In this document: piece by piece, positions 1-64,000 of the stretch
Position numbering within the stretch: the stretch's first letter is position 1
Layout of the letters: each line of letters opens with the position of its first letter
Assembly: GCF_030506325.1 (NCBI RefSeq)
Contig: NZ_CP120683.1
Coordinates: 2,170,001 to 2,234,000 of the forward strand
Direction of reading: 5' to 3'
Origin: Tunicatimonas pelagia
GTDB taxonomy: Bacteria; Bacteroidota; Bacteroidia; Cytophagales; Cyclobacteriaceae
DNA: 64,000 nt
Made by a program: the position numbers and the translations under genes
Notes under the pieces: model-generated
What the model saw: the letters and a program-made list of their open reading frames with translations, nothing else
Database searches by the model: none
What the model was told of the DNA's origin: nothing

Positions 1-913
1 TGTGACCGTTTAGTTCGGGGATCACAGCTTGGGTAGGAACCATTAGTGCATCATCTTCCCGGTTAAGGGTTAAGCTGATGCGGGCAAATTGACCGGGTAA
101 CAACCGACGATCTTGATTGGGGCTGATGGCTCGCATTTTCAGGGTGCGGGTAGCGGGGTCAAGCATTGGATCGATAGCGTAGATTTTACCTAAGAAAATA
201 TCATCGGAAGCATCCGTGCGAAACTCAACTTCATCATCTACCTTTATATCGTTACTGTAGCGACCGGGCACTGAGAACTCTACCTTGGCGGGGTCAATGT
301 TAGAGAAAGTTGCAATAATTGTTTGGGGGGAAATATAACTGCCCGTACTCACGTAGCGCAGACCAATAACGCCATCGAAGGGGGCGCGAATCTGAGATCG
401 ATCAATTTGAGCTTCCAAAACCTTAATATCAGCGGCCGATGTATTTAACTCTGTAAGTGCTTGGTCGTATTCCTCTTGGCTAATTGCTTCTTTCTCCAGC
501 AGTAGGCGCTGGCGGTACTCCATATCTTCGCGTAATTTCCGAGTATACTTGAGTTTCTCAAGCTGAGCTCTTAGCTCTTCGTCATTAATAGTAACCAGTA
601 GTGCCCCTCGTTTTACTTCTTGCCCTTCCTGAAAATGGATACCCGTGACTTTTCCAGATATTTCACTACGGATTTCTAGAGACTCATTGGCTAATACTGC
701 CCCGGTAACCTGAATCTGATCGCTGAGCCGCTTGGGTTCTACCACCACTGCATTTACTGGAACAGCCTTGACCGTGCCGGGAGCTGAAGCCGCGACCGCA
801 GTAGCGTTGGTACCGCTATCTTCACTAAAAATATCGAGTTTCGGTAATGCAACCAAAAAAGCAATTACAAGTACGATAACTACCGTGAGGATAGTCTTAA
901 CCTTTGGATTCAT
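1..913 (-). CDS. Efflux RND transporter periplasmic adaptor subunit (HlyD/MFP family), 3' end outside window
   Basis: From an ATG at 913 the frame stays open to the left edge, giving about 304 residues, so the C-terminus is missing. A single N-terminal membrane segment (about residues 5-25) is followed by a low-complexity linker. Two lipoyl half-motifs (SGKVTGIHFQEGQEVKRG and later APFDGVIGLRYVSTG) flank a short alpha-hairpin rich in Arg, Glu and Gln, and a beta-barrel region follows. This is the domain order of membrane-fusion proteins that bridge an inner-membrane RND pump and an outer-membrane channel. Transcription runs leftwards, so the pump gene would be expected beyond the window. The substrate cannot be told. 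Confidence 0.9.
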   Translation of the reverse strand, partial: MNPKVKTILTVVIVLVIAFLVALPKLDIFSEDSGTNATAVAASAPGTVKAVPVNAVVVEPKRLSDQIQVTGAVLANESLEIRSEISGKVTGIHFQEGQEVKRGALLVTINDEELRAQLEKLKYTRKLREDMEYRQRLLLEKEAISQEEYDQALTELNTSAADIKVLEAQIDRSQIRAPFDGVIGLRYVSTGSYISPQTIIATFSNIDPAKVEFSVPGRYSNDIKVDDEVEFRTDASDDIFLGKIYAIDPMLDPATRTLKMRAISPNQDRRLLPGQFARISLTLNREDDALMVPTQAVIPELNGH

Positions 914-1048
914 AGATTAGTAGCGATATATTGATGATCGTTCATTTTTAAGCTGTTGCTCCCAGAACTACGTGACTCTAACGGAGAATAGCTTACCACG
1001 ATCGTTGACTATGATACAATATGTCTATTATTTTGGGGAGTCTGTCTA

Positions 1049-1849
1049 TTATTCTGCACTAGACACCAGCGCGTGGCGATTAATAAACTGGAGAGCCTCT
1101 TGATTAAATATATCCGGTCGCTCTACATTCACCACATGACCGCAGTTCTCGATCACCCTAAGTATTGCTTGCTGGTGTAATTTCACAATTCGCTTGACCG
1201 GGGGCAAAAACATATAATCATGCTCACCCATCACGTACAGGGTCGGGATATTAATATCTTTTTCTTTGAAGTACTTGAGCAGAGGGTTTACCTCGTAGGT
1301 AAGTTTGTACCAACGCAGAAACTCCTTCTTATAAAGCCGCTTGGCCTCCCGAATAAATAGATTGCGAGAAACCTGATCGCGCTTACTGGGCATAATGACC
1401 CAGGCAAACAGTTGGTACAACCACATGTACGGCATAAACCGCTTAAGCATATGGCCCATGTACACTAAAAAGCGAGAGCGAATATTGAGACGGGTGATGG
1501 CTCCACAGAGTACCATCGATCGTAATCGTTCCGGGGCTAGTTCACCAATGGTGCGGATGATAATAGAACCCAACGAGACCCCAACAAAATGAGCTTGCTT
1601 GATTTTCAGGTGCTCTACTACCTCCAAAATATCCCGGCTAATATCTTGAAAGGAATATTGGTTCTCTACGTACTCCTTCAGTAGCTCTTTAGAACGACCA
1701 TGCCCCCGCAGATCTATCAGCAGTACATTAAACTGCTCCTTAAATGCTTTGATTTGCTTATACCAGATAGACGAACTCCCTCCGGCGCCGTGCACAAACA
1801 CGACCCAGTCCTTTTTTTCATCCGAACGGTATTCCCGATAAAATAGCAT
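1049..1849 (-). CDS. Alpha/beta hydrolase
   Basis: The 266-residue protein has the complete alpha/beta-hydrolase fold signature. The oxyanion-hole HG is at residues 20-21 (VHGAGG), the nucleophile elbow GVSLGS places Ser92, and the likely acid and base are Asp211 (GEHDYMF) and His238 (NCGHVV). There is no signal peptide, so it is probably cytoplasmic. The family covers esterases, lipases and C-C hydrolases; nothing here fixes the substrate. It is a single gene, divergent from nothing close, and points leftwards like the adaptor gene 136 bp downstream. Confidence 0.88.
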   Translation of the reverse strand: MLFYREYRSDEKKDWVVFVHGAGGSSSIWYKQIKAFKEQFNVLLIDLRGHGRSKELLKEYVENQYSFQDISRDILEVVEHLKIKQAHFVGVSLGSIIIRTIGELAPERLRSMVLCGAITRLNIRSRFLVYMGHMLKRFMPYMWLYQLFAWVIMPSKRDQVSRNLFIREAKRLYKKEFLRWYKLTYEVNPLLKYFKEKDINIPTLYVMGEHDYMFLPPVKRIVKLHQQAILRVIENCGHVVNVERPDIFNQEALQFINRHALVSSAE

Positions 1850-2012
1850 AAGCGAAACAAACGTACCTCAATAAACTATATTTCTGTCAATATGGTTGGG
1901 AAAAATTTGTTTTATAAATTGTGTTAAGGTGTTAGTTCTAGGTTCATGCCTATGAAACCCTTTGCGTTAAACCCAAAATTCTGAACTATACGATAAAAAC
2001 AAAAACACATTC

Positions 2013-2561
2013 TCAATACAAATCCACCAAGCGATAGTAATCCATCATCGTCTTACGAAAAGCTTCTCGCTCATCTCGGGTAGCCAACACCGGAACCCGT
2101 TCTCCTTGAGCATTTTTGGTAGACAGCTGATGAGCATCTTGTATGCTATTGTATACCTGGCTGGCAAACTGGTAGTGACGTTCTTTATTTCCCGGCAGAT
2201 ATTCGTAAATACCCGTCTGTTGCACACTATCTTGCCAGTAAATTTTAAGCGTATCTTGCTGCTGCAAATAAGTATTAGGCTCCGTTAGTACGTAAGCTTC
2301 GTCGTAACGCCAGTTGATAACGATTGCCAGATTGAGTACGGGCTGCTCTTCTGCCTGACTCCGTTCTTTAATCCGGTAGATATCGAGCTTAGCCTCCTCC
2401 ATTGTTTCTTTATCGTAGTAGCCCTGTCGCACATTTTTAAAGAATAGCTCGGAAGCATCAGAAGTGGTAAACTTGGCTTCAGCATCATTTACTTTGCGCT
2501 TTTTATCAGGATTACAGGCGATTAACCCTATAACAAGAAGAATGTAGAGTATTTTTTCCAT
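2013..2561 (-). CDS. Hypothetical lipoprotein
   Basis: The 182-residue protein starts with a lipoprotein signal (hydrophobic run, then lipobox IGLIAC with Cys about residue 16). The mature part is charged and Tyr/Gln-rich, with no motif I recognise. The repeated aromatic and Gln content (EYLPGNKERHYQF) suggests a small beta-rich periplasmic or outer-membrane lipoprotein. It is transcribed divergently from the agarase-like gene at 2639, and the 30-80 bp between them must hold both promoters. Function unknown. Confidence 0.7.
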   Translation of the reverse strand: MEKILYILLVIGLIACNPDKKRKVNDAEAKFTTSDASELFFKNVRQGYYDKETMEEAKLDIYRIKERSQAEEQPVLNLAIVINWRYDEAYVLTEPNTYLQQQDTLKIYWQDSVQQTGIYEYLPGNKERHYQFASQVYNSIQDAHQLSTKNAQGERVPVLATRDEREAFRKTMMDYYRLVDLY

Positions 2562-2638
2562 AGCACTGATCTAACCGTACGCACTAGATAATGGTTTACT
2601 GGCTAATCTACTTATATTCGCTAATAAAGACTACCCGG

Positions 2639-3997
2639 ATGATAAGCCGCACCACAAGTTACCTCACTACTGTACTCCAGATAAATAAATTCTTACTTCT
2701 GCTGTTAGGAGGAGTGGTGGGGGCCTGTTCGGTAAACCAGGAGACTCAGCAATACGATGCATTCGGAGGGTACACCGGAATTCAACGGGGAGCCACGGGT
2801 TGGTTTAGAGTAGAACAAGTAAATGATCGCTGGATGTTCATTACCCCGCAGGGGCACGGTTATGTAGCGTTGGGAGCTAATCATACCGGACGATACCTGA
2901 ATGAACGGGAACAATCTGCTGGTTTGTATGAACGGGTAGATGACAATCGAGAGCAGGCTGAAGAAGCAATGTATCAGGCCTACGTGGAATCAGGGCTGAA
3001 CGCCGGGGAAGCCTACGCTCCGCTCAATCCTTATTTGGAAAACCGCCTGCCCCATATCGCTCATTTTAATTATCCCAACAGCAAGCACACCTTCGATATT
3101 TTTGACGACTCGGTACAAACCTCCTTCCGTCAGCACTTACTCCCTCAGTGCCAAAGCGTGGCCTCAGATTCGCTTTTACTGGGGATCGCTTTTGTAGATT
3201 TACCTATCTGGGACTCGCGCCGAGTAGACTTTTATCGCTCCCTTCCGCCTTTGGCTCCCGGTAAACAAGCGTATCAAAGGTTTTTAATGAACCAGCACGC
3301 TACTATTCAGGAATTGAATGAAAGCTATGGGACTTCTCTGGCTTCTTTTGATGAACTTTTGGAAACTACCGATTGGGCATTAGATACCGAACAGGCATCT
3401 ATTCAGCAAGACGACGATCTGTTTATGGGACAGATTGCCGAAAAACTTTATCCTTTGCTCCGAGATATTGTGCGAGAAGGCGCACCCAATCATCTGTTCT
3501 TGGGAGAACGCTACGTGCTAAGAATGGTACCGGAGCCAGTATTGCAAACGGTGGGTAAGTACGTAGATGTATTCTGCACTCAAGCCCTAATTCTTAGCCC
3601 ACAGCGGCCACCCGAGTGGCAAGTATTTCAGCAAGGTGGCTACGATAGCACCTTTGCCATTGTGCAGAAACCCATAATCGTTGTAGATTGGGCTACTCCC
3701 TTTAGCTTAGATGAAACCTATACCACCGATCGAGGCACGGTGAGAGAAGAAGCTCAAGCCGCTGAAGACGTTGCCCAGTGGGTAGAAGATGCATTAGCCC
3801 AGCCGTACATTATCGGAATTTTTAAATGCCAGTTCATCGGTACCCACGGCAACGATCGTTGGTTTCCCAAAGGGCGCATGAAACGAACGCTGTGGCAAGA
3901 CGACGGTACGCCGTTCCCAGTGATGACCAATCGGGTCTCCCAAGCCCATCGGGAAGCTTTAAATGATGTTTATCAGTCGGTTGCAGCAGAAAAATAG
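2639..3997 (+). CDS. Agarase-like glycoside hydrolase fold lipoprotein
   Basis: About 452 residues from the ATG at 2639; an ATG at 2591 would add 16 residues before the signal, which makes the later start the better one. A lipobox-like VGAC ends a hydrophobic stretch, so the protein is probably lipid-anchored. Mature residues begin with a module of the type GWFRVEQVNDRWMFITPQGH followed by GYVALGANH, which is typical of agarase/GH50-like TIM-barrel proteins. Trp- and Asp-rich stretches follow (FVDLPIWDSRR, IVVDWATPFS, FIGTHGNDRW). The family acts on galactans or related sugars, but substrate and activity are inferred. No polysaccharide-utilisation partner (SusC/SusD) lies nearby. Confidence 0.65.
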   Translation: MISRTTSYLTTVLQINKFLLLLLGGVVGACSVNQETQQYDAFGGYTGIQRGATGWFRVEQVNDRWMFITPQGHGYVALGANHTGRYLNEREQSAGLYERVDDNREQAEEAMYQAYVESGLNAGEAYAPLNPYLENRLPHIAHFNYPNSKHTFDIFDDSVQTSFRQHLLPQCQSVASDSLLLGIAFVDLPIWDSRRVDFYRSLPPLAPGKQAYQRFLMNQHATIQELNESYGTSLASFDELLETTDWALDTEQASIQQDDDLFMGQIAEKLYPLLRDIVREGAPNHLFLGERYVLRMVPEPVLQTVGKYVDVFCTQALILSPQRPPEWQVFQQGGYDSTFAIVQKPIIVVDWATPFSLDETYTTDRGTVREEAQAAEDVAQWVEDALAQPYIIGIFKCQFIGTHGNDRWFPKGRMKRTLWQDDGTPFPVMTNRVSQAHREALNDVYQSVAAEK

Positions 3998-4071
3998 TGT
4001 TAAAGTGCTATGGTGTTTTAGTACGATAGTTATCTTTGAGTACTATAACACTACGCACTCTAACACTAGAT

Positions 4072-4494
4072 ATGATGAGTACTCCTTTTCACCTAGCTTT
4101 TCCCGTTTCCAGCCTGATTGACACCCGCCAGTTTTATGAAGATTTGTTGGGTTGCACAGTAGGGCGTACCTCCGAGCGATGGATAGATTTCAACTTTTAT
4201 GGTCATCAGATTACGGCTCACCTAAAGCCGGAAGAAGTACTGAAAGCGCAAACGAATGAAGTGGATGGCGACCAAGTACCCGTACGCCACTTTGGGGCCA
4301 TTCTAGATATGGAAACCTGGGAGAAGTTAGCTCAGCGACTAGAAAACGCAAATATTGACTTTATTATTGAACCCCACGTGCGCTTTAAAGGTGAAGTAGG
4401 AGAGCAAGCCACCATGTTTTTTCTTGACCCCAGTGGCAACGCACTAGAGTTTAAAGCCTTTCAGAACCAAAGCCAGATTTTTGCTAGCGAATAG
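4072..4494 (+). CDS. VOC family (glyoxalase/bleomycin-resistance fold) protein
   Basis: About 140 residues. I chose the ATG at 4072 because the upstream in-frame start is a TTG inside the repetitive spacer. The protein opens with the VOC pattern (FHLAFPVSSLIDTRQFYEDLLGC) and closes with FFLDPSGNALEFKAF, the usual beta-alpha-beta-beta-beta arrangement with His and Glu as possible metal ligands (His near the start, Glu in LEFKAF). Bacteroidota homologues of this size are dioxygenase- or glyoxalase-like with unknown substrates. Its 3' end overlaps the convergent gene at 4484 by 11 bp. Confidence 0.8.
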   Translation: MMSTPFHLAFPVSSLIDTRQFYEDLLGCTVGRTSERWIDFNFYGHQITAHLKPEEVLKAQTNEVDGDQVPVRHFGAILDMETWEKLAQRLENANIDFIIEPHVRFKGEVGEQATMFFLDPSGNALEFKAFQNQSQIFASE

Positions 4495-5443
4495 TAATTG
4501 TCGGCGACTGCTCAATAATCTCTTGAACCGAGAACCTTTCAGTAGCTAGGGTATCTTTAGGAGTATCTCCGTAAATAACGACTTTGTCGCTGAGAGACCG
4601 ATATACGACCACCTCGAATCCTTCTTGTTCATACCTGGGGGAAGCAGGTGAAATCTCAGCACCTTTCTCGGAGAAGTACAACCCATCAAAATTCAGGATA
4701 AATGACTGTTGCGATGGTAGAACAGCATCAAAGGCGCCTGCCCGATTATTTTCGTATCCTTCCGCTGAGTACATCCATATTTCCAGGCGTACTGAGTCGG
4801 CGGTAGTATTTTTTACTCGCAGTACGTCTCGGTCAACCTGAGGAATCTTGCGACCATCCAATGTGATACAGTGAATAGTAAAAATGAGACGATTTCGCTC
4901 GTCGTTGAGGTTGTACAGGTTATGGTTCAATAACAAGGAAGCAACCATACCGGAAGACATCGTTCCCGATGCTTTGGCTGGTTCGACGTAGTGCTTTAGC
5001 ATGGTATCCGTTATGTAGGATGAAGCACTAAGATAGTCAAAATATCTCCCGCTAGTACGATAGTCCATTTCCCAATAGTGGGCGATACTATCGGACGAGA
5101 TTTTCTTTTTTTGGCTTCCGTAATACCAGATTTCGCTAAACAGTTTGGGAGATAAACTATCCAATACTGACGAGAGCAAAGCATTGTCAAAAATATTAGA
5201 AACCTCTCGGTTGGCCATCATAGTATCGGCCAAAGAATCAGCATATTCACTTAAACAAATAGCTACGCCTTGATTACAGTCTTGTGTCACATGTCTATCA
5301 AAGAAATAGATGAGTGATTGAAGGTAATCCATCTCTTCCTCGTCGAAATAATAATGAATCAACGGATCTTGATCGAGAGACTGACTGTGCAGTACGAGAA
5401 GGGGTACAACTATCAGTCCGGCAGAAATCACGATCTTTTTCAT
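4484..5443 (-). CDS. Hypothetical secreted protein
   Basis: The 319-residue protein has an N-terminal signal peptide (MKKIVISAGLIVVPLLVLHS). Residues about 20-190 look mostly helical and acidic, and about 200-319 look like a beta-sandwich (repeated alternation around WMYSAEGYENN and FEVVVYRSLSDKVVIYGD). I recognise no catalytic motif. It lies 12 bp downstream of the lipoprotein gene ending at 5456, on the same strand, so the two are probably co-transcribed. Function unknown. Confidence 0.65.
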   Translation of the reverse strand: MKKIVISAGLIVVPLLVLHSQSLDQDPLIHYYFDEEEMDYLQSLIYFFDRHVTQDCNQGVAICLSEYADSLADTMMANREVSNIFDNALLSSVLDSLSPKLFSEIWYYGSQKKKISSDSIAHYWEMDYRTSGRYFDYLSASSYITDTMLKHYVEPAKASGTMSSGMVASLLLNHNLYNLNDERNRLIFTIHCITLDGRKIPQVDRDVLRVKNTTADSVRLEIWMYSAEGYENNRAGAFDAVLPSQQSFILNFDGLYFSEKGAEISPASPRYEQEGFEVVVYRSLSDKVVIYGDTPKDTLATERFSVQEIIEQSPTITIR

Positions 5444-5455
5444 TGGTAAACCTCG

Positions 5456-6010
5456 TTACATACCCTGAACAATAGTCTTTTTAGAAATATAAATACTCCA
5501 CATGCCCAGAAGGATTTGGGCGGTGTCAGCCGGCAAGGCGAGTTGGACTCGAAGTGAATCGTTGAGCGTAACCGGATGGGTATACAGTAAGGTATCTTGA
5601 CCAATGCGTTGTACATTACCGATTAATTCTTGTTGCTGTTCCTGACTGTAGCGGTAAGCCTCCAGAATTTGCTGCTCTTTTTCTGGTAAGTCGCTAGCTT
5701 GAGTAGACACCGGAATCCAGTGGATAGTGGCCTCCCCGGCGAAGGTATGCACCGATTGATTTTGTAAATAGGCTACAAAGTCGATCTCCAGCTTTTCTTC
5801 TTGATACTGCTTTGTCAAAAGAGACAACATTTGCTGAGCCATTGAGCCACCTTGTTGGTAAGCAGCCTCAGTAACCTGCTCAGGGGTGACGCGCTTAGGT
5901 TCTCGCTGAGCCATTTCTTCTTGTACCGCCGTGGTATCTACCCGCTGCTCTCCGGTGCCACCGCAAGCCGAAATAATTACGAGAAGCAGTAAAACTGAGT
6001 ATCGTATCAT
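5456..6010 (-). CDS. Hypothetical lipoprotein
   Basis: About 184 residues from the ATG at 6010; a TTG two codons upstream is possible but unlikely. The lipobox IISAC puts the lipidated Cys near residue 16, followed by a short Gly/Thr linker. The mature chain is Gln/Glu-rich and mostly helical at first (KRVTPEQVTEAAYQQGG), then strand-rich. It appears to form a two-gene unit with the secreted protein at 4484-5443. No known domain recognised. Confidence 0.65.
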   Translation of the reverse strand: MIRYSVLLLLVIISACGGTGEQRVDTTAVQEEMAQREPKRVTPEQVTEAAYQQGGSMAQQMLSLLTKQYQEEKLEIDFVAYLQNQSVHTFAGEATIHWIPVSTQASDLPEKEQQILEAYRYSQEQQQELIGNVQRIGQDTLLYTHPVTLNDSLRVQLALPADTAQILLGMWSIYISKKTIVQGM

Positions 6011-6057
6011 AAGCAAAATTAATTATGAAATACTAACCTAAAGCGATTGGTAAGTGT

Positions 6058-6152
6058 TCTAATGGTTAAAGCCACAGTCAAACAGTAAACAAAATCACCT
6101 AACTCTACCCGATAAACTGTAAACAGTGGACTATAAGCTGTCGACTGTAGAT
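6058..6152. repeat. Low-complexity spacer of permuted short words
   Basis: The spacer between selD and the upstream lipoprotein gene is a run of related words such as CAGTCAAACAGTAAACA, AAACTGTAAACAGTGGAC and CTGTCGACTGTAGATAAC. It is neither a clean tandem repeat nor coding. Similar word-shuffled spacers precede several other genes in the window. Confidence 0.45.
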
Positions 6153-6154
6153 AA

Positions 6155-7192
6155 CTACACCACCTGAATCAGCAGATCTTTTGGCTCAGTCGTTTCGCCA
6201 AACGCTTCTACCGATAGGCCAATAGATTGAGTATACTGAATGAAGCTAGTCTCATACTCTTTTTCTACGGCAACTAGCAAACCACCACTCGTCTGCGGAT
6301 CACATAGTAGTGCTTTTTGTTCATCACTTATCGGGCTGATTTTATCTCCATAACTATCCCAATTACGCTTAGTGCCACCCGGAACACTACCCTGAGCAAT
6401 GTACTGGTCAATACCATCGAAACGAGGAACTTTATCGTAGTTAACAACGGCACTTACCTGACTAGCCTCGCAGACTTCGGCTAAATGACCAAGTAAGCCA
6501 AACCCAGTTACATCGGTCATAGCTTTTACGTAGGAAAGACGACCAAACTGTATTCCAGCATGGTTTAATTGTAGCATACTTTCCCGAGCCGTTTGCAGAT
6601 CAGCCTCTTTCACTATTCCTTTCTTCTGGGCAGTAGTTAACACTCCAACTCCTAGCGGTTTGGTTAGAAATAACTTACAGTCCGGAGTAGCTTGATCGTT
6701 TCGCTTAATGTGTTCTACCAGGATTTGCCCGGTAACGGCTAACCCGAAGATGGGTTCAGGAGCATCGATACTGTGTCCGCCTGCCAGTGGAATATTTGCT
6801 TTGCGACAAGCCGCTTTCGCTCCGGAGATTACCTGCTGGGCTACTTCGGCGGGAAGCTTATCAATGGGCCAGCCCAGGATTGCCACGGCCATTGTAGGCT
6901 TTCCACCCATCGCGTAAACATCGCTCAGGGCATTCACCGAAGCAATTCGTCCGAAGTCAAACGGGTCGTCCACAATGGGCATGAAAAAATCGGTAGTACT
7001 AATGAGGGCTTGCCCCTGCCCTACGTCGTAGACAGCAGCATCGTCTTTGGTGTTGTTACCGACAATTAGGTTAGGGTCGTGAAAGTCGTCATCCGAAGCT
7101 AAAATGCTTTCCAGTACTTGGGGAGATATTTTGCAGCCGCAACCAGCCCCATGGCTGTATTGAGTAAGTCGGATCGGTTCTTTTTCCTGCAT
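6155..7192 (-). CDS. selD: Selenide, water dikinase SelD (selenophosphate synthase)
   Basis: The 345-residue protein makes selenophosphate from selenide and ATP, the selenium donor for tRNA selenation. It is full length and closely resembles enterobacterial SelD: the catalytic segment [10 protein letters not shown] carries Cys18 and Lys21, with Cys rather than selenocysteine in the active site. The [33 protein letters not shown] and [11 protein letters not shown] blocks are all present. It starts 2 bp after mnmH ends, so the two are one operon devoted to 2-selenouridine in tRNA. No selA, selB or selC is visible in the window. Confidence 0.97.
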
Positions 7193-7194
7193 AA

Positions 7195-8244
7195 TCAGAT
7201 AGAAGTTAAGTTAGGGTGAAGGTTTTTATTAGCGGCAAATTTCCGAATCAGTTGGGCATTTGTCGCTGGGTCATCAGTTGGGCAGTCCAACGTGTAGCGT
7301 AGAGACTCCGTTTTACGGTTCAGATTACGCTGATAACTACGGTCGTAGTACTCCAGTAGCAGATCAGCCACATCAGCTAATCGTTTTTCTTCCAAAGCTT
7401 GTAATGCTTGCTGGGTTCGTAATCCACCCAATCGTCGTTCAATAGTATGAATGGCCCGAGCGAGCTTTGTTGGGTCAAGATGACCATAATCCCGTACCAG
7501 ACGTTGCACCCGAAGTGAACGAGGAACTTCAACCACCACCACCGGAGCTTGTTTCATATGTTCCCAAAACTCGTGCGGAAGTTGCGCTCCGCCAATGCTA
7601 AAGGATTCATCTTCTACCCAAATAGTACGTGATAGATCGAGCGAACGCCAAGCAGCAAACAAACTGTTCTGGAATTGCTCCGAAGTTGGCTGGGAGCTTT
7701 GCCCAATTCCCCCAAAGGCCGAGCCTCGATGATTAGCTAATTTCTCTAAGTCAATAATTTGTTCGCCTTGCTCCGCCAGTTCCTGAAGTATTTCGGTTTT
7801 ACCGCTTCCGGTAGTTCCGCCTACAATCAGAATTGGTAGTGGATTTTGGTAGATTTCCAGTACGGCCCGACGGTAGGCTTTATAACCATCGGCCAGCGTA
7901 TGAGCTTGTAACCCGGCAGTAGTGAGTAGCCAGGCTACGCTTTCGCTCCGCATCCCACCCCGCCAGCAATGTACCAGCACTTGTCCGTCTACGGCCAATT
8001 CACTAGCGGTTTCTACCAAATTACGCATCTTCGGGCCAACAATATCCAAGCCTTGCAGCAGTGCTTCGTAACGGCTGATTTGTTTGTACGCAGTACCTAC
8101 CTGCGCCCGTTCTTCGTTAGAAAACAGTGGTAAATTATGCGCTTTGTAAATATGGCCTGCCTCGTATTCGGCAGGAGATCGGACATCCAGTATAGGCAAT
8201 TGTTCACCTCGGTTGAGAAATTCATGTACAGAAAGTGAAGCCAT
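7195..8244 (-). CDS. mnmH: tRNA 2-selenouridine synthase MnmH (SelU)
   Basis: The 349-residue protein replaces sulfur by selenium at the wobble 2-thiouridine of tRNA, using selenophosphate. The N-terminal rhodanese domain (residues about 5-125) holds the active-site loop [10 protein letters not shown] with Cys93. The C-terminal half has a P-loop GGTTGSGKT at residues 142-150, used for the geranylated intermediate. Length and order match the family. It is the first gene of the mnmH-selD operon. Confidence 0.96.
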
Positions 8245-8270
8245 ACTGGATTAACCACTATCAGCCAGTA

Positions 8271-9593
8271 TTAGTTAGATGAATTAATTACCGTTTCTCG
8301 GATTTGCTCATCAGGCAAGCCGCCTTCGGTTCCGGCTACCACCATTGATACTGAAGCATCGCCGGTTACATTCACCACCGTACGGCACATATCAATAATT
8401 CGGTCGGGGGCTAAAATTAAAGCCAGTCCAGCAGCGGGCACACCGATGGCTTCCAGCACAATTACCAGCATTACCACTCCTGCTCCGGGTACGGCAGCGG
8501 TTCCAATGGAAGCCAGCGTGGCAGTCAGTACAATCATTAGCTGACTAGTGAGTGATAGGCCTAGTCCAAGGGCCTGAGCAATGAACACGGCCGCTACGCC
8601 CTGGTACAAACTGGTACCGTCCATGTTGATGGTTGCGCCTAGTGGTAATACAAAGCTAGATACCTCCTCGGAAACCTTTAGGTCGTTCTGCACCACTTCC
8701 ATGGTGACGGGCAAAGTGGCCGCGCTAGAGCTGGTACTGAACGCTAGTAGCTGAGCGGGACGCATCGCCCGGAAAAACTTTTTATACTTTACTTTCACAA
8801 ACATTTTAAAAATTGCCGGGTAGACTACTGCCACCATAATAAGTAATCCAAGAATAACGGTCATGGTATACCACAGCAGGGCGTAGAGTAGCGTAAATGC
8901 TTCATTAGGATTTTCTCCGCCAATCTCCACAATCAGGGCGGCGATCAGGGCAAATACGCCGTAGGGAGCCAGCAGCATAATGAACTCTACGATTTTGATA
9001 ATCACATCGTTCAACCCATCAAAAAAGGCGATAACTGGTTGCCCTTTATCACGAGGTATTTGCAGCAGCGCAATGCCAATTATCAGAGCGACGAATACTA
9101 CTTTTAGCATCGCTCTGTTGTCGGAAAATGCCTCAAATACGTTTTGAGGTACAATATCGACCAGCGGTTGCAGCGGTCCCGCATCGCGCACATCCTGAGC
9201 ATCTCCTTGCCGGGTTTCCACATCACCGCTGTATAGTGCCATTAGGTTTTCGCGGGTAGATTCCGGGAGCTTTTTACCTGGCTGCACAATATTGACTAAA
9301 ATTAACCCAATGGTAATGGCAATGGTAGTAGTAGCCAGATAGGTCAAGATGGTTTTTCCACCCATACGGGACAGTTTGGATACATCGCCCAGGTTAGCAA
9401 TTCCCACAATCAGGGAAGCCAGCACCAGCGGCACCGCAATCATTTTTAAAGAATTGACGAAGATTGTTCCAAAGGGCTTAATATATTTGGCGGTAAAAGT
9501 AGGATCCCAACCGAACTGGATACTGGCGAGTCCAAACAATAATCCTAGCACCAAGCCGATAATGATTTGGGTGTGAAGCGGTAGTTTTTTCAT
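8271..9593 (-). CDS. Dicarboxylate/amino acid:cation symporter (DAACS family)
   Basis: The 440-residue multi-pass membrane protein has the hallmark motifs of GltP/GltT/DctA transporters: the serine-rich re-entrant loop SSSAATLP, the cation- and substrate-site NMDGTS motif, and a conserved Asp/Arg-containing final helix (ALILAPDRIIDMCRTVVNVTGD). It should import glutamate, aspartate or C4-dicarboxylates with Na+ or H+. A loop with extra charged residues (about 105-140) is longer than in E. coli GltP. It stands alone, 27 bp upstream of mnmH on the same strand, so weak read-through is possible. Confidence 0.93.
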   Translation of the reverse strand: MKKLPLHTQIIIGLVLGLLFGLASIQFGWDPTFTAKYIKPFGTIFVNSLKMIAVPLVLASLIVGIANLGDVSKLSRMGGKTILTYLATTTIAITIGLILVNIVQPGKKLPESTRENLMALYSGDVETRQGDAQDVRDAGPLQPLVDIVPQNVFEAFSDNRAMLKVVFVALIIGIALLQIPRDKGQPVIAFFDGLNDVIIKIVEFIMLLAPYGVFALIAALIVEIGGENPNEAFTLLYALLWYTMTVILGLLIMVAVVYPAIFKMFVKVKYKKFFRAMRPAQLLAFSTSSSAATLPVTMEVVQNDLKVSEEVSSFVLPLGATINMDGTSLYQGVAAVFIAQALGLGLSLTSQLMIVLTATLASIGTAAVPGAGVVMLVIVLEAIGVPAAGLALILAPDRIIDMCRTVVNVTGDASVSMVVAGTEGGLPDEQIRETVINSSN

Positions 9594-9753
9594 GTGTGTA
9601 GTTCAATCTATCTGCTTTTGAAGGAAGCGACCGTAAAAATGCAAAATCCTCAGAGTAAATACTAATGGGGAAAATAAGAACACCCAAAGTTGACTACCTA
9701 AACAGTTCGTTATTGACTATTTACTGATACGATATTTGGTTATAACTATTTTT

Positions 9754-10374
9754 ATGAGAACAACCTTTGGTTTTATTCTAGTACTACTGACTGCTACAGC
9801 CTGTACGAGTACTAAACATCAGTTAGTCCCTCGCTATGGTTTTGATTTTCAGGTGGGGGAACGATTAGTTATCGCCCAGTTTCAGAGCCGCTCTACCCTA
9901 TCGACCTACGCCACCGAGCAACTGCTTGGCGCATTCCATCAGTGCCCCGATGTAGAAATTGTACCACCCGATACGGTGCATAACTTTTTTTACCGCAATA
10001 TGCTGAATGTTAATCCGATTTGGGAAGTGGATATTCCGATGATGGTTCGTATCCGGCAGGCGACCCAGGCCCGTTATCTGCTGATTGGAAAGTTCCTAGA
10101 CGAGTCTAGTAGTCGACCACCCGTAAGCATCGCTACGCGCTATGCCAACGGATACCAAGATGACATCCATGAAAATTACTCGCGGGTTCAGTTTCTGCTG
10201 TACGACTTAGCTACGCACCGTACCGTTCTCAGCCTTCAAACCCGCACGAAGGCTAATCAGTACAACTATCAGGGCGAAGATGGCGCAACTAGCTTTTTCG
10301 CTCCGGCTAACCTGACCAAAACCGTAGTAGATAAAGGAGTAAAGAAGCTAGCGGATTCCTGCGGTTGCGATTGA
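9754..10374 (+). CDS. Hypothetical lipoprotein
   Basis: About 206 residues from the ATG at 9754; the in-frame TTG at 9736 is less likely. A hydrophobic start ends in TATACTS, a plausible lipobox. The mature chain begins with a strand-rich segment (GERLVIAQFQSRSTLSTYATEQLL) and ARYLLIGKFLDES, an arrangement resembling lipoproteins that bind or assemble at the outer membrane, but I cannot name the family. Two Cys close the protein (DSCGCD). Function unknown. Confidence 0.65.
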   Translation: MRTTFGFILVLLTATACTSTKHQLVPRYGFDFQVGERLVIAQFQSRSTLSTYATEQLLGAFHQCPDVEIVPPDTVHNFFYRNMLNVNPIWEVDIPMMVRIRQATQARYLLIGKFLDESSSRPPVSIATRYANGYQDDIHENYSRVQFLLYDLATHRTVLSLQTRTKANQYNYQGEDGATSFFAPANLTKTVVDKGVKKLADSCGCD

Positions 10375-10399
10375 TGAATGCGTAGCGTGGCCTGTGTGA

Positions 10400-11248
10400 T
10401 TAGTTTTTATTCAGACGTTGAATGAGCTGCTCATTTAAGCGTACGAGATCAGTATTGCCTGCTACTTTTGATAGCCTCTTTGAACGTTTAGCTGCTTCTA
10501 TTGCTTCTGCATTCTGATTCAGATCAGCCAGAATCAATGCTTCGCGGTACACCTGAAAGAATTGAGCATCATCGTGTTCGGTTACTTCCTGAATATAAGT
10601 TAGAGCACGCTCAAGATCAGTCTGGGCTTCGTGTAAATAAAGAGCTGCCTGAAAGTAGTCGTTACGGCTGGGGCCAGCCATCGCTCGGTCAATGGTTGCC
10701 ATCATCCGTTGATGTACCTCAGTCTGTACCGAAAAGCGGGTTTCGGTTTTAGCCCACCGTAGTACCAATGAAGCTTTATCCAATTGAATATCCTCTACGC
10801 CAATGGTAAAGGTTTCGGTAAAATACGGTAGCTCAACGAGGGGTGCAGTTACGGTTACTGCCGGGGTAGCATCGGTATAACTTTGCCAGTTGCGGCTTGC
10901 GTAGGGGTAGAGAAGCAACGTCCACTGCTGAGGCTCAATGCGACTAAGAACGGCGTACTCGCCTTTAGAAACTAAAACATCAGTCAAAGTTATGTCTTCA
11001 GAAACCGTTAGTTTGGTGGTCGCATTCGCTCCGGTACGCCATAGCTCAGCAAAACGAACTACCCCTTCCTCGCCGAAGATAGTGCGGTTACGCGCGCTTG
11101 GTCGGGAATAGATGACCTCCAAATCAGTGAAGCCAATCTGTTGATGTACGGTTGCGGTTGGACTCATAGCGGGAGCTACCACTTGAGCCTGAGCATTCAT
11201 CAGGCACAGTAGAATAGAAAGAATAAGTGAGAACAGTTCTTTTAACAT
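10400..11248 (-). CDS. DUF2911 domain-containing secreted protein
   Basis: The 282-residue protein starts with a signal peptide ending near AQAQ. Residues about 25-170 match DUF2911, with the diagnostic IYSRPSARNRTIFG and ELWRTGANATT blocks. The C-terminal part (about 190-282) is helical and looks like one or two TPR-type hairpins (AALYLHEAQTDLERALTYI). DUF2911 proteins are common periplasmic proteins in Bacteroidota with no established biochemical role. It follows the AraC regulator gene by 17 bp on the same strand, so co-transcription is likely. Confidence 0.85.
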   Translation of the reverse strand: MLKELFSLILSILLCLMNAQAQVVAPAMSPTATVHQQIGFTDLEVIYSRPSARNRTIFGEEGVVRFAELWRTGANATTKLTVSEDITLTDVLVSKGEYAVLSRIEPQQWTLLLYPYASRNWQSYTDATPAVTVTAPLVELPYFTETFTIGVEDIQLDKASLVLRWAKTETRFSVQTEVHQRMMATIDRAMAGPSRNDYFQAALYLHEAQTDLERALTYIQEVTEHDDAQFFQVYREALILADLNQNAEAIEAAKRSKRLSKVAGNTDLVRLNEQLIQRLNKN

Positions 11249-11265
11249 AATTCAGTGAGTTAAGC

Positions 11266-12372
11266 TTAAGATACGCCCCGGAAGTATTCGCTCGGCGAAC
11301 GACCGACAATCTTCTTAAACGCTTTATTAAAGGTGGTTTTAGAGTTGAAACCTGCCTCCTGGGCCAATCCGAAGAAGGTAAGCTCCTGGGCTCGGTCCGT
11401 TTTGGCCAGCTCGATAAATTCCTTAATACGGTAGTAATTGACGTACTCGAAAAAGTTCATGCCAATGCGCTCATTAAGTAGGCGGGCTAACTCGGGACTA
11501 CTCACCCCCAGTAGGTTCGCAAGTTCTGACTTGAGCAGTTTACGATTGAGATAGGGTTTCTTTGCTGCCATAAGTTGCTCCAGGCGATCTTTCAGTGCAT
11601 CTAACTCGGTAGCAGAAAACTTGGATTGAGCGTACTTCGGCGACTCTACCGGAGGCACTACCGTAAATAGCTCCGGTGCTTGCAACGCATAAACCGCAAT
11701 AAACAGGATTAATAGAGCAATGCTGATCCAGATTACTTGCCACACTACGCGGTTAAACATCGGTAACCCGAATATCCCGCCTACGTATAGCACCAGCCAG
11801 GTTAGCATACAACCGCCAATCGCCAGTAAGAAGAGGAGGAAAAACTTGGTTTTGATCATATAGCTCATCTCACTAGAAAGAGTACGCCGAAACTGCTGAA
11901 AGCTTCGTACACTCATTACCCAGTAGGTTAGGTTGAAGACTAATCCAACCCCGACAAAGAGCACAATATTGCGAAACTGCTCCCCCGAAGCGGCTCTCAT
12001 CTGTAGAGTTTCGTCGCTGGGTAGCATAAAAGTAAAAACAACCCCTACGTTAAACAGCACCGCCGGAAGATAATGCCACCCATGGTGATAACTAGCAGGA
12101 CGCTTGAGCAGAGCCGATTGGGTGAATAGATAAATGGTAGGCCCAAACAGTAGGGTAGCAAACTCTGAGAAAATTACCCAACGATAGTTATCGGCAACTA
12201 GCCCCGTTAAATACAGCACTCGCCCTAGCAGGCCTACGGCCAACAAGGCTATAAAAACCAAGATGTAGCCGTTTATCCGCTTGCGTTGCGTAGGCGATAA
12301 TCCGTATACTGCCAGCAACAGTAAAGCCTGAAAGAAGCTTAGGTACACCAATTGATTTAACAGAGCCTGCAT
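11266..12372 (-). CDS. AraC-family transcriptional regulator with membrane-spanning N-terminus
   Basis: About 368 residues from the ATG at 12372; an ATG at 12426 would overlap the upstream gene and adds a poor N-terminus. Residues about 1-240 contain seven or so hydrophobic segments. The C-terminus carries two helix-turn-helix units of the AraC type (LLGVSSPELARLLNERIG and GLAQEAGFNSKTTFNKAF, then KKIVGRSPSEYFRG). Such proteins in Bacteroidota are thought to sense a membrane or extracellular signal and act directly on DNA. The adjacent DUF2911 gene and the secreted protein upstream are obvious candidate targets. Confidence 0.9.
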   Translation of the reverse strand: MQALLNQLVYLSFFQALLLLAVYGLSPTQRKRINGYILVFIALLAVGLLGRVLYLTGLVADNYRWVIFSEFATLLFGPTIYLFTQSALLKRPASYHHGWHYLPAVLFNVGVVFTFMLPSDETLQMRAASGEQFRNIVLFVGVGLVFNLTYWVMSVRSFQQFRRTLSSEMSYMIKTKFFLLFLLAIGGCMLTWLVLYVGGIFGLPMFNRVVWQVIWISIALLILFIAVYALQAPELFTVVPPVESPKYAQSKFSATELDALKDRLEQLMAAKKPYLNRKLLKSELANLLGVSSPELARLLNERIGMNFFEYVNYYRIKEFIELAKTDRAQELTFFGLAQEAGFNSKTTFNKAFKKIVGRSPSEYFRGVS

Positions 12373-12382
12373 TTGAGAATCA

Positions 12383-13078
12383 CTATAGTGCAAAAGCGTT
12401 GAGGTGCAAAACCCCTCGGCGATCAAATTTCTGCGTAGCCTCTACAAAAGTTTCGTAAGCTTCCCGATCATCCCAGGTAACTACGGTCATAAGATCGGGC
12501 TGATAGTAGTAGCCGAAGGGGGAAGTTCCGTCCTTCAGCGACAGTACCACTTTCCCTCCCGCTTGCTCCACTTGCTGCAACCACTGCTGTTGGTACTCTT
12601 GAAAAGCACCCTCTTCTTTCTGCCAAAGCGATGTAACCACATTGAAGTCCTTCCTATCAATAGTAAAGTCAAGCGTGCTAGGCACTTCGTAGTAAGTAAG
12701 GTGGAAGGTAGGCCAAATAGCTCGGCGTTGGGCGTGAAAATCAGGTACTTCCTTCTCAATTTCGTGCAGAAACTGTTCCCGCTTTTCAAGGTTCTGCCAT
12801 TTACCCAAAATCATAGAACCCGGTTGGTAGTTTCCTTGGGTAAGTTCTTTCACTTTAAACCCGGGCAGACTCTCGTAGCTCATGCGCGCAGCTACTGGGA
12901 ACGCAGTTTGTCCGTAATTCTTGAACAGAGAGTCTGACCCAGGATTTTGAGATAGCAAGAGAATATCCAATACCTCTCCGGCCTCGAGATGATAGGTGCT
13001 TGCCGAAGACTGCGCTAACAATGACCAGGTGATAAAGGAAAATAAAAAGCTGACTATTCCACTGATAAGATACTGCAT
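12383..13078 (-). CDS. Hypothetical secreted protein with two dimeric alpha/beta-barrel-like halves
   Basis: About 231 residues from the ATG at 13078; the longer frame to 13183 adds an unlikely Cys-rich leader. A signal peptide (residues 1-24) is followed by two halves of similar length, each ending in a pattern like MILGKWQNLEKREQF and MTVVTWDDREAYETF. This recalls DUF1330/NIPSNAP-type ferredoxin-like repeats, but the match is by eye only. It ends 11 bp before the AraC gene, suggesting an operon of secreted protein, regulator and DUF2911 protein. Confidence 0.65.
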   Translation of the reverse strand: MQYLISGIVSFLFSFITWSLLAQSSASTYHLEAGEVLDILLLSQNPGSDSLFKNYGQTAFPVAARMSYESLPGFKVKELTQGNYQPGSMILGKWQNLEKREQFLHEIEKEVPDFHAQRRAIWPTFHLTYYEVPSTLDFTIDRKDFNVVTSLWQKEEGAFQEYQQQWLQQVEQAGGKVVLSLKDGTSPFGYYYQPDLMTVVTWDDREAYETFVEATQKFDRRGVLHLNAFAL

Positions 13079-13336
13079 ATGTGTTATGTTAAATAATGAA
13101 TGATTGGTACAAATGTAGAGACAACATGTACGCTGAAAAAGCAATGATCTCCCCCAACAGATACGAATACAGTATGCGTACAACTTTTTGTATGTTAAAG
13201 CGATTGATCGGACTACGTAGATAATAGGATAAGAGGTTAGTAGTTTTTATACCGTAGGCTTGCATCCGTCGTGTATATGTATTTTTGTATCCCTTGTCTA
13301 TACTTCCTACCTTAGAGTAACAAGAAACTATTGCCA

Positions 13337-13924
13337 ATGGAACGCACTGCAACGAAACTTCTATCATTAGAAGAATACAATCAACTAGAAGAAGAAACCA
13401 GTATACGCTACGAATACCATAATGGAGAAGTATTTGCAATGGCGGGAGGCTCGCCCAGACACGGTATTATTGCGGGAAACATTATTAGACTGCTTGGGAA
13501 TCATTTGAAAAAAAGGTGCCGAGTAGGAAGTAGCGATTTGAAATTTTATATCGAGTCCATTAATAAATCGCTGTACCCGGATGCATCCGTGATTTGCCAA
13601 CCTTATCAAGTATCAAAGCACGATCGCAATGCGCTAACTAACCCCATTCTACTAGTAGAAGTATTATCAGAAAGCACCGCTAACTACGACCCCGTATCCA
13701 CGGCGGGAGGTAATAAGTTTCACTACTATAGCGAACTACCATCGTTGCGTGAGTATGTACTGATAGAACAAAATATCTGGAAGGTAGAAACTCGCTACCG
13801 GAGTACTGCCCAGGAAGAGTGGAAGATGAACTGGTTTGAGGGAGAAGAAGCTTCCGTTACGCTTCATTCTATGAATGTCACTATCCCCCTCGCTGAGATT
13901 TACCAGGAAACCGAAGGTTTGTAA
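13337..13924 (+). CDS. Uma2-family putative endonuclease
   Basis: About 195 residues from the ATG at 13337 (a TTG two codons upstream is also in frame). The Uma2 pattern is clear: LSLEEYNQLEEET near the start, EVFAMAGGSPRHG, then the PD-(D/E)XK-like core YPDASVIC and LLVEVLSEST. Uma2 proteins are widespread in cyanobacteria and Cytophagales in many copies, with a nuclease-like fold but no agreed function. It sits alone and faces the broken DinB gene. Confidence 0.9.
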   Translation: MERTATKLLSLEEYNQLEEETSIRYEYHNGEVFAMAGGSPRHGIIAGNIIRLLGNHLKKRCRVGSSDLKFYIESINKSLYPDASVICQPYQVSKHDRNALTNPILLVEVLSESTANYDPVSTAGGNKFHYYSELPSLREYVLIEQNIWKVETRYRSTAQEEWKMNWFEGEEASVTLHSMNVTIPLAEIYQETEGL

Positions 13925-13931
13925 AGGAAAG

Positions 13932-14514
13932 CTAACTTCCAACCTGTTTCTCATCGTTTAAAAACTCATCCGTGAAGTGCGCTCGTCGTTTAGGTTGGGC
14001 AAATTTAGTCGCATTATACCCTTTAGAATCACCCTTCGGAACTGATAAACTTTGCCATTGTTTACCTTTAATCATCTTACCCAAATACGTGATTTGGCCC
14101 AACGTGGTAAGCGTAATGGGCTAATTGCCGATTGATAGCTTCTACCACCGTATGCCCCATATTACGAATATAAACTACCTCGTCAAAGTTATCAGCATTT
14201 ACCGAATCCAACGCCTGAAAGAGACAGTCCCAGCCTTCATTCCACTTGCTGAGTAGTTCTTCTTTGGTTTTGATCCGATCTTCAAACTCTTCGTCGCGCT
14301 TACGCCATTCTTTTTCACCGTCGGTAGTGAGAAAGTCAGTCCAGCGAGAAAGCATATTGCCTGACAGGTGATTGACGATAATAGCGATAGAGTTATTATC
14401 TGAACTATATTCCCAAAACAGCTCCGGCTCGCTTAGCTGAGCGAAGGTCTTATCACCCAGCGAGCGATAGTAAGCAAATTGCTTTTTCACACTTTCTAAG
14501 TAGTTTTCTATCAT
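13932..14514 (-). pseudogene. DinB-like DUF1572 family protein, broken by a +1 frameshift
   Basis: The first frame (ATG at 14514) gives 145 residues ending abruptly at 14077 after HYAYHVG. Removing one G from the GGG run (plus-strand CCC at 14098-14100) continues the frame to a TAG at 13932-13934. The restored tail reads GQITYLGKMIKGKQWQSLSV then PKGDSKGYN, which is the normal C-terminus of DUF1572 proteins. The intact family forms a four-helix DinB-type bundle with metal-binding His. So either the gene is inactivated or the base is a sequencing error in a short homopolymer. Confidence 0.85.
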
Positions 14515-15115
14515 TCCTCTGTTTTTTAAGTTTTACGTGGACTTGCTGCGAGTTTCAAGCGCGTAGCATAGGTATGGGCAGTAATTCGCCCTACTGAATT
14601 TACGTTCTCTTCTTTCATTTTGGTACACGACCGCCCTAAACTGAAAAGTATTTGGTGATTCAAGAAAATACTTAGTACTACCCCCCACGCGAAACATTCG
14701 TCCCCAGAAGGGCATTTGTAGATCAGAGTATTTGCGCCAGATTCCACAATCATTAAGAAGGATAGATTTACCCCTACGCTACGTAACGCAACTTCTCCGG
14801 AGCAGTGATGTACGATCGCGCTAGTTCACGTGACCTTTAAGTAGCACTACTTTGCCCACTTTTTACCCGATTTAAATGTTCCGCACTGCCGTTTTACGCT
14901 TGCCTCTGCCCGAATAACCGTTCTGCTACACTGCTAATTATCGGTTTTTCTCACCGGAAAGGCAAAATGGTACAAACCTCTAGAAGTATCATGTAGCTTT
15001 TATGCCTAAAATGCTGAGTTTGAAGGTAGGCTTTGGTGTATTTTACGATTATATAAAAGATAAACACTATGGTGAGCTATCTCCATGTTGGCAGTAACAG
15101 TAAAAAGTAAAAAAT
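14515..15115. other. 600-bp stretch without a recognisable gene
   Basis: Frames here are short and mutually contradictory. The longest leftward frames (near 14526-14753) have no family signature. A 31-codon rightward frame at 15002-15097 is AT-rich and unrecognised. This may be eroded accessory DNA, because it lies between the frameshifted DinB gene and an AT-rich orphan gene. Confidence 0.5.
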
Positions 15116-15625
15116 ATGATCCGTTATATATTTATCTTCAGTGCTATATTTGGCTGTAATCTTAGAAGCCAAGAAACAGTAATATATGTAGATGAAACAC
15201 CAGAAATTGATTCCACCTCTTATTATTCAATAAGATATGATAAGGACGGAAATATAATAGGTGAATATAAAAGTGATGAGTACCTAGAACTAGAAGCTGA
15301 AATAGATAAGGTGTTCACGAATCATCACTTATATTCTATTAAAGATTTAAGCGGTGATGGAGTTGCCATTTCTCACAAAACTAATTTACAGGGCATGATA
15401 GTTGGATCAAAAGATAAGAATGACACTGTAATGATTTTGAGAAGTGAAAGTGAAAGCATACAGAGACCAATAGATGAGAGTGGCAAATTTGAATTTTCTG
15501 ATTTGCCTATAGACACTTATCACCTTTTTGTTTCAAATACGACAAGTCAATTGACTTTCATTGATAAGATTGATTTAAAAAACGGCCTAAACTACAAACT
15601 AACACTTGAAAAGAAGGAAGAATAA
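15116..15625 (+). CDS. Hypothetical exported protein, carboxypeptidase-regulatory-like domain
   Basis: The 169-residue protein begins with a short signal-like segment ending FGC, possibly a lipobox. The C-terminal half (about 90-165) looks like a small beta-sandwich of the carboxypeptidase-regulatory/CNA-B type: LQGMIVGSKDKNDT, then GKFEFSDLPIDTYHLFVS. The gene is clearly richer in A and T than its neighbours, which suggests recent acquisition. Function unknown. Confidence 0.6.
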   Translation: MIRYIFIFSAIFGCNLRSQETVIYVDETPEIDSTSYYSIRYDKDGNIIGEYKSDEYLELEAEIDKVFTNHHLYSIKDLSGDGVAISHKTNLQGMIVGSKDKNDTVMILRSESESIQRPIDESGKFEFSDLPIDTYHLFVSNTTSQLTFIDKIDLKNGLNYKLTLEKKEE

Positions 15626-15763
15626 AGCTGCTGACAGAATGCAAGCCTGCCCCCTCCCCTATGGCTAAAGCCTACATCGGCCTTTTACAAACACTCAAAT
15701 TGCGAATCAGAGAGTCACAGAATATACCAGCAGTGTAAATGAAATCTAAGAAAACCAAGCAAA

Positions 15764-16030
15764 TTGATTATCAGAAGTAAAAAAGACTATTTCATTAGAT
15801 TTCCTCTGGGGCTGTTACTGATCTTTATCATTGGTATAAGCCCCTTCCTAATTGGTATGATTGGAGCCAGTATTGTGGAGTACACATCGGGAGAGCCTTG
15901 CCATGAGGGAAACTGCTACTGGGGCGCACTGCCGTGGCTGTCTTTTTTCACTATGCCCGTAGCGAGTTTACTGTTCATCATCTACCTAATTATCGTAGCG
16001 ATTGATACGGCTAAAATTCTTAAAAGATAA
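15764..16030 (+). CDS. Small hypothetical membrane protein
   Basis: The 88-residue frame can only start at a TTG (15764); there is no upstream in-frame ATG. It has two strong hydrophobic segments (about residues 12-36 and 58-82) joined by a loop with CHEGNC, a possible disulfide or metal pair. A 13-codon frame starting ATG at 15739 overlaps the start and may be a leader or chance. Nothing else is recognised. Confidence 0.5.
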   Translation: MIIRSKKDYFIRFPLGLLLIFIIGISPFLIGMIGASIVEYTSGEPCHEGNCYWGALPWLSFFTMPVASLLFIIYLIIVAIDTAKILKR

Positions 16031-16126
16031 AGGACTATCACGCTAGTGAAGTAAGTATCAAAAAATTCATTGAACTTATTTTCTCAACAGTATGTGTCAA
16101 TATTTTGTATATTATACTAAATCAAC

Positions 16127-16315
16127 ATGGTAGTGATGAAGAAAACCCAACTATTGGAAACTATTCAAGACATGCCCGACGAATTTTCGGTAGATGAGTT
16201 AATGGAAAGGCTACTGATCTTACAGAAAATAGAAGAGGGTCAGCAGCAAATACAGGCCGGACAGTTTTATACTGAAGAGGAAGCTAAAAAGAAACTGGAA
16301 AAATGGTTAAAGTGA
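16127..16315 (+). CDS. Antitoxin of a RelE/ParE-type toxin-antitoxin pair
   Basis: The 62-residue acidic protein (DEFSVDELMERLLILQKIEEG) has the size and helical make-up of Bacteroidota addiction-module antitoxins, with the toxin-wrapping helix at the C-terminus (EEEAKKKLEKWLK). Its stop codon overlaps the start of the toxin frame at 16303 by 13 bp, the usual arrangement for translational coupling. The toxin is broken by a stop codon, so the antitoxin may now be an orphan that could still neutralise a related toxin. Confidence 0.8.
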   Translation: MVVMKKTQLLETIQDMPDEFSVDELMERLLILQKIEEGQQQIQAGQFYTEEEAKKKLEKWLK

Positions 16316-16593
16316 TATGGGCAGAGCGAGCCATTGACGATTTGACTAACATAGCAGATTATAGCAACTGATATTCAGACAAATACGCTTCATCTATCGT
16401 ATCTAAGCTTTTTAGTAAGGTCAATATTTTGAAGAATATGCCCAGAGTTGGCAGAATAGTGCCTGAGAAGAATGATGAGAATATCCGGGAGCTAATAGAG
16501 GGGAACTACCGAATCATTTATGAAATCAGTAGTGAAGATAGAATAGACGTACTGATGGTGCATCACTCATCCCAACCACTAGGAGATATTTGA
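16303..16593 (+). pseudogene. RelE/ParE-type toxin with in-frame TGA
   Basis: From ATG 16303 the frame reads MVKVIWAERAIDDLTNIADY, then meets TGA at 16369-16371, and continues in the same frame to a TGA at 16591-16593. The remainder has full ParE/RelE character: SDKYASSIVSKLF, GRIVPEKNDENIRELIEGNY and RIIYEISSEDRIDVLMVHH. Only this one stop interrupts a protein of 96 codons, so the inactivation looks recent. The stop sits where intact homologues have a Ser-rich turn before the second helix. Confidence 0.85.
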
Positions 16594-16624
16594 GTAAGAA
16601 CAATTATAAACTTTAGCATCAATC

Positions 16625-17128
16625 CTAAAACAAGCTCAGTACCCCGTGGGCGATACGCTTTTCATGATCTAACAACCACTTTTTACGCCACATGCCGCCG
16701 TTGTAGCCCGTTAGGTTACCGCTCGTCCCGATAATGCGGTGGCAGGGCACAATAATCGCAATTTGGTTTTTACCATTGGCTAAACCTACCGCTCGGCTGC
16801 TTTTAGCATTACCGATCTGTCGGGCCAAGTCAGCATAGGTATTCGTCTGACCGAATGGAATCTTTAGTAGCCCCTGCCAGACGGTTTGCTGGAAGAGAGT
16901 ACCTTCCTGCTGGAATTGTAATCCGAACGTTCGGCGCCATCCGGCAAAGTATTCGTCCAGATGCGTAGCACAACGGCGTAGTAAGGCCGGGGCATTATTA
17001 GTGCTCACCGCTTTTTTTTCTAGTTCCTGATGCAAATCCGCGTAGCGCACCCCGGAAATGAAAGAATCATTTCCGCTAATTAACAGGTCACCCAGTGGTG
17101 AAGGATGCACAATGGTGAAGGTACGCAT
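16625..17128 (-). CDS. ogt: Methylated-DNA-[protein]-cysteine S-methyltransferase
   Basis: The 167-residue protein repairs O6-methylguanine by transferring the methyl group to its own cysteine. The active-site motif IVPCHRIIG puts the acceptor at Cys129, and the DNA-binding segment with RAVGLANGKN precedes it. There is no AdaA-type N-terminal domain, so it is a stand-alone Ogt. It starts 5 bp after the upstream isomerase-like gene and is probably co-transcribed with it. Confidence 0.95.
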   Translation of the reverse strand: MRTFTIVHPSPLGDLLISGNDSFISGVRYADLHQELEKKAVSTNNAPALLRRCATHLDEYFAGWRRTFGLQFQQEGTLFQQTVWQGLLKIPFGQTNTYADLARQIGNAKSSRAVGLANGKNQIAIIVPCHRIIGTSGNLTGYNGGMWRKKWLLDHEKRIAHGVLSLF

Positions 17129-17133
17129 AGCAT

Positions 17134-17952
17134 CTACACATGCTTACAGTAAGCTTCAATAATCTGGTTGAGAAATTCCGCCTGATCCATACTCCAGTAG
17201 CGGTTAGAAAAAATCTCTACTTCAATCATTCCCTCAAACCCCGCTTCTTCTACCCACTTCCGAATTTGCGGAACATCAATACAGCCCTCGCCCATCAGTC
17301 CCCGATCTAATAGAAAATCTTCGGTGGGTACCCGCCAGTCGCATACGTGAAAGGCAGAAAGGTTACCGTTGCGCCCGCAGCGCATAATTTCCGATTGTAA
17401 ATTATCGTCCCACCAGAGGTGATAAACGTCAGCAGCAATACCTACCCAGGGAGAATCAATGGCTTCCGCCATATCGTTAGCTTGCCCCAGCGTATTCACT
17501 GCCGAACGGGTGTCGGCGTACATAGGGTGCAGCGGTTCAATAGTCACTTGCACCTGATTAGCTTCGGCGTGGGGCAGAATAGCTTCAATCCCCTCCTGAA
17601 TTTGCTGGCGAGAGGTGGTTAGTGATTGATTGGGTTCAGCACCACAAACCAGCACTACCATCGGGGCACCTAACTCAGCGGCTTCATCAATGGCTCGTCG
17701 GTTGTCATCAATAGCAGCCTGACGCTTTTCAGCACTAGCTGCGGGAAAGAAGCCACCCCGGCAGAGCGAGACAATATTTAGTCCGTGATTTCGTAAGCGG
17801 TTACCCGTCTGGGACATGTTACGCCCTTCCAGCGCATCGCGCCATACCGTAATGCCCTTAACGCCTGTTTCGGCAAAGCGTTCGGATGATTCTTCAATGC
17901 TCCAGGGTTTGGTAGTAATCGTATGGATGCAGAGTTGGGAAAGGTCTTTCAC
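17134..17952 (-). CDS. Sugar phosphate isomerase/epimerase (xylose isomerase-like TIM barrel)
   Basis: The 272-residue protein starts with GTG (no ATG nearby). It has the AP2/xylose-isomerase-like TIM barrel pattern with metal-binding residues at strand ends: VTIEPLHP, AADVYHLWWD, FHVCDWRVP, GEGCIDVPQIRKWVEEAG and GMIEVEIFSN. Proteins of this type isomerise or epimerise keto-sugars, inosose derivatives or hydroxypyruvate. The substrate is not evident. It is followed at 5 bp by ogt. Confidence 0.85.
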   Translation of the reverse strand: MKDLSQLCIHTITTKPWSIEESSERFAETGVKGITVWRDALEGRNMSQTGNRLRNHGLNIVSLCRGGFFPAASAEKRQAAIDDNRRAIDEAAELGAPMVVLVCGAEPNQSLTTSRQQIQEGIEAILPHAEANQVQVTIEPLHPMYADTRSAVNTLGQANDMAEAIDSPWVGIAADVYHLWWDDNLQSEIMRCGRNGNLSAFHVCDWRVPTEDFLLDRGLMGEGCIDVPQIRKWVEEAGFEGMIEVEIFSNRYWSMDQAEFLNQIIEAYCKHV

Positions 17953-18036
17953 AGTGAAAATAGGTTAGTCGGTAAACAGCGACTAAAATTACAAAAGGAA
18001 ATTACTTACTCCAGTATTCCATCCGATTTTCTCTGG

Positions 18037-19143
18037 CTAGCCAGAGATAGAATAAGCGTGCGCCGGGATTTCACCCAAGCTCTTCATCATCTTGACGTGA
18101 GAGGCCAGCGCATCGCGGAAGCGAATCTTCTCATGGTAAGGTAAATGAAACTCCTTAGCGGTCTGCTGCACAATGGGAGCAATAGCTTCGTAGTGAATAT
18201 GGCAGATATTCGGAAATAAATGATGCTCTACTTGAAAGTTGAGTCCCCCTACGTACCAATTCAGCAAACGGTTATTGCGGGCAAAATTAGCCGTTGTCTC
18301 CAGTTGGTGAATGGCCCAAGCATTCTCAATATTACCTTCTTTATTAGGCAGCGGTTGCTCTACTTCCTCTACAATGTGCGCCAGTTGAAATACGAGCGTG
18401 AGAATATACCCGGCGGTAAAATGCATTGCTAACACTCCAATAACTACCTGCCACCAGAGTAGCGGAGTAATCAGCATTGGAAGGGCTACGGTAAAAAAGA
18501 GGTATAAAACCTTCGTAAAAATAAGCTTCCAAAGTTCGCTGGAAAACTTAGATTTCTGTCGCTCTACCATCCCGACCTTATTGTAAGATAATAACTTAAT
18601 CAGATCGCTGATGATAAAAAATAGGGTATTGAAACCGTACAGAAAGAATACATAGATATATTGATAGCGATGTATAGATCGCAAAGATGCGTGCTTCGAT
18701 AACCGGATTACCAGCTTCGTCCGAATGTCATCGTCTAACCCGTGAATGTTGGTGTAGGTATGGTGTAGTACATTATGCTGTATTTTCCAGACTACGGGGT
18801 TAGCCCCAATAAAATAGGTGAGATAGCCTACCCAGCGATTAACGGTAGCACTACGGGAATAAGAACCGTGTAAAGCATCGTGCATAACCGACATGCCGAT
18901 ACCCGCCATAGCCACACCCATAGTAATAGCAAATGGCAGCAGCCACCATGCGTTAACCGATAAAGTGAGTATGGCGGCATAAGCGCCAAAATAGATCGCT
19001 GAAAGAATAATGGTTTTTGCCACCATCTTCCGATTGCCGTAGTGGGAAATGTCCTTATCTTTAAAATACTGATTAACGCGCTTGCGTAAGGTAGGAAAAA
19101 AGGCTGATCGATCAATATCGATAAACCGTGCTTGGTAGTTCAT
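18037..19143 (-). CDS. Membrane fatty-acid desaturase (acyl-CoA/acyl-lipid, linoleoyl-type)
   Basis: The 368-residue protein has the three histidine boxes of front-end-like desaturases: HDALH at 88-92, HNVLHH at 123-128, and the C-terminal QVEHHLFP near residue 310. It has four or more hydrophobic segments and no cytochrome b5 domain, so it needs a separate electron donor. The Q in the third box is typical of delta-5/delta-6 types, but the position of the double bond cannot be told here. Role: membrane fluidity or unsaturated lipids. Confidence 0.92.
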   Translation of the reverse strand: MNYQARFIDIDRSAFFPTLRKRVNQYFKDKDISHYGNRKMVAKTIILSAIYFGAYAAILTLSVNAWWLLPFAITMGVAMAGIGMSVMHDALHGSYSRSATVNRWVGYLTYFIGANPVVWKIQHNVLHHTYTNIHGLDDDIRTKLVIRLSKHASLRSIHRYQYIYVFFLYGFNTLFFIISDLIKLLSYNKVGMVERQKSKFSSELWKLIFTKVLYLFFTVALPMLITPLLWWQVVIGVLAMHFTAGYILTLVFQLAHIVEEVEQPLPNKEGNIENAWAIHQLETTANFARNNRLLNWYVGGLNFQVEHHLFPNICHIHYEAIAPIVQQTAKEFHLPYHEKIRFRDALASHVKMMKSLGEIPAHAYSISG

Positions 19144-19341
19144 ACAACTGGTTTAAAGAGCGAAAATGATACGCTGCTCAGTCAAGAAAGATGGGGCCAA
19201 ACGAGAGGGAGTGAGGTAACACCATCTGGTGGGCAATGATCCTTAGTGTCTGTATGCCACGCTAATTTGATTCCCCTCTACTACATATTGTTTTAAGAGA
19301 ATGTTCAGGGGATTGGCAAAATAGAATAAATTTCTCGCTAA

Positions 19342-19827
19342 TCAATTGCTTTTCTTCACTATCAGCGCTACTGCGTGAGTGGCAACCCCCTCCTTTCGCC
19401 CCACGAAACCCATCTTCTCAGAGGTAGTGGCTTTAATAGAAATAGTTGATTCTTCTACCTCCATCACTTCGGCCATAGTAGCTCGCATAGCGGGAATGTG
19501 AGGATTTACTTTAGGAGCTTCCAAACAGACGGTAGCGTCAATATTGCCTAATTCGTAGCCCTCCTTACGCAGTAGTTGCATTACTTCTTTCAGCAAAATT
19601 TTGCTATCAACCCCTTTGTACTTGGGGTCAGTATCGGGAAAGTGAAAACCAATATCACGCAGATTAGCTGCTCCCAGCAGGGCATCGCAGATAGCGTGAA
19701 TCAGTACATCAGCATCCGAGTGGCCTTTTGCTCCATGTGTATGCTCCAGACGAATGCCACCCAGCCAAAAATCTTGTCCTTCTTCCAATTGATGCACATC
19801 GTAGCCGTAACCAATTCTAAAGTTCAT
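19342..19827 (-). CDS. ispF: 2-C-methyl-D-erythritol 2,4-cyclodiphosphate synthase
   Basis: The 161-residue protein is the MEP-pathway cyclase. Metal ligands are in GYDVHQ (Asp10, His12) and the helix after GHSDADVLIHAICDALLGA, and the C-terminal KATTSEKMGFVGR loop binds substrate. Length is normal for the family. It is separate from ispE, which lies about 7 kb away, so MEP-pathway genes are scattered here. Confidence 0.96.
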   Translation of the reverse strand: MNFRIGYGYDVHQLEEGQDFWLGGIRLEHTHGAKGHSDADVLIHAICDALLGAANLRDIGFHFPDTDPKYKGVDSKILLKEVMQLLRKEGYELGNIDATVCLEAPKVNPHIPAMRATMAEVMEVEESTISIKATTSEKMGFVGRKEGVATHAVALIVKKSN

Positions 19828-19860
19828 AGAATAATTGAAAATGGATAATTAATAATACAC
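19828..19860. repeat. Permuted-word spacer upstream of ispF
   Basis: Read towards ispF, the spacer is built of words like ATTATCCATTTTCAATTATT directly before the ATG. Nearly the same words precede thyA (24731-24790), nuoD, the DUF4290 gene and the peroxiredoxin gene. It may hold promoter elements or be a dispersed low-complexity repeat. Confidence 0.4.
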
Positions 19861-19905
19861 AAAGGGGTTAGGAATCAGTATAAATACAATGATACAAAAA
19901 GTGCC

Positions 19906-20367
19906 TTATTCAAACTGATTTTGTTTGAAACGAGGATCAAAAGCGAATGATTGCTGGTCAATTAGTTGAATCTTTTTGTAATCGGAATGCTGAGTATTGA
20001 GCACGTAATTGAATTCTTGGTGCATAATAGCGGAAGGCACTTTCAAAATGGGTGTGTTCTCAGTTTGAAACCACTGGCTACCGATTGCTTGGCAAGAAGG
20101 GTGTCGCGCTCGCTGAAACCAATCACTTGGTAACTCATTGGGTCGCACTGAGGTAACTGCCAAATCATCCGGAATGTAAATAACCATAATCGTAAATTGC
20201 TCGCTAAGAATCTCACCGGAGGCGTGCACCAAGTTTTCCAGGCACGCTAGCGAACGGGAAGCTGCTGTATACAATACTTTTTCGCCCGTATAGTTCCATC
20301 GATTGGTACGTCCTGAAGCAAAAAGCTCGTTGGCGTACTCAGCTTTTACAATGCGGAAAACTTCCAT
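19906..20367 (-). CDS. RES-domain toxin (NAD+-phosphorylase type)
   Basis: The 153-residue protein has the RES signature: the N-terminal FRIVKAEYANELFASG, the GRTNRWNYTG Arg region, LYTAASRSLACLENLVH with the conserved Glu, and YVLNTQHSDYKKIQL near the end. RES toxins deplete cellular NAD+. It lies 6 bp downstream of the Xre/ParS-type antitoxin gene, so the two form a type II toxin-antitoxin operon in the usual antitoxin-first order. Confidence 0.93.
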   Translation of the reverse strand: MEVFRIVKAEYANELFASGRTNRWNYTGEKVLYTAASRSLACLENLVHASGEILSEQFTIMVIYIPDDLAVTSVRPNELPSDWFQRARHPSCQAIGSQWFQTENTPILKVPSAIMHQEFNYVLNTQHSDYKKIQLIDQQSFAFDPRFKQNQFE

Positions 20368-20373
20368 CCGTCA

Positions 20374-20847
20374 TTAGGCAAACTCGCCATTGGCAATACG
20401 CTCCACTTCATCGCTCACTAGATTCAACCCTTCCGAGGTGATGAGTAAGTCAAAGGGTTTATCACCATCTAAGCCAAAGGCCGGCTTATGTAACCACCGC
20501 TTAAATATTTCTACCGAACCAAATACCGTTTCTCCTCGCTGAACTAATTTTTGGTACTTCAATAACGCTTCCGCTTGCTGTGGGCTGAGCAAATCTTCCT
20601 GAGCACGGTAATTTCGGGCAGTACGCACAGTTACTCCCAACACAGTAGCTAGCTCCTCAACACTACTTTGAGTTTGAGTCATTACTGTGCCGACTTTCTG
20701 TTTGGATACCCCTTGTCGGGCTAACTGAAGAATTTCCTCCCGACTAGCTCCCCAACTTACCTTACCCCCCGGAGTAGCTGGCGTTGCTGTTTTTCTTGCA
20801 CGAGATTTTCGACTTCTTTTAGGAGGTTTAGACTGGATTTGTTTCAT
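20374..20847 (-). CDS. Xre/MbcA/ParS-type antitoxin (DUF2384)
   Basis: About 157 residues from the ATG at 20847; an ATG at 20907 is possible but crosses the likely promoter. A Lys/Arg-rich tail (about residues 1-20) precedes an HTH region (QLARQGVSKQKVGTVM) and the DUF2384 C-terminal domain (LLKYQKLVQRGETVFGS and FKRWLHKPAFGLDG). It pairs with the RES toxin just downstream. The short dyad GATAAGT (20856-20862)/ACTTATC (20899-20905) just upstream could be its operator. Confidence 0.92.
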   Translation of the reverse strand: MKQIQSKPPKRSRKSRARKTATPATPGGKVSWGASREEILQLARQGVSKQKVGTVMTQTQSSVEELATVLGVTVRTARNYRAQEDLLSPQQAEALLKYQKLVQRGETVFGSVEIFKRWLHKPAFGLDGDKPFDLLITSEGLNLVSDEVERIANGEFA

Positions 20848-20855
20848 ATGACTAA

Positions 20856-20905
20856 GATAAGTAATTTTTCCAATTAAAGAGGAATTTTTGCTAAACTCAC
20901 TTATC
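20856..20905 (-). promoter_or_regulatory. Possible operator dyad of the RES/Xre operon
   Basis: Inverted arms GATAAGT and ACTTATC lie 36 bp apart, immediately upstream of the chosen antitoxin start. The arms are short, so the match could be chance. If real, it would mark autoregulation by the antitoxin-toxin complex. Confidence 0.25.
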
Positions 20906-20926
20906 AATAGCCACTCGCATCTTTTG

Positions 20927-20972
20927 CTATTTTCTATTGTTCACTGTTAATTGCACATTGTTCACTTCTTTT
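20927..20972. repeat. Permuted-word spacer upstream of nuoD
   Basis: Words TTCTATTGTTCACTG, TTAATTGCACATTG and TTCACTTC run up to the nuoD ATG. This is the same vocabulary seen upstream of thyA and the DUF4290 gene. Confidence 0.4.
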
Positions 20973-22190
20973 ATGGCAGATACCATTCAGTACCAGTACG
21001 ATTCCGATCATCTACAGAACTCTGAGCCTACCAAGTATCAGGCAGAAGATTTAACTTCCGAGCAGATGGTGATCAACATTGGGCCGCAGCATCCGTCTAC
21101 CCACGGGGTTTTGCGGTTAGAGGTGGTGACAGAAGGTGAGGTCATTGTCGATGTGGTACCACATTTGGGCTATTTGCACCGCTGCTTTGAAAAACACACT
21201 GAATCGTTACCCTATAATCAGATTATTCCCTACGTAGATCGGATGGATTATTTGGCAGCGATGAATTCTGAACATGCTTACGCGATGGGAGTAGAACGAA
21301 TGCTAGGTATCCAGGATCAGATTCCAACGCGAGTAGAATACATTCGAGTGCTGGTGGCAGAGCTGAATCGTTTAGCCTCGCACTTTGTAGCGATTGGTAC
21401 TTACGCTATGGATATTGGGGCGTACACTCCTTTTCTGTGGATGATGCGCGACCGCGAACATATCCAGCGAATGTTGGAGTGGGTTTGTGGATCACGAATG
21501 CTCTACAACTACATTTGGATTGGAGGCTTGTTTTACGATCTGCCCGTTGGCTTTGAAGAACGCTGCCAGGAATTTGTTACCTACTTACGACCCAAGTTAA
21601 GTGAGCTAGAACAGTTGGTCGTAGACAACAAAATATTTGTAGAACGTACTGCCAATGTGGGCGTATTGCCACTGGATTTAGCCATTAATTACGGAATCTC
21701 TGGACCGATGCTTCGGGCATCGGGACTACGCTACGACCTACGACGGGTAGACGGTTACTCAGTATACCCCGAACTAGAATTTGATATTCCGATTGGTGAA
21801 GGGAAAATGGGAGCCGTAGGTGATTGCTGGGATCGTACTTACGTTCGCGTTCTCGAGTGCTACGAGTCGCTACGGATTATTGAGCAGTGTGTAGTCCAAT
21901 TAACGGGCGACCACAAACGCACTCGAGAATTCGATCCGCGAGCCGTAGTTCCTAAAAAAATCCGTCCTAAACAGCAAGATTTATACGTGCGAGCCGAAAA
22001 CCCTCGCGGTGAACTGGGCTTCTATTTCCGAGCCGACGGGCGTAGCGATATTCCCTTCCGATGTAAAGCCCGTAGCTCCTGCTTTGTGAACCTATCCATT
22101 TTAGCCGAACTTAGCCGGGGTGGCATGATTGCCGATCTGGTAGCCATTCTCGGTTCTATTGATATTGTGTTGGGTGAAGTAGATCGGTAG
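20973..22190 (+). CDS. nuoD: NADH-quinone oxidoreductase subunit D
   Basis: About 405 residues from the ATG at 20973; the in-frame TTG at 20937 lies in the repetitive spacer. NuoD is the 49-kDa-type subunit of complex I that lines the quinone pocket. The pattern [39 protein letters not shown] and the C-terminal [12 protein letters not shown] with [12 protein letters not shown] are all present, so it looks full length. No other nuo gene is in the window, although complex I genes are usually clustered. Confidence 0.96.
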
Positions 22191-22278
22191 CCCGACGCTT
22201 TTTAGTGTTATTTCTAGCGTAATATGCCAGATGTAACTTAGCCACTCAAATTCAGTATTAAGAGTCTTTTTTAGATTA

Positions 22279-22286
22279 TACTTTTG
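22279..22286 (+). promoter_or_regulatory. Candidate Bacteroidota -7 box (TACTTTTG)
   Basis: TACTTTTG fits the TAnnTTTG -7 consensus about 45 bp upstream of the GAF receptor start. I see no convincing TTTG at the -33 position, so support is weak. Confidence 0.3.
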
Positions 22287-22330
22287 GTTAAGTATTTATA
22301 ACCAATGGTGCAGTCTAAACCATAAGATTC

Positions 22331-23851
22331 ATGACATTCGCCCAAGTACTCAATGCGGGTATTCGAGATGACCAGCCCTCTTACCTACAAAAGAAAATAC
22401 GGATTGCTAATAGTGTGGCACTCATTATCAGCTTTGGAGTAGCGGTTCCATTCATAATTATTTCTGGAATTCATTTTCCGCCCCTAGTTCTGGTTCCTAT
22501 CATAGGCGTTATCATATCCCTCGGAGTTGTAGGCCTAAACGCCTTGAATAAAACTACGTCCGCAAGACTTATTATTTCACTGCTACCGCTTATGTTAGCT
22601 GCCGCCTACAATGTCGGATTGGCCTCAGTAGGTGAGCCACCGGTAACCGGACTATACATGATAGAACTTGGGTTTTCTATTACCGTGTTTCTAGTCTTTG
22701 ATCTACGGGAAAAAAGATATTTGATCTCTTTGGTTATTATTGTTTTACTAATCATTTTCTCCTTTCCGTACACTCAACATTGGTGGGAACCTAATGTGGA
22801 TGCAACTATCATCCGAGAAGGATACGTAGGGGTAATCGCTGTCTTAACTAGCATTTTGTATACTTTCGGCAGTGTTTTCATATTGGCACAACAAAATTTC
22901 TTCTCTGAAAACAAATTTGCTCAATTGCTTACTGAAGCGAAAGAGACCAATGAAACAGCTAAGCAGTCAGAACAAGAACTCAAAGAAAGCTTGAAGCAGT
23001 TAGAAGAAGCTCAAGAAGAAGAGAAACAGCGACAATGGGTGACTGAAGGGCTAACTCAGACGGTAAGTATTCTTCGTGAGAATGATGATTTGCCAAGCAT
23101 GAGCGAAAAAATTGTTAGCCATATTATTCGCTACATCAATGCCAATCAGGGGGGGCTTTTTATTGTTGATGAGCAGGATAGTGAGAAGTATCTGCGCCTT
23201 CAAGCTTGTTATGCTTACGGACGTAAAAAATTTAAGAAAAAGACGGTGGCTATTGGCGAAGGATTACTGGGTCAGGCTTACCTGGAAAAAGAATACAGCT
23301 ACCTCACTGAAATCCCTCAGAACTACGTGAACATTACTTCCGGATTAGGTAAGGCTACCCCTAGAGCTTTACTTATTATGCCTCTCATTATTAATGAGGA
23401 GGTAGAAGGAGTGCTGGAGTTGGCTTCTCTGCAAGAGTTTAAACCACATGAGATTGAGTTTATGCAAACACTGGGCGAAAGCATTGCCGCTACGCTACGT
23501 AATGCTCGGATAAGCACTCAGACAAAAGCACTATTGGAAGAGTCGCAACAGCAGGCTGAAGAGATGCAAGCACAGGAAGAAGAGATGCGGCAAAATATGG
23601 AGGAGATGCAGGCTACCCAAGAACAGTCGGAGCGGCTACGAACTGAATTAGAAGAAAGCGAAAATTTACTAAAAGAAAAGCTGAAAGAACTAGAAGCAGC
23701 TCAGCGCGAAACTGAGGAAGTACGACGAGTTGAACAGCAGCGAACCGAAGAACAAATCAAGTCCAGAAAAAAGATGATGGAAAAAGCGATGCAAAAGTTT
23801 AAGGAAAGAGAACAAGAGTTATTGGCTCAACTGGAAGCTGCCAAAAAATAA
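22331..23851 (+). CDS. Membrane-bound GAF-domain protein with long coiled coil
   Basis: The 506-residue protein has five or six N-terminal membrane helices (about 25-190), a linking coiled coil (about 195-235, Glu/Gln/Lys-rich), a GAF domain (about 245-390, including RLQACYAYG, AIGEGLLGQAYLEK and LIMPLIINEEVEGVLELAS) and a C-terminal coiled coil of about 110 residues. There is no histidine kinase, cyclase, PP2C or HTH output domain. Related Cytophagales proteins occur as sensor halves whose output partner is separate. The small STAS-like gene 200 bp downstream on the same strand is a possible partner. Confidence 0.8.
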   Translation: MTFAQVLNAGIRDDQPSYLQKKIRIANSVALIISFGVAVPFIIISGIHFPPLVLVPIIGVIISLGVVGLNALNKTTSARLIISLLPLMLAAAYNVGLASVGEPPVTGLYMIELGFSITVFLVFDLREKRYLISLVIIVLLIIFSFPYTQHWWEPNVDATIIREGYVGVIAVLTSILYTFGSVFILAQQNFFSENKFAQLLTEAKETNETAKQSEQELKESLKQLEEAQEEEKQRQWVTEGLTQTVSILRENDDLPSMSEKIVSHIIRYINANQGGLFIVDEQDSEKYLRLQACYAYGRKKFKKKTVAIGEGLLGQAYLEKEYSYLTEIPQNYVNITSGLGKATPRALLIMPLIINEEVEGVLELASLQEFKPHEIEFMQTLGESIAATLRNARISTQTKALLEESQQQAEEMQAQEEEMRQNMEEMQATQEQSERLRTELEESENLLKEKLKELEAAQRETEEVRRVEQQRTEEQIKSRKKMMEKAMQKFKEREQELLAQLEAAKK

Positions 23852-24047
23852 CTCATATCATTCATTTCTTGAACAGTTAGTAAAGTTTGAGTAATCTCTC
23901 TATGCAATTGACGAGAATGCTAACTGCTCTTGCATTTCAGACTTTTAAGACAGGCATAAACCATCTGATTTTTGTATTGCACAAATACTTAGCCACCACA
24001 TTACTAACCAATACCCCCCACTTTTATTCACATAATTAATTTTACAA

Positions 24048-24458
24048 ATGGAAGCAACAGCAATTTCAGTAAAAAATGGATTAGGAAACGATTTTCTGCA
24101 CATTGAGTACAATGAAGCTAGTAAATGGGTTTATGCCCGCTGGGTTGGTGATGTCACTAATGAAGACGTGAAACATGGAGCTGAAAAAATACTAGAGCAA
24201 CTACAGCAACACCATTGCCCTCATATACTTAACGACAATCGAGAACTGGTCGGTTCGTGGGATGAAGTTACTGAATGGGTTCAGCAAGACTGGATGCCGC
24301 GCGCTATTGGTGCGGGACTACAGAAGTTTGCCCATATAATATCTCCCGATATTTTCGCTGCTATGTCGGTAGAAGAAATGGTAACCCGGGCAAGTGGTTT
24401 TGAGATGCGTATTTTTGAAGATGAGGCCGAGGCAAAAGCTTGGTTGGAGTCAGAATAA
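24048..24458 (+). CDS. STAS/SpoIIAA-like domain protein
   Basis: The 136-residue cytoplasmic protein has the alternating strand-helix pattern of SpoIIAA-like/STAS proteins found in Cytophagales (WVYARWVGDVTNEDVKHGAE, HILNDNRELVGSW, then FEMRIFEDEAEAKAWLES). The spot usually phosphorylated in anti-sigma antagonists is not clear. It lies after the GAF receptor and is followed by a good terminator at 24486-24522. Confidence 0.65.
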   Translation: MEATAISVKNGLGNDFLHIEYNEASKWVYARWVGDVTNEDVKHGAEKILEQLQQHHCPHILNDNRELVGSWDEVTEWVQQDWMPRAIGAGLQKFAHIISPDIFAAMSVEEMVTRASGFEMRIFEDEAEAKAWLESE

Positions 24459-24485
24459 ACTTTTATTTATTTACAGATACTGTAG

Positions 24486-24525
24486 AAGCGAAGTTAGTGT
24501 AGAGCTAGCTTCGCTTTTTTCTTTT
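24486..24525 (+). terminator. Rho-independent terminator after the STAS-like gene
   Basis: Stem AAGCGAAG (24486-24493) pairs with CTTCGCTT (24509-24516), extended by TTAG/CTAG inside the loop side, and is followed by TTTTTCTTTTT. It ends the transcript 28 bp after the STAS-like stop codon. Confidence 0.8.
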
Positions 24526-24730
24526 TAGAAGAGCATCTTTATACGACAATCTGAAATGTGCCCTATCCGATTTGTGTATTCTTAGCAAGTTGCCCATCTT
24601 TACAAGTGCAATTGAAACCGCAGCGGCGGCCGATGGACAATGGATAGTTAGAAAGCTACAATAATGTAAATAGCTATAATCTAGGTATCTTGGATAATCT
24701 GTAAAATCTGATTTAAGCGAAGAGAGCATT

Positions 24731-24790
24731 TACTATTCACCTGCAATTATTAACTTTCCGTTTTCAATTATCCACTATCAACTAGTTATT
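24731..24790. repeat. Permuted-word spacer upstream of thyA
   Basis: Words TACTATTCACCTGCAATTA, TTTTCAATTATCCACTATC and AACTAGTTATT run directly into the thyA ATG. The block TTTTCAATTATCCA also occurs, inverted in order, before ispF. Confidence 0.4.
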
Positions 24791-25585
24791 ATGCAGCAGT
24801 ATCTTGATTTGATGCGTCATATTTTGGATCATGGCGTGAAGAAGGAAGACCGCACCGGAACCGGTACATTGAGTGTATTCGGCCACCAAATGCGCTTTGA
24901 TCTGCAAGAAGGCTTTCCGGTGACTACCACTAAAAAACTGCATCTGCGCTCAATTATTCATGAGCTGCTATGGTTCTTGCAAGGTGATACCAACATTGGC
25001 TACTTAAAAGAAAACAAAGTAAGAATTTGGGATGAGTGGGCAGATGAAAATGGTGATCTGGGTCCCGTATACGGCCACCAGTGGCGAAGCTGGCCTGCCC
25101 CCGACGGTCGCTCCATCGATCAGATTAAGCAGATACTACACCAAATCAAAAACACCCCTAACTCCCGCCGAATTATGGTATCGGCCTGGAATGTGGCCGA
25201 TGTAGAGCGAATGGCCCTACCGCCCTGTCATGCCTTGTTTCAGTTCTACGTAGCTGAGGGAAAGCTTTCCTGTCAGTTGTACCAGCGTAGTGCCGATGTC
25301 TTTCTGGGGGTTCCTTTTAATATTGCCTCCTACGCTCTGCTGACCATGATGGTTGCTCAGGTCTGCAATCTGAAGCCCGGTGAGTTTATTCACACCTTCG
25401 GCGATGCCCATCTTTATACCAACCATCTTGAGCAAGCCGGACTACAACTTAGCCGGAACCCTCGTCCGTTACCCATCATGAAAATCAACTCCGAAGTGAC
25501 CGATCTTTTTGCATTTTGCTACGAAGATTTTGAGCTAGTTAATTACGATCCGCACCCTCACATTAAAGCCGAAGTAGCGATTTAG
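24791..25585 (+). CDS. thyA: Thymidylate synthase
   Basis: The 264-residue protein has the same length as E. coli ThyA. It methylates dUMP to dTMP using methylenetetrahydrofolate. The catalytic motif [13 protein letters not shown] places the nucleophile at Cys146, and the [12 protein letters not shown] and [19 protein letters not shown] blocks are intact. No folA lies adjacent. Confidence 0.98.
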
Positions 25586-25883
25586 TGCAAGGTTTTCGTA
25601 CCCCTCCTTCATTCTAATAATTTATCCTACCAAACGAATAGCTAGTTACATAAGTAATGTAAACTGTAAATGCCCATCTATATTTTTTTAAGAAAATGAA
25701 AAATAAAAATAGTGCTACAAATTGCACTTTTTCGTCCCTTTGCTTCCTCGCTTGGTAGGTTCGTAGTGGGGATTTTCAACGAATAGTACCTGTCTGAGGT
25801 TCGATAACAAACTCAGGATTAAAGTGGTGGAATAGGTGTCAAGTTTGATACAGTTAGGCCGAATGTCTAATTGTTGAACCACC
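25586..25883. other. 298-bp spacer downstream of thyA
   Basis: AT-rich DNA with no supported gene and no clear terminator hairpin. Nothing else recognised. Confidence 0.4.
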
Positions 25884-26534
25884 ATGAAATATATCAGTCT
25901 TTTCCTCCTCAGTATCATCACCCACATTGTTCAAGCGTCTGACCTACCTCAATACGGGGTTTGGTGCTTCGGAAAAATAACGCTAGATAACAATGTAATA
26001 CTGGAGGGCAAGATTAGTTACGATCTTAAGTTTGAGGCCATTAAAGTTAAAACCGATGATCTGGTAAGAACCTACACCGCCGAAAACATTACTAATTTTG
26101 AGATATTCGATCCTATTAAGTACCGACATCGCAAGTACGTAGCAGTAGATCATGTTATGAAAGAAGGATATAAGCGTAAAACCTTTTTTGAGGTGCTCTC
26201 TGATGGAAAGATTTCAATATTGAGAAAGAGTAAATACGTGCGTCGTCCGCGGGTAACTGAAGATTACCGGGCACCCCATGTGTATCTCAATGCTGTTTGT
26301 CGACATACGTACTACGTTTACCAAGGGGACAAATTTGTAGAAATAGAAGATTTTGTATCGCAGGTAATGCCGATGATGACCTCACACCAAGAGGAGGTAA
26401 CCAGTTACGTAAAGCAGTGCAAACTGAAACTAAAGGCCATTCACGAGCAAATGCGTGTTATCCATTTGTACAACCAGCTAACGGCTCAGCCAGAAAAATC
26501 TTTTTTACTAAGCGAATCAATGAGTGAGGAGTAG
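25884..26534 (+). CDS. Hypothetical secreted protein
   Basis: The 216-residue protein carries a signal peptide (MKYISLFLLSIITHIVQAS). The mature N-terminal half looks like a small beta-rich domain (KITLDNNVILEGKISYDLKF, EAIKVKTDDLVRTY), as in proteins that describe modified cell-surface components. The C-terminal third is a charged helix. Similar architectures are frequent in Cytophagales with no known role. Its 3' end lies 7 bp from the convergent ispE gene. Confidence 0.65.
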   Translation: MKYISLFLLSIITHIVQASDLPQYGVWCFGKITLDNNVILEGKISYDLKFEAIKVKTDDLVRTYTAENITNFEIFDPIKYRHRKYVAVDHVMKEGYKRKTFFEVLSDGKISILRKSKYVRRPRVTEDYRAPHVYLNAVCRHTYYVYQGDKFVEIEDFVSQVMPMMTSHQEEVTSYVKQCKLKLKAIHEQMRVIHLYNQLTAQPEKSFLLSESMSEE

Positions 26535-26541
26535 CTAGTTT

Positions 26542-27363
26542 CTACAACTTGCTCTGCCATACTGAGTATGTGCGACTCAAATCGCTAATGTCCGGGGCTT
26601 GTGGGAACAAACCATACATGGTAGAACCAGAACCACTCATGCTAGCGTAGAACGCTCCGGCATCGTAAAGTTGCTTTTTAATATCTTCTAGCACCGGATA
26701 CCGAGCGAATACCGATGCTTCAAAGTCATTCGCTAGATTATCTGTCCATTTCTCAGCCGATTGTTTTATCAGCTCATGGAGTGATGCTGACGGCATGGAG
26801 GGATTTACCTGCCGGGGAACTACTTTAGCGTAGGCTTCGGCGGTAGATACTGAAATATCCGGAAATACTAACACGATGTGCTTCCCACTTAGATCCAGTG
26901 ATATTTCCTGAAACTCGTTACCCGTTCCACTGGCTAACACTGGTTGATTCCGAATAAAAAACGGACAATCGCTACCCAACTGGCTAGCGTAACCTTCCAG
27001 CCGATCATCAGTGAGTGACAAAGAAAACAGCTCATTCAGGCTTCGGAGTAAAAAAGAAGCGTTGGATGAACCGCCACCTAACCCGCCGCCCATCGGGATT
27101 ATTTTATGTAAATGAATTTGAACTGGCGGCAGGTCAAAGTCAGTTTGTAACAACTCATAAGCCCGCACGCACAGATTATCTTCGGGCTTTCCTGGAATTG
27201 ATAATCCCGAAGTAGTAAACTGAAAGGCTTTACTTTCAATTACCTCCAGAATATCCCGTAGCGGAATGGGCACGAAGCAGGTTTCAATGTTATGATAGCC
27301 ATCCTCCCGCTTACTTACAACGTGTAAGCCTAAATTGATCTTAGCATTGGGGAAAACTACCAT
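26542..27363 (-). CDS. ispE: 4-diphosphocytidyl-2-C-methyl-D-erythritol kinase
   Basis: The 273-residue GHMP kinase phosphorylates CDP-methylerythritol in the MEP isoprenoid pathway. It starts with PNAKINLGLHV, has the ATP loop PMGGGLGGGSSNASFLL, and a C-terminal glycine motif SMSGSGSTMYGLF. Length is typical. It lies downstream of fabI on the same strand across an 81-bp spacer of GGAAACCG-type words. Confidence 0.95.
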   Translation of the reverse strand: MVVFPNAKINLGLHVVSKREDGYHNIETCFVPIPLRDILEVIESKAFQFTTSGLSIPGKPEDNLCVRAYELLQTDFDLPPVQIHLHKIIPMGGGLGGGSSNASFLLRSLNELFSLSLTDDRLEGYASQLGSDCPFFIRNQPVLASGTGNEFQEISLDLSGKHIVLVFPDISVSTAEAYAKVVPRQVNPSMPSASLHELIKQSAEKWTDNLANDFEASVFARYPVLEDIKKQLYDAGAFYASMSGSGSTMYGLFPQAPDISDLSRTYSVWQSKL

Positions 27364-27430
27364 ATCTGGAAACCGAAAACCGGAGTCTGGAAACCGGATT
27401 CCGGTCCCAGCGGGGAACCGCTCCGCTATC
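27364..27430. repeat. GGAAACCG-word spacer between fabI and ispE
   Basis: The spacer repeats GGAAACCG, GAAAACCGG and GGAGTCTGG in shuffled order and contains the near-palindrome ACCGGATTCCGGT. A related spacer (GGAAACCGG words, opposite strand) sits at 58176-58200 before the helicase gene. Confidence 0.4.
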
Positions 27431-27444
27431 CGGACTCTGTATTT

Positions 27445-28257
27445 TTATTTGCTCATTTCTTCAATAATGGCCTCACTGATACCGGCGGAAGAGAAACCTC
27501 CGTCGTGCATCAGGTTCTGCATGGTAACCATACGGGTAAGATCGGAGAAAAGCGTAATAACGTAATTGGCACAATCATCACCGGAAGCATTACCAAGCGG
27601 TGACATTTTATCGGCGTAGTCAAAAAATACGTCAAATCCTGATATACCTATGCCCGCCGTAGTTTTGGTAGGTGACTGCGAAACGGTATTCACCCGGATG
27701 TTTTTCAGACGAGCTAAGCGGGCACCGTAGCTACGGGCAATAGATTCTAACACTGCTTTGGCCTGGGCCATGTCGCCGTAGTCAGGAAAGTTGCGTTGGG
27801 AAGCAATATAGCTTAGGGCAACAATAGAACCCCACTCATTCACTACGTCCATCTTCTCAGCTACCTGCATCACTTTGTGGAAAGACAAACCAGAAATATC
27901 GAGAGTTTTTAGAAACCAGTCGTAGTTCAAGTTACCGTATTCCCGACCTTTCCGAACATTAGGGCTCATGCCAATAGAGTGCAGGATAAAGTCCAGCTTG
28001 CCATCTAAAACTTCGGTAGAATCCTGCAATAGTTTCTCTAGATCTTCCAATGAGGTGGCGTCAGCCGGTAGCACTTTGGCATCGCACTGTTCGGCTAACT
28101 CGTTAATTTTGCCCATCCGCAGGGCTACGGGGGCGTTCGTTAATGTAAAAGAAGCTCCTTCTTCCCGGGCTTTCAGTGCTACTTTCCAGGCAATAGAGTT
28201 TTCGTCGAGTGCGCCAAAGATAATTCCCTTTTTTCCAGCTAATAAATTGTAACCCAT
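27445..28257 (-). CDS. fabI: Enoyl-[acyl-carrier-protein] reductase (NADH)
   Basis: The 270-residue SDR enzyme does the last reduction of fatty-acid elongation. It has the FabI-type start (GKKGIIFGALDENSIAWKVA), the SIGMSPN motif, the Tyr-X6-Lys catalytic pair in FPDYGDMAQAK and the NTVSQSPTKT nucleotide-loop region. FabI rather than FabK or FabV identity is clear. It is the target class of triclosan-type inhibitors. Confidence 0.96.
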   Translation of the reverse strand: MGYNLLAGKKGIIFGALDENSIAWKVALKAREEGASFTLTNAPVALRMGKINELAEQCDAKVLPADATSLEDLEKLLQDSTEVLDGKLDFILHSIGMSPNVRKGREYGNLNYDWFLKTLDISGLSFHKVMQVAEKMDVVNEWGSIVALSYIASQRNFPDYGDMAQAKAVLESIARSYGARLARLKNIRVNTVSQSPTKTTAGIGISGFDVFFDYADKMSPLGNASGDDCANYVITLFSDLTRMVTMQNLMHDGGFSSAGISEAIIEEMSK

Positions 28258-28296
28258 AATCTATACGTTTGGTGATGTTGTGTATTTTCTAATTAG

Positions 28297-28304
28297 CAAA
28301 ACTA
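28297..28304 (-). promoter_or_regulatory. Candidate -7 box upstream of fabI
   Basis: Read towards fabI the site is TAGTTTTG, matching TAnnTTTG about 40 bp before the start codon. No good -33 element is visible, so this is tentative. Confidence 0.3.
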
Positions 28305-28404
28305 CACAATTTCGCTTGGCTTGAGTAGTCTAGTGTACTTTTTCCTCGTAGCCATAGAGTATAAGACTGGTGAAAATGCTGTTTCTGTTTGTATTCTGCC
28401 CTGG

Positions 28405-29322
28405 CTAAAAATACAGTGCCCGTACCTTAAATCCATCTACGCGGTTGTACTCCAGGGCTGGTGCGGGAATTTTAATGTAATTGAGTACCCCTAGAACTTT
28501 CCGCAGGTAAGGGTTGGCCACATTTAGTTTAGTCAGGTCAACATCTACCGATAAGAAGTACTGCCGATGGCGCACTAAGTCAGGCATTTGTATTCCTCGT
28601 GACACTTCGGGATTACGAAATTCAGCTAGCATTCCGTTGCCACTGTAGCCCCACGCCACGTTTAGCCACGGAGGTAAGCGCGATGAGCGAAATATAGATT
28701 TTAGGTTGGCTGATAACCAGTAAGTGTGTCCGTTGTAATCTTGAAAAAAGCGTTCGCCGTGTGTCTCACCCAGCACCCACGGGCGGTACTGAGCGTAACT
28801 GGAAGGCGAATAAGAGAACTTCATTCGCACGGCTTGTTCTCCCAGCCAAGCTTGTTGCGTAATGAATAAAGCAGAGCCGGCTGCATTAGCAATCATGTCG
28901 CCCCAAGAAAACCCGTAACCTTCGTACAAACCATCGAATACTTCGATAGGGGTTTGTAAAACCAAGCCCAACATGCCGCCGTACCATAATGATTTTTTAT
29001 GAGATACTCCGGCCCAACGCAAAGCATGGTAACCTATCTCGCTTTCGAAATAAGCGGCATACGTATGCCCGGCTTTGTCTAGCTGGAGCCAACCAGCATT
29101 ATCGTTGTACCAATGAAAGGGAACCGATTCGTGGTTACGGTACCACACAAACTGCAAGTAGGATAACCCCGCCGCATAAAACACAGACTCCGCCAAAATA
29201 ACACCACGAAGCCGATCCCGACGAAGTGTGTCGGGGTACGTTGATTGGGCAGAGGTAGTACTAGCTGACAGAAAGGTTGCGAGCAAGAAGAAGCAACTGA
29301 ATACTATTTTTCTAGCCTCCAT
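28405..29322 (-). CDS. DUF2279 family secreted protein
   Basis: The 305-residue protein has a signal peptide ending TTSAQS. The conserved DUF2279 core is present: WLQLDKAGHTYAAYFESEIGY, SLWYGGMLGLVLQTPIEVFD and GYGFSWGDMIANAAGSALF. This His/Glu/Asp-containing helical core resembles YfiM-type lipoproteins. The C-terminal 120 residues add beta-rich segments. It is widespread in Bacteroidota without a known function. Confidence 0.88.
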   Translation of the reverse strand: MEARKIVFSCFFLLATFLSASTTSAQSTYPDTLRRDRLRGVILAESVFYAAGLSYLQFVWYRNHESVPFHWYNDNAGWLQLDKAGHTYAAYFESEIGYHALRWAGVSHKKSLWYGGMLGLVLQTPIEVFDGLYEGYGFSWGDMIANAAGSALFITQQAWLGEQAVRMKFSYSPSSYAQYRPWVLGETHGERFFQDYNGHTYWLSANLKSIFRSSRLPPWLNVAWGYSGNGMLAEFRNPEVSRGIQMPDLVRHRQYFLSVDVDLTKLNVANPYLRKVLGVLNYIKIPAPALEYNRVDGFKVRALYF

Positions 29323-29403
29323 AGAAAACGAACGTAACTCTGCGATTTAGCATCTACGAAAACAGAAATTTATTCTAACCTATACACAAATTAATCGCGC
29401 TAT

Positions 29404-30150
29404 TTATAAATCAGCATCTACCACTAAGTGCGGAACAGTGGATAAATCCCAATCAATTACTAAACCTTGAGCCAGACTTTCCGCCACTTGTTTTCCGTAA
29501 AGATACTCGCAAAGATAGAGGGCGGCTTCAAAGGATTTGGCTCCTCCCGCCGAGGTGATGAATTTACCGTCGTGTACAAAAAGCACATTTTCGTGTACTT
29601 CCAGTTGAGGGAACATCTGCCGGTAAGCATCAACATCGCTCGGAAATGTGGTGGAAGCATGACCTTCCAAAATTCCGGTTTTGGCCAGTACAAATGCTCC
29701 GTCGCAATGAGAAGTAACGAATTGGGCGTTTTCAGATGTTTTACGCACAAAATTCAGCATAGCTTCATCTTCCAAATCAGTATCCAGATGATGCTCGGCA
29801 CTGGGCACGACCAGAATATCAATGGGAGGAATGTCACCTTCAAGATAATTATAATCTGGCAGAATCCGCATTCCTTCAAAGGTGGTGATTACTTCGGTGG
29901 TATTGGCGACTGTAAATACCCGCATGGGTTTAATGCCCTCGCGGAAAATGGTATGCTGGAAAATATCGTAAGGTGCAGTCAGCTCGGTATTGTACACTCC
30001 ATCCATAATTAATAAAGCCACATTGTAAGCTTCCGGTGAACTGTCTTTCGGGTCAGGAGTATTTTCAGCGATGGCAGGCTGAGTCGGACCACAAGCTACG
30101 CTGTATAGAATAAGTATGAATATGCAAAGGTTGTAAATGAAAGTTTCCAT
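29404..30150 (-). CDS. DJ-1/PfpI family lipoprotein (class I glutamine-amidotransferase-like)
   Basis: The 248-residue protein has a lipoprotein signal (YSVACG) and then a DJ-1/PfpI fold: NVALLIMDGVYNTELTAPYD with the conserved Glu, and the nucleophile elbow VTSHCDGAFVLAKTG. The cytoplasmic relatives regulate transcription or act as isonitrile hydratases or glyoxalases, but this one appears to be exported and lipid-anchored, which is less common. Activity is unknown. Confidence 0.85.
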   Translation of the reverse strand: METFIYNLCIFILILYSVACGPTQPAIAENTPDPKDSSPEAYNVALLIMDGVYNTELTAPYDIFQHTIFREGIKPMRVFTVANTTEVITTFEGMRILPDYNYLEGDIPPIDILVVPSAEHHLDTDLEDEAMLNFVRKTSENAQFVTSHCDGAFVLAKTGILEGHASTTFPSDVDAYRQMFPQLEVHENVLFVHDGKFITSAGGAKSFEAALYLCEYLYGKQVAESLAQGLVIDWDLSTVPHLVVDADL

Positions 30151-30233
30151 AGTCGAGATAAACCTGCGTTAAGTTAAGATTATTCAAAAATGGGTAAAAA
30201 TTAGTGTTGCTCGCTCTTCTAATATACCCTTAC

Positions 30234-30947
30234 TTATGAAGCTCCGTAGGCCGAACTAAAGAATACTTTCAGCTTATAAATATCTCGACCGGATAGTTCT
30301 AGCCCTGAGCACACCCTTATCACATCAGGAAGTACATTGAATAATTGTTCTAACGCATTATTTTCTCCAGTCACCATACTGTAAAAACTTGCACCATCTA
30401 TTATTCTTATCTTTTCGTTTTCAGGTAACTTGGCTCCCGTTTTACCATCGGACGGAGTGAATGGCTTGTTGAACCTCTCAGGCTTTTTTGGAATAATAGT
30501 AACATAATAAGCGGTGTAATCGCGGTAGCGGCTCGCTTTTGGCATTACCTGACTTTCCATTGATTTGTATAGGTCAGAAAGATTGGAGCCTTTCACTGTA
30601 TTATGTTTATTTTTTATCTCAGCTAATATTTTCCGATCATCAGACAAAAGATCCATCACATTTCCGGTCTTTAAATTCTCCCACCCTACTACATACCCTA
30701 AAATGGTCTGATGAAATTCTCCAATATGATTCTGCAGGGTTTTCTGGGATTGTCGGGCATACTCTCCTAACACCCACTTGTCATAATCAGTATTGAATCC
30801 AGCAATTTGGAAGATGGCTGAGAAAGGATCGATGACATTTTTGTTAAAACTTGTCCGGGCTTTGTCTTGTGTAATTTGAGCAACTGTAAGTAACTGCTGT
30901 ACGCTCGTTTGTAAATCTTGATCGCTGATCCAAGTCAGGTACGCCAT
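30234..30947 (-). CDS. Type II restriction endonuclease, Eco47II-like
   Basis: The 237-residue protein has the PD-(D/E)XK core in MDLLSDDRKILAEIKNKHNT (Asp, then Glu-X-Lys), followed by GSNLSDLYKSM and a C-terminal helical part. This resembles the Eco47II/Sau96I group that cuts GGNCC, but specificity is inferred only. It follows its methyltransferase gene by 30 bp on the same strand, so expression order is methyltransferase first. Confidence 0.8.
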   Translation of the reverse strand: MAYLTWISDQDLQTSVQQLLTVAQITQDKARTSFNKNVIDPFSAIFQIAGFNTDYDKWVLGEYARQSQKTLQNHIGEFHQTILGYVVGWENLKTGNVMDLLSDDRKILAEIKNKHNTVKGSNLSDLYKSMESQVMPKASRYRDYTAYYVTIIPKKPERFNKPFTPSDGKTGAKLPENEKIRIIDGASFYSMVTGENNALEQLFNVLPDVIRVCSGLELSGRDIYKLKVFFSSAYGAS

Positions 30948-30977
30948 ACATTTTATTGTAAAATATTTGCTCTAAAA

Positions 30978-32255
30978 CTACTCAAAAGCCAGTTCCATCT
31001 GATCAAAATTGGCTGCTTTATCTTTTATGCCATACTCTTGGTAAACTTTATTTAAGAATTCAACAACAGAGTAACCTAACTCCCTTCCCAGATTTACGGG
31101 CACAGCATTCCCAATTTGTTTATACTGATTGCTTACCGAACCAGCAAATTTCCACTCATCAGGGAAGGTTTGTATTCGGGCATATTCCCTGACCGTAAAT
31201 GGTCTGGTTTCATCAGGATGGCATCTTTCCGTTTGCTTTTGTGCCGGACTACAAGTAAGAGTTAACGACGGTTCGTCCCAACTTATTCTTCTGGCCATTC
31301 CCGTTTTTCCCCCACCCAGATAAAAGCTCTTTTGCATATACTCTTTCTGAAGGTCTAAAGGGAGGTCACGCCAATAGCCACCAGGAGGTACTAAGTCTAA
31401 AATCTCTTTCTTTCTTTTTGGGTAGGCAGAGCCTTCTGATTTGGGAACATCAGTGGAAAATAACTCCCCAGCCTTTAGGGCGTCTGATAAGTTATATATT
31501 TTCTTGTGCGGTCTAGGAAACTCAAACGCTATATCAATATCTTTTCTAATCCCAATCAGGATTAATCGCTCCCGTTTTTGGGGTACTTGATAAAATATTG
31601 CTTTAAGTATTCGCGGCTCAAGAGGTCGGTAACCAATTTCATCCAAAACTGACTTCATGCCTTCTATCGTCCGCCCATTATCATGATTTAACAGGCCACG
31701 GACGTTTTCGCCCACACAAATTAAAGGTTTAGTTTCATTGACTGCCCGGGCAAATTCATAGAATAGCGTGCCCCGAGCATCGTTAAAACCTAGCTTTTTT
31801 CCGGCGTAGCTAAATGCCTGACAAGGGAAACCACCAGTTACTACGTCAACCTTCCCAGCATAGCGGGCAAAATCGACGTTTTTAATATCATCCTCAATAA
31901 CCCTCCACTTTGGTCGGTTTATTCTGAGAGTTTCAGCCGCCCAATGGTCAATTTCATTAAGAGCAACACATTTTAGCCCAGCTTTTTCTAAGCCAATAGC
32001 TAATCCTCCTGCCCCAGCAAATAGTTCTAATACTGAATAATTATGCTTAGGCTGGGTGAAGTTGTGGGTATCTGAGGAGCCAAATAAGGAGTTTAACTCC
32101 TCAAAAACTCCGAGTTGTTCCTTTCGATAAACACGATAGTTACTCATCGGCTCCCGCATGGCTGGCAGCTTACCATCTCTGTCCCATCGCCGTAGTGTCT
32201 CTTTACTTTTTCCTAGTAGGTCGGCAACTTCCGTAATGGTGTAGTACTCTTTCAT
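30978..32255 (-). CDS. DNA (cytosine-5) methyltransferase with N-terminal MerR-type HTH
   Basis: The 425-residue protein has a MerR/excisionase-like HTH at residues 1-50 (YTITEVADLLGKSKETLRRW), a short linker, then a full C5 methyltransferase. Motif I is LELFAGAGGLAIGLE, the catalytic GGFPCQAFSYAG has Cys145, motif VI is GENVRGL, motif VIII is QKRERLILIGI and motif X is QIGNAVPVNLG. It protects the host from the adjacent nuclease. The extra HTH and the inverted repeat at 32267-32293 suggest that it represses its own operon. Confidence 0.95.
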   Translation of the reverse strand: MKEYYTITEVADLLGKSKETLRRWDRDGKLPAMREPMSNYRVYRKEQLGVFEELNSLFGSSDTHNFTQPKHNYSVLELFAGAGGLAIGLEKAGLKCVALNEIDHWAAETLRINRPKWRVIEDDIKNVDFARYAGKVDVVTGGFPCQAFSYAGKKLGFNDARGTLFYEFARAVNETKPLICVGENVRGLLNHDNGRTIEGMKSVLDEIGYRPLEPRILKAIFYQVPQKRERLILIGIRKDIDIAFEFPRPHKKIYNLSDALKAGELFSTDVPKSEGSAYPKRKKEILDLVPPGGYWRDLPLDLQKEYMQKSFYLGGGKTGMARRISWDEPSLTLTCSPAQKQTERCHPDETRPFTVREYARIQTFPDEWKFAGSVSNQYKQIGNAVPVNLGRELGYSVVEFLNKVYQEYGIKDKAANFDQMELAFE

Positions 32256-32266
32256 AAATAACCAAA

Positions 32267-32293
32267 TTTGTAAACATTACACATGGTTACAAA
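32267..32293 (-). promoter_or_regulatory. Inverted repeat, probable operator of the restriction-modification operon
   Basis: Arms TTTGTAAACAT (32267-32277) and ATGGTTACAAA (32283-32293) are inverted repeats with one mismatch and a 5-bp spacer. The dyad lies 11 bp upstream of the methyltransferase ATG, the right place for autorepression by the methyltransferase HTH domain. Confidence 0.6.
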
Positions 32294-32300
32294 TATAGAA

Positions 32301-33758
32301 TTATTTCTCTTGAATCTCATTGATCGTTTGTACGATTTGAGACGCCAATCGTCGCTGATTCTTTTCGGACTCTAAAAAGGCTGACTCCTGAGGGTTAGAC
32401 AGAAAACCTAAGTTAAGTAGCACCGATGGGCATGGAGTATTTTTCAGCACGAGAAAATCAGCTTGTTTCACTGCGCTTTTTCCAGCTTTGGTGAGCGTGA
32501 TGTTTTGAATAAACTGCTGGCTATATTTTTCTGACAGGTCACTCTGAGCATTTTGCGTCGAATAATAAGCCTCTAAACCCTGTTGTGCTTCGTCATCGTG
32601 CTGATTGATGTGCAGTGAGAGAAACAAATCGGCATTACTCTGATTAGCCACTTCCACCCGGTCGGCTAAAGAAATAGCATTGTCGCCTTCGCGGGTGTAA
32701 ATTAACCGAACCGAAGAAGTTGAAACCAGTTCATCCATCGCTTGGGCAATCGCTAATACTACATCTTTTTCTTCTAGTTGCCCATTGGTAGTTCCAGCAT
32801 CTGCCCCACCGTGCCCAGCATCAATTACTACGGTAAATACCGAGCCGTCTGGATAGTACGTCGATTGATTTAACTGAGCCGTGAAGGCAGTCATTACGAA
32901 TAAGCCTACTGCCGCTAGTGCGGTAAATCCTAGCTTACTGGCGAAAGCCACGGGGGAAGAAACAGTGCGTTGCATCATAATAATTCGGTGTTTAGTTAAA
33001 GAATAATGAAAACCACTACCCAGATGGGGGTAAGAGCGATGGTGCATAAAATCTAATAATGTATGACTATAAGCCGAAGCCTCAGATGTCTGGCTGATTA
33101 CGTAGTTATCAGCGCAAAACTCATGATTAGCCACTAGTGCCCGACGATACGCCCACAGCAGCGGATGAAACCAGCCGAAAATCAAGACTAGCTCCATGAA
33201 TAAAATATCTAGCGTATGCCTGTGACGAACGTGAAGCGATTCGTGCCGAATAATATCTTGGGGAATACCGCCTTGTAAATATTCATCCTGGTTTGCAACG
33301 ACATAACGACCGAAACTAAACGGAGCTATGGGTTCTTTCACTAAGCGAAGTAGTGTTTCGCCGTTAGTATGGTGCTCTGCATTTGCCAGTAAGCGGTACA
33401 TTGCCCAAAGATTTTTAGTAAAGCGAAAAGTCATTCCCAGCACGCCGATTCCGTAAACCAAGTACAGTAGATAAGCTAAGCTGAACTCAGACGACTGGAC
33501 GGAGGAAGATGCGCCAGTGTTTTCTGTAACTGCCGGAAACTCTAAAGCTTTGGCAGTAAACTGAAGGTGGCTATCGTCAAAATAAGTGGCTTGAAATAAA
33601 TCTGGTAGCGCAGCCAACGGAATAAGTAGCGAGAAAATGATTGACCCCAGCAAATAGAACCGATTAAACAGAAACCACTTATCCTTTTGGAAGAAAAGAT
33701 GGTAGCAACCCAGTAGCAACGCCAGGCTGATGGTGGCTTTAAGTAAGTAAAAAATCAT
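32301..33758 (-). CDS. BlaR1-like M56 metalloprotease fused to an amidase_3-like ectodomain
   Basis: 485 residues. Residues 1-290 are an M56 (BlaR1/MecR1) module with about five membrane segments and the zinc motif HESLH (172-176), then NHEFCADNYV. A final membrane segment (about 275-292) is followed by an N-acetylmuramoyl-L-alanine amidase_3-type domain (305-485): VVIDAGHGGADAG with His316, Glu330 in EEKDVVLAI, and SLHIN with His383. The expected catalytic Glu of the VE(I/L)GFLSN motif is Asn449 (SVLLNLGFLSN). So the ectodomain may bind peptidoglycan without cutting it. The start overlaps the blaI-like stop by 4 bp. Confidence 0.88.
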   Translation of the reverse strand: MIFYLLKATISLALLLGCYHLFFQKDKWFLFNRFYLLGSIIFSLLIPLAALPDLFQATYFDDSHLQFTAKALEFPAVTENTGASSSVQSSEFSLAYLLYLVYGIGVLGMTFRFTKNLWAMYRLLANAEHHTNGETLLRLVKEPIAPFSFGRYVVANQDEYLQGGIPQDIIRHESLHVRHRHTLDILFMELVLIFGWFHPLLWAYRRALVANHEFCADNYVISQTSEASAYSHTLLDFMHHRSYPHLGSGFHYSLTKHRIIMMQRTVSSPVAFASKLGFTALAAVGLFVMTAFTAQLNQSTYYPDGSVFTVVIDAGHGGADAGTTNGQLEEKDVVLAIAQAMDELVSTSSVRLIYTREGDNAISLADRVEVANQSNADLFLSLHINQHDDEAQQGLEAYYSTQNAQSDLSEKYSQQFIQNITLTKAGKSAVKQADFLVLKNTPCPSVLLNLGFLSNPQESAFLESEKNQRRLASQIVQTINEIQEK

Positions 33759-34135
33759 TGTTTCTTCTTTTCCTCAATTTGTTCCTGAATAATACCCCGT
33801 AGCTCTTCTAATTCCTCGAGCGACAAATCAGCTTTAGCGGTGAAGAAGGAAGCAAACTGAGCCGGAGAATTATTGAAGAAGTTCTGAACGATCTGGTTGA
33901 AGTGGCTCTTCATATATTCTCCCTTCTTCAATTTCGGGAAGTACTCTCGCACCTTACCCCGCTGGATAAATCCTACCAATTCCTTATTGATCATGCGGGT
34001 AAGTAAAGTAGCAATAGTGGTGTAGGCGGGTTTAGGCTCAGGAAATGCCTCTACCAGATCTTTCATATAGGCCTTCTCCAGCTTCCAGAGGTAGTTCATC
34101 AGTTGCTCTTCGGCTTTGGTTAGTTTTTTCATCAT
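33755..34135 (-). CDS. BlaI/MecI/CopY-family transcriptional repressor
   Basis: About 126 residues from the ATG at 34135; a TTG four codons upstream is in frame but less likely. The N-terminal winged helix (LTKAEEQLMNYLWKLEKAYM and PAYTTIATLLTRMINKELV) and the helical dimerisation tail (LSLEELEELRGIIQEQIEE) fit BlaI. Such repressors are cleaved when a BlaR1-type M56 sensor is activated. Its gene overlaps the M56 gene by 4 bp, and its likely operator lies at 35440-35459. Confidence 0.95.
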   Translation of the reverse strand: MMKKLTKAEEQLMNYLWKLEKAYMKDLVEAFPEPKPAYTTIATLLTRMINKELVGFIQRGKVREYFPKLKKGEYMKSHFNQIVQNFFNNSPAQFASFFTAKADLSLEELEELRGIIQEQIEEKKKQ

Positions 34136-34163
34136 AAACTCATTCAAAATTTTAGTGCTGCTT

Positions 34164-35417
34164 TTACTGAAATGGTTGATAGGTAAGTTTGCGCCATAGC
34201 TTTTCCAACGGGCCTTGAGCGAATTTTCTCATCCAAAACCAACTGATACTGAGTTGAAGCAGCCAAATGATTATTACAAACAGTAGTAGTTCAGCGCGTG
34301 AATACTGATTATACTTTCCCAGTCCATAGCCGTAGAAGATTAGCCCGCAAATAATGCTTTGCAGTATATAGTTGCTGAGAGCCATTCGTCCGACATAGGA
34401 AATAAGGTTTGCTGCAAATCTCTTCAAATACTTTTGATACAAACCATTGAGTAACAGAATATACGCTAGCCCTAAAGTCTCTTTGGGAAAAGTAAATAAC
34501 CAGCTCTGCCCTAGACTTTTCACGGGCTCGAAATACTCAAATGTCCAGTGATAGTACCGGAAATAATTCATCGTTAGTGCAGCAGCCAAAATAACTAGCG
34601 TAATGGGCCAGTAATATTTTACCGAGCGATAATCGTGAAACACGCCCAATTTGTACAGTATTATTCCAAGGACCATCATCAGGAGCGTGCGGAACAGTAT
34701 GCCCTGGTAAAAGACAGCACCTTTATGGACTTTCGTGTGTTCGGCATTGGCTAGCCAGCTTTGATAAAGCGTCGTTCGCGGTATATCTATATTAGAACGG
34801 TCTGCCTCACCGGGCTGAGTTCTTTTCTCCCAGATTTTTATTCTTTTCTGATCTTCTTCAGTTCGTTCTTCCTCAGCTAACTCAACTGCCTGGGTATATT
34901 GATGGAATTGTTCTTTCGTCTTACTCGCACGTTTGTAGGAGTTGTAAAGCAGTATTCCAGCAAATAAGAACACCACCATTACGAGCTGATTTACCTTAAA
35001 TGAACGAAGAGGGAACAGAAAAAAACCGCAGGCAGCGTAGTGATACAAAACGTCACCGTTCCAGATAAGATAAGCGTGAGCCAAGCCAAACAAAAATAGC
35101 CAAAGTAGCCGTCGGGCATAAATATCCATTGCCTTCAACCCCAGATCTTTACGCTCCATTCTTTCTAAGAAAACATAGAAGCCCACTCCAAACAGTAAGG
35201 TAAACATACTAAAGAATTTACCTTGGGCTAGAAAGAATACCCAAAAACGAACGAGATGGTCAGTCTCACTAGCGAAACCATATTTGTATGGGTTCCAAGG
35301 GTCGGGATAGGAAAAAGACTCAATGTTAATGATCAAGATGCCTAGCAACGCAATCCCTCGTAAAAAGTCAAGGGAATTAATTCTTTCAGATGGTGAAGTA
35401 GGCTTTAGCACGGACAA
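34164..35417 (-). CDS. DUF418 domain-containing membrane protein
   Basis: The 417-residue multi-pass protein starts with TTG (35417) or GTG (35411), as no ATG is in frame. The DUF418 start pattern (RINSLDFLRGIALLGILIINI) and C-terminal DUF418 core (SYVGRMALSNYILQSIICGL, then ELLLFVIIIWLLQLSISWFW) are clear. DUF418 proteins are predicted acyltransferase-like or transport-related membrane proteins with no proven role. It is the first gene of the unit with the BlaI-like repressor and M56 sensor, so it may be the regulated output. Confidence 0.88.
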   Translation of the reverse strand: MSVLKPTSPSERINSLDFLRGIALLGILIINIESFSYPDPWNPYKYGFASETDHLVRFWVFFLAQGKFFSMFTLLFGVGFYVFLERMERKDLGLKAMDIYARRLLWLFLFGLAHAYLIWNGDVLYHYAACGFFLFPLRSFKVNQLVMVVFLFAGILLYNSYKRASKTKEQFHQYTQAVELAEEERTEEDQKRIKIWEKRTQPGEADRSNIDIPRTTLYQSWLANAEHTKVHKGAVFYQGILFRTLLMMVLGIILYKLGVFHDYRSVKYYWPITLVILAAALTMNYFRYYHWTFEYFEPVKSLGQSWLFTFPKETLGLAYILLLNGLYQKYLKRFAANLISYVGRMALSNYILQSIICGLIFYGYGLGKYNQYSRAELLLFVIIIWLLQLSISWFWMRKFAQGPLEKLWRKLTYQPFQ

Positions 35418-35824
35418 TATTTACTACCAATAAAGTATAATTACTACAAATGTAGTAATAAAAATTACTTATCAAAATACTGGCTGCTACTCAAGCGAGA
35501 TTCTTAGCAATTTGCTAACCGTACTTTACAATATAGCAATCACTGTCTGCCCCCATCTATTGTTATATCTTTATCTCTCTAGGACGTTTTTACCTATCGG
35601 TAGATCACTGATAGTCAATTTCTGTTTTTATCTTAATGTAGATGAGCTAAATAAGATTATGCGATTATTATAGTATATTGATACCCCTAGCTTTATATCT
35701 TCGCAAGTAGTTTTATATTGAATAGAAAATACTTTATAAGTATTATTAACTATTTTAAATAATTTTTTGTCTTTTTATCATATTAAACTTAATTTTATAT
35801 GATATTTTTTATAATAACAATATT
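35418..35824. other. AT-rich leader between the BlaI operon and the polysaccharide operon
   Basis: About 400 bp, very rich in A and T towards the right. Besides the operator it has small dyads: CTATCGGT/ACTGATAG (35594-35614), AATACTT-TAT-AAGTATT (35728-35744), and ATCATAT...ATATGAT near 35778-35803. No coding frame is supported. It must hold the promoter of the rightward polysaccharide operon. I found no long inverted pair that would mark an invertible promoter. Confidence 0.5.
35440..35459 (-). promoter_or_regulatory. BlaI/MecI-type operator palindrome
   Basis: ATTACTACAAATGTAGTAAT has perfect 9-bp arms around AA and contains the BlaI/MecI core TACA-N2-TGTA. It is 23 bp upstream of the DUF418 start, so it is well placed to repress the whole operon. 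A degenerate second site (TTACTACC...GTA) lies at 35421-35437. Confidence 0.75.
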
Positions 35825-36913
35825 TTGATTGTTCCAAAAACAAATCTACACGTCACTAAAACTTACCTACCCCCTCTGGACGAATACCTATCGTACGTAA
35901 GAGAAATATGGGAAGAAGGATGGGTCACCAATAATGGTCGTCTGGTTCAACAGCTAGAGAATCACTTAAAGCAATTTTTAGGAGTATCTTATCTACAGTA
36001 TGTGAATAATGGTACGGTGGCTCTACAGTTGGCTTTAAATGCACTGAAATTAAAAGGGAAAATCTTAACAACACCCTACTCCTACGTAGCTACATCGAGT
36101 GTAATACACTGGGAAAACTGCCAACCGGTTTTCGTTGATATTCACCCTGAAACGTTATGTATCGATCCTAACTTAATTGAGGAGCACATTGATGAACAGA
36201 CAACTGCTATTTTGGCTACCCATGTATACGGCTATCCCTGTGATGTGGCAGCAATTGACCGGATTGCTAAAAAACATAATCTGAAAGTCATTTACGATGG
36301 TGCCCATGCTTTTGGAGTTAAAATAAATGGTACTCCTATTTACCAATACGGCGATATTTCTACCATTAGCTTTCACGCTACCAAAGTATTTCATACGGTA
36401 GAGGGGGGGGCTGTAATAACTAATGAGCCAGAGGTAGACGAGCGCGTGTTCTTGTCCAAAGCTTTCGGCCACCGAGGTGATGAGCACTACCGGATTGGTA
36501 TTAACGGCAAGAATTCAGAATTTCATGCAGCTATGGGGTTGTGCAATCTTCCCCGGATAGGTGAAGCTATTCTACAGCGAAAGCAGTTGTCAGAGCTATA
36601 TCAGGAACAGCTTAAAGAACTTCCCATAAGAACACTACAGCCAAGTGATTCCTTATCGTACAACTATGCCTACTTTCCGATAATACTTGAGGATTACAAC
36701 ACTATGCAACGCATCAAGCAAGGCTTAGAGGAACAGGGTATTTTTCCCCGACGTTACTTTTATCCGGCTCTGAACCAACTGCCTTACCACCAAGGCTCGC
36801 CTTGCCCAGTGGCTGAAGATATTGTTCAGCGAGTACTGTGCCTTCCGCTACACAATACGCTGAAAGAGGATGAAGCAGTGCTCGTAGCGTCGGTCATCAA
36901 ACAACTATTTTAG
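35825..36913 (+). CDS. DegT/DnrJ/EryC1/StrS aminotransferase (first copy)
   Basis: 362 residues from a TTG start (35825); no ATG lies in frame upstream. PLP-dependent aminotransferase of the sugar-modifying class: the start LPPLDEYLSYVREIWEEGW with VTNNGRLVQQLE, THVYGYPCDV, DGAHAFGVK, and the PLP-lysine motif SFHATKVFHTVEGGAV. These enzymes aminate keto-sugar nucleotides at C3 or C4. It is the first gene of the rightward polysaccharide operon, 2 bp from wbqC. Confidence 0.92.
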   Translation: MIVPKTNLHVTKTYLPPLDEYLSYVREIWEEGWVTNNGRLVQQLENHLKQFLGVSYLQYVNNGTVALQLALNALKLKGKILTTPYSYVATSSVIHWENCQPVFVDIHPETLCIDPNLIEEHIDEQTTAILATHVYGYPCDVAAIDRIAKKHNLKVIYDGAHAFGVKINGTPIYQYGDISTISFHATKVFHTVEGGAVITNEPEVDERVFLSKAFGHRGDEHYRIGINGKNSEFHAAMGLCNLPRIGEAILQRKQLSELYQEQLKELPIRTLQPSDSLSYNYAYFPIILEDYNTMQRIKQGLEEQGIFPRRYFYPALNQLPYHQGSPCPVAEDIVQRVLCLPLHNTLKEDEAVLVASVIKQLF

Positions 36914-36915
36914 CG

Positions 36916-37653
36916 ATGCAAATAGCCGTGATGCAACCCTATATCTTTCCTTATTTAGGATATTACCAATTGGTAGCATCAGCAGATCGGTTTATCTTCT
37001 TCAACGATGTTAATTTTATAAAGAAGGGGTGGATTCATCGGAACACAATAGCCGTACAACAAAAGCCCTATCGCTTTACGGTGCCATTGCAACAGGCTAG
37101 TCAGAATAAAGCCATTTTGGACACCCTACTTCATCCGGTTGAATACCCTCGTTGGCGCAAGAAGTTTTTAACAACGCTAAATCAATCTTACCAAGAGAGT
37201 CCCTTTTTTAATGAAACGTACGCCCTCGTCAGCGAAGTGTTGTATGCTAGTGTTGATTCTATTGCAGATCTGGCGGCCAATAGCATTATCACGGTAACGA
37301 AGCACCTGGGTTTAAACCTAGGTTTCACCTATTCTTCAGACCTTCCCTATCATCGAGATGGTGATGGTCAGGATAAAATACTTTCCATTTGCCAATTACA
37401 ACAAGCCTCAGCATATGTTAACCCCATTGGAGGAAAGGAACTATACGAGCATGAAGCGTTCCAGCAGAATAATCTTCAGCTTAGTTTTCTGCAATCGTTA
37501 GATATAACGTATTCGCAATCCGCGCCTACCTTCATTGCTAATTTATCTATTATCGACGTACTGATGCACTGCTCAGTGCCCGAAATTAAGAAGCTTCTGC
37601 TCCAATACAAGTTGATTACCAAAACACCAACCTATGAGTCAAGCCAACTATAA
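36916..37653 (+). CDS. WbqC family protein
   Basis: The 245-residue protein has the WbqC pattern (MQIAVMQPYIFPYLGYYQL, FINDVNFIKKGWIHRN-like stretch and VNPIGGKELY). The family is common in O-antigen and capsule clusters and is thought to act in amino-sugar modification, but no reaction is proven. It starts 2 bp after the aminotransferase and overlaps the next gene by 20 bp. Confidence 0.92.
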   Translation: MQIAVMQPYIFPYLGYYQLVASADRFIFFNDVNFIKKGWIHRNTIAVQQKPYRFTVPLQQASQNKAILDTLLHPVEYPRWRKKFLTTLNQSYQESPFFNETYALVSEVLYASVDSIADLAANSIITVTKHLGLNLGFTYSSDLPYHRDGDGQDKILSICQLQQASAYVNPIGGKELYEHEAFQQNNLQLSFLQSLDITYSQSAPTFIANLSIIDVLMHCSVPEIKKLLLQYKLITKTPTYESSQL

Positions 37654-38326
37654 AATAGTTATTTTCGGTGATAGTCAATTAGCGAGCTTAGCCCACTTCT
37701 ACTTTAAGCACGATAGCCCGCACCAAGTAGTAGGGTTCACCGTAGATCGAGCCTACGCTAAGGAGTCAGAATACGAAGGTTTACCTTTGGTGCCCTTTGA
37801 AGAAGTCACTCAGCACTTTCCGCCCGATAGCTATCAGATGTTTTTGCCTATTAGCTTTAAGCAGATGAGCTACTTACGCCGAGCAAAATACGAAGCTGCT
37901 AAGGAGATGGGCTATACACTGGTAAGCTACGTCAGTTCCAAGGCTACTACTTGGGGCGATTTAACTATCGGTGATAACTGCTTTATTTTTGAGGACAACA
38001 CTATTCAGCCCTTCGTTACTATTGGTAATAATTGTGTGCTGTGGAGTGGGAATCATATTGGCCATCATTCAGTTATCAAAGACCACGTATTTATTACCTC
38101 TCACGTGGTAGTTTCTGGTTGCTGTACTATTGACGAGCATACCTTTCTGGGTGTGAACGCCACCATTCGGGACGAAACTCACGTGGCAAAAGCAACCTTG
38201 GTAGGCATGGGAGCCAACATAACCAAAGATACCCAGCCATTTGAGATCCATTTGGGCCAAAGCTCTACCAAAATGCGTAAGCGTAGCATTGATTTGGATA
38301 GTCTCTCTCATAAAAGTGGCGGATAA
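37634..38326 (+). CDS. Sugar O-/N-acyltransferase with left-handed beta-helix (PglD/NeuD-like)
   Basis: The 230-residue protein has an N-terminal Rossmann-like part (KIVIFGDSQLASLAHFYF) and a C-terminal hexapeptide beta-helix (WGDLTIGDNCFIFEDNT, SVIKDHVFITSHVVVSGCCT). This is the PglD/NeuD arrangement that acylates amino-sugar nucleotides made by a preceding aminotransferase. The Cys pair in SGCC replaces the usual His-rich turn and may affect binding. Confidence 0.88.
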   Translation: MSQANYKIVIFGDSQLASLAHFYFKHDSPHQVVGFTVDRAYAKESEYEGLPLVPFEEVTQHFPPDSYQMFLPISFKQMSYLRRAKYEAAKEMGYTLVSYVSSKATTWGDLTIGDNCFIFEDNTIQPFVTIGNNCVLWSGNHIGHHSVIKDHVFITSHVVVSGCCTIDEHTFLGVNATIRDETHVAKATLVGMGANITKDTQPFEIHLGQSSTKMRKRSIDLDSLSHKSGG

Positions 38327-38328
38327 AT

Positions 38329-39255
38329 ATGTGGCAAAAAAAAGGAATAATATTTTCTACCGATCATAACCATCCTTGGATGGTGACCCACGCTTGTGTC
38401 CCTACCGTACACGTACTCGATGATGATACTTTCCGGATTTTCTTCGCACCGCGTAATGCTCGGGGACAAAGTATTCTGACCTTCCTTGACGTGGACGCCA
38501 ACAACCCATCCAGGGTAAAGTACTTACACGACAGCCCAATAATGGAACTGGGAAAGTTGGGTACCTTCGACGATGGTGGCATCATGCCCTGCTGCGTGAT
38601 CCCCACCGAGCGGGGATTGTATTTGTACTACGTAGGATGGAACCCGAGCGGCTCGGTTCCTTACCGTAACGCCATCGGGCTTGCGGTTAGCCATAACAAT
38701 GGGCAAACGTTTGAGCGAATGTTCGACGGAGCTATCGTAGACCGAAATCAGCACGAACCCTATTTCACCGCTTCACCTTGGATTATGCGAGAAAGCGAGC
38801 AGTGGCATATGTGGTACGCTTCCAGTACAGGGTTCGCCGTAATTGACCAAAAGCCTGAACCATTGTACATTATTAAGTACGCTCACTCCATCAACGGCAT
38901 TGATTGGGTACGAAAAAATATTACCTGTATCCACCCTCACGACGACTACGAAGCGAACGCCAGAGCCACCGTAATAAAAGAGCAGGGTATCTATCGGATG
39001 TGGTACGCCTACCGGGGCAGTGTTGACTACCGCGACGGTTCAGGTAGCTATCGGATTGGCTACGCTGAGTCAAGAAACGCCATTGAATGGGAACGAAAGG
39101 ATCATCAGGCTGGTATTCAGTACTCAGACCAGGGGTGGGACTCTACCATGCAAACGTACCCTTGCGTGGTGGTACACCACGGGAAGAAATATTTATTTTA
39201 CAATGGCAATGGGTTTGGCCGAACGGGTATTGGCTACGCCATCTATGAAGAATAG
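38329..39255 (+). CDS. Five-bladed beta-propeller (GH32/43/130-like) protein of polysaccharide cluster
   Basis: The 308-residue protein shows repeated propeller blades with Trp and Asp patterns (WMVTHACVPTVHVLDDDTF, WIMRESEQWHMWYASSTGF, IYRMWYAYRGSVDYRDGSG, KYLFYNGNGFG). This resembles GH43/GH32-type folds, but a complete catalytic triad is not clear to me. No signal peptide is present, so it would act in the cytoplasm. Proteins of this type recur in O-antigen clusters with unknown function. Confidence 0.7.
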   Translation: MWQKKGIIFSTDHNHPWMVTHACVPTVHVLDDDTFRIFFAPRNARGQSILTFLDVDANNPSRVKYLHDSPIMELGKLGTFDDGGIMPCCVIPTERGLYLYYVGWNPSGSVPYRNAIGLAVSHNNGQTFERMFDGAIVDRNQHEPYFTASPWIMRESEQWHMWYASSTGFAVIDQKPEPLYIIKYAHSINGIDWVRKNITCIHPHDDYEANARATVIKEQGIYRMWYAYRGSVDYRDGSGSYRIGYAESRNAIEWERKDHQAGIQYSDQGWDSTMQTYPCVVVHHGKKYLFYNGNGFGRTGIGYAIYEE

Positions 39256-39258
39256 CTT

Positions 39259-39933
39259 ATGAAGACGACTATTTTTGACTACGATCAGGAGGAGTACAAC
39301 TTTGCTGAGATTATCACTGACTATTTAGAAGCAGATGACCTCTCACAACTGCGAGCTTCGTTGAACGGTGAGAAGTTTGAAGCAAACTCGCTTTACAAAA
39401 ATATGGAGCAGAGTTCAGTCTATCAGCGACTGTATGCTTGCCTAAATTCAGAAGAGGGAAAGCAATTTTATAATACCTACGAGCGATTTGTTCAAGAAGT
39501 CATTCGTCCACAGTACGATGAGCCGATTCTTTACCAAAAAAAGCCTACCCACCGTATTCTATTTTTAGATACTCCCGGAATTTCTCGCTTTCATCGGGAT
39601 CGTGACTACGGACATAATACTGCCGAGATCAATTATTTTGTACCCCAGACTAAAGCGTTCGATACCAATACCGTTTGGATTGAAAGTGAAGAAGGCTTAC
39701 AAGATTTTAATCCTATGGAATTAGAGATTGGTCAGTTTGCCCGCTTCAATGGAGCCTCCTTAGAGCACGGAGCTGTGGTGAACGCTACCGGAAAAAGCCG
39801 GGTTTCTTTTGATTTTCGGATTATTCCGTTTTCCAAAACTCCAGCAAAAATTACGGATACATCCTCGTGGAATGAAGCAGATAAGGAGAACCCCCTATTT
39901 CAAAACGCTCATAGCTTCTCATTGTGCCACTAA
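39259..39933 (+). CDS. StrG-like Fe(II)/2-oxoglutarate-dependent dioxygenase-fold protein
   Basis: The 224-residue protein has a facial-triad-like motif, HRDRDYGHNTAEINYFVP (His-X-Asp) with a later His in LEHGAVVNATGKSRVSFDFR. The pattern resembles StrG-type/phytanoyl-dioxygenase-like proteins. It may hydroxylate or oxidise a sugar intermediate. It is 3 bp downstream of the propeller gene. Confidence 0.65.
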   Translation: MKTTIFDYDQEEYNFAEIITDYLEADDLSQLRASLNGEKFEANSLYKNMEQSSVYQRLYACLNSEEGKQFYNTYERFVQEVIRPQYDEPILYQKKPTHRILFLDTPGISRFHRDRDYGHNTAEINYFVPQTKAFDTNTVWIESEEGLQDFNPMELEIGQFARFNGASLEHGAVVNATGKSRVSFDFRIIPFSKTPAKITDTSSWNEADKENPLFQNAHSFSLCH

Positions 39934-40910
39934 ATTCATTAATTGTTAGTGTGCCTCACCAGCCAAAAAGCGGCAATTCTTGGAGGATTACCCCCAAGGT
40001 CAGCGTATCAATCATTACGTATAATCACGAGAAATACATCGCTCAGGCCATTGATAGTGTGCTCAAGCAGCGGGTTACTTTCCACTACGAAATCATTATT
40101 GGCGACGATTGTTCTTCCGATGGCACCCGCCAGATACTACAAGCGTATCAGCAGAAGTACCCAGACGTTATTCAGTTGGTATTGCACCCCCACCGCTACC
40201 AGGGGGTACCAGGAAGGCTAAACAATATCACTAATCTATACGCTTGCCGGGGACAGTACGTTGCCCTGTTAGATGGGGATGATTACTGGATTAGCGAAGA
40301 CAAACTACAGCAACAAGTAGACTTTTTAGACAAAAATCATAACTATGCCCTCGCTTTTCACGATGCTGTAATTACCTCCGACGAGAATGCCTTTACGGAT
40401 TATAATCATAGTGATGAGTTCGATTTTTTGAAAGCGAAAGAATCATTCACTCATTCGGACGTAGCCGAGCGATGGTTCATGCAAACATCTTCTATTATGT
40501 ACCGGAACAAGCTTTTGGGGGAGTTCCCTAACTGGTTCTGGAATATTTATAGTGCCGACTATGTTATACAGCTACTAATTTCTCAACACGGGAAAGTCCG
40601 ATATTTTCACAATTTGAAAAGTGTTCGGCGAAAAAATCAAGCTAGTTTTAGTGCTACACAAAACCAATCGCTGCACGGCAATTTAAGGCGAATAGAGGAA
40701 ATGATTCTTTTACGTAAAGAGTTCAAGCAGGTACGTTCCTCTGCTTCGTTTAGTAGACGGTTGGCAAAATACTATTATCGCCATGCTTCTCTACTCAGAA
40801 AGCAGAAGTCCTATTCAAAAGCAGCTAACTATTTACTTAAATGTATCTATGCTGATTGGAAATATTTTACTGCTTCATCTGGAATAGCTAGATTGCCCCT
40901 TAGGTTTTAA
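39924..40910 (+). CDS. Glycosyltransferase family 2 (copy 1)
   Basis: 328 residues from a GTG (39924; GTG 39951 is an alternative). Family 2 fold: VSVSIITYNHEKYIAQAIDS, DDCSSDGTRQIL, and the DXD-type motif LLDGDDYW. The first third (39991-40366) is almost identical to the second copy at 41145-41520, but its ATG is replaced by ATTACC. The C-terminal part differs. It should add a sugar to the growing glycan. Confidence 0.88.
   Translation: MPLNSLIVSVPHQPKSGNSWRITPKVSVSIITYNHEKYIAQAIDSVLKQRVTFHYEIIIGDDCSSDGTRQILQAYQQKYPDVIQLVLHPHRYQGVPGRLNNITNLYACRGQYVALLDGDDYWISEDKLQQQVDFLDKNHNYALAFHDAVITSDENAFTDYNHSDEFDFLKAKESFTHSDVAERWFMQTSSIMYRNKLLGEFPNWFWNIYSADYVIQLLISQHGKVRYFHNLKSVRRKNQASFSATQNQSLHGNLRRIEEMILLRKEFKQVRSSASFSRRLAKYYYRHASLLRKQKSYSKAANYLLKCIYADWKYFTASSGIARLPLRF
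39991..40366 (+). repeat. 376-bp direct repeat, copy 1 (inside GT2 gene)
   Basis: Matches 41145-41520 at a constant offset of 1154 bp with one mismatch (A at 40253, G at 41407). Similarity starts right at the CCCCC before AAGGTCAGC and ends sharply after CACGATGC. Confidence 0.9.
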
Positions 40911-40934
40911 AATTTGGTTACAGAGTACTTAATG

Positions 40935-41101
40935 TTAGAGCGTGTTTGGATTTTATTTTTAGAATTTATTATGAGGTGTTTTTCGGACAGACGAGACTCT
41001 TTTTGAGGAGGATAGCCTAAGCTATCGTCCGAAAAAAAGGCGAAGTATGGGCGGAAAACAGCCATCAGAAAACTAAAGGATAAAGTTCAAACACGCTCTA
41101 A
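40935..41101. mobile_element. MITE-like element with terminal inverted repeats
   Basis: The left end TTAGAGCGTGTTTG (40935-40948) and right end CAAACACGCTCTAA (to 41101) are inverted repeats. The remaining 140 bp have no coding frame and an inner hairpin (TTTTTCGGAC ... GTCCGAAAAAAA). TA flanks both tips, as expected for Tc1/IS630-type insertion. No transposase is present, so it would need help in trans. It lies exactly between the two GT2 genes. Confidence 0.7.
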
Positions 41102-41140
41102 GTCTTGCTATTTCAGTCGCAGCTAAAAAAGCTAACCACA

Positions 41141-42145
41141 ATGCCCCCCAAGGTCAGCGTATCAATCATTACGTATAATCACGAGAAATACATCGCTCAG
41201 GCCATTGATAGTGTGCTCAAGCAGCGGGTTACTTTCCACTACGAAATCATTATTGGCGACGATTGTTCTTCCGATGGCACCCGCCAGATACTACAAGCGT
41301 ATCAGCAGAAGTACCCAGACGTTATTCAGTTGGTATTGCACCCCCACCGCTACCAGGGGGTACCAGGAAGGCTAAACAATATCACTAATCTATACGCTTG
41401 CCGGGGGCAGTACGTTGCCCTGTTAGATGGGGATGATTACTGGATTAGCGAAGACAAACTACAGCAACAAGTAGACTTTTTAGACAAAAATCATAACTAT
41501 GCCCTCGCTTTTCACGATGCAAAAATCACTTTTGACAATAATTCGCGTGAAGAATACCGCTTTAGTAATAGGTTAGATTACCTTCATCAGAACGGTACTT
41601 TCACGCAAGAAGATCTTCTTTCTAAAGGGTGGTTTATTCCTACTTCATCTGTCATGTACCGAAACAGTTACTTTGATGAATTTCCTGATTGGTTTTGGGA
41701 TGTAATGAGTGCTGATACTGCTCTCCATCTACTTTTATCTCAGCACGGCAATATTTATTACGCGTGCCAAGTATATAGTGTGTACCGCCAACATAATCAA
41801 AGCTTCATCTCACTGTATTATCACAATACAGAAATTTCGCGTAGTAAAATTAATGATCTAAGAATCTTTAGAGCAAAATTTCTAACCCCGAACTCAAAAA
41901 GAAATTTCTTTCAATATTTGGTTCTGAACTATCGAATTGAGAGAAGAATTGCTCATTATAAACACTCGGTACTTCATAAGTTGAAAAGAGAAAAACAGTA
42001 TGTGTCCATGCTACGATTTTCACTGAAAGTTATATCGTTCTCATTTTGCATTTTTTATCTATTGCTTTACGTAGGCAAGCTAAAACGTTTCGCCTCAAGA
42101 ATCTATGACGGCTTATTTTCTCGTAGTGCTTTAGTCAGATCATAA
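41141..42145 (+). CDS. Glycosyltransferase family 2 (copy 2)
   Basis: About 334 residues from the ATG at 41141 (an in-frame TTG lies at 41105). It carries the same N-terminal family 2 fold as copy 1 (VSVSIITYNHEKYIAQAIDS, LLDGDDYW), with a different acceptor half and two C-terminal hydrophobic segments near residue 310. The last 43 bp overlap the end of the opposite-strand glycosyltransferase. Confidence 0.9.
   Translation: MPPKVSVSIITYNHEKYIAQAIDSVLKQRVTFHYEIIIGDDCSSDGTRQILQAYQQKYPDVIQLVLHPHRYQGVPGRLNNITNLYACRGQYVALLDGDDYWISEDKLQQQVDFLDKNHNYALAFHDAKITFDNNSREEYRFSNRLDYLHQNGTFTQEDLLSKGWFIPTSSVMYRNSYFDEFPDWFWDVMSADTALHLLLSQHGNIYYACQVYSVYRQHNQSFISLYYHNTEISRSKINDLRIFRAKFLTPNSKRNFFQYLVLNYRIERRIAHYKHSVLHKLKREKQYVSMLRFSLKVISFSFCIFYLLLYVGKLKRFASRIYDGLFSRSALVRS
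41145..41520 (+). repeat. 376-bp direct repeat, copy 2 (inside GT2 gene)
   Basis: See copy 1 at 39991-40366. One mismatch over 376 bp argues for recent duplication or gene conversion. Confidence 0.9.
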
Positions 42146-43254
42146 TTGAACTCCTTCACAATCTTGCTATAGTCGTAGTATTCTACTACAAACTTTTGAG
42201 CATTTTGTGCAATCTCTTCTCTTTCTTGCTCGTGGGTTAAGAAGTACGCCACTTTATCTAAAAAATCTCGCTCATCACTATAGGTAGTAAAAACATTATC
42301 CGGGAACAACTTTTTGAAGTTAGGGGCTTCTCGGGTAAGCAGAAAGGCACCGCAGCCCATTACCTCAAACATGCGTTGATTAAACCCAATACCATTAGCT
42401 GTATCCACGTAATCATTCATTACAATTTTACTGTCTTTGTAGATTTGAAACATCTCCAAACCTGAGGTAAGCCCATGAAAGGTCTGATGCAACGCTGAAA
42501 ACTCTGCCATACTTCTCCCATCGCCCCCGTACTTCCACCAGTAACCCCACCACTTGAAATTAACTTGTTGGGCAATGCTATCAATGAAGTTCGTCCTCTT
42601 AGAAAAATTCTGCGTTCCCAAGCCACCCACAAAAGTCACCTCGTGCTTTTTTTCGCGTATTTTCAGCTCAGTAATAATTCGCGCATCAAAGCCTTGATCG
42701 TTAATGATGGTGGGCACTCCGTGTAGCTCAAAAAAAGTTTTAAAGTCCGGTTGGTCAGTATAAATCATATCCCAGTGATTGGGATGCCAATTGAAAGGTA
42801 AGCGAGCGGAAAGGCGTGATACAAGCAATGTATTATGGCGGTACTTCTGCCAAAATCTACTGGGCATTGGCTGAGAACGTACAAAAATAACATCAGGCTT
42901 AACCTCCTGAATATATTGGTCTATTACGTAGTCGCGCCATTTAGTGGGATTAAACCTAAGTTTAGCGTTTTTACGACCGTGCCACTGCTTTATCAATCTA
43001 TGATTTGAACCGAAAAGTTCTTGCGCTGTTTTTTCCAGAAAGGTGTCATCTAATAAAAAAAACTCTTCAGCTTCCCAATCACTCGTCTGGTTGAGATGAT
43101 AAGTATAAAAATCGGAATAGTTGCTCCGCAACCGAATTAATCTATCGGTATATTCCTTACGAGATATAGTTGACAAGTCAGTCCATTCACCTTTCTTCTG
43201 TGCTAAGTATTCGGGCGGATGAATAATATCAAATTTTATAAGTTTTCGCTTCAT
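42103..43254 (-). CDS. CgeB-like glycosyltransferase
   Basis: The 383-residue protein has the C-terminal glycosyl-transferase pattern of the CgeB-like group (GIGFNQRMFEVMGCGAFLLT, then LFPDNVFTTYSDERDFLDKV and AQNAQKFVVEYYDYSKIV), with a donor-binding EVMGCGAF loop. Last gene of the leftward polysaccharide operon; its start overlaps the aminotransferase stop by one base. Its 3' end overlaps GT2 copy 2 by 43 bp in the opposite direction. Confidence 0.85.
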   Translation of the reverse strand: MKRKLIKFDIIHPPEYLAQKKGEWTDLSTISRKEYTDRLIRLRSNYSDFYTYHLNQTSDWEAEEFFLLDDTFLEKTAQELFGSNHRLIKQWHGRKNAKLRFNPTKWRDYVIDQYIQEVKPDVIFVRSQPMPSRFWQKYRHNTLLVSRLSARLPFNWHPNHWDMIYTDQPDFKTFFELHGVPTIINDQGFDARIITELKIREKKHEVTFVGGLGTQNFSKRTNFIDSIAQQVNFKWWGYWWKYGGDGRSMAEFSALHQTFHGLTSGLEMFQIYKDSKIVMNDYVDTANGIGFNQRMFEVMGCGAFLLTREAPNFKKLFPDNVFTTYSDERDFLDKVAYFLTHEQEREEIAQNAQKFVVEYYDYSKIVKEFNYDLTKALRENKPS

Positions 43255-44357
43255 CAGTTAAAAAAATCAGCAATCGTCTGCGAAATAAAATCTACCTGGG
43301 ACTCGGTCAATTCCGCATACATGGGCAACGATAGAATCTCCGGCTGGTACTGACTGGTAATCGGAAAGTCTTCAGGTTGATGGTTCAAATCCTGGTAGCA
43401 AGGCAGAAAAGGTAGTGCCGTAGGATAATGAATTCCGGTCTGAATACCCTGCCTTTGCAACATTTGCTTCAGTTGGTCTCGCTCCGAGGTTCGTATTACG
43501 TACAGGTGCCAAGCGTGCTGATAGCCAGCCTGTTCACTGGGGCAGACGATTGGGGCTAATTCCGCTAATCTTTCAGTGTACTGATAGGCGACTTGTTGCT
43601 TTTCGCTCAGCCACTGGTCCAGATACTGTAATTTAGCCAGAAGAATTGCCGCTTGTAGTCCGTCTAGCCGACTATTTCGTCCGTGCAATACGTGGTGATG
43701 GCGGGTTTGCTGACCATGACGGGCAATTGTACGCGCCTGTTCAGCGTGTTTCTCTTCTCGAAAAGCCATCGCCCCACCATCGCCGTAGCAGCCTAGGTTT
43801 TTGCTAGGAAAAAAACTAAAACCTGCTGCATGACCCCAGGTACCTGCTTTCTTTCCGTTAATAGTTGCTCCGTGAGCCTGAGCGCAATCTTCAATTACCC
43901 ACAGCTTATGCGTTTCGGCAAGCTGCATAATTGCGGGCATATCAGCCGGGTGACCGTATAAATGAACCGGCATAATGGCCTTCGTCCGCTCAGTTATTTT
44001 TTGTGCTGCTTCTTGCGGGTTTATGGTGTACGTACCTGGGTTCACATCTACGAAAACCGGTGTCGCCCCCGCGGTTACTACTACCTCCGAAGTAGCCACC
44101 CATGACATAGTAGGAACTAGCACTTCATCGCCGGAACCAATGTTCAGCGTTCGCAAAATAATCTCTAAGGCATCAGTACCATTCCCGCAACTAACTACCT
44201 GAGATGCGCCTAAGTAACCTCCAAACTCCTGCTCAAACTGGGCTACCGATTCACCGCCAATAAAAGCGGTCTGAGAAATTGTTTGCTGAATAGCCGTATC
44301 AATTTCTGGCTGAATACGACTATACTGCGCTTTTAAATCAATAAGAGGAATAGACAT
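43254..44357 (-). CDS. DegT/DnrJ/EryC1/StrS aminotransferase (second copy)
   Basis: About 367 residues from the ATG at 44357, which sits one base after the formyltransferase stop. It has SIPLIDLKAQYSRIQPEIDT, HLYGHPADM, IEDCAQAHGA, and the PLP-lysine motif FFPSKNLGCYGDGGAM. It should make the amino-sugar nucleotide that the preceding formyltransferase modifies. Confidence 0.94.
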   Translation of the reverse strand: MSIPLIDLKAQYSRIQPEIDTAIQQTISQTAFIGGESVAQFEQEFGGYLGASQVVSCGNGTDALEIILRTLNIGSGDEVLVPTMSWVATSEVVVTAGATPVFVDVNPGTYTINPQEAAQKITERTKAIMPVHLYGHPADMPAIMQLAETHKLWVIEDCAQAHGATINGKKAGTWGHAAGFSFFPSKNLGCYGDGGAMAFREEKHAEQARTIARHGQQTRHHHVLHGRNSRLDGLQAAILLAKLQYLDQWLSEKQQVAYQYTERLAELAPIVCPSEQAGYQHAWHLYVIRTSERDQLKQMLQRQGIQTGIHYPTALPFLPCYQDLNHQPEDFPITSQYQPEILSLPMYAELTESQVDFISQTIADFFN

Positions 44358-44358
44358 A

Positions 44359-45222
44359 CTAAATTCTCTGGTTAATGCTAAAAGATATGCTCTCTGGTTC
44401 AAAATTGCTCAACCAAACAGTTTGGCCATCTTGGCAAACAATCTCCACCTGCTCGGTCTGTACCTGGCTAACAAAAGGAGCGGCAACCCCTACATACACA
44501 CGAGAACCCCAGGAAGCCCGATGAACCTTTACCGTTTGATCATTTATACTTAAAAAAGCGGGATCATTCGTAGAGCGCAATGCCATTACTTTACGAATAA
44601 TTAGATCACGATCGTGCCATTCGGTAAGCTCACTATCTTGGGGATAACGACGGGCAACATACGTAGCTTCTTGATCGTTGTTGGGCTGAGAGGTAATGCT
44701 ATCAGCAGCAAAATCAGTTAAAAACGTTCCAAACCCGGCTCGCAGTTGCTCCATAAGATTGGTTCGTAAATCCTGTACCGACATTGCCTCGACAATCGGA
44801 ATTTCTTTCTGCCAATAAATATCGCCACCGTCAATCTCGTTGGTCATCTGGTGAATGGTTATTCCGAAGGTTTTTTCGCCATTAATGAGTGCCCAGGGCA
44901 ATGGATGACGACCCCGGTAGCGCGGTAGAGGGGCCAAATGTACGTTGAGTACTTGGTAGCGGTCTAGTAGGGTAGTAAACTTGAAATTGCAAAAGCAGTT
45001 AATCAAATACGTTATCGAGTAGCCAGCTAGCCAATCCGCTAGTTTTGCTTGGTTGAAGCCAACCAATAAGCGATCGGATGAAACGTACTGCTCGTACTGC
45101 TCTAGTAACTGGGAATCTACGTTCTTCTGCAATCCAATTACTACCGGACTTAGGTTGGTGCCTTGCAAAGATTGAAGTAAGGTGAGTGGCCCGTCGTTAT
45201 TTCCTACAATTACAAACCTCAC
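44359..45222 (-). CDS. Sugar N-formyltransferase (methionyl-tRNA formyltransferase-like)
   Basis: 287 residues from GTG. It has the formyltransferase fold: NVHLAPLPRYRGRHPLPWAL and GITIHQMTNEIDGGDIYWQ (Asn, His, Asp of the usual catalytic set). N10-formyl-THF-dependent enzymes like this formylate amino-sugar nucleotides in O-antigen clusters. It overlaps the FemAB-like gene by 4 bp and directly precedes the aminotransferase, which fits amination then formylation. Confidence 0.87.
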   Translation of the reverse strand: MRFVIVGNNDGPLTLLQSLQGTNLSPVVIGLQKNVDSQLLEQYEQYVSSDRLLVGFNQAKLADWLAGYSITYLINCFCNFKFTTLLDRYQVLNVHLAPLPRYRGRHPLPWALINGEKTFGITIHQMTNEIDGGDIYWQKEIPIVEAMSVQDLRTNLMEQLRAGFGTFLTDFAADSITSQPNNDQEATYVARRYPQDSELTEWHDRDLIIRKVMALRSTNDPAFLSINDQTVKVHRASWGSRVYVGVAAPFVSQVQTEQVEIVCQDGQTVWLSNFEPESISFSINQRI

Positions 45223-46247
45223 GCGAAATAGGGATAGATGACGGAACTTAGTTCACTAGTGGCTTCTACTTCCAGTTTTTGATTAACTATCGTTTGGGTC
45301 AGTGCCGTTAGTAGTGCTTTACTTTCTTTCTCAGTACGTTCGTCGTACTCATCTGGAGTTAATGTAAAGTAGGTAATTGGATGCTGAACCCCGCCTATGC
45401 TTTCTTTGAAGCGTCGGAGCCCTTCGTAGGACGGTCCGGTTCCGCTAAGTCCTAAATCAATTGTGTGGCACTTTTTTTCTACCGCAATTTCAATAAGCCG
45501 ATGAAACAAAAGGTTATTGGGACGATACCCTAGAGAGTCAGAAGCTGAACAGCCAAATTTATAGTAGAGCGTAGCTTGATGCCGGAGCACAATAATACTG
45601 GCAATCACTTGCTGCTGTCGCGAAGCTTGTAAAACAAACACATGCTCCGCTTCAATAAATGTCTGGTAAATGTTTTGGAAGAATCCGTAGGGTTGAGGAA
45701 TGCTGTTAAACTTCTCAAGCCGAAGTTGATGATACATCTGATAAAATGTACTTAGAGCGGCCTCATCGGTCCTGACTTCAGTAGTAACTTCTGCTTTTTT
45801 GGCTTTCCGTACTCCTCGCCGAAAAGACGATGACTGAGTAATTTGAGAAGGATTGCTAGTATCGATTCGGTGGTAAATCGCGTGGCGAGTAGGTTTACCC
45901 AAAGAAGCAGCTACCGGATCATCAGCCGCTAGTTCGGTCTTAAGAACGATTTGGTGGTGAGGGTATTTTTCTCGCAGTGCCAGAACAATGTTGGGTAGCG
46001 ATTCCCGGTTGGATGGGTTAACTGGCGTATAATCGGAAAAGGGTAAGCTAATAATTTTCCTACCCGTTAGATTGTCGATCACTGTGAACAAAATAAAATA
46101 TTCACTACTGGTATCCCAGGCGGTGAACCACTGATATCCGTACGTTTTTTGAAGTACGGCTAACCATCGGCTCGAATAGAATAAGTTGTTTACCTTAGAC
46201 TTGTAGAACGATGACTCTAGCGCATCATACGGAACAATTTCCACCAT
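45219..46247 (-). CDS. FemAB/BioF2-like GNAT acyltransferase
   Basis: The 342-residue protein shows the double-GNAT pattern: SSSFRRGVRKAKKAEVTTEV, FFQNIYQTFIEAEHVFVLQA, IASIIVLRHQATLYYKFGCS and HTIDLGLSGTGPSYEGLRRF. FemAB-type proteins attach amino acids or acyl groups to sugars or peptides. It lies 3 bp upstream of the formyltransferase. Its substrate in this cluster is unknown. Confidence 0.8.
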   Translation of the reverse strand: MVEIVPYDALESSFYKSKVNNLFYSSRWLAVLQKTYGYQWFTAWDTSSEYFILFTVIDNLTGRKIISLPFSDYTPVNPSNRESLPNIVLALREKYPHHQIVLKTELAADDPVAASLGKPTRHAIYHRIDTSNPSQITQSSSFRRGVRKAKKAEVTTEVRTDEAALSTFYQMYHQLRLEKFNSIPQPYGFFQNIYQTFIEAEHVFVLQASRQQQVIASIIVLRHQATLYYKFGCSASDSLGYRPNNLLFHRLIEIAVEKKCHTIDLGLSGTGPSYEGLRRFKESIGGVQHPITYFTLTPDEYDERTEKESKALLTALTQTIVNQKLEVEATSELSSVIYPYFA

Positions 46248-46250
46248 AAG

Positions 46251-47267
46251 CTACTTCGCTTCTGCCTGACCGTAAATTTTCTCAATCGCCTGGATGGTTT
46301 TTAATCCCTCGTCACCTTCCACCACTCCTTTCCGGCTATCAATAATTTGCTCCGCCAAGCTATGAATCAGCTTGTCGTGATTGGAACTGGAGCCTTGGTA
46401 GGTTCCGTACTGATTGGGGGCATCATCAAAATCAATATCCTCGGGCATAGGGTACGACATCACATCCCAAAACTCAATTTTGTTGAGATATTTCCCGCCA
46501 ATTTTGATAGTACCCTTTTCTCCAATTATCGTGATGCTACCCTCGTAGTTTACATTATACACGCAGGTAGTCCATAGCAGCGACCCAATGGTTCCGCTTT
46601 CAAAACGAAGTGCCGAAACCCCACAATCTTCAATCTCAATGTCGTGATTGAGCGTATCGATAATGGTTTTAGCTTCTTGAATATTTCCGAACCACCATAC
46701 CAGCAAATCCAGGAAATGGCTTACCTGCGTTTGCAGTGCCCCTCCTTCCAAGTGCTTTTTGCCCCGCCAAGGCGACTGCTCATAGTACGCATCGTGTCGA
46801 TTCCACATCACGTTGCACTGTACCATAAAAACCCTCCCTAGCCGTCCTTCGTCTAGCGTCCGCTTCGTTAGGAGGATAGGGGCATTATAGCGGTTTTGCT
46901 TCACTACGTATAAGCTCACCCCATTTTCTTCAGCGGCCTGAATCATGCGTTCGCTCTCAAGGCAAGTCAACGCCATAGGTTTTTCTACCAGAATATGCTT
47001 TTTGGCGTAGGCCGCCTGGATACTCATAATGGAATGCAAACCATGCGGAGTGCAAATACAAATAATATCGATAGCGGCCTCCGCCAGCATCCGTTCGTAG
47101 TTTGTATAGCTAATTACTTGCGGATAGTCGGCGGATAGCTTTTGCAAAACCTGCTGATCTACATCACAAATGGCTACCATCTCAGCTTGAGATTCTGCCT
47201 CAATTACTGCAATGTGCCTTCGGCCAATGTGTCCACATCCTACTACCCCAAATCTAATCTTTCGCAT
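46251..47267 (-). CDS. Gfo/Idh/MocA family oxidoreductase
   Basis: The 338-residue protein has the NAD-binding GVVGCGHIGRRH, the catalytic EKPMALT and a C-terminal domain with SHFLDLLVWWFG. In polysaccharide clusters this family oxidises sugar nucleotides (for example at C3) to supply the ketone for the aminotransferase. It is one base from the Wzt-like gene. Confidence 0.92.
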   Translation of the reverse strand: MRKIRFGVVGCGHIGRRHIAVIEAESQAEMVAICDVDQQVLQKLSADYPQVISYTNYERMLAEAAIDIICICTPHGLHSIMSIQAAYAKKHILVEKPMALTCLESERMIQAAEENGVSLYVVKQNRYNAPILLTKRTLDEGRLGRVFMVQCNVMWNRHDAYYEQSPWRGKKHLEGGALQTQVSHFLDLLVWWFGNIQEAKTIIDTLNHDIEIEDCGVSALRFESGTIGSLLWTTCVYNVNYEGSITIIGEKGTIKIGGKYLNKIEFWDVMSYPMPEDIDFDDAPNQYGTYQGSSSNHDKLIHSLAEQIIDSRKGVVEGDEGLKTIQAIEKIYGQAEAK

Positions 47268-47268
47268 A

Positions 47269-48579
47269 CTACGTGCTAATTACTGGAACATTACTATTCT
47301 GATAGAGATTGAAATCTACGTAAAACTGATCCAATCCCCGAGGCTGCGGATCACCCGACCGGAAGAAGTCGTTTCCGAATACGGATAGCTGAAACGCGTT
47401 CATGAGCTGGTCCTGCACCAGCGTATCGCCCCGCCCTTCGGCCATATACAGCTCCACCGCATAATCACCTTCGGAAAGAGGCATTCGCTTAATTTCAAAG
47501 GTTAGCAGCGTTTCGCCATCCAGCATTACTCGCTTGCCAAACAAAGACGTGGACAGCGTAAACAGCCGGGTACCAAACTGATCGCGAAAGCAGACTGCCG
47601 CATAGACCTGCTTGCTACCGACATTTTTACGTGGCACAATACGGGTGTGAATTCTTACTCGAGAGCCGGTAGCTACCTCATTAATTATATGCCCCGCTTC
47701 ATTTTCTATCTGCACCTCGTCAAATTGGTAATCTCCTAGCCCCTGCCGGTCGGTACGATCGCCGATGAAACGATCAGACATTTGGGCGTTGATATTGGCG
47801 TAGGTACGGATGGCTTCGCTGGTGCTGCCATCGTAAATAGTCTTCCCGTGCTTGAGCACCACCCCGCGAGTACACAGTCGGGAGACCGCTCCCATGTTGT
47901 GACTGACAAAAAGAACAGTCCGTTTACCACCAGCACTTACCTCCTGCATCTTACCGATGGCTTTCTTCTGAAACGCGGCATCGCCTACGGCTAGTACCTC
48001 ATCCACAATCAGTATTTCCGGCTCCAAGTGGGCAGCTACGGCAAAAGCCAGTCGTACTTTCATTCCCGAAGAGTAGCGTTTCACTGGGGTATCTACGTAG
48101 CGTTCTACACCCGAAAAGGTTACAATCTCATCCAGCTTTGCCCGCACTTCGGCTTTGGTCATGCCGAGGATTGCTCCGTTGAGGAAAATATTCTCCCGCC
48201 CAGTTAATTCTTTATGGAACCCAGTGCCCACTTCTAGCAAACTAGCAATACGACCCCGAGCGCGAAATACGCCCTCACTAGGCGCGGTCACTCGCGAAAG
48301 TATTTTCAGTAAGGTTGATTTACCGGCACCATTACTGCCAATAATGCCGACAATTTCCCCCTTTTGTACCTCCAAGTTAATATCACGCAAGGCCCAAACG
48401 TACTCACTATCTCCGCTTACCTCCTGATTATTCTCCTCGCCTACTTTAAGGTAGGGGTCGTCTTTGCCCCGTACCCGATGCCACCAGCGGTTCAGATCAT
48501 GCGATAGCGTTCCGGTACCCACTACCCCAAGCCGATACTGCTTACTCATGTGCTGTATTTGAATCGCCGGTTTGCTCAT
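47269..48579 (-). CDS. ABC transporter ATP-binding protein for polysaccharide export (Wzt-like)
   Basis: The 436-residue protein has a P-loop ATPase (GSNGAGKSTLL, signature YSSGMKVRLAFA, Walker B ILIVDEVLAVGD), then a C-terminal domain of about 170 residues that in Wzt proteins recognises the glycan end. The domain suggests this exporter is coupled to chain termination. It overlaps the permease gene by 4 bp. Confidence 0.95.
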   Translation of the reverse strand: MSKPAIQIQHMSKQYRLGVVGTGTLSHDLNRWWHRVRGKDDPYLKVGEENNQEVSGDSEYVWALRDINLEVQKGEIVGIIGSNGAGKSTLLKILSRVTAPSEGVFRARGRIASLLEVGTGFHKELTGRENIFLNGAILGMTKAEVRAKLDEIVTFSGVERYVDTPVKRYSSGMKVRLAFAVAAHLEPEILIVDEVLAVGDAAFQKKAIGKMQEVSAGGKRTVLFVSHNMGAVSRLCTRGVVLKHGKTIYDGSTSEAIRTYANINAQMSDRFIGDRTDRQGLGDYQFDEVQIENEAGHIINEVATGSRVRIHTRIVPRKNVGSKQVYAAVCFRDQFGTRLFTLSTSLFGKRVMLDGETLLTFEIKRMPLSEGDYAVELYMAEGRGDTLVQDQLMNAFQLSVFGNDFFRSGDPQPRGLDQFYVDFNLYQNSNVPVIST

Positions 48580-49430
48580 ACCGTATCCATAAATGTTTTC
48601 TCCGTCCGCTGAAAAACGATTAAGCCTAAAAAGAGAATGAGCAACATGCTTGCCAGACTATAAGACAAATTCATCAGACTAAATGAACCAGCCCCTAAAA
48701 ATATATGACGGAAGGCTTCTATAATTGCCGTCATCGGATTGGCCAAAATTAGGGTACGGTAGGCTTCAGGAGCAGTTTCTAGTGGATAAATAACCGGAGT
48801 GGCGTACATCGCCAGTTGCACGCCAAACTGAATCAAAAAATTCAGGTCGCGGTATTTAGTCGTTAAAGAAGATATAATCATGCCGAACCCTAATCCTAAT
48901 CCGGCAACCATTAGAATAAGGATGGGGAGTGCCAGCACCTCAGGACGAATATATAAATCGGTTCCCTTGAAGAAGAAGAACAGCCAAAAACCCAAAAACA
49001 ATAAAAATTGGATTCCGAACTTTACTAAGTTAGCGGTTACAATTGCCAGGGGCATAATGATTCGGGGGAAGTAGACCTTTCCGAATATATCTTCGTTTTT
49101 CTTAAAGGCATCCGAGGTAGTTTTTAGGCATTCGGCGAAGTAGTTCCAGGCAATGATGGCCGACAGGTAGAACAGAAGCGGAGGAACCCCAGCGGTAGAA
49201 ATTTTGGCGATGTTTCCGAAGACAATCGTAAACATCAGCGTAGTGAGTATGGGCTGAATGAAGAACCATAGCGGCCCTAATACGGTCTGTTTGTAAGTAA
49301 CCACAATATCTCGTTTGATAAACAAGGTGAGCAAATCGCGGTACCGCCATATCTCTCGTAGGTTAATATCTAGCCACCGGGTGCGGGGAGTTACCTCTAA
49401 AGTCCAATCTGAGAATTGAGTATTCTTCAT
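48576..49430 (-). CDS. ABC transporter permease for polysaccharide export (Wzm-like)
   Basis: 284 residues, about six membrane helices, with the ABC-2 family pattern (LLTLFIKRDIVVTYKQTVLG, PLWFFIQPILTTLMFTIVFG, ANPMTAIIEAFRHIFLG). First gene of the leftward operon; together with the ATPase it exports a complete polysaccharide. Confidence 0.95.
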   Translation of the reverse strand: MKNTQFSDWTLEVTPRTRWLDINLREIWRYRDLLTLFIKRDIVVTYKQTVLGPLWFFIQPILTTLMFTIVFGNIAKISTAGVPPLLFYLSAIIAWNYFAECLKTTSDAFKKNEDIFGKVYFPRIIMPLAIVTANLVKFGIQFLLFLGFWLFFFFKGTDLYIRPEVLALPILILMVAGLGLGFGMIISSLTTKYRDLNFLIQFGVQLAMYATPVIYPLETAPEAYRTLILANPMTAIIEAFRHIFLGAGSFSLMNLSYSLASMLLILFLGLIVFQRTEKTFMDTV

Positions 49431-49522
49431 AAAAAAAGTAATAGCAAAAATATAAAAATTCGCGAATGCGTTTTGCAGTAGTGAGAAGTAAATAAAGCAA
49501 AGTTAATCATAAACCTTACTTA

Positions 49523-50365
49523 ATGGTCACTGATAAAATGAAAGTAGACTTTATGATATTGGGAGCCCAAAAGTCGGCTACCAGTAGTTTGTTTTTAGTA
49601 CTCAATGCTCATCCGGCTTTGCAAGGAAGCCGGAAAAAAGAGCCCCAGTTTTTCTGTACTACCCCAGACTGGCGGAATAATTTAGCAGCCTATCATCAGC
49701 TATTTAGTATTGCTGAAGATACGCTGTACTTTGAGGCTTCTACTACCTATACTTTTTACCCGATAAAAAATCTTACTATTTGGGATGATTTGTACGCCTA
49801 CAATCCTGCTTTAAAGTTTATTTATATGGTTAGGAATCCGGTGCAACGCATTGTATCAGCGTATATGCACCTGTACGAACGCGGATATACTGACTTTAGC
49901 TTATCGGAAGCGATTATTAAGAACCGGTTTTACGTTGACACCTCCCGTTACTACACGCAGATCATACCCTACATCCGAAAGTTTGGCCGGGAGAATGTAT
50001 TGCTCATTGACTTTGACGACTTTAACCAAAGTCGTAGCTCCGCATTAAGCGATGTTGCTGATTTCTTACAAATAGATCCTGATGGATTTGGTGATTATCA
50101 AGGGGTTAAAGCCAACACTACTGCCAAACGGCGCAAGAAGCACCATAAATGGGATAATCCAAGTTTGGCCTTCAGGGCCGTTCGTAAGTTTTTACCGCTG
50201 ATTTGGGAGCGAATGACTGATAACTCCGACCGAGCCTTTCATAAGAAACCTAAGCTTAATCTTAGGCAGCAACAACTGATTCTGCATATGCTGGAATTAG
50301 AAATCAATGAGCTGGAAAAGCTGATGAATAAAGATTTATCACATTGGAAGTTCATAGCGGAGTAA
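49523..50365 (+). CDS. Sulfotransferase domain protein
   Basis: The 280-residue protein has the PAPS-binding loop (ILGAQKSATSSLFLVLNAHP), the 3'-phosphate motif MVRNPVQRIVSAYMH and a C-terminal basic region. It may sulfate the glycan exported by the neighbouring ABC system, but it could act on another substrate. It is divergent from the wzm-like gene and stands alone. Confidence 0.9.
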   Translation: MVTDKMKVDFMILGAQKSATSSLFLVLNAHPALQGSRKKEPQFFCTTPDWRNNLAAYHQLFSIAEDTLYFEASTTYTFYPIKNLTIWDDLYAYNPALKFIYMVRNPVQRIVSAYMHLYERGYTDFSLSEAIIKNRFYVDTSRYYTQIIPYIRKFGRENVLLIDFDDFNQSRSSALSDVADFLQIDPDGFGDYQGVKANTTAKRRKKHHKWDNPSLAFRAVRKFLPLIWERMTDNSDRAFHKKPKLNLRQQQLILHMLELEINELEKLMNKDLSHWKFIAE

Positions 50366-50404
50366 ACCCGGTTTATTTTAGAGGATATTCCGATAAACTT
50401 CTAA

Positions 50405-50424
50405 GGTTCGTGTCTTCACGAACC
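50405..50424. repeat. Hairpin downstream of the sulfotransferase
   Basis: GGTTCGTG-TCTT-CACGAACC is a perfect 8-bp stem. No T run follows, so it is not a clear terminator. Confidence 0.5.
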
Positions 50425-50622
50425 CCGGAGTAAATAATTATCAGAATAAGGTTTTTATTAATACAAAATCTTCGGAGTGTCCGCAAAGAGACATAGATGT
50501 TACAACATTGAAGTTTAAACATCGTGTCAATAATTAAGAACCACCCATCCTTGACAAAACTGATGTTCAACCTTTAATTTCTATGTAAATGTCATTACCT
50601 CTTCAAGAAGGTCAGTTAGCAA

Positions 50623-50715
50623 GACTGGCGTTTGGATGAGACTATGCAAAATTTGACTGAGCCAGAAGTCAAAGTGCTTAACAAACTGCTCGCTCGCCTC
50701 CGCCAAAATTCCTAA
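50623..50715 (+). pseudogene. Remnant of a MarR-type regulator (C-terminus only)
   Basis: The frame after a TAG reads QDWRLDETMQNLTEPEVKVL, then NKLLARLRQNS and stop, like the tail of MarR-family repressors. No upstream HTH part remains. It lies 100 bp before the disrupted peroxiredoxin gene, whose regulator it may once have been. Confidence 0.45.
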
Positions 50716-50775
50716 CGGCACTTTTCCGAAAGTCAAGCTACTACCTTAAAACTATCTGAGTAAGATTCTGACTTA

Positions 50776-50814
50776 CCATCTTCAGTTATCCATTACCAAC
50801 TCTCAACTGATATC
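50776..50814. repeat. Permuted-word spacer upstream of the peroxiredoxin gene
   Basis: Words CTTCAGTTATCCATTACCAA and CTCAACTGATATC end at the ATG. Similar words precede thyA and ispF. Confidence 0.35.
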
Positions 50815-50909
50815 ATGTTACTACAAAACGAATTAGATGCTCGGCAGGCCGACTTTAACCACAAAGCACCGGAAACGACGAAAAAGGCTTACCAGCGCGG
50901 AATAGATTT
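50815..50909 (+). pseudogene. Peroxiredoxin-like protein, 5' part (split by insertion sequence)
   Basis: ATG 50815 opens a frame of 31 codons plus two bases (MLLQNELDARQADFNHKAPE, ending GID and TT). Removing the insertion and one target copy joins TT to the A at 52500, giving L (TTA) and continuing in frame into VVNSGILQQ. The joined gene would encode about 214 residues of a peroxiredoxin-like (AhpC/TSA) protein. The spliced order shows that the insertion caused the split. Confidence 0.9.
50901..50909 (+). repeat. 9-bp target-site duplication, left copy
   Basis: AATAGATTT, matching 52491-52499 exactly on both sides of the insertion sequence. Confidence 0.95.
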
Positions 50910-52490
50910 GAGTGTATAACGAATTGGGTGCAGAGGAAAAGCGAGTGGGAATGCAGAGATTCCCTTAATTTTGAGGTCTTCAACCACCATCAAAAAAACT
51001 CGCTATGGAAGTAAAGGAAGCAAAAATCAACCAGATAAGACAACACTTAGATCAGATAATAGCCCAAATGGATGCCCGAAGTAAAGAAGGAATGAGAATT
51101 CATCAGGTAGAGCGGTCTTTGTTTACCAGTTTATTGCAGTTAGGTTTTCAACTGTTAGAATACTACATTTTGAGTATACAACAGGTAGTCGCTGTTCAGG
51201 GGGTTCCCGTTGATCGTGCAGGGGAAAAGATGAAGAACACCGGGCTGCGTAGTCGGCCTTACCGAAGCATTTTTGGCCCGTTATCCATTGCCCGCCCCAA
51301 GTATTACTCAACCACTGGTAAGAGCTATTACCGGCTGGACGAAGCGTTGGGCTTACCCAAGAGCAACTATTCTTACGTATTGGATGATTGGTTAGGGTAT
51401 GGGGCCACCGAGATGGACTTTGCCCAAAGTGCTGAGCAGTTGGAGCGCATCTTAGGTCATCCCCTAAGGGGTATGCAAAGCCAACGGTGTAGTTACAGGC
51501 TTTGCGAGCAAGTAAAAGACTTTTATGAGCAACAAGCCTGGGAAAACATAGAAGATGGTACTCATTTGAGCGTAGGCTTTGACGGTAAGGGGGTGCCCAT
51601 TCGTCGCAGCGAAACTCAGCGAGCTGAGGAAAGTACGGCGGTTCGTCTGAGCAAAGGACAGAAGAAGGGGGTCAAAAAAGAAGCCACAGTAAGCCTGAGC
51701 AGTTCGTTTACCCCGCGGCCCCGGCAGGCTCAAGAACTCTTAGAGAGCTTGTTTTGCCCTACCCATGAGCCGCAGAAGCCCGATGGAGGGCATACCTGGC
51801 ACGAGCACAAGCATCTACGAGCCTTTCTCTCAGACAAGGTAGGGGCCATCCGCTACGGGGTGGAAAACCTACTTCGGCGCGATGCTAGTGCAAAAAAGCC
51901 GATCATCGTTTTGATAGACGGTGACCGAGCCTTAGAAAAAGCAGTTCGGCAAGTGGTAGAAGAAAAGAAAGTTACCCATCGGGTAGAGGCCTACGTACTG
52001 GATTTTATTCACTTGCTAGAGTACGTTTGGAAGGTGGCTAACGCTCATTGGGGGGAGAAGCATCCCAATCGTTTTGCTTGGGTGAGAAGCCAAGCCGCCT
52101 TGTTACTAGACAGCCAGCATGATGAGGTACGACAGCAATGGCAAGTTATCTTGCAACAGGCTACCTTGTCTCAATACAAGCGTGACACTGTCCAACGAGC
52201 CATCACCTACCTGACCAACCATCAGCATATGGTAGATTACAAAACCTATCTACAGCTAGGATTTCCTATCACCACCGGAGCGGTGGAAAGTGCCTGTGGA
52301 CATTTTGTAAAGAGCCGTATGGAGAGAAACGGCATGCATTGGGGAAAACAAGGTGCGCAGAATATGCTCAACCTACGAGCCGTCAGAAAGAACGGCGATT
52401 GGGACAACTACCTACAAACAGTAGTCAAACACGAACAACAAGCTCTTTACCAAAAAGCTGCCTGAGTTACACCCTTTTTGTTATACACTC
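50910..52490 (+). mobile_element. Insertion sequence, ISKra4-like, 1581 bp
   Basis: Ends are inverted: left GAGTGTATAAC (50910-50920), right GTTATACACTC (52480-52490), with similarity extending to about 21 bp (18 identical). It is flanked by the 9-bp duplication AATAGATTT and holds one transposase. Both ends and the gene look intact, so it may still be mobile. Family assignment is tentative. Confidence 0.95.
51005..52465 (+). CDS. Transposase (ISKra4-like family)
   Basis: The 486-residue protein has a DDE-type transposase layout: FDGKGVPI in the first third, ILIDGDRALEKA-like segment (IVLIDGDRALEKAVRQVVEE), YVLDFIHLLEYVWKVANAHW, and a C-terminal TGAVESACGHFVKSRMERNG with MHWGKQGAQNMLN. It is intact and sits inside the insertion sequence, 25 bp from its right end. 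The exact IS family cannot be fixed by eye; ISKra4 is the best guess. Confidence 0.85.
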   Translation: MEVKEAKINQIRQHLDQIIAQMDARSKEGMRIHQVERSLFTSLLQLGFQLLEYYILSIQQVVAVQGVPVDRAGEKMKNTGLRSRPYRSIFGPLSIARPKYYSTTGKSYYRLDEALGLPKSNYSYVLDDWLGYGATEMDFAQSAEQLERILGHPLRGMQSQRCSYRLCEQVKDFYEQQAWENIEDGTHLSVGFDGKGVPIRRSETQRAEESTAVRLSKGQKKGVKKEATVSLSSSFTPRPRQAQELLESLFCPTHEPQKPDGGHTWHEHKHLRAFLSDKVGAIRYGVENLLRRDASAKKPIIVLIDGDRALEKAVRQVVEEKKVTHRVEAYVLDFIHLLEYVWKVANAHWGEKHPNRFAWVRSQAALLLDSQHDEVRQQWQVILQQATLSQYKRDTVQRAITYLTNHQHMVDYKTYLQLGFPITTGAVESACGHFVKSRMERNGMHWGKQGAQNMLNLRAVRKNGDWDNYLQTVVKHEQQALYQKAA

Positions 52491-52499
52491 AATAGATTT
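52491..52499 (+). repeat. 9-bp target-site duplication, right copy
   Basis: AATAGATTT, identical to 50901-50909. Confidence 0.95.
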
Positions 52500-53049
52500 A
52501 GTAGTTAATAGCGGCATATTGCAGCAGGCCCGACAGGAAGGCGACACCGCTGTCGACTTTACCTTACCTAACGCCCGGGGACAGTCGATGAGCCTGAAAG
52601 AGTACTTGCAAGAAGGGCCAGTAGTACTAACTTGGTACCGAGGTGGCTGGTGTCCTTACTGTAATATTACCTTGCGGGCATTGCAGCAAGCATTACCCGA
52701 ATTCAAAGCTAAAGGAGCCAATTTATTAGCCCTTACTCCCGAATTACCCGATAAATCGCTGAGCACTCAGGAGAAAAACGAGTTGGAATTTGAAGTGCTT
52801 ACTGACCAAGCTAATGAGGTTGTCCGAAAGTACGGCTTAGTCTTTAAACTCACGCCCGAAGTAAGCGAATTGTACAAGAAGAACTTCAGCTTAGCGGAGT
52901 ATAACGGAAACGATAGCGATGAACTCCCGCTGGCCGCTACCTACGTAATCGATAAACAGGGAATAATTCGGTACGCTTTTCTGGATGCCGAATACCGCCA
53001 CCGAGCCGAACCCCAAGAGATTATTGAGGTGCTTAAATCTATCCAATAG
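52491..53049 (+). pseudogene. Peroxiredoxin-like protein, 3' part
   Basis: The rest of the split gene begins after the insertion. It carries the thioredoxin-like fold: ARQEGDTAVDFTLPNARGQ, the active-site segment WYRGGWCPYCNITL and ATYVIDKQGIIRYAFLDAEY near the end. A longer open frame from 52339 only arises because the transposase DNA happens to be open in this frame. Reinitiation at the ATG at 52588 is possible, but it would lose the first strand. Confidence 0.9.
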
Positions 53050-53146
53050 AAATCTAGTATATCTTTTCTGCTTCCTATCGGCTTTTGTCCGCTGCTTGAC
53101 CTTCTTTGAAAAAGCTGCTCTCGTACTTTACCAGAAAGAATGGAAA

Positions 53147-54100
53147 ATGGTCAAAACACGTCATATCTTTAGCTGGCTTTTACTGGCTGCTCTACTTGTT
53201 CGGTGCATTGGTACCGATGTAGTAGACGATGCTAATGACATTTTTCCGGTAATCATCCAACCCCCCGCACAGAATTCGCTACTGGTAGGTGAAACACTAA
53301 CGCTGGCTGCCGAACGTCAGACTACGGGTGGCGAAACCATTCCGACGGAATCGTTTACCTGGATCAGCTCCAATCCGGATGTAGCTTCGGTAGGTCCGCA
53401 GGGTGCCGTAGAGGCAATTGCTGCCGGGCAAACCCGCATTACTGCCACCGTAGGCAACTCCACCAGCGAACCCTGGCTGCTCACGGTGGTAGCTAACCAA
53501 GAAGAGGTAGCCCAAATATCAGTGACGGCCGAACGAACGAGTCTGGAAGTGGGAGAAACACTGCAACTAGCAGCAATGGCCAGAAACGTGTCGGGCGAAC
53601 TTATGTCCGATCAAATGTTTCGCTGGCAAAGCACCGACGAAAGTGTGGTGACTGTAGATGATGCCGGACTGTTAACGGCTGTCGGGAACGGATCGGCGGA
53701 AATAGTGGCTCGAATAGATGAGGTTGAAAGCACACCCTTCTCAGTAATCGTTGGGGCAACCGCTCGCATGGGTACTTTTCAAGGGGTTGGTAGTTACGAT
53801 GCCAAAGGAATGGGGACTCTCAGTCTGAACGAAGATGGCGAACTTATTCTCACGACCAGCGAGGATTTTGAAACCGAATTTGCAGCGGGTACTTTTTTGT
53901 ACTTGGCTAACAGCACCGCAGGCGATACCGTCGCTGTGCAAGGAGTGGAGATTGCTGATATTTCCGATAATCTGAGCGGAGCCCAGACCTTCAATATTAG
54001 TGACATCAACGAAAATATTGAACTGGATACGTACCGCTATATCATCATTCTTTGTAAACCCTTCCGAATCACTTTTGGTCTGGCCGATTTAGACGCGTAA
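53147..54100 (+). CDS. Lipoprotein with two Big_2 domains and a C-terminal DM13 domain
   Basis: About 317 residues from the ATG at 53147; a longer in-frame start at 52985 overlaps the peroxiredoxin gene and is implausible. A signal with LLVRCIGTD suggests lipidation. Two bacterial Ig-like domains follow (LLVGETLTLAAERQTTGGE and TSLEVGETLQLAAMARN), then a DM13 domain (GTFQGVGSYDAKGMGTLSL, EDFETEFAAGTFLYLANS, ILCKPFRITFGLADL with the conserved Cys). DM13 is predicted to take part in electron transfer. It is 5 bp upstream of the beta-barrel gene. Confidence 0.8.
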   Translation: MVKTRHIFSWLLLAALLVRCIGTDVVDDANDIFPVIIQPPAQNSLLVGETLTLAAERQTTGGETIPTESFTWISSNPDVASVGPQGAVEAIAAGQTRITATVGNSTSEPWLLTVVANQEEVAQISVTAERTSLEVGETLQLAAMARNVSGELMSDQMFRWQSTDESVVTVDDAGLLTAVGNGSAEIVARIDEVESTPFSVIVGATARMGTFQGVGSYDAKGMGTLSLNEDGELILTTSEDFETEFAAGTFLYLANSTAGDTVAVQGVEIADISDNLSGAQTFNISDINENIELDTYRYIIILCKPFRITFGLADLDA

Positions 54101-54105
54101 TAACT

Positions 54106-54951
54106 ATGAAATCCATTCGCATACTCTTACTCATTAGCGTGTTTATCCTTCCATCGGTAGTTTTGGCTGGAGGGGGTTGGACGCAACCTCTCAAATCGGG
54201 ATACTTTAAGCTAGGGCAGAATTTTATTATTGCTAATCAGTTTTATCAGCCTGACGGTGAAATAGTAGATATTACCACTGTTAGCCTTTATACCACCAGT
54301 GCCTATTTAGAATACGGATTTACCAGTCGACTGACCGGCACCCTTTACGTTCCCTTTTTCGTGCGTAGCACGCTAAATGAAGTAGAATACACTTCGGGGC
54401 GTCCGTCTGATCCCGGTGACGTGGTGAATAGCATCGGGGATACCGATATTGGCCTCAAGTACGGGCTGTTACAAAACGGTCCGGTGGTGCTAGCGGTAGG
54501 TCTCACCTTAGGTTTACCTTTAGGCGAAACTGAGGGTGGGGAAACCGGGCTTTTGCAAACTGGCGATGGTGAGTTTAATCAACTTCTTACATTAGAAGCG
54601 AGTCGTGCCCTCGGGAATTTCTACGCTACGGCTCTGGTCGGATTTAATAATCGTACTAGGGATTTCTCCGATGAATTTCGCTACGGACTCGAGATTGGTC
54701 GCTCCTGGAACGACCGCTGGATTACCCAACTACGATTTTATGGAGTAGAATCGTTTATGAACGGAGATACTGAAGATGGGGGAGGAAACAGTATTTTTGC
54801 TAATAACTTAGAGTTTCTAGCGATTACCCCCGAAGTTGCTTACAACATTCGTGATAATTTCGGAGTTATCGTTAATGCTGGGTTTGCTGCATTTGGACGG
54901 CGAATACTGGCCAATCCTAACTACGGCGTAGGTTTGTTCTACACATTCTAA
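54106..54951 (+). CDS. Outer-membrane beta-barrel protein (transporter-like)
   Basis: The 281-residue protein has a signal peptide (ending VVLAGG) and then about twelve amphipathic strands with aromatic residues at their ends, closing with GVGLFYTF, a typical C-terminal outer-membrane strand ending in Phe. The pattern SGYFKLGQNFIIANQFY resembles 'transporter' barrels near phenol-degradation genes. It lies between the DM13 lipoprotein and dienelactone hydrolase genes (5 and 8 bp gaps), so the three form an operon. Confidence 0.75.
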   Translation: MKSIRILLLISVFILPSVVLAGGGWTQPLKSGYFKLGQNFIIANQFYQPDGEIVDITTVSLYTTSAYLEYGFTSRLTGTLYVPFFVRSTLNEVEYTSGRPSDPGDVVNSIGDTDIGLKYGLLQNGPVVLAVGLTLGLPLGETEGGETGLLQTGDGEFNQLLTLEASRALGNFYATALVGFNNRTRDFSDEFRYGLEIGRSWNDRWITQLRFYGVESFMNGDTEDGGGNSIFANNLEFLAITPEVAYNIRDNFGVIVNAGFAAFGRRILANPNYGVGLFYTF

Positions 54952-54959
54952 TCATTCTG

Positions 54960-55805
54960 ATGAAGTACTTCTCATTTTTCTTGCTAACTATCTTATTCAC
55001 TCAAACCGTTTGGGCCCAAGAAGGTATCACCGTTTGTGGTTCGTCTGATGCCGAAAATACCGAACTGTTTGCTTCCTTAGCCGATGATCCTACCTTTCGG
55101 GGAAAGCATGATTTGGTGAAGTATACTCACGAAAATGCGCGGGGCGAAGAAATCACGTTTGCTACGCCCGACGGGCAGCAAGGAACTGCCTATTATTTGG
55201 AAGCCAAAGAAGAATCTAATCAATATTTGTTGGTCATACATGAATGGTGGGGACTCAACAGCCACATTAAGCGAGAAGCCGACAAGCTGCATAAAGACTT
55301 AGATAACGTCCACGTGATGGCACTAGACATCTACGACGGGAAAGTGGCTACCACTCGGGAATTAGCCCAAAAATATATGCAATCGGTATCTACCGATCGA
55401 GCCAACGCAATTATTAACGGAGCGATCGGGCACGCAGGGGAAAATGCCGAAATTGCTACCATCGGTTGGTGCTTTGGCGGTGGCTGGTCGTTGCAGTCTA
55501 CCATTTTAGCCAATGAGCAAGCTATTGGCTGCGTGATGTATTACGGCATGCCCGTACAGGATATGGCGCAGATTAAAGAGATTGAGACTGATGTACTTGG
55601 TATTTTTGCGGAGTACGACGGCTATATCACCCCGCAGGTAGTAGAAGAGTTTGAGCAGAAGATGAAAGAAGCCGATAAAAAGATTACCGTCCACATGTAC
55701 GAGGCCGATCACGGCTTTGCCAACCCCAGTGGCTCCCGCTACGACGAAGATGCTGCTCGGGATGCGTACGATAAAACGTTAGCTTTCTTGAAGGAACGTT
55801 TGTAA
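54960..55805 (+). CDS. Secreted dienelactone hydrolase family protein
   Basis: 281 residues with a signal peptide ending VWAQEG. The dienelactone hydrolase fold has the nucleophile Cys in TIGWCFGGGWS, Asp in AEYDGYITP and His in ADHGFANPSGSRYDE. Exported members are common in Bacteroidota with unknown substrates. Last gene of the DM13/barrel operon. Confidence 0.9.
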   Translation: MKYFSFFLLTILFTQTVWAQEGITVCGSSDAENTELFASLADDPTFRGKHDLVKYTHENARGEEITFATPDGQQGTAYYLEAKEESNQYLLVIHEWWGLNSHIKREADKLHKDLDNVHVMALDIYDGKVATTRELAQKYMQSVSTDRANAIINGAIGHAGENAEIATIGWCFGGGWSLQSTILANEQAIGCVMYYGMPVQDMAQIKEIETDVLGIFAEYDGYITPQVVEEFEQKMKEADKKITVHMYEADHGFANPSGSRYDEDAARDAYDKTLAFLKERL

Positions 55806-55812
55806 TTTCCTG

Positions 55813-56292
55813 CTAAGCCGCTTCCTGTTTTGCTTGAGCAATGCGTTCATTCAGTGCTTGAGTAGTAAGATCTATTTTCTTGTGCCGAAAAAAGTAATTC
55901 AGTGACCCTAAAAAATAGAAAGAATCACCTAAATACGGATGTTCTTCTAGTAAATGTACTTGGTGTACGCCGTTCAGCGTTTTCAATTCTACTTTTCGTA
56001 CCTCGCTGAGCGGAATGATAATATCGTATTTATCTTTCACTAACAGGTGGTCATCGTTCCAAATGACATTACGGTAGCGTTTGAATCTGACAAGCGCGAG
56101 AATCAAAATAACAATAAGCGGTATCCAACCACCAATGAATGTAATCGCATCCAATAGATTTTCAGGCGGATCAGTAAGGAAAAGCCAAGTTACAGCCAAT
56201 ACGATCAGAGCGACTCCGGCGCAGGCAAAAATTTTAAACGTAAGTAAGTGACGGCTACTAATTCGTAGGGGAAACTGTAGTTGTTTTTTCAT
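55813..56292 (-). CDS. Hypothetical membrane protein with PH-like domain
   Basis: The 159-residue protein has two membrane helices (about 20-42 and 48-68) and a C-terminal strand-rich part (NVIWNDDHLLVKDKYDIIIP, LSEVRKVELKTLNGVHQVHL) like bacterial PH domains (YcxB/YdbT group). Function unknown. Convergent with the dienelactone hydrolase gene, 7 bp away. Confidence 0.65.
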   Translation of the reverse strand: MKKQLQFPLRISSRHLLTFKIFACAGVALIVLAVTWLFLTDPPENLLDAITFIGGWIPLIVILILALVRFKRYRNVIWNDDHLLVKDKYDIIIPLSEVRKVELKTLNGVHQVHLLEEHPYLGDSFYFLGSLNYFFRHKKIDLTTQALNERIAQAKQEAA

Positions 56293-56336
56293 TAGAGAGC
56301 AAAATATGCTTCCTAACTTAGAGAAATCAGAACATT

Positions 56337-57038
56337 TTACAAAATCCCTTCATCAGCAAAGCTTAGATAACTCTGGTCAGTAAAAATAATGTGGTCCAGC
56401 ACGGGTAAATCCAGATGCTTCCCCGCTTCCTTGAGTTTGCGGGTAAGATGAATATCCGCTTCGCTGGGTTTTAGATTACCCGACGGATGATTATGCACTA
56501 GCACAATAGAACTGGCTAGTTTCTCCAGTGCCTCTTTGAAAATCGTTTTGGGGTCGGCTACGGTACCGCTCACTCCGCCTTGACTGATGCAGTGGGTGTT
56601 AATGACCATATTGGCGCGGTTGAGCAAAATAATCCAGAATTGCTCTACGGGCTGATCGAGCAGATAAGGCTGCATAATGCGGTAGGCATCTTCCGAGCTT
56701 AGAATTTTTTCCCGCTTCACCGGTTCGCTGCCCTTACGTCTTCTTCCCAATTCCAACGCACTTACAATGCTAATGGCTTTGGCCTCACCAATACCGGGAA
56801 ATTTCTTTAAATCGGCTACCGATAGTTTAGCCAGTTCGTGCAGATTGTGATTAACGCTGTGCAGAATAATTTTTGCTACGTCTACCGCACTCTTATCGCG
56901 GGTGCCCGAACCAATCAAAATGGCAATTAGCTCTGCGTCCGACAAAGCCGCTCGGCCCTTCAGCAACAGTTTTTCTCGGGGACGGTCTTCTTCGGCCCAG
57001 CTTAATATTCCTCGCTCTCGCAAATGAGTTTCTTTCAT
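56337..57038 (-). CDS. radC: DNA repair protein RadC (JAMM/MPN+ family)
   Basis: The 233-residue protein has the N-terminal helix-hairpin-helix part (LAKLSVADLKKFPGIGEAKA) and the JAMM metal motif VHNHPSGNLKPSEADIHLTR. Its role in repair is debated. It starts 10 bp after the rpsT terminator, and is read separately or by read-through. Confidence 0.95.
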   Translation of the reverse strand: MKETHLRERGILSWAEEDRPREKLLLKGRAALSDAELIAILIGSGTRDKSAVDVAKIILHSVNHNLHELAKLSVADLKKFPGIGEAKAISIVSALELGRRRKGSEPVKREKILSSEDAYRIMQPYLLDQPVEQFWIILLNRANMVINTHCISQGGVSGTVADPKTIFKEALEKLASSIVLVHNHPSGNLKPSEADIHLTRKLKEAGKHLDLPVLDHIIFTDQSYLSFADEGIL

Positions 57039-57047
57039 AGTGAGACG

Positions 57048-57087
57048 AAGAAAATAAAAAAGCCTTACGCTTGCTAAGCATAAGGCT
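57048..57087 (-). terminator. Rho-independent terminator of rpsT
   Basis: On the minus strand, stem AGCCTTATGCTT-AGC-AAGCGTAAGGCT is followed by TTTTTTATTTT. It lies between the rpsT stop (57112) and the radC start (57038). Confidence 0.88.
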
Positions 57088-57111
57088 CATCTATATGATG
57101 TATGTACTTTT

Positions 57112-57366
57112 TTACGATAATTGGTTTACGTACTTCGCCAAGTGCGACTTCCGATGCGCCGCTTTGTTTTTATGAATAATATTTTTCTTAGCCAACTTGT
57201 CAATCATTCCGGCTACTTCTTTGTACAGCTTTTCAGCTTCAGCCTTATCGGTTGTGTTTTCTAACCGCTTAATAAAGGTTCGAGTAGTTTTTAACTGGTA
57301 GCGGTTACGAAGCCGCCGGGTTTCGCTAGAACGAATTCGCTTAAGTGCTGACTGGTGATTTGCCAT
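57112..57366 (-). CDS. rpsT: 30S ribosomal protein S20
   Basis: The 84-residue, very basic, all-helical protein matches bS20: starts ANHQSALKRIRSSETRRLRN and ends HRKSHLAKYVNQ. It binds 16S rRNA early in 30S assembly. It has its own promoter (57439-57469) and terminator. Confidence 0.97.
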   Translation of the reverse strand: MANHQSALKRIRSSETRRLRNRYQLKTTRTFIKRLENTTDKAEAEKLYKEVAGMIDKLAKKNIIHKNKAAHRKSHLAKYVNQLS

Positions 57367-57438
57367 AATTATCTTAATGTATTTATCTCTGTTTGCCCTA
57401 GGAAACAGAAAAAAATTTTCTTTAGTTTAAAAGGACTG

Positions 57439-57469
57439 CAAATTTAGAAATATTTCTAAAAAATACCAA
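57439..57469 (-). promoter_or_regulatory. Bacteroidota-type promoter of rpsT
   Basis: Read towards rpsT: TTG, 20 bp, then TAAATTTG, fitting the -33/-7 consensus (TTTG/TAnnTTTG) with expected spacing. The 5' leader would be about 65 nt. Confidence 0.6.
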
Positions 57470-57477
57470 CCCTCAGG

Positions 57478-57530
57478 AAATGATTGATGAATGATGACAA
57501 ATGATTAATGGACATAAAGCAATCACTCAT
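57478..57530. repeat. Permuted-word spacer
   Basis: Words ATGATTGATGAATGATGAC, AAATGATTAATGG and CACTCATTAATCATTATC fill the gap between rpsT and the lipoprotein gene and run over its stop codon. Confidence 0.4.
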
Positions 57531-58062
57531 TAATCATTATCTCAGAGTAGAGTTCATATTCGTCGTATTCGTACTCTCTAATTTTCACCGAATAACCTTT
57601 CCTAATTCGGTACTTTCCGGGTTCGTAACGATAACCGTCTATTGGTAGATGAATATCAAAGTCGATAGATGAGCCTTTTTTAAAAATATAGCCTAGATCG
57701 TTAAAAAATCTATCGCCAGGGACTTTGCGCCACTCCTGGCTCTCTAGCTTCTCAATGGTGTAACGTTCACCCGTCATAATTTCTTCGTACTGATTATTGG
57801 TAATGGTTAGCATAATAGGCTGATCGAGTTCAGAGCGTTTGACAGTATCCCGATTAATTCTCATGAAAACGGTATCCTCTAAATAATTCGCTTCATCAGT
57901 CTCAGCCATTTCTTCCTTCTTAGCTCGGTTCTCCGCTGCGGTTGAATCAGCACTTGAAGAATCTCCCATTGCGTTATCTAATGGCTTTTTTTCCGCATTC
58001 TGATTACAGGAAAGCAGTAAACAGATAAATAACAAAGTCAGAAAACTCGGTTTAGTATACAT
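57523..58062 (-). CDS. Lipoprotein with Ig-like (Big_14-like) domain
   Basis: The 179-residue protein has lipobox LLLSC at about residue 19, a Ser/Glu-rich linker, and a C-terminal beta-sandwich like immunoglobulin-type domains of bacterial lipoproteins (LTITNNQYEEIMTGERYTIE, PIDGYRYEPGKYRIRKGYS). Function unknown. Confidence 0.65.
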   Translation of the reverse strand: MYTKPSFLTLLFICLLLSCNQNAEKKPLDNAMGDSSSADSTAAENRAKKEEMAETDEANYLEDTVFMRINRDTVKRSELDQPIMLTITNNQYEEIMTGERYTIEKLESQEWRKVPGDRFFNDLGYIFKKGSSIDFDIHLPIDGYRYEPGKYRIRKGYSVKIREYEYDEYELYSEIMINE

Positions 58063-58175
58063 TCACGACAGGTTAATATGTCTAGGGTGATAGTACAGAT
58101 ATTTTAGCCAATATTCTATCATTCTGGCGAATTTTCTTGTCTACTACTAACGTTCAAAATCTGCGCTTCGGTCTT

Positions 58176-58200
58176 CGTTTTCCGGTTTCCGGTCTCCATT
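58176..58200. repeat. GGAAACCGG-word spacer before the helicase gene
   Basis: TTTTCCGGTTTCCGGTCTCC on this strand; its reverse complement shares words with the spacer at 27364-27430. Confidence 0.35.
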
Positions 58201-58236
58201 TTTTATTGTACCTTGCGTAGCTAAGCCTGACCGTGT

Positions 58237-60489
58237 ATGGATTATTTAGACAGTTTGAACGAACCGCAACGCGAGGCGGTCATTAATACCGAAGGGCCGA
58301 GCCTCATTATTGCCGGGGCCGGCTCGGGAAAGACTCGCGTACTTACTTACCGCATTGCCTATCTGATTCAAAAGAAAGGGATAGATCCGTTCAGTATTCT
58401 GTCGCTAACCTTCACTAATAAAGCGGCTAAAGAAATGCGCGACCGCATTGAGCGCGTGGTAGGCACGGAAGCCCGCAACCTCTGGATGGGCACCTTTCAC
58501 TCCGTATTTGCCCGTATTTTGCGAGCCGAAGCAAGCAAGTTAGGTTACCACAGCAACTTTACGATTTACGATACCGACGACTCTAAAACCCTCATCAAAA
58601 ATATTCTTAAAGAAGTAGGACTGGATGATAAGGTGTATAAACCGAACGTGGTGTTTAACCGAATTTCCAGTGCTAAGAATCGTTTAGTTTCTTGGCGGGC
58701 TTATCAGGACAATCCTTCTATTCGGGCGGAAGATGAGGCGGCGGCTAAACCCCAAATGGCGAAGCTCTACCGGCTGTACGTGGAGCGTTGCTTTAAGTCG
58801 GATGCGATGGACTTTGACGACCTGCTCTTTAATACCAACGTGCTGTTTCGCGAGCATCTGGATGTGCTAAACAAGTATCAACAGCGCTTTCGCTACGTAC
58901 TAGTAGATGAGTTTCAGGATACCAACGTTTCCCAGTATTTGATTACCAAGAAGCTAGCCGCGGTTCGTCGTAATATTTCGGTGGTGGGAGATGATGCCCA
59001 GAGCATCTACGCTTTTCGAGGAGCGGATATTCAGAACATTCTCAATTTTCAGAAAGACTTTTCTGAGGCTCAAGTATTTAAGCTGGAACAAAACTACCGT
59101 TCTACCCAAAACATTATCAACGCGGCTAACTCAGTCATTGCCCGCAACAAAGCCCAGCTCAAGAAGCACATCTGGACAGCTAACGATACCGGCGACTTAG
59201 TAGAGGTGATTAAAGCTACTTCCGATCAGGAGGAAGGACGACTCGTAGCCTATTCTATTTTCGAGACAAAGAGCAATGAGAATGCCCGCTACCGCGATTT
59301 TGTGATTCTGTACCGCACCAACAGCCAGTCGCGGGCAATGGAAGAAGCCCTCCGCAAACGAAATATCAAGTATAAAGTAGTAGGCGGACTTTCGTTCTAC
59401 CAGCGCAAAGAAATTAAAGACCTAATCGCCTACATGCGCTACGCCATCAACTCTAATGATGAGCAAGCCTTCCGACGCATTGTGAACCTACCCAAGCGAG
59501 GCATTGGCTCCACGTCGGTGGATAAAGTGATTGTAACGGCCTACGAAAACGGTTACAACATCTGGGATGTACTGCAACAATCGGGTGAATTTTTTCCCGG
59601 TCGGCTGGGCAACGCTTTAACCCAATTTACCGATATGGTTAAGGGCTTTCGGTTAGAAGTAGCCCGAAAAGATGCTTTCGATGCTGCTTCCCATATCGCC
59701 AAGGGTTCGGGACTGCTGCGAGAGTTGTACGAAGATAAGACGGTAGAAGGCTTAAGCCGCTACGAGAACGTACAGGAATTACTGAACGCCATTAAGGAGT
59801 TTGTGGATGACCCTGAAGTGGAAGACAAAAGTTTGAACGCCTTTCTACAGGAGGTAGCCCTACTCACGTCTTCCGATCAGGACAAAGATGATGATCCGGA
59901 TAAAGTAACGCTGATGACCATCCACATGGCTAAGGGCTTAGAGTTTCCTTACGTATATGTGGTGGGGATGGAAGAAGACTTGTTTCCTTCGCAGATGATG
60001 CTGGCCAGTCGGCAGGACCTGGAAGAAGAACGGCGCCTGTTTTACGTGGCCATTACCCGATCCATGAAAAAGCTAACGCTATCCTACGCCCTCACCCGCT
60101 ATCGCTTCGGTCGGTTGAAAAACTGCGAACCCAGTCGCTTTTTAGAAGAGATTGATCCGGCCTACATGATGGTAAACAAAGAGTTGGGTTCTCGCTCGCC
60201 CGTAGGGGACACCAAGCACGCCCGCGTACTGCTCAACAGCATTCAGCGCGATCGGCAAAGAACATCTACCCAACAGAAAAGTAATTACAAAGCCTCACCT
60301 GACTTTGCCCCTAGCGATACTAGTCAGCTCACATCGGGCATGAAAGTAGAGCACCCTAAGTTCGGATTTGGCCGGGTAGATAATATCGATCATCAAGGTG
60401 CCAACCGAAAGGCTAAAGTTATTTTTGATGATTTTGGCGAAAAAACATTATTACTTAGTTTTGCCAAACTGAAGATTCACGAAGAGTAG
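58237..60489 (+). CDS. uvrD: UvrD/PcrA-type superfamily 1 DNA helicase
   Basis: The 750-residue protein has all SF1 motifs: GAGSGKTRVL, DEFQDTN, VVGDDAQSIYAFRGAD, EQNYRST, MTIHMAKGLEFPYVYVVGME and AITRSMKKLTLSYA. The C-terminal beta-rich tail (VEHPKFGFGRVDNI) is the Tudor-like domain of PcrA. Role: nucleotide-excision and mismatch repair, replication restart. Confidence 0.97.
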   Translation: MDYLDSLNEPQREAVINTEGPSLIIAGAGSGKTRVLTYRIAYLIQKKGIDPFSILSLTFTNKAAKEMRDRIERVVGTEARNLWMGTFHSVFARILRAEASKLGYHSNFTIYDTDDSKTLIKNILKEVGLDDKVYKPNVVFNRISSAKNRLVSWRAYQDNPSIRAEDEAAAKPQMAKLYRLYVERCFKSDAMDFDDLLFNTNVLFREHLDVLNKYQQRFRYVLVDEFQDTNVSQYLITKKLAAVRRNISVVGDDAQSIYAFRGADIQNILNFQKDFSEAQVFKLEQNYRSTQNIINAANSVIARNKAQLKKHIWTANDTGDLVEVIKATSDQEEGRLVAYSIFETKSNENARYRDFVILYRTNSQSRAMEEALRKRNIKYKVVGGLSFYQRKEIKDLIAYMRYAINSNDEQAFRRIVNLPKRGIGSTSVDKVIVTAYENGYNIWDVLQQSGEFFPGRLGNALTQFTDMVKGFRLEVARKDAFDAASHIAKGSGLLRELYEDKTVEGLSRYENVQELLNAIKEFVDDPEVEDKSLNAFLQEVALLTSSDQDKDDDPDKVTLMTIHMAKGLEFPYVYVVGMEEDLFPSQMMLASRQDLEEERRLFYVAITRSMKKLTLSYALTRYRFGRLKNCEPSRFLEEIDPAYMMVNKELGSRSPVGDTKHARVLLNSIQRDRQRTSTQQKSNYKASPDFAPSDTSQLTSGMKVEHPKFGFGRVDNIDHQGANRKAKVIFDDFGEKTLLLSFAKLKIHEE

Positions 60490-60756
60490 ATAGGATATCA
60501 TTCAGCAATTTTTACATAAAAATCCGTTTTCTTCGTTATCTTAGCAGCGCACATCTAACCGAATAACTGCTTTAGCATCGGTAATCTATTATTTATATTC
60601 AGATTTATCTTGTCATTTCTTCAAAATTGCTTGACAATCTGTACTAGTAACATTCTAAATTTTGCTACCAATTTGAGTTCGCGTAACTCATACGATTCGG
60701 AGTGCTGATACCGAAAAGCTACCTAACTTTCAACTATTCATTGTCAATTAATTCCT
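60490..60756. other. 267-bp spacer before the DUF4290 gene
   Basis: No gene. The last 33 bp (60724-60756: TAACTTTCAACTATTCATTG, TCAATTAATTCCT) are the same permuted-word type as before thyA and nuoD. Confidence 0.4.
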
Positions 60757-61386
60757 ATGTTAGAATACAATTCCAGCCGGACCGATATTATTTTGAAAGA
60801 ATACGGCCGCAACGTACAAAAACTCGCCAATTATCTATCCACCATAGAAGATGGTGAAGAGCGAACCCGCTATGCCTACACGCTGATTGAGTTAATGCGT
60901 CAGCTAAACCCTAGCGTGAAAGAAAATAATGAGACTACGCAGAAACTGTGGGATGACTTGTTCATCATGACCAACTTTACTCTAGATGTAGATGCGCCTT
61001 ATCCATCGCCCGAAGTGGATATACTCACCAAAAAACCCGACCGAGTTCCCTATAGCACCGAGCCGGTTCGCTACCGCCACTACGGAAAAAACTTGGAAAA
61101 ACTGGTTCAGCAGGCCGGAGAGCTAGAAGATGCCGAAGAAAAAAAAGCAGCAACTATCTACTTGGGTAAGCTGATGAAAACATTTTATGGCACCTGGAAC
61201 CGGGAAAATATAGACGACGAAATTATTCTTCGCGATATGAAAAAGATGTCGAGGGGTAAGCTGAGTATTTCCGAAGAAGAAGTAAAAGAGAAAGGCCTGT
61301 TCGAGATAAACCAGCCCAAAACCCGAAATAACAATAACAACAATAATAATAAGGGCCGACGAAATAATCATCGGCGAAAACGATAG
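60757..61386 (+). CDS. DUF4290 domain-containing protein
   Basis: The 209-residue helical protein has the DUF4290 pattern (LEYNSSRTDIILKEYGRNVQ, KLANYLSTIEDGEERTRYAY). The C-terminus is a run of Asn followed by Arg/Lys. This family sits next to murA in many Bacteroidota; here murA starts 3 bp downstream. Role unknown; translational coupling with murA suggests a cell-wall or growth link. Confidence 0.92.
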   Translation: MLEYNSSRTDIILKEYGRNVQKLANYLSTIEDGEERTRYAYTLIELMRQLNPSVKENNETTQKLWDDLFIMTNFTLDVDAPYPSPEVDILTKKPDRVPYSTEPVRYRHYGKNLEKLVQQAGELEDAEEKKAATIYLGKLMKTFYGTWNRENIDDEIILRDMKKMSRGKLSISEEEVKEKGLFEINQPKTRNNNNNNNNKGRRNNHRRKR

Positions 61387-61389
61387 CAA

Positions 61390-62715
61390 ATGGCATTTTT
61401 CAAAATTGAAGGCGGACACGCTCTGAAGGGCGAAATTATTCCGCAGGGGGCAAAGAATGAATCTTTGCAGATATTATGCGCGGTGCTACTCACCCCTGAG
61501 CCGGTTACCATCCACAAAGTACCCAACATCCGCGATGTTAATAAGCTGATTGAACTGCTAGGTTCAATGGGAGTAGAAGTAGAGAAGCTGGATGAGGAAT
61601 CGTACCGCTTTACGGCTAAAAACGTAGATATTAACTATCTGAATACTCCCGAATATAAACAGCAAGCCGCTTCATTACGCGGCTCCATTATGGTGATGGG
61701 TCCTCTACTCGCTCGCTTTGGCGAAGCCTCGCTACCTAAACCCGGAGGTGATAAAATTGGTCGCCGTCGTTTGGATACGCACTTTTTGGGCTTCGAGAAG
61801 CTAGGAGCCAAATTCAACTACGATACCCAAGATAGTTACTACACTATTGATGCCTCGAATCTGAAAGGCACCTACATGCTGTTGGATGAGGCCAGCGTAA
61901 CCGGCACGGCTAATATTGTAATGGCCGCTAGCATGGCCGAGGGCGAAACAACCATCTACAATGCTGCTTGCGAACCCTACTTGCAGCAGCTCTGCGAAAT
62001 GCTAAACCGCATGGGAGCTAAGATTTCAGGCGTAGGCTCTAACTTGCTTAGAATTGAGGGCGTTTCTTCACTGAAGGGTACGGAGCATACTATGCTACCC
62101 GACATGATTGAGGTGGGAAGCTTCATTGGTTTAGCCGCCATGACTGGCTCAGACATCACCATTAAAGGAGCCGGAGTTCATCAACTGGGAGTTATTCCCG
62201 CTACCTTCCGCAAGCTGGGAATCAATTTTGATGTGAATGGCAATGATATTCACGTCTACGATAACGAGCACTACGAAATAGACACGTTCATTGATGGCTC
62301 CATCATGACTATTGCCGATGCCCCCTGGCCCGGACTGACTCCCGATTTGCTGAGTATTATTTTGGTGGTGGCTACTCAAGCTAAGGGTACGGTGCTTATT
62401 CATCAGAAGATGTTTGAGAGCCGTTTGTTTTTTGTGGATAAACTCATTGATATGGGAGCGCAGATCATTCTTTGCGACCCGCACCGCGCTACCGTTATTG
62501 GTTTAGACCGTTCCCAGTCGTTGCGGGGGTTGTCAATGACTTCGCCCGATATTCGCGCCGGAGTTTCTCTACTAATTGCTGCCCTTTCGGCCGAAGGAGA
62601 AAGCCTGATCTATAATATTGAGCAGATTGATCGGGGCTACCAAAACATTCACCAGCGGCTGCAAAACCTGGGTGCCCAGGTAGAACGCTACGATAGTGCG
62701 GTGTTCACCAAATAA
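61390..62715 (+). CDS. murA: UDP-N-acetylglucosamine 1-carboxyvinyltransferase
   Basis: The 441-residue enzyme starts peptidoglycan synthesis by adding enolpyruvate to UDP-GlcNAc. The inverse alpha/beta barrel with repeated motifs and GAKNESLQILCAVLL is intact. The loop that in E. coli carries Cys115 (PGGCxIGxRP) here reads KPGGDKIGRRRLDTH with Asp121, a change known to make MurA insensitive to fosfomycin. It is 3 bp downstream of the DUF4290 gene. Confidence 0.97.
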   Translation: MAFFKIEGGHALKGEIIPQGAKNESLQILCAVLLTPEPVTIHKVPNIRDVNKLIELLGSMGVEVEKLDEESYRFTAKNVDINYLNTPEYKQQAASLRGSIMVMGPLLARFGEASLPKPGGDKIGRRRLDTHFLGFEKLGAKFNYDTQDSYYTIDASNLKGTYMLLDEASVTGTANIVMAASMAEGETTIYNAACEPYLQQLCEMLNRMGAKISGVGSNLLRIEGVSSLKGTEHTMLPDMIEVGSFIGLAAMTGSDITIKGAGVHQLGVIPATFRKLGINFDVNGNDIHVYDNEHYEIDTFIDGSIMTIADAPWPGLTPDLLSIILVVATQAKGTVLIHQKMFESRLFFVDKLIDMGAQIILCDPHRATVIGLDRSQSLRGLSMTSPDIRAGVSLLIAALSAEGESLIYNIEQIDRGYQNIHQRLQNLGAQVERYDSAVFTK

Positions 62716-62733
62716 TCTGCTAGAGAAAGCTGC

Positions 62734-62955
62734 TTAGTTCAAAAGTATTTTTCTGAGCTTAGCAAATGCATCGTAAGAGAGATGTAACTGACCAGTACTT
62801 GGTGCACTAGCTCCATTTTTCTTCTCGAAAAATCCGTACTTAATCTCGTCAATTAATACCTGACCTTCATCATTTTCGTAGATCTGGCTACCACCTGAGA
62901 TCACTCTTCCGTGTACTCGTTCCTGGCGGCTTAGAGCCTTTACAATTTTTTTCAT
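62734..62955 (-). CDS. Small hypothetical protein
   Basis: 73 residues, Lys-rich at both ends, with ISGGSQIYENDEGQVLIDEI in the middle; no known motif. Convergent with murA, 18 bp away. Its codon use looks normal for the region. It could be a genuine small protein, but nothing shows its role. Confidence 0.5.
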   Translation of the reverse strand: MKKIVKALSRQERVHGRVISGGSQIYENDEGQVLIDEIKYGFFEKKNGASAPSTGQLHLSYDAFAKLRKILLN

Positions 62956-63200
62956 GGTAGTATAATTAGAGGGCGTTTAATTATTATTAACCTCAATATT
63001 TGCTCCTACAAGGGCCAGCTTCTCGGTAATCTCTCGCGAAAACTTAGTCAGTTCTTACATCAGGGGTAAGAATGAGGTGGGGAACAAAACTGTTGAGGGC
63101 AATGCTAATTTGATGTCTAACTTATAGATAAACCGCTGAAAAGAAAAATAAATTCTTCTTTCATTCACCAGAAGTACAATTAACTATCATGGTAAATGAA

Positions 63201-64000
63201 CTACTGCTCATCCATTAACTGAAGATCTTTTATTTCCAGTTGTAAGGTAGTTTTGCCATTGTAATGATTCTCAGTTACGGAATACGCCATTTTGAATGGC
63301 TGATTCTTCTGCACAAGATCATACAAATGGGGCATCCGGAAGCCAATGGCATTTAGCGGGGCGCAACCGTTTTGGCAAACCTCAAGCTTCAGGTGTTGCT
63401 CTCGTAATAAACGAGCTTGGTTGGCAATATGCAGATTTTCACTGACAAACACCGGACGCATATTGCCGGGGCCAAAGGGAGCCATCTGCCGAATAATATT
63501 ATACAATTTGGGAGTCACCTCCGTAAGCGAAATCATCATATCTACCGGAACCTGCGGCACCCTTTGCTCTTCGGTAATGCGCTCGGCAACAGCCTGCTCA
63601 AACCGCTCCCGAAATTTTGATACATTTTCTACCTTCAACGTTAGCCCTGCTGCACTGGCATGACCACCAAACTGCTCTAGCAAATCAGCGCAGGCAGCAA
63701 TTGCATCATGTACATCAAACCCTTCTACCGAACGAGCCGAGCCAGTAGCTTTTCCGTTCGATTCGGTAAGAATAATGGTAGGACGATAATGCTTCTCGAT
63801 ACAGCGCGAGGCCACTATGCCGACTACTCCTTTGTGCCAGTCTTGATTAAACAAGACCGTGCTCCGCGCCTCCTTCAACTGCTGGTCGGCTTTAATCATA
63901 CTCAGTGCCTGATCGGTAATACTACTATCGAAGTGGCGACGTTCGGCATTCTTCTGATGCAACGCATCGGCGTACTGAAAGGCTTTTTCCTCATCTTGTT
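63201..64000 (-). CDS. recJ: Single-stranded-DNA-specific exonuclease RecJ, 5' end outside window
   Basis: The frame is open from the right edge, so only about 266 C-terminal residues are present. DHHA1-type motifs are clear: KGVVGIVASRCIEKHYRPTI, GSARSVEGFDVHDAI and EQFGGHASAAGLTLKVE, then the OB-like domain (MAPFGPGNMRPVFVSENLHI). RecJ degrades single-stranded DNA 5' to 3' in recombination and mismatch repair. The N-terminal DHH motif lies beyond the window. Confidence 0.95.
   Translation of the reverse strand, partial: QDEEKAFQYADALHQKNAERRHFDSSITDQALSMIKADQQLKEARSTVLFNQDWHKGVVGIVASRCIEKHYRPTIILTESNGKATGSARSVEGFDVHDAIAACADLLEQFGGHASAAGLTLKVENVSKFRERFEQAVAERITEEQRVPQVPVDMMISLTEVTPKLYNIIRQMAPFGPGNMRPVFVSENLHIANQARLLREQHLKLEVCQNGCAPLNAIGFRMPHLYDLVQKNQPFKMAYSVTENHYNGKTTLQLEIKDLQLMDEQ

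What the first reader, a model, noticed from the sequence alone, without database searches (positions are those of the whole stretch)
32301..35459. BlaR1-like protease with an amidase-like ectodomain that has lost its catalytic Glu, in a BlaI-controlled operon
Seen: an M56 protease module (HESLH) is fused after its last membrane segment to an amidase_3-type domain that keeps His316, Glu330 and His383 but has Asn449 where the family has the catalytic Glu (SVLLNLGFLSN). The codon is AAC. Beside it are a BlaI-type repressor and a perfect TACA-N2-TGTA palindrome. Known: BlaR1/MecR1 sense beta-lactams with a C-terminal penicillin-binding ectodomain and then trigger BlaI loss. Inferred: here a dead amidase domain senses peptidoglycan or muropeptides and switches on the DUF418 membrane protein.
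Basis: partly seen in the sequence, partly recalled or inferred. Interest (0 to 1): 0.78.

Follow-up and report, generated by a model that had tools for sequence, protein, structure and literature searches.

The report
BlaR1-type receptor with disabled amidase ectodomain
A bacterial membrane receptor of the kind that switches on penicillin resistance carries, instead of a penicillin sensor, a cell-wall-cutting enzyme domain that lacks its catalytic glutamate, and so probably reads the state of the cell wall instead of cutting it.

Summary
Gene 32301-33758(-) encodes a Peptidase_M56 (BlaR1-type) module followed by an Amidase_3 ectodomain (E 1.2e-43). Zinc ligands His316, Glu330 and His383 are kept; the catalytic Glu is Asn449. 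blaI overlaps it and DUF418 leads the operon. The operator is a 20-bp perfect palindrome containing a Bacteroidota-type -7 box; its core occurs perfectly once in the 7.29-Mb genome.

I found 18 further M56-Amidase_3 fusions (a lower bound). All 19 keep the zinc ligands and HExxH; 12 keep the Glu, 7 do not (5 Asn, 1 Asp, 1 Ile), and those 7 are not one clade. Stand-alone amidases of the same genomes have Glu in 27 of the 28 that align there. The amidase domain has dN/dS 0.06-0.09 and models confidently as the amidase fold.

Best reading: a BlaR1-like receptor whose ectodomain binds peptidoglycan or an amidase partner, triggering BlaI cleavage and derepression of its operon, here with a predicted transmembrane acyltransferase (DUF418). 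Ligand, lack of catalysis and BlaI cleavage are inferred. The Glu-less amidase is a lineage trait, not the family rule, and DUF418 was found in only 4 of 19 loci. New variant of a known kind.

The parts
32301..33758 (-). M56-Amidase_3 fusion gene (BlaR1-like receptor with pseudo-amidase ectodomain), 485 aa
   Evidence: orthologues at 87% and 76% identity and 16 more distant fusions
32304..32840 (-). Amidase_3 ectodomain, residues 307-485; zinc ligands H316, E330, H383
   Evidence: Pfam 149.7 bits; AlphaFold2 pLDDT 96.2; Foldseek best hit CwlV 1jwq E 7.7e-18; dN/dS 0.06-0.09
32412..32414 (-). Asn449 codon AAC at the position of the Amidase_3 catalytic Glu
33231..33245 (-). HESLH, M56 metalloprotease zinc motif (residues 172-176); HExxH in 19 of 19 fusions
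33755..34132 (-). BlaI/MecI-type repressor (Penicillinase_R), 125 aa; overlaps the fusion start by ATGA; Phe97 aligns with the P1' Phe of the S. aureus BlaI cleavage site
34164..35417 (-). DUF418 (YeiB-type) membrane protein, TTG start, predicted transmembrane acyltransferase; DxxR-x10-N read by eye near its N-terminus
   Evidence: superfamily assignment from PMC12423673
35440..35459 (.). BlaI-type operator, 20-bp perfect palindrome ATTACTACA-AA-TGTAGTAAT
35447..35454 (-). -7 box TACATTTG (Bacteroidota consensus TAnnTTTG, recalled) inside the operator
35473..35475 (-). -33 TTG element, 18 bases upstream of the -7 box
35422..35437 (.). possible second, degenerate operator dyad (3 mismatches) between the operator and the DUF418 start
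   Evidence: weak: 10 such sites in the window, 2.6 expected

Best explanation
A BlaR1-type receptor-protease with a new ectodomain. At rest, BlaI binds the 20-bp operator over the -7 box and represses DUF418-blaI-receptor. The amidase-fold ectodomain in the periplasm keeps the zinc site and fold but has Asn for the catalytic Glu, so it binds peptidoglycan stem peptides or muropeptides (or a protein partner of amidases) with little or no turnover. Occupancy shifts the transmembrane helices and opens the cytosolic M56 protease, which cuts BlaI next to its conserved Phe, as S. aureus BlaR1 does. The operon is derepressed, making more receptor, more BlaI (to reset) and a DUF418 transmembrane acyltransferase that may acylate an envelope glycan. 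Shown by sequence: architecture, residue loss with retained ligands, operator and promoter overlap, conserved linkage, purifying selection, amidase fold. Inferred: ligand, lack of catalysis, BlaI cleavage, induction, DUF418 substrate.
For: M56 and Amidase_3 in one chain with five hydrophobic segments, the last at 269-297 just before the ectodomain; BlaR1 has N-out, C-out topology, an extramembranal C-terminal sensor, and cuts BlaI directly (passages of PMC9834060). HExxH and the zinc ligands in 19 of 19 fusions; position 449 non-Glu in 7 of 19, against Glu in 27 of 28 aligned stand-alone amidases of the same genomes and 48 of 48 amidases of viral contigs. Amidase-domain dN/dS 0.06-0.09, lower than the other three parts of the protein in all three pairs. 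BlaI adjacent in 18 of 19; Phe at the P1' position in 16 of 18 BlaI proteins. Operator core perfect at one place in the genome and found upstream of relatives' operons. Ectodomain model pLDDT 96.2, matching zinc amidases.
Against: Twelve of 19 fusions keep the Glu, including L015, sister to the Asn-bearing L014, so catalysis may matter in much of the family. No ligand evidence. The full-length model failed (pLDDT 36.7), so coupling between domains was not examined. DUF418 was not found beside the fusion in 15 of 19 loci. The protein scores low against BlaR1-specific models (29 bits, cut-off 400). The BlaI P1 residue is Phe, not Asn as in S. aureus. Four of 18 operons lack a good operator match.
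Confidence: 0.6

Rival explanations
1. Decoy for amidase activators: the pseudo-amidase domain binds an EnvC- or ActH/GerS-like activator protein and so reads divisome or amidase status, not peptidoglycan itself.
For: The closest solved folds include Amidase_3 enzymes crystallised with partner proteins: AmiB-EnvC (8c0j), LytH-ActH (7tj4), CwlD-GerS (7rag). A Glu-less copy fits a protein-binding role.
Against: Zinc ligands are kept in 19 of 19 fusions; a pure protein-binding decoy would not obviously need them. None of the ten neighbouring proteins scanned with Pfam is of an activator type; the other neighbours were not scanned.
Confidence: 0.15
2. Active or slow amidase: Asn449 still allows hydrolysis, and the protein is a membrane-anchored amidase whose level is set by its own M56-BlaI circuit.
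For: Zinc site intact; 12 of 19 fusions keep the Glu; the fold is preserved.
Against: Glu in 48 of 48 viral-contig and 27 of 28 aligned stand-alone amidases; named as the catalytic residue in AmiP and water-linked to zinc in Rv3717 (passages). The genome has two other Amidase_3 proteins, both with Glu.
Confidence: 0.12
3. Product signalling: in Glu-bearing relatives the domain releases stem peptides whose cytoplasmic derivatives dissociate BlaI, as the gamma-D-Glu-diaminoacid dipeptide does for BlaI/MecI; the window lineage has lost this input.
For: A peptidoglycan dipeptide binds BlaI/MecI and destabilises its DNA complex (PMC3305447, abstract and Discussion); 12 of 19 fusions keep the Glu.
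Against: Does not explain why the Asn lineage keeps the ectodomain at dN/dS below 0.1.
Confidence: 0.07
4. Decaying domain: the amidase part is a non-functional remnant.
For: Only the loss of a catalytic residue.
Against: dN/dS 0.06-0.09, zinc ligands in 19 of 19, Asn kept through a synonymous change.
Confidence: 0.02

Closest known systems
BlaR1/MecR1 beta-lactam receptor-proteases (S. aureus BlaR1, 8exp)
   Same: M56 HExxH module, C-terminal ectodomain after the last membrane segment, gene next to BlaI, TACTACA/TGTAGTA-type operator (type recalled), Phe at the BlaI P1' position
   Different: Ectodomain is an Amidase_3 fold, not a penicillin-binding domain; DUF418, not a beta-lactamase or PBP2a, is in the operon; relatives are Flammeovirgaceae (Bacteroidota)
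Amidase_3 N-acetylmuramoyl-L-alanine amidases (CwlV 1jwq, AmiC2 5emi, AmiP 7b3n)
   Same: Fold and His-Glu-His zinc site
   Different: Asn for the catalytic Glu in the window; fused behind a membrane protease
CwlM, amidase-like regulator of mycobacterial wall synthesis (recalled; search listing only)
   Same: Amidase fold used for regulation (recalled)
   Different: Not a transmembrane receptor-protease and not linked to BlaI (recalled)
Animal PGRP receptors (recalled, no call)
   Same: A zinc amidase fold turned into a peptidoglycan receptor
   Different: Amidase_2 fold, different kingdom and signalling; recalled only
Other M56 proteins of this genome (TonB_C and POTRA ectodomains)
   Same: M56 with another C-terminal domain; a BlaI gene beside L004 and L007
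   Different: C-terminal domains are TonB_C (L003, L007) or POTRA (L004)

Membership tests
BlaR1/MecR1 receptor | Peptidase_M56 module with HExxH | tested here: met
   Pfam 41.8 bits over cut-off 31; HESLH, HExxH in 19 of 19
BlaR1/MecR1 receptor | C-terminal penicillin-binding sensor domain | tested here: not met
   Only amidase-type hits in the C-terminal part; NCBIfam blaR1_generic 29 bits, cut-off 400, over 140-243 only
BlaR1/MecR1 receptor | Adjacent BlaI/MecI repressor and BlaI-type operator | tested here: met
   BlaI at 18 of 19 fusion loci; operator
BlaR1/MecR1 receptor | Proteolysis of BlaI on induction | not testable with these tools
   Phe at the P1' position in 16 of 18; cleavage not shown
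Amidase_3 amidase | Amidase_3 fold | tested here: met
   Pfam E 1.2e-43; model pLDDT 96.2, Foldseek 1jwq E 7.7e-18
Amidase_3 amidase | His-Glu-His zinc ligands | tested here: met
   H316, E330, H383; 19 of 19 fusions
Amidase_3 amidase | Catalytic Glu | tested here: not met
   Asn449 in the window; 7 of 19 fusions lack Glu
Amidase_3 amidase | Amidase activity | not testable with these tools
   needs purified domain
BlaI/MecI repressor | Penicillinase_R domain | tested here: met
   92.2 bits, cut-off 22.6; MecI 1okr E 3.2e-8
TmAT superfamily (DUF418) | DUF418 domain and DxxR motif in the first helix | tested here: met
   131 bits, cut-off 23.6; D17-x2-R20-x10-N31, counted by eye from the TTG start; the paper notes an Asn further along helix 1 of HGSNAT (passage); the helix itself was not predicted
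TmAT superfamily (DUF418) | Acyl transfer across the membrane | not testable with these tools
   superfamily inference only

The most novel reading that the evidence does not exclude
Bacteroidota have repeatedly turned a membrane-anchored peptidoglycan amidase into a peptidoglycan receptor by losing the catalytic Glu while keeping the zinc site (a bacterial counterpart of PGRP receptors), wired it to repressor proteolysis, and in two lineages used it to induce a transmembrane acyltransferase, perhaps together with glmS, so that envelope building and modification answer directly to wall breakdown.
Probability: 0.3. Interest if true: 0.8.

Novelty: new variant of a known kind. Interest (0 to 1): 0.62.

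Why it matters
BlaR1 sensors are thought to descend from penicillin-interacting enzymes (recalled). This family shows the same receptor chassis carrying another wall enzyme, with Glu-bearing and Glu-less versions side by side in a small tree. The step from enzyme to receptor can therefore be tested by comparing natural homologues. It also offers a candidate direct peptidoglycan sensor and a regulatory context for DUF418, whose substrate is not known to me.

Tried and rejected
Full-length AlphaFold2 on three sequences failed (pLDDT 36.7) and was not used; the ectodomain alone, aligned with two orthologues and 48 viral-contig amidases, worked. A regex attempt to read the Glu column in stand-alone amidases was useless and was replaced by a profile alignment. 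'Asn defines the M56-amidase fusions' was rejected (12 of 19 have Glu). 'All non-Glu fusions share one loss' was rejected (p-AU 0.0001; the Asn carriers as one clade p-AU 0.0067), with the caution that L021 and L142 are long branches. 'DUF418 is the conserved output' was rejected (4 of 19). A NagX-like acyltransferase two ORFs downstream of a Glu-bearing fusion in L081 is suggestive only; in the ORF list of its sister L078 I saw no similar start (by eye). The Fisher test (7 of 19 against 1 of 28, p 0.0047; with fusion rows alone collapsed by genus, 5 of 14, p 0.011) ignores the tree and is only indicative. I first passed over the one-mismatch operator-like site at C1:5181830; on re-checking it lies about 200 bases upstream of glmS and is conserved, see the report; I keep it as a lead, found after the fact. 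Seven paper searches listed no title or abstract start that describes an M56-amidase fusion; the M56/BlaI word matches opened were false (catalogue numbers and author names).
Full report
What is there. On the minus strand the window holds DUF418 (34164-35417, TTG start), blaI (33755-34132) and a 485-aa fusion gene (32301-33758). There are 31 bases between the first two genes and the last two overlap by ATGA, so this reads as one operon. Pfam gives Penicillinase_R, DUF418 and, in the fusion, Peptidase_M56 (residues 120-261) and Amidase_3 (310-480). A hydropathy scan of the fusion finds segments at 1-23, 28-58, 91-113, 182-204 and 269-297, the last just before the amidase domain. S. aureus BlaR1 is N-out, C-out, with a C-terminal sensor outside and a protease facing the cytosol (passages of PMC9834060). 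By analogy the amidase domain is periplasmic.

The active site. HESLH is at 172-176; His316, Glu330 and His383 are the zinc ligands, and Asn449 stands where the four solved amidases printed have Glu. In AmiP, PMC9929850 names His17, Glu32 and His85 as zinc ligands and Glu145 as catalytic (passages); phmmer matches window 310-451 to AmiP chain 7b3n 11-147, so the ends of the stretch put Asn449 at Glu145 (inference; that alignment was not printed). In Rv3717 the passage seen names Glu176 as reaching zinc through a water. The ectodomain, modelled with two orthologues and 48 viral-contig amidases, has mean pLDDT 96.2, and its best solved matches are CwlV, AmiC2, a C. difficile 630 amidase and CwlD. 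I had no coordinates, so distances in the site were not measured.

The family. Searches of 196, 395, 390 and 395 genomes (handles G000-G1249, so 1,250 genomes with overlaps removed) gave 19 full-length fusions, the window's included: 17 plus L141 and L142. This is a lower bound: only the best candidates per genome were scored, the hit lists were truncated, and only fetched loci were checked. All 19 keep HExxH and the three zinc ligands. Position 449 is Glu in 12, Asn in 5 (three of them one genus), Asp in 1 and Ile in 1. The Asp and Ile rows are sisters (98/96). The Asn rows lie in a supported group of six (99/99) that also holds the Glu-bearing L015, sister of Asn-bearing L014 (99/98). The fewest changes between Glu and non-Glu are 3. 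Holding the seven non-Glu rows as one clade is rejected (p-AU 0.0001), as is holding the five Asn rows (p-AU 0.0067). So the Glu was lost more than once, or lost and regained; the tree cannot say which, and L021 and L142 are long branches.

Controls. The same 19 genomes have 50 Amidase_3 matches: the 19 fusions and 31 stand-alone. Of the 31, 27 have Glu, one has Arg (L204, which also has Arg at the column of one zinc His and is unaligned at the other) and three did not align at that column. Of 48 viral-contig amidases (of 80 fetched), 48 have Glu; they were fetched by patterns around the zinc histidines, so their His columns are no control, but the Glu column was not in the patterns. Loss is therefore commoner in the fusions (7 of 19 against 1 of 28; Fisher p 0.0047, or 0.011 with fusion rows collapsed by genus, neither corrected for the tree).

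Selection. Between the window gene and its two nearest orthologues the amidase domain has dN/dS 0.06 and 0.09, and 0.09 between those two, lower than each other part of the protein in every pair; dS in that domain is above 1 for the pairs with L009, so those ratios are rough. Asn449 is AAC in the window and AAT in both orthologues. The domain is constrained, not decaying.

Control of expression. The core TACTACANNTGTAGTA occurs perfectly at one place in the genome, as part of a 20-bp perfect dyad at 35440-35459. On the operon strand the dyad contains TACATTTG, which fits the Bacteroidota -7 box TAnnTTTG (recalled), with TTG 18 bases upstream. The same arrangement, with 18 or 19 bases, is present in L071, L072, L073 and L082, so in 5 of the 16 upstream regions scanned; a further promoter-like match in L078 puts the operator-like site in the spacer. 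BlaI on this dyad would cover the promoter. In 18 operons the best site has 0 mismatches in 8, 1 in 4, 2 in 2, 3 in 2, 4 in 1 and 6 in 1 (for L166 and L167 the whole stretch was scanned). BlaI is next to the fusion in 18 of 19. BlaR1 cuts S. aureus BlaI between Asn101 and a nearly invariant Phe102 (passages); the window BlaI aligns there with Phe96-Phe97, and the P1' position is Phe in 16 of 18 BlaI proteins, Leu in L084 and Met in L083.

Output. DUF418 lies beside the fusion in the window, L070, L071 and L079 (G161), all non-Glu at 449, and was not found in the fetched stretch of the other 15, the 12 Glu-bearing ones among them. But three of the four are one genus, and at L073, L075 and L085 the contig ends near the gene. 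The order differs in L079 (BlaI-fusion-DUF418), which suggests a separate gain. PMC12423673 (passages) places DUF418 in the TmAT superfamily of transmembrane acyltransferases; the window protein has DxxR-x10-N near its N-terminus. An envelope acyltransferase induced by wall damage would make sense but is untested.

A second possible target. The only one-mismatch copy of the operator core in the genome (C1:5181830) lies 204 bases upstream of the start of glmS, which makes glucosamine-6-phosphate for the wall (NCBIfam glmS 552.7 bits, cut-off 418). The TACA-N2-TGTA core is at the same distance (201-204 bases) upstream of glmS in two congeners, G071 and G155; G125's contig ends inside glmS. In the alignment of the three upstream regions 33% of columns are invariant, all eight core bases are invariant while the two central ones vary, and 3 of 311 windows reach that. 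This was found after the fact, such one-mismatch sites may occur by chance, the full core is not kept (1 mismatch in the window's genome, 2 in G071), the genome has seven BlaI genes, and G155 has no close copy of the fusion (best E 1.5e-24). So a BlaI-type site at glmS is likely, but its tie to this receptor is open.

Mechanism and doubt. I take the protein to be a BlaR1-type receptor whose amidase-fold ectodomain reads peptidoglycan state. The main rival is a decoy for amidase activator proteins, because several of the closest solved amidases are bound to partners. Kept zinc ligands favour a small-molecule or peptidoglycan ligand. In Glu-bearing relatives the domain may still cut, and its products could even reach BlaI, since a peptidoglycan dipeptide dissociates BlaI/MecI from DNA (PMC3305447, abstract and Discussion).

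Known or new. M56 receptors, BlaI operators and Amidase_3 are known. Seven full-text searches of the open-access library listed nothing on their fusion, which does not show that nothing exists. It is a new variant of a known kind: it fails the BlaR1 ectodomain test and the Amidase_3 catalytic-Glu test, but by anatomy works like a BlaR1.

Noticed in passing
G000 C1:5181830-5181845 (L094:1501): The one-mismatch operator core 204 bases upstream of glmS, with its TACA-N2-TGTA core conserved in two congeners: a possible BlaI-family target in wall precursor synthesis.
   Followed up: partly
window 30237-32255 (-): An Eco47II-type restriction endonuclease and a C5 cytosine methyltransferase with an N-terminal HTH_17/MerR domain sit directly downstream of the fusion. 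In L070 the DJ-1/PfpI gene follows the fusion without such a pair, so the pair looks like an insertion.
   Followed up: partly
window 29407-30150 (-): A DJ-1/PfpI-family protein with a signal-like N-terminus; a counterpart follows the fusion in L070, and a similar N-terminus follows it in L071 (by eye).
   Followed up: partly
L004:847-2328 (-) (G000 C1:233094 region): Another M56 protein of this genome carries two POTRA-repeat matches after the protease (PF07244, E 5.9e-27), which suggests a receptor tied to outer-membrane assembly; a BlaI gene lies beside it (C1:232076).
   Followed up: partly
L003, L007 (G000): Two further M56 proteins of this genome carry TonB_C domains: swapping of the C-terminal domain on the M56 chassis is a theme here.
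   Followed up: no
L081:6175-7302 (-): A relative of the NagX transmembrane glucosamine N-acetyltransferase (NCBIfam NF046061, 173.5 bits, under its cut-off 480) two ORFs downstream of a Glu-bearing fusion.
   Followed up: partly
L204 (G119): A stand-alone Amidase_3 match with Arg at the Glu column and at one zinc-His column, in the genome of Asn-bearing fusion L014: possibly a second pseudo-amidase.
   Followed up: no
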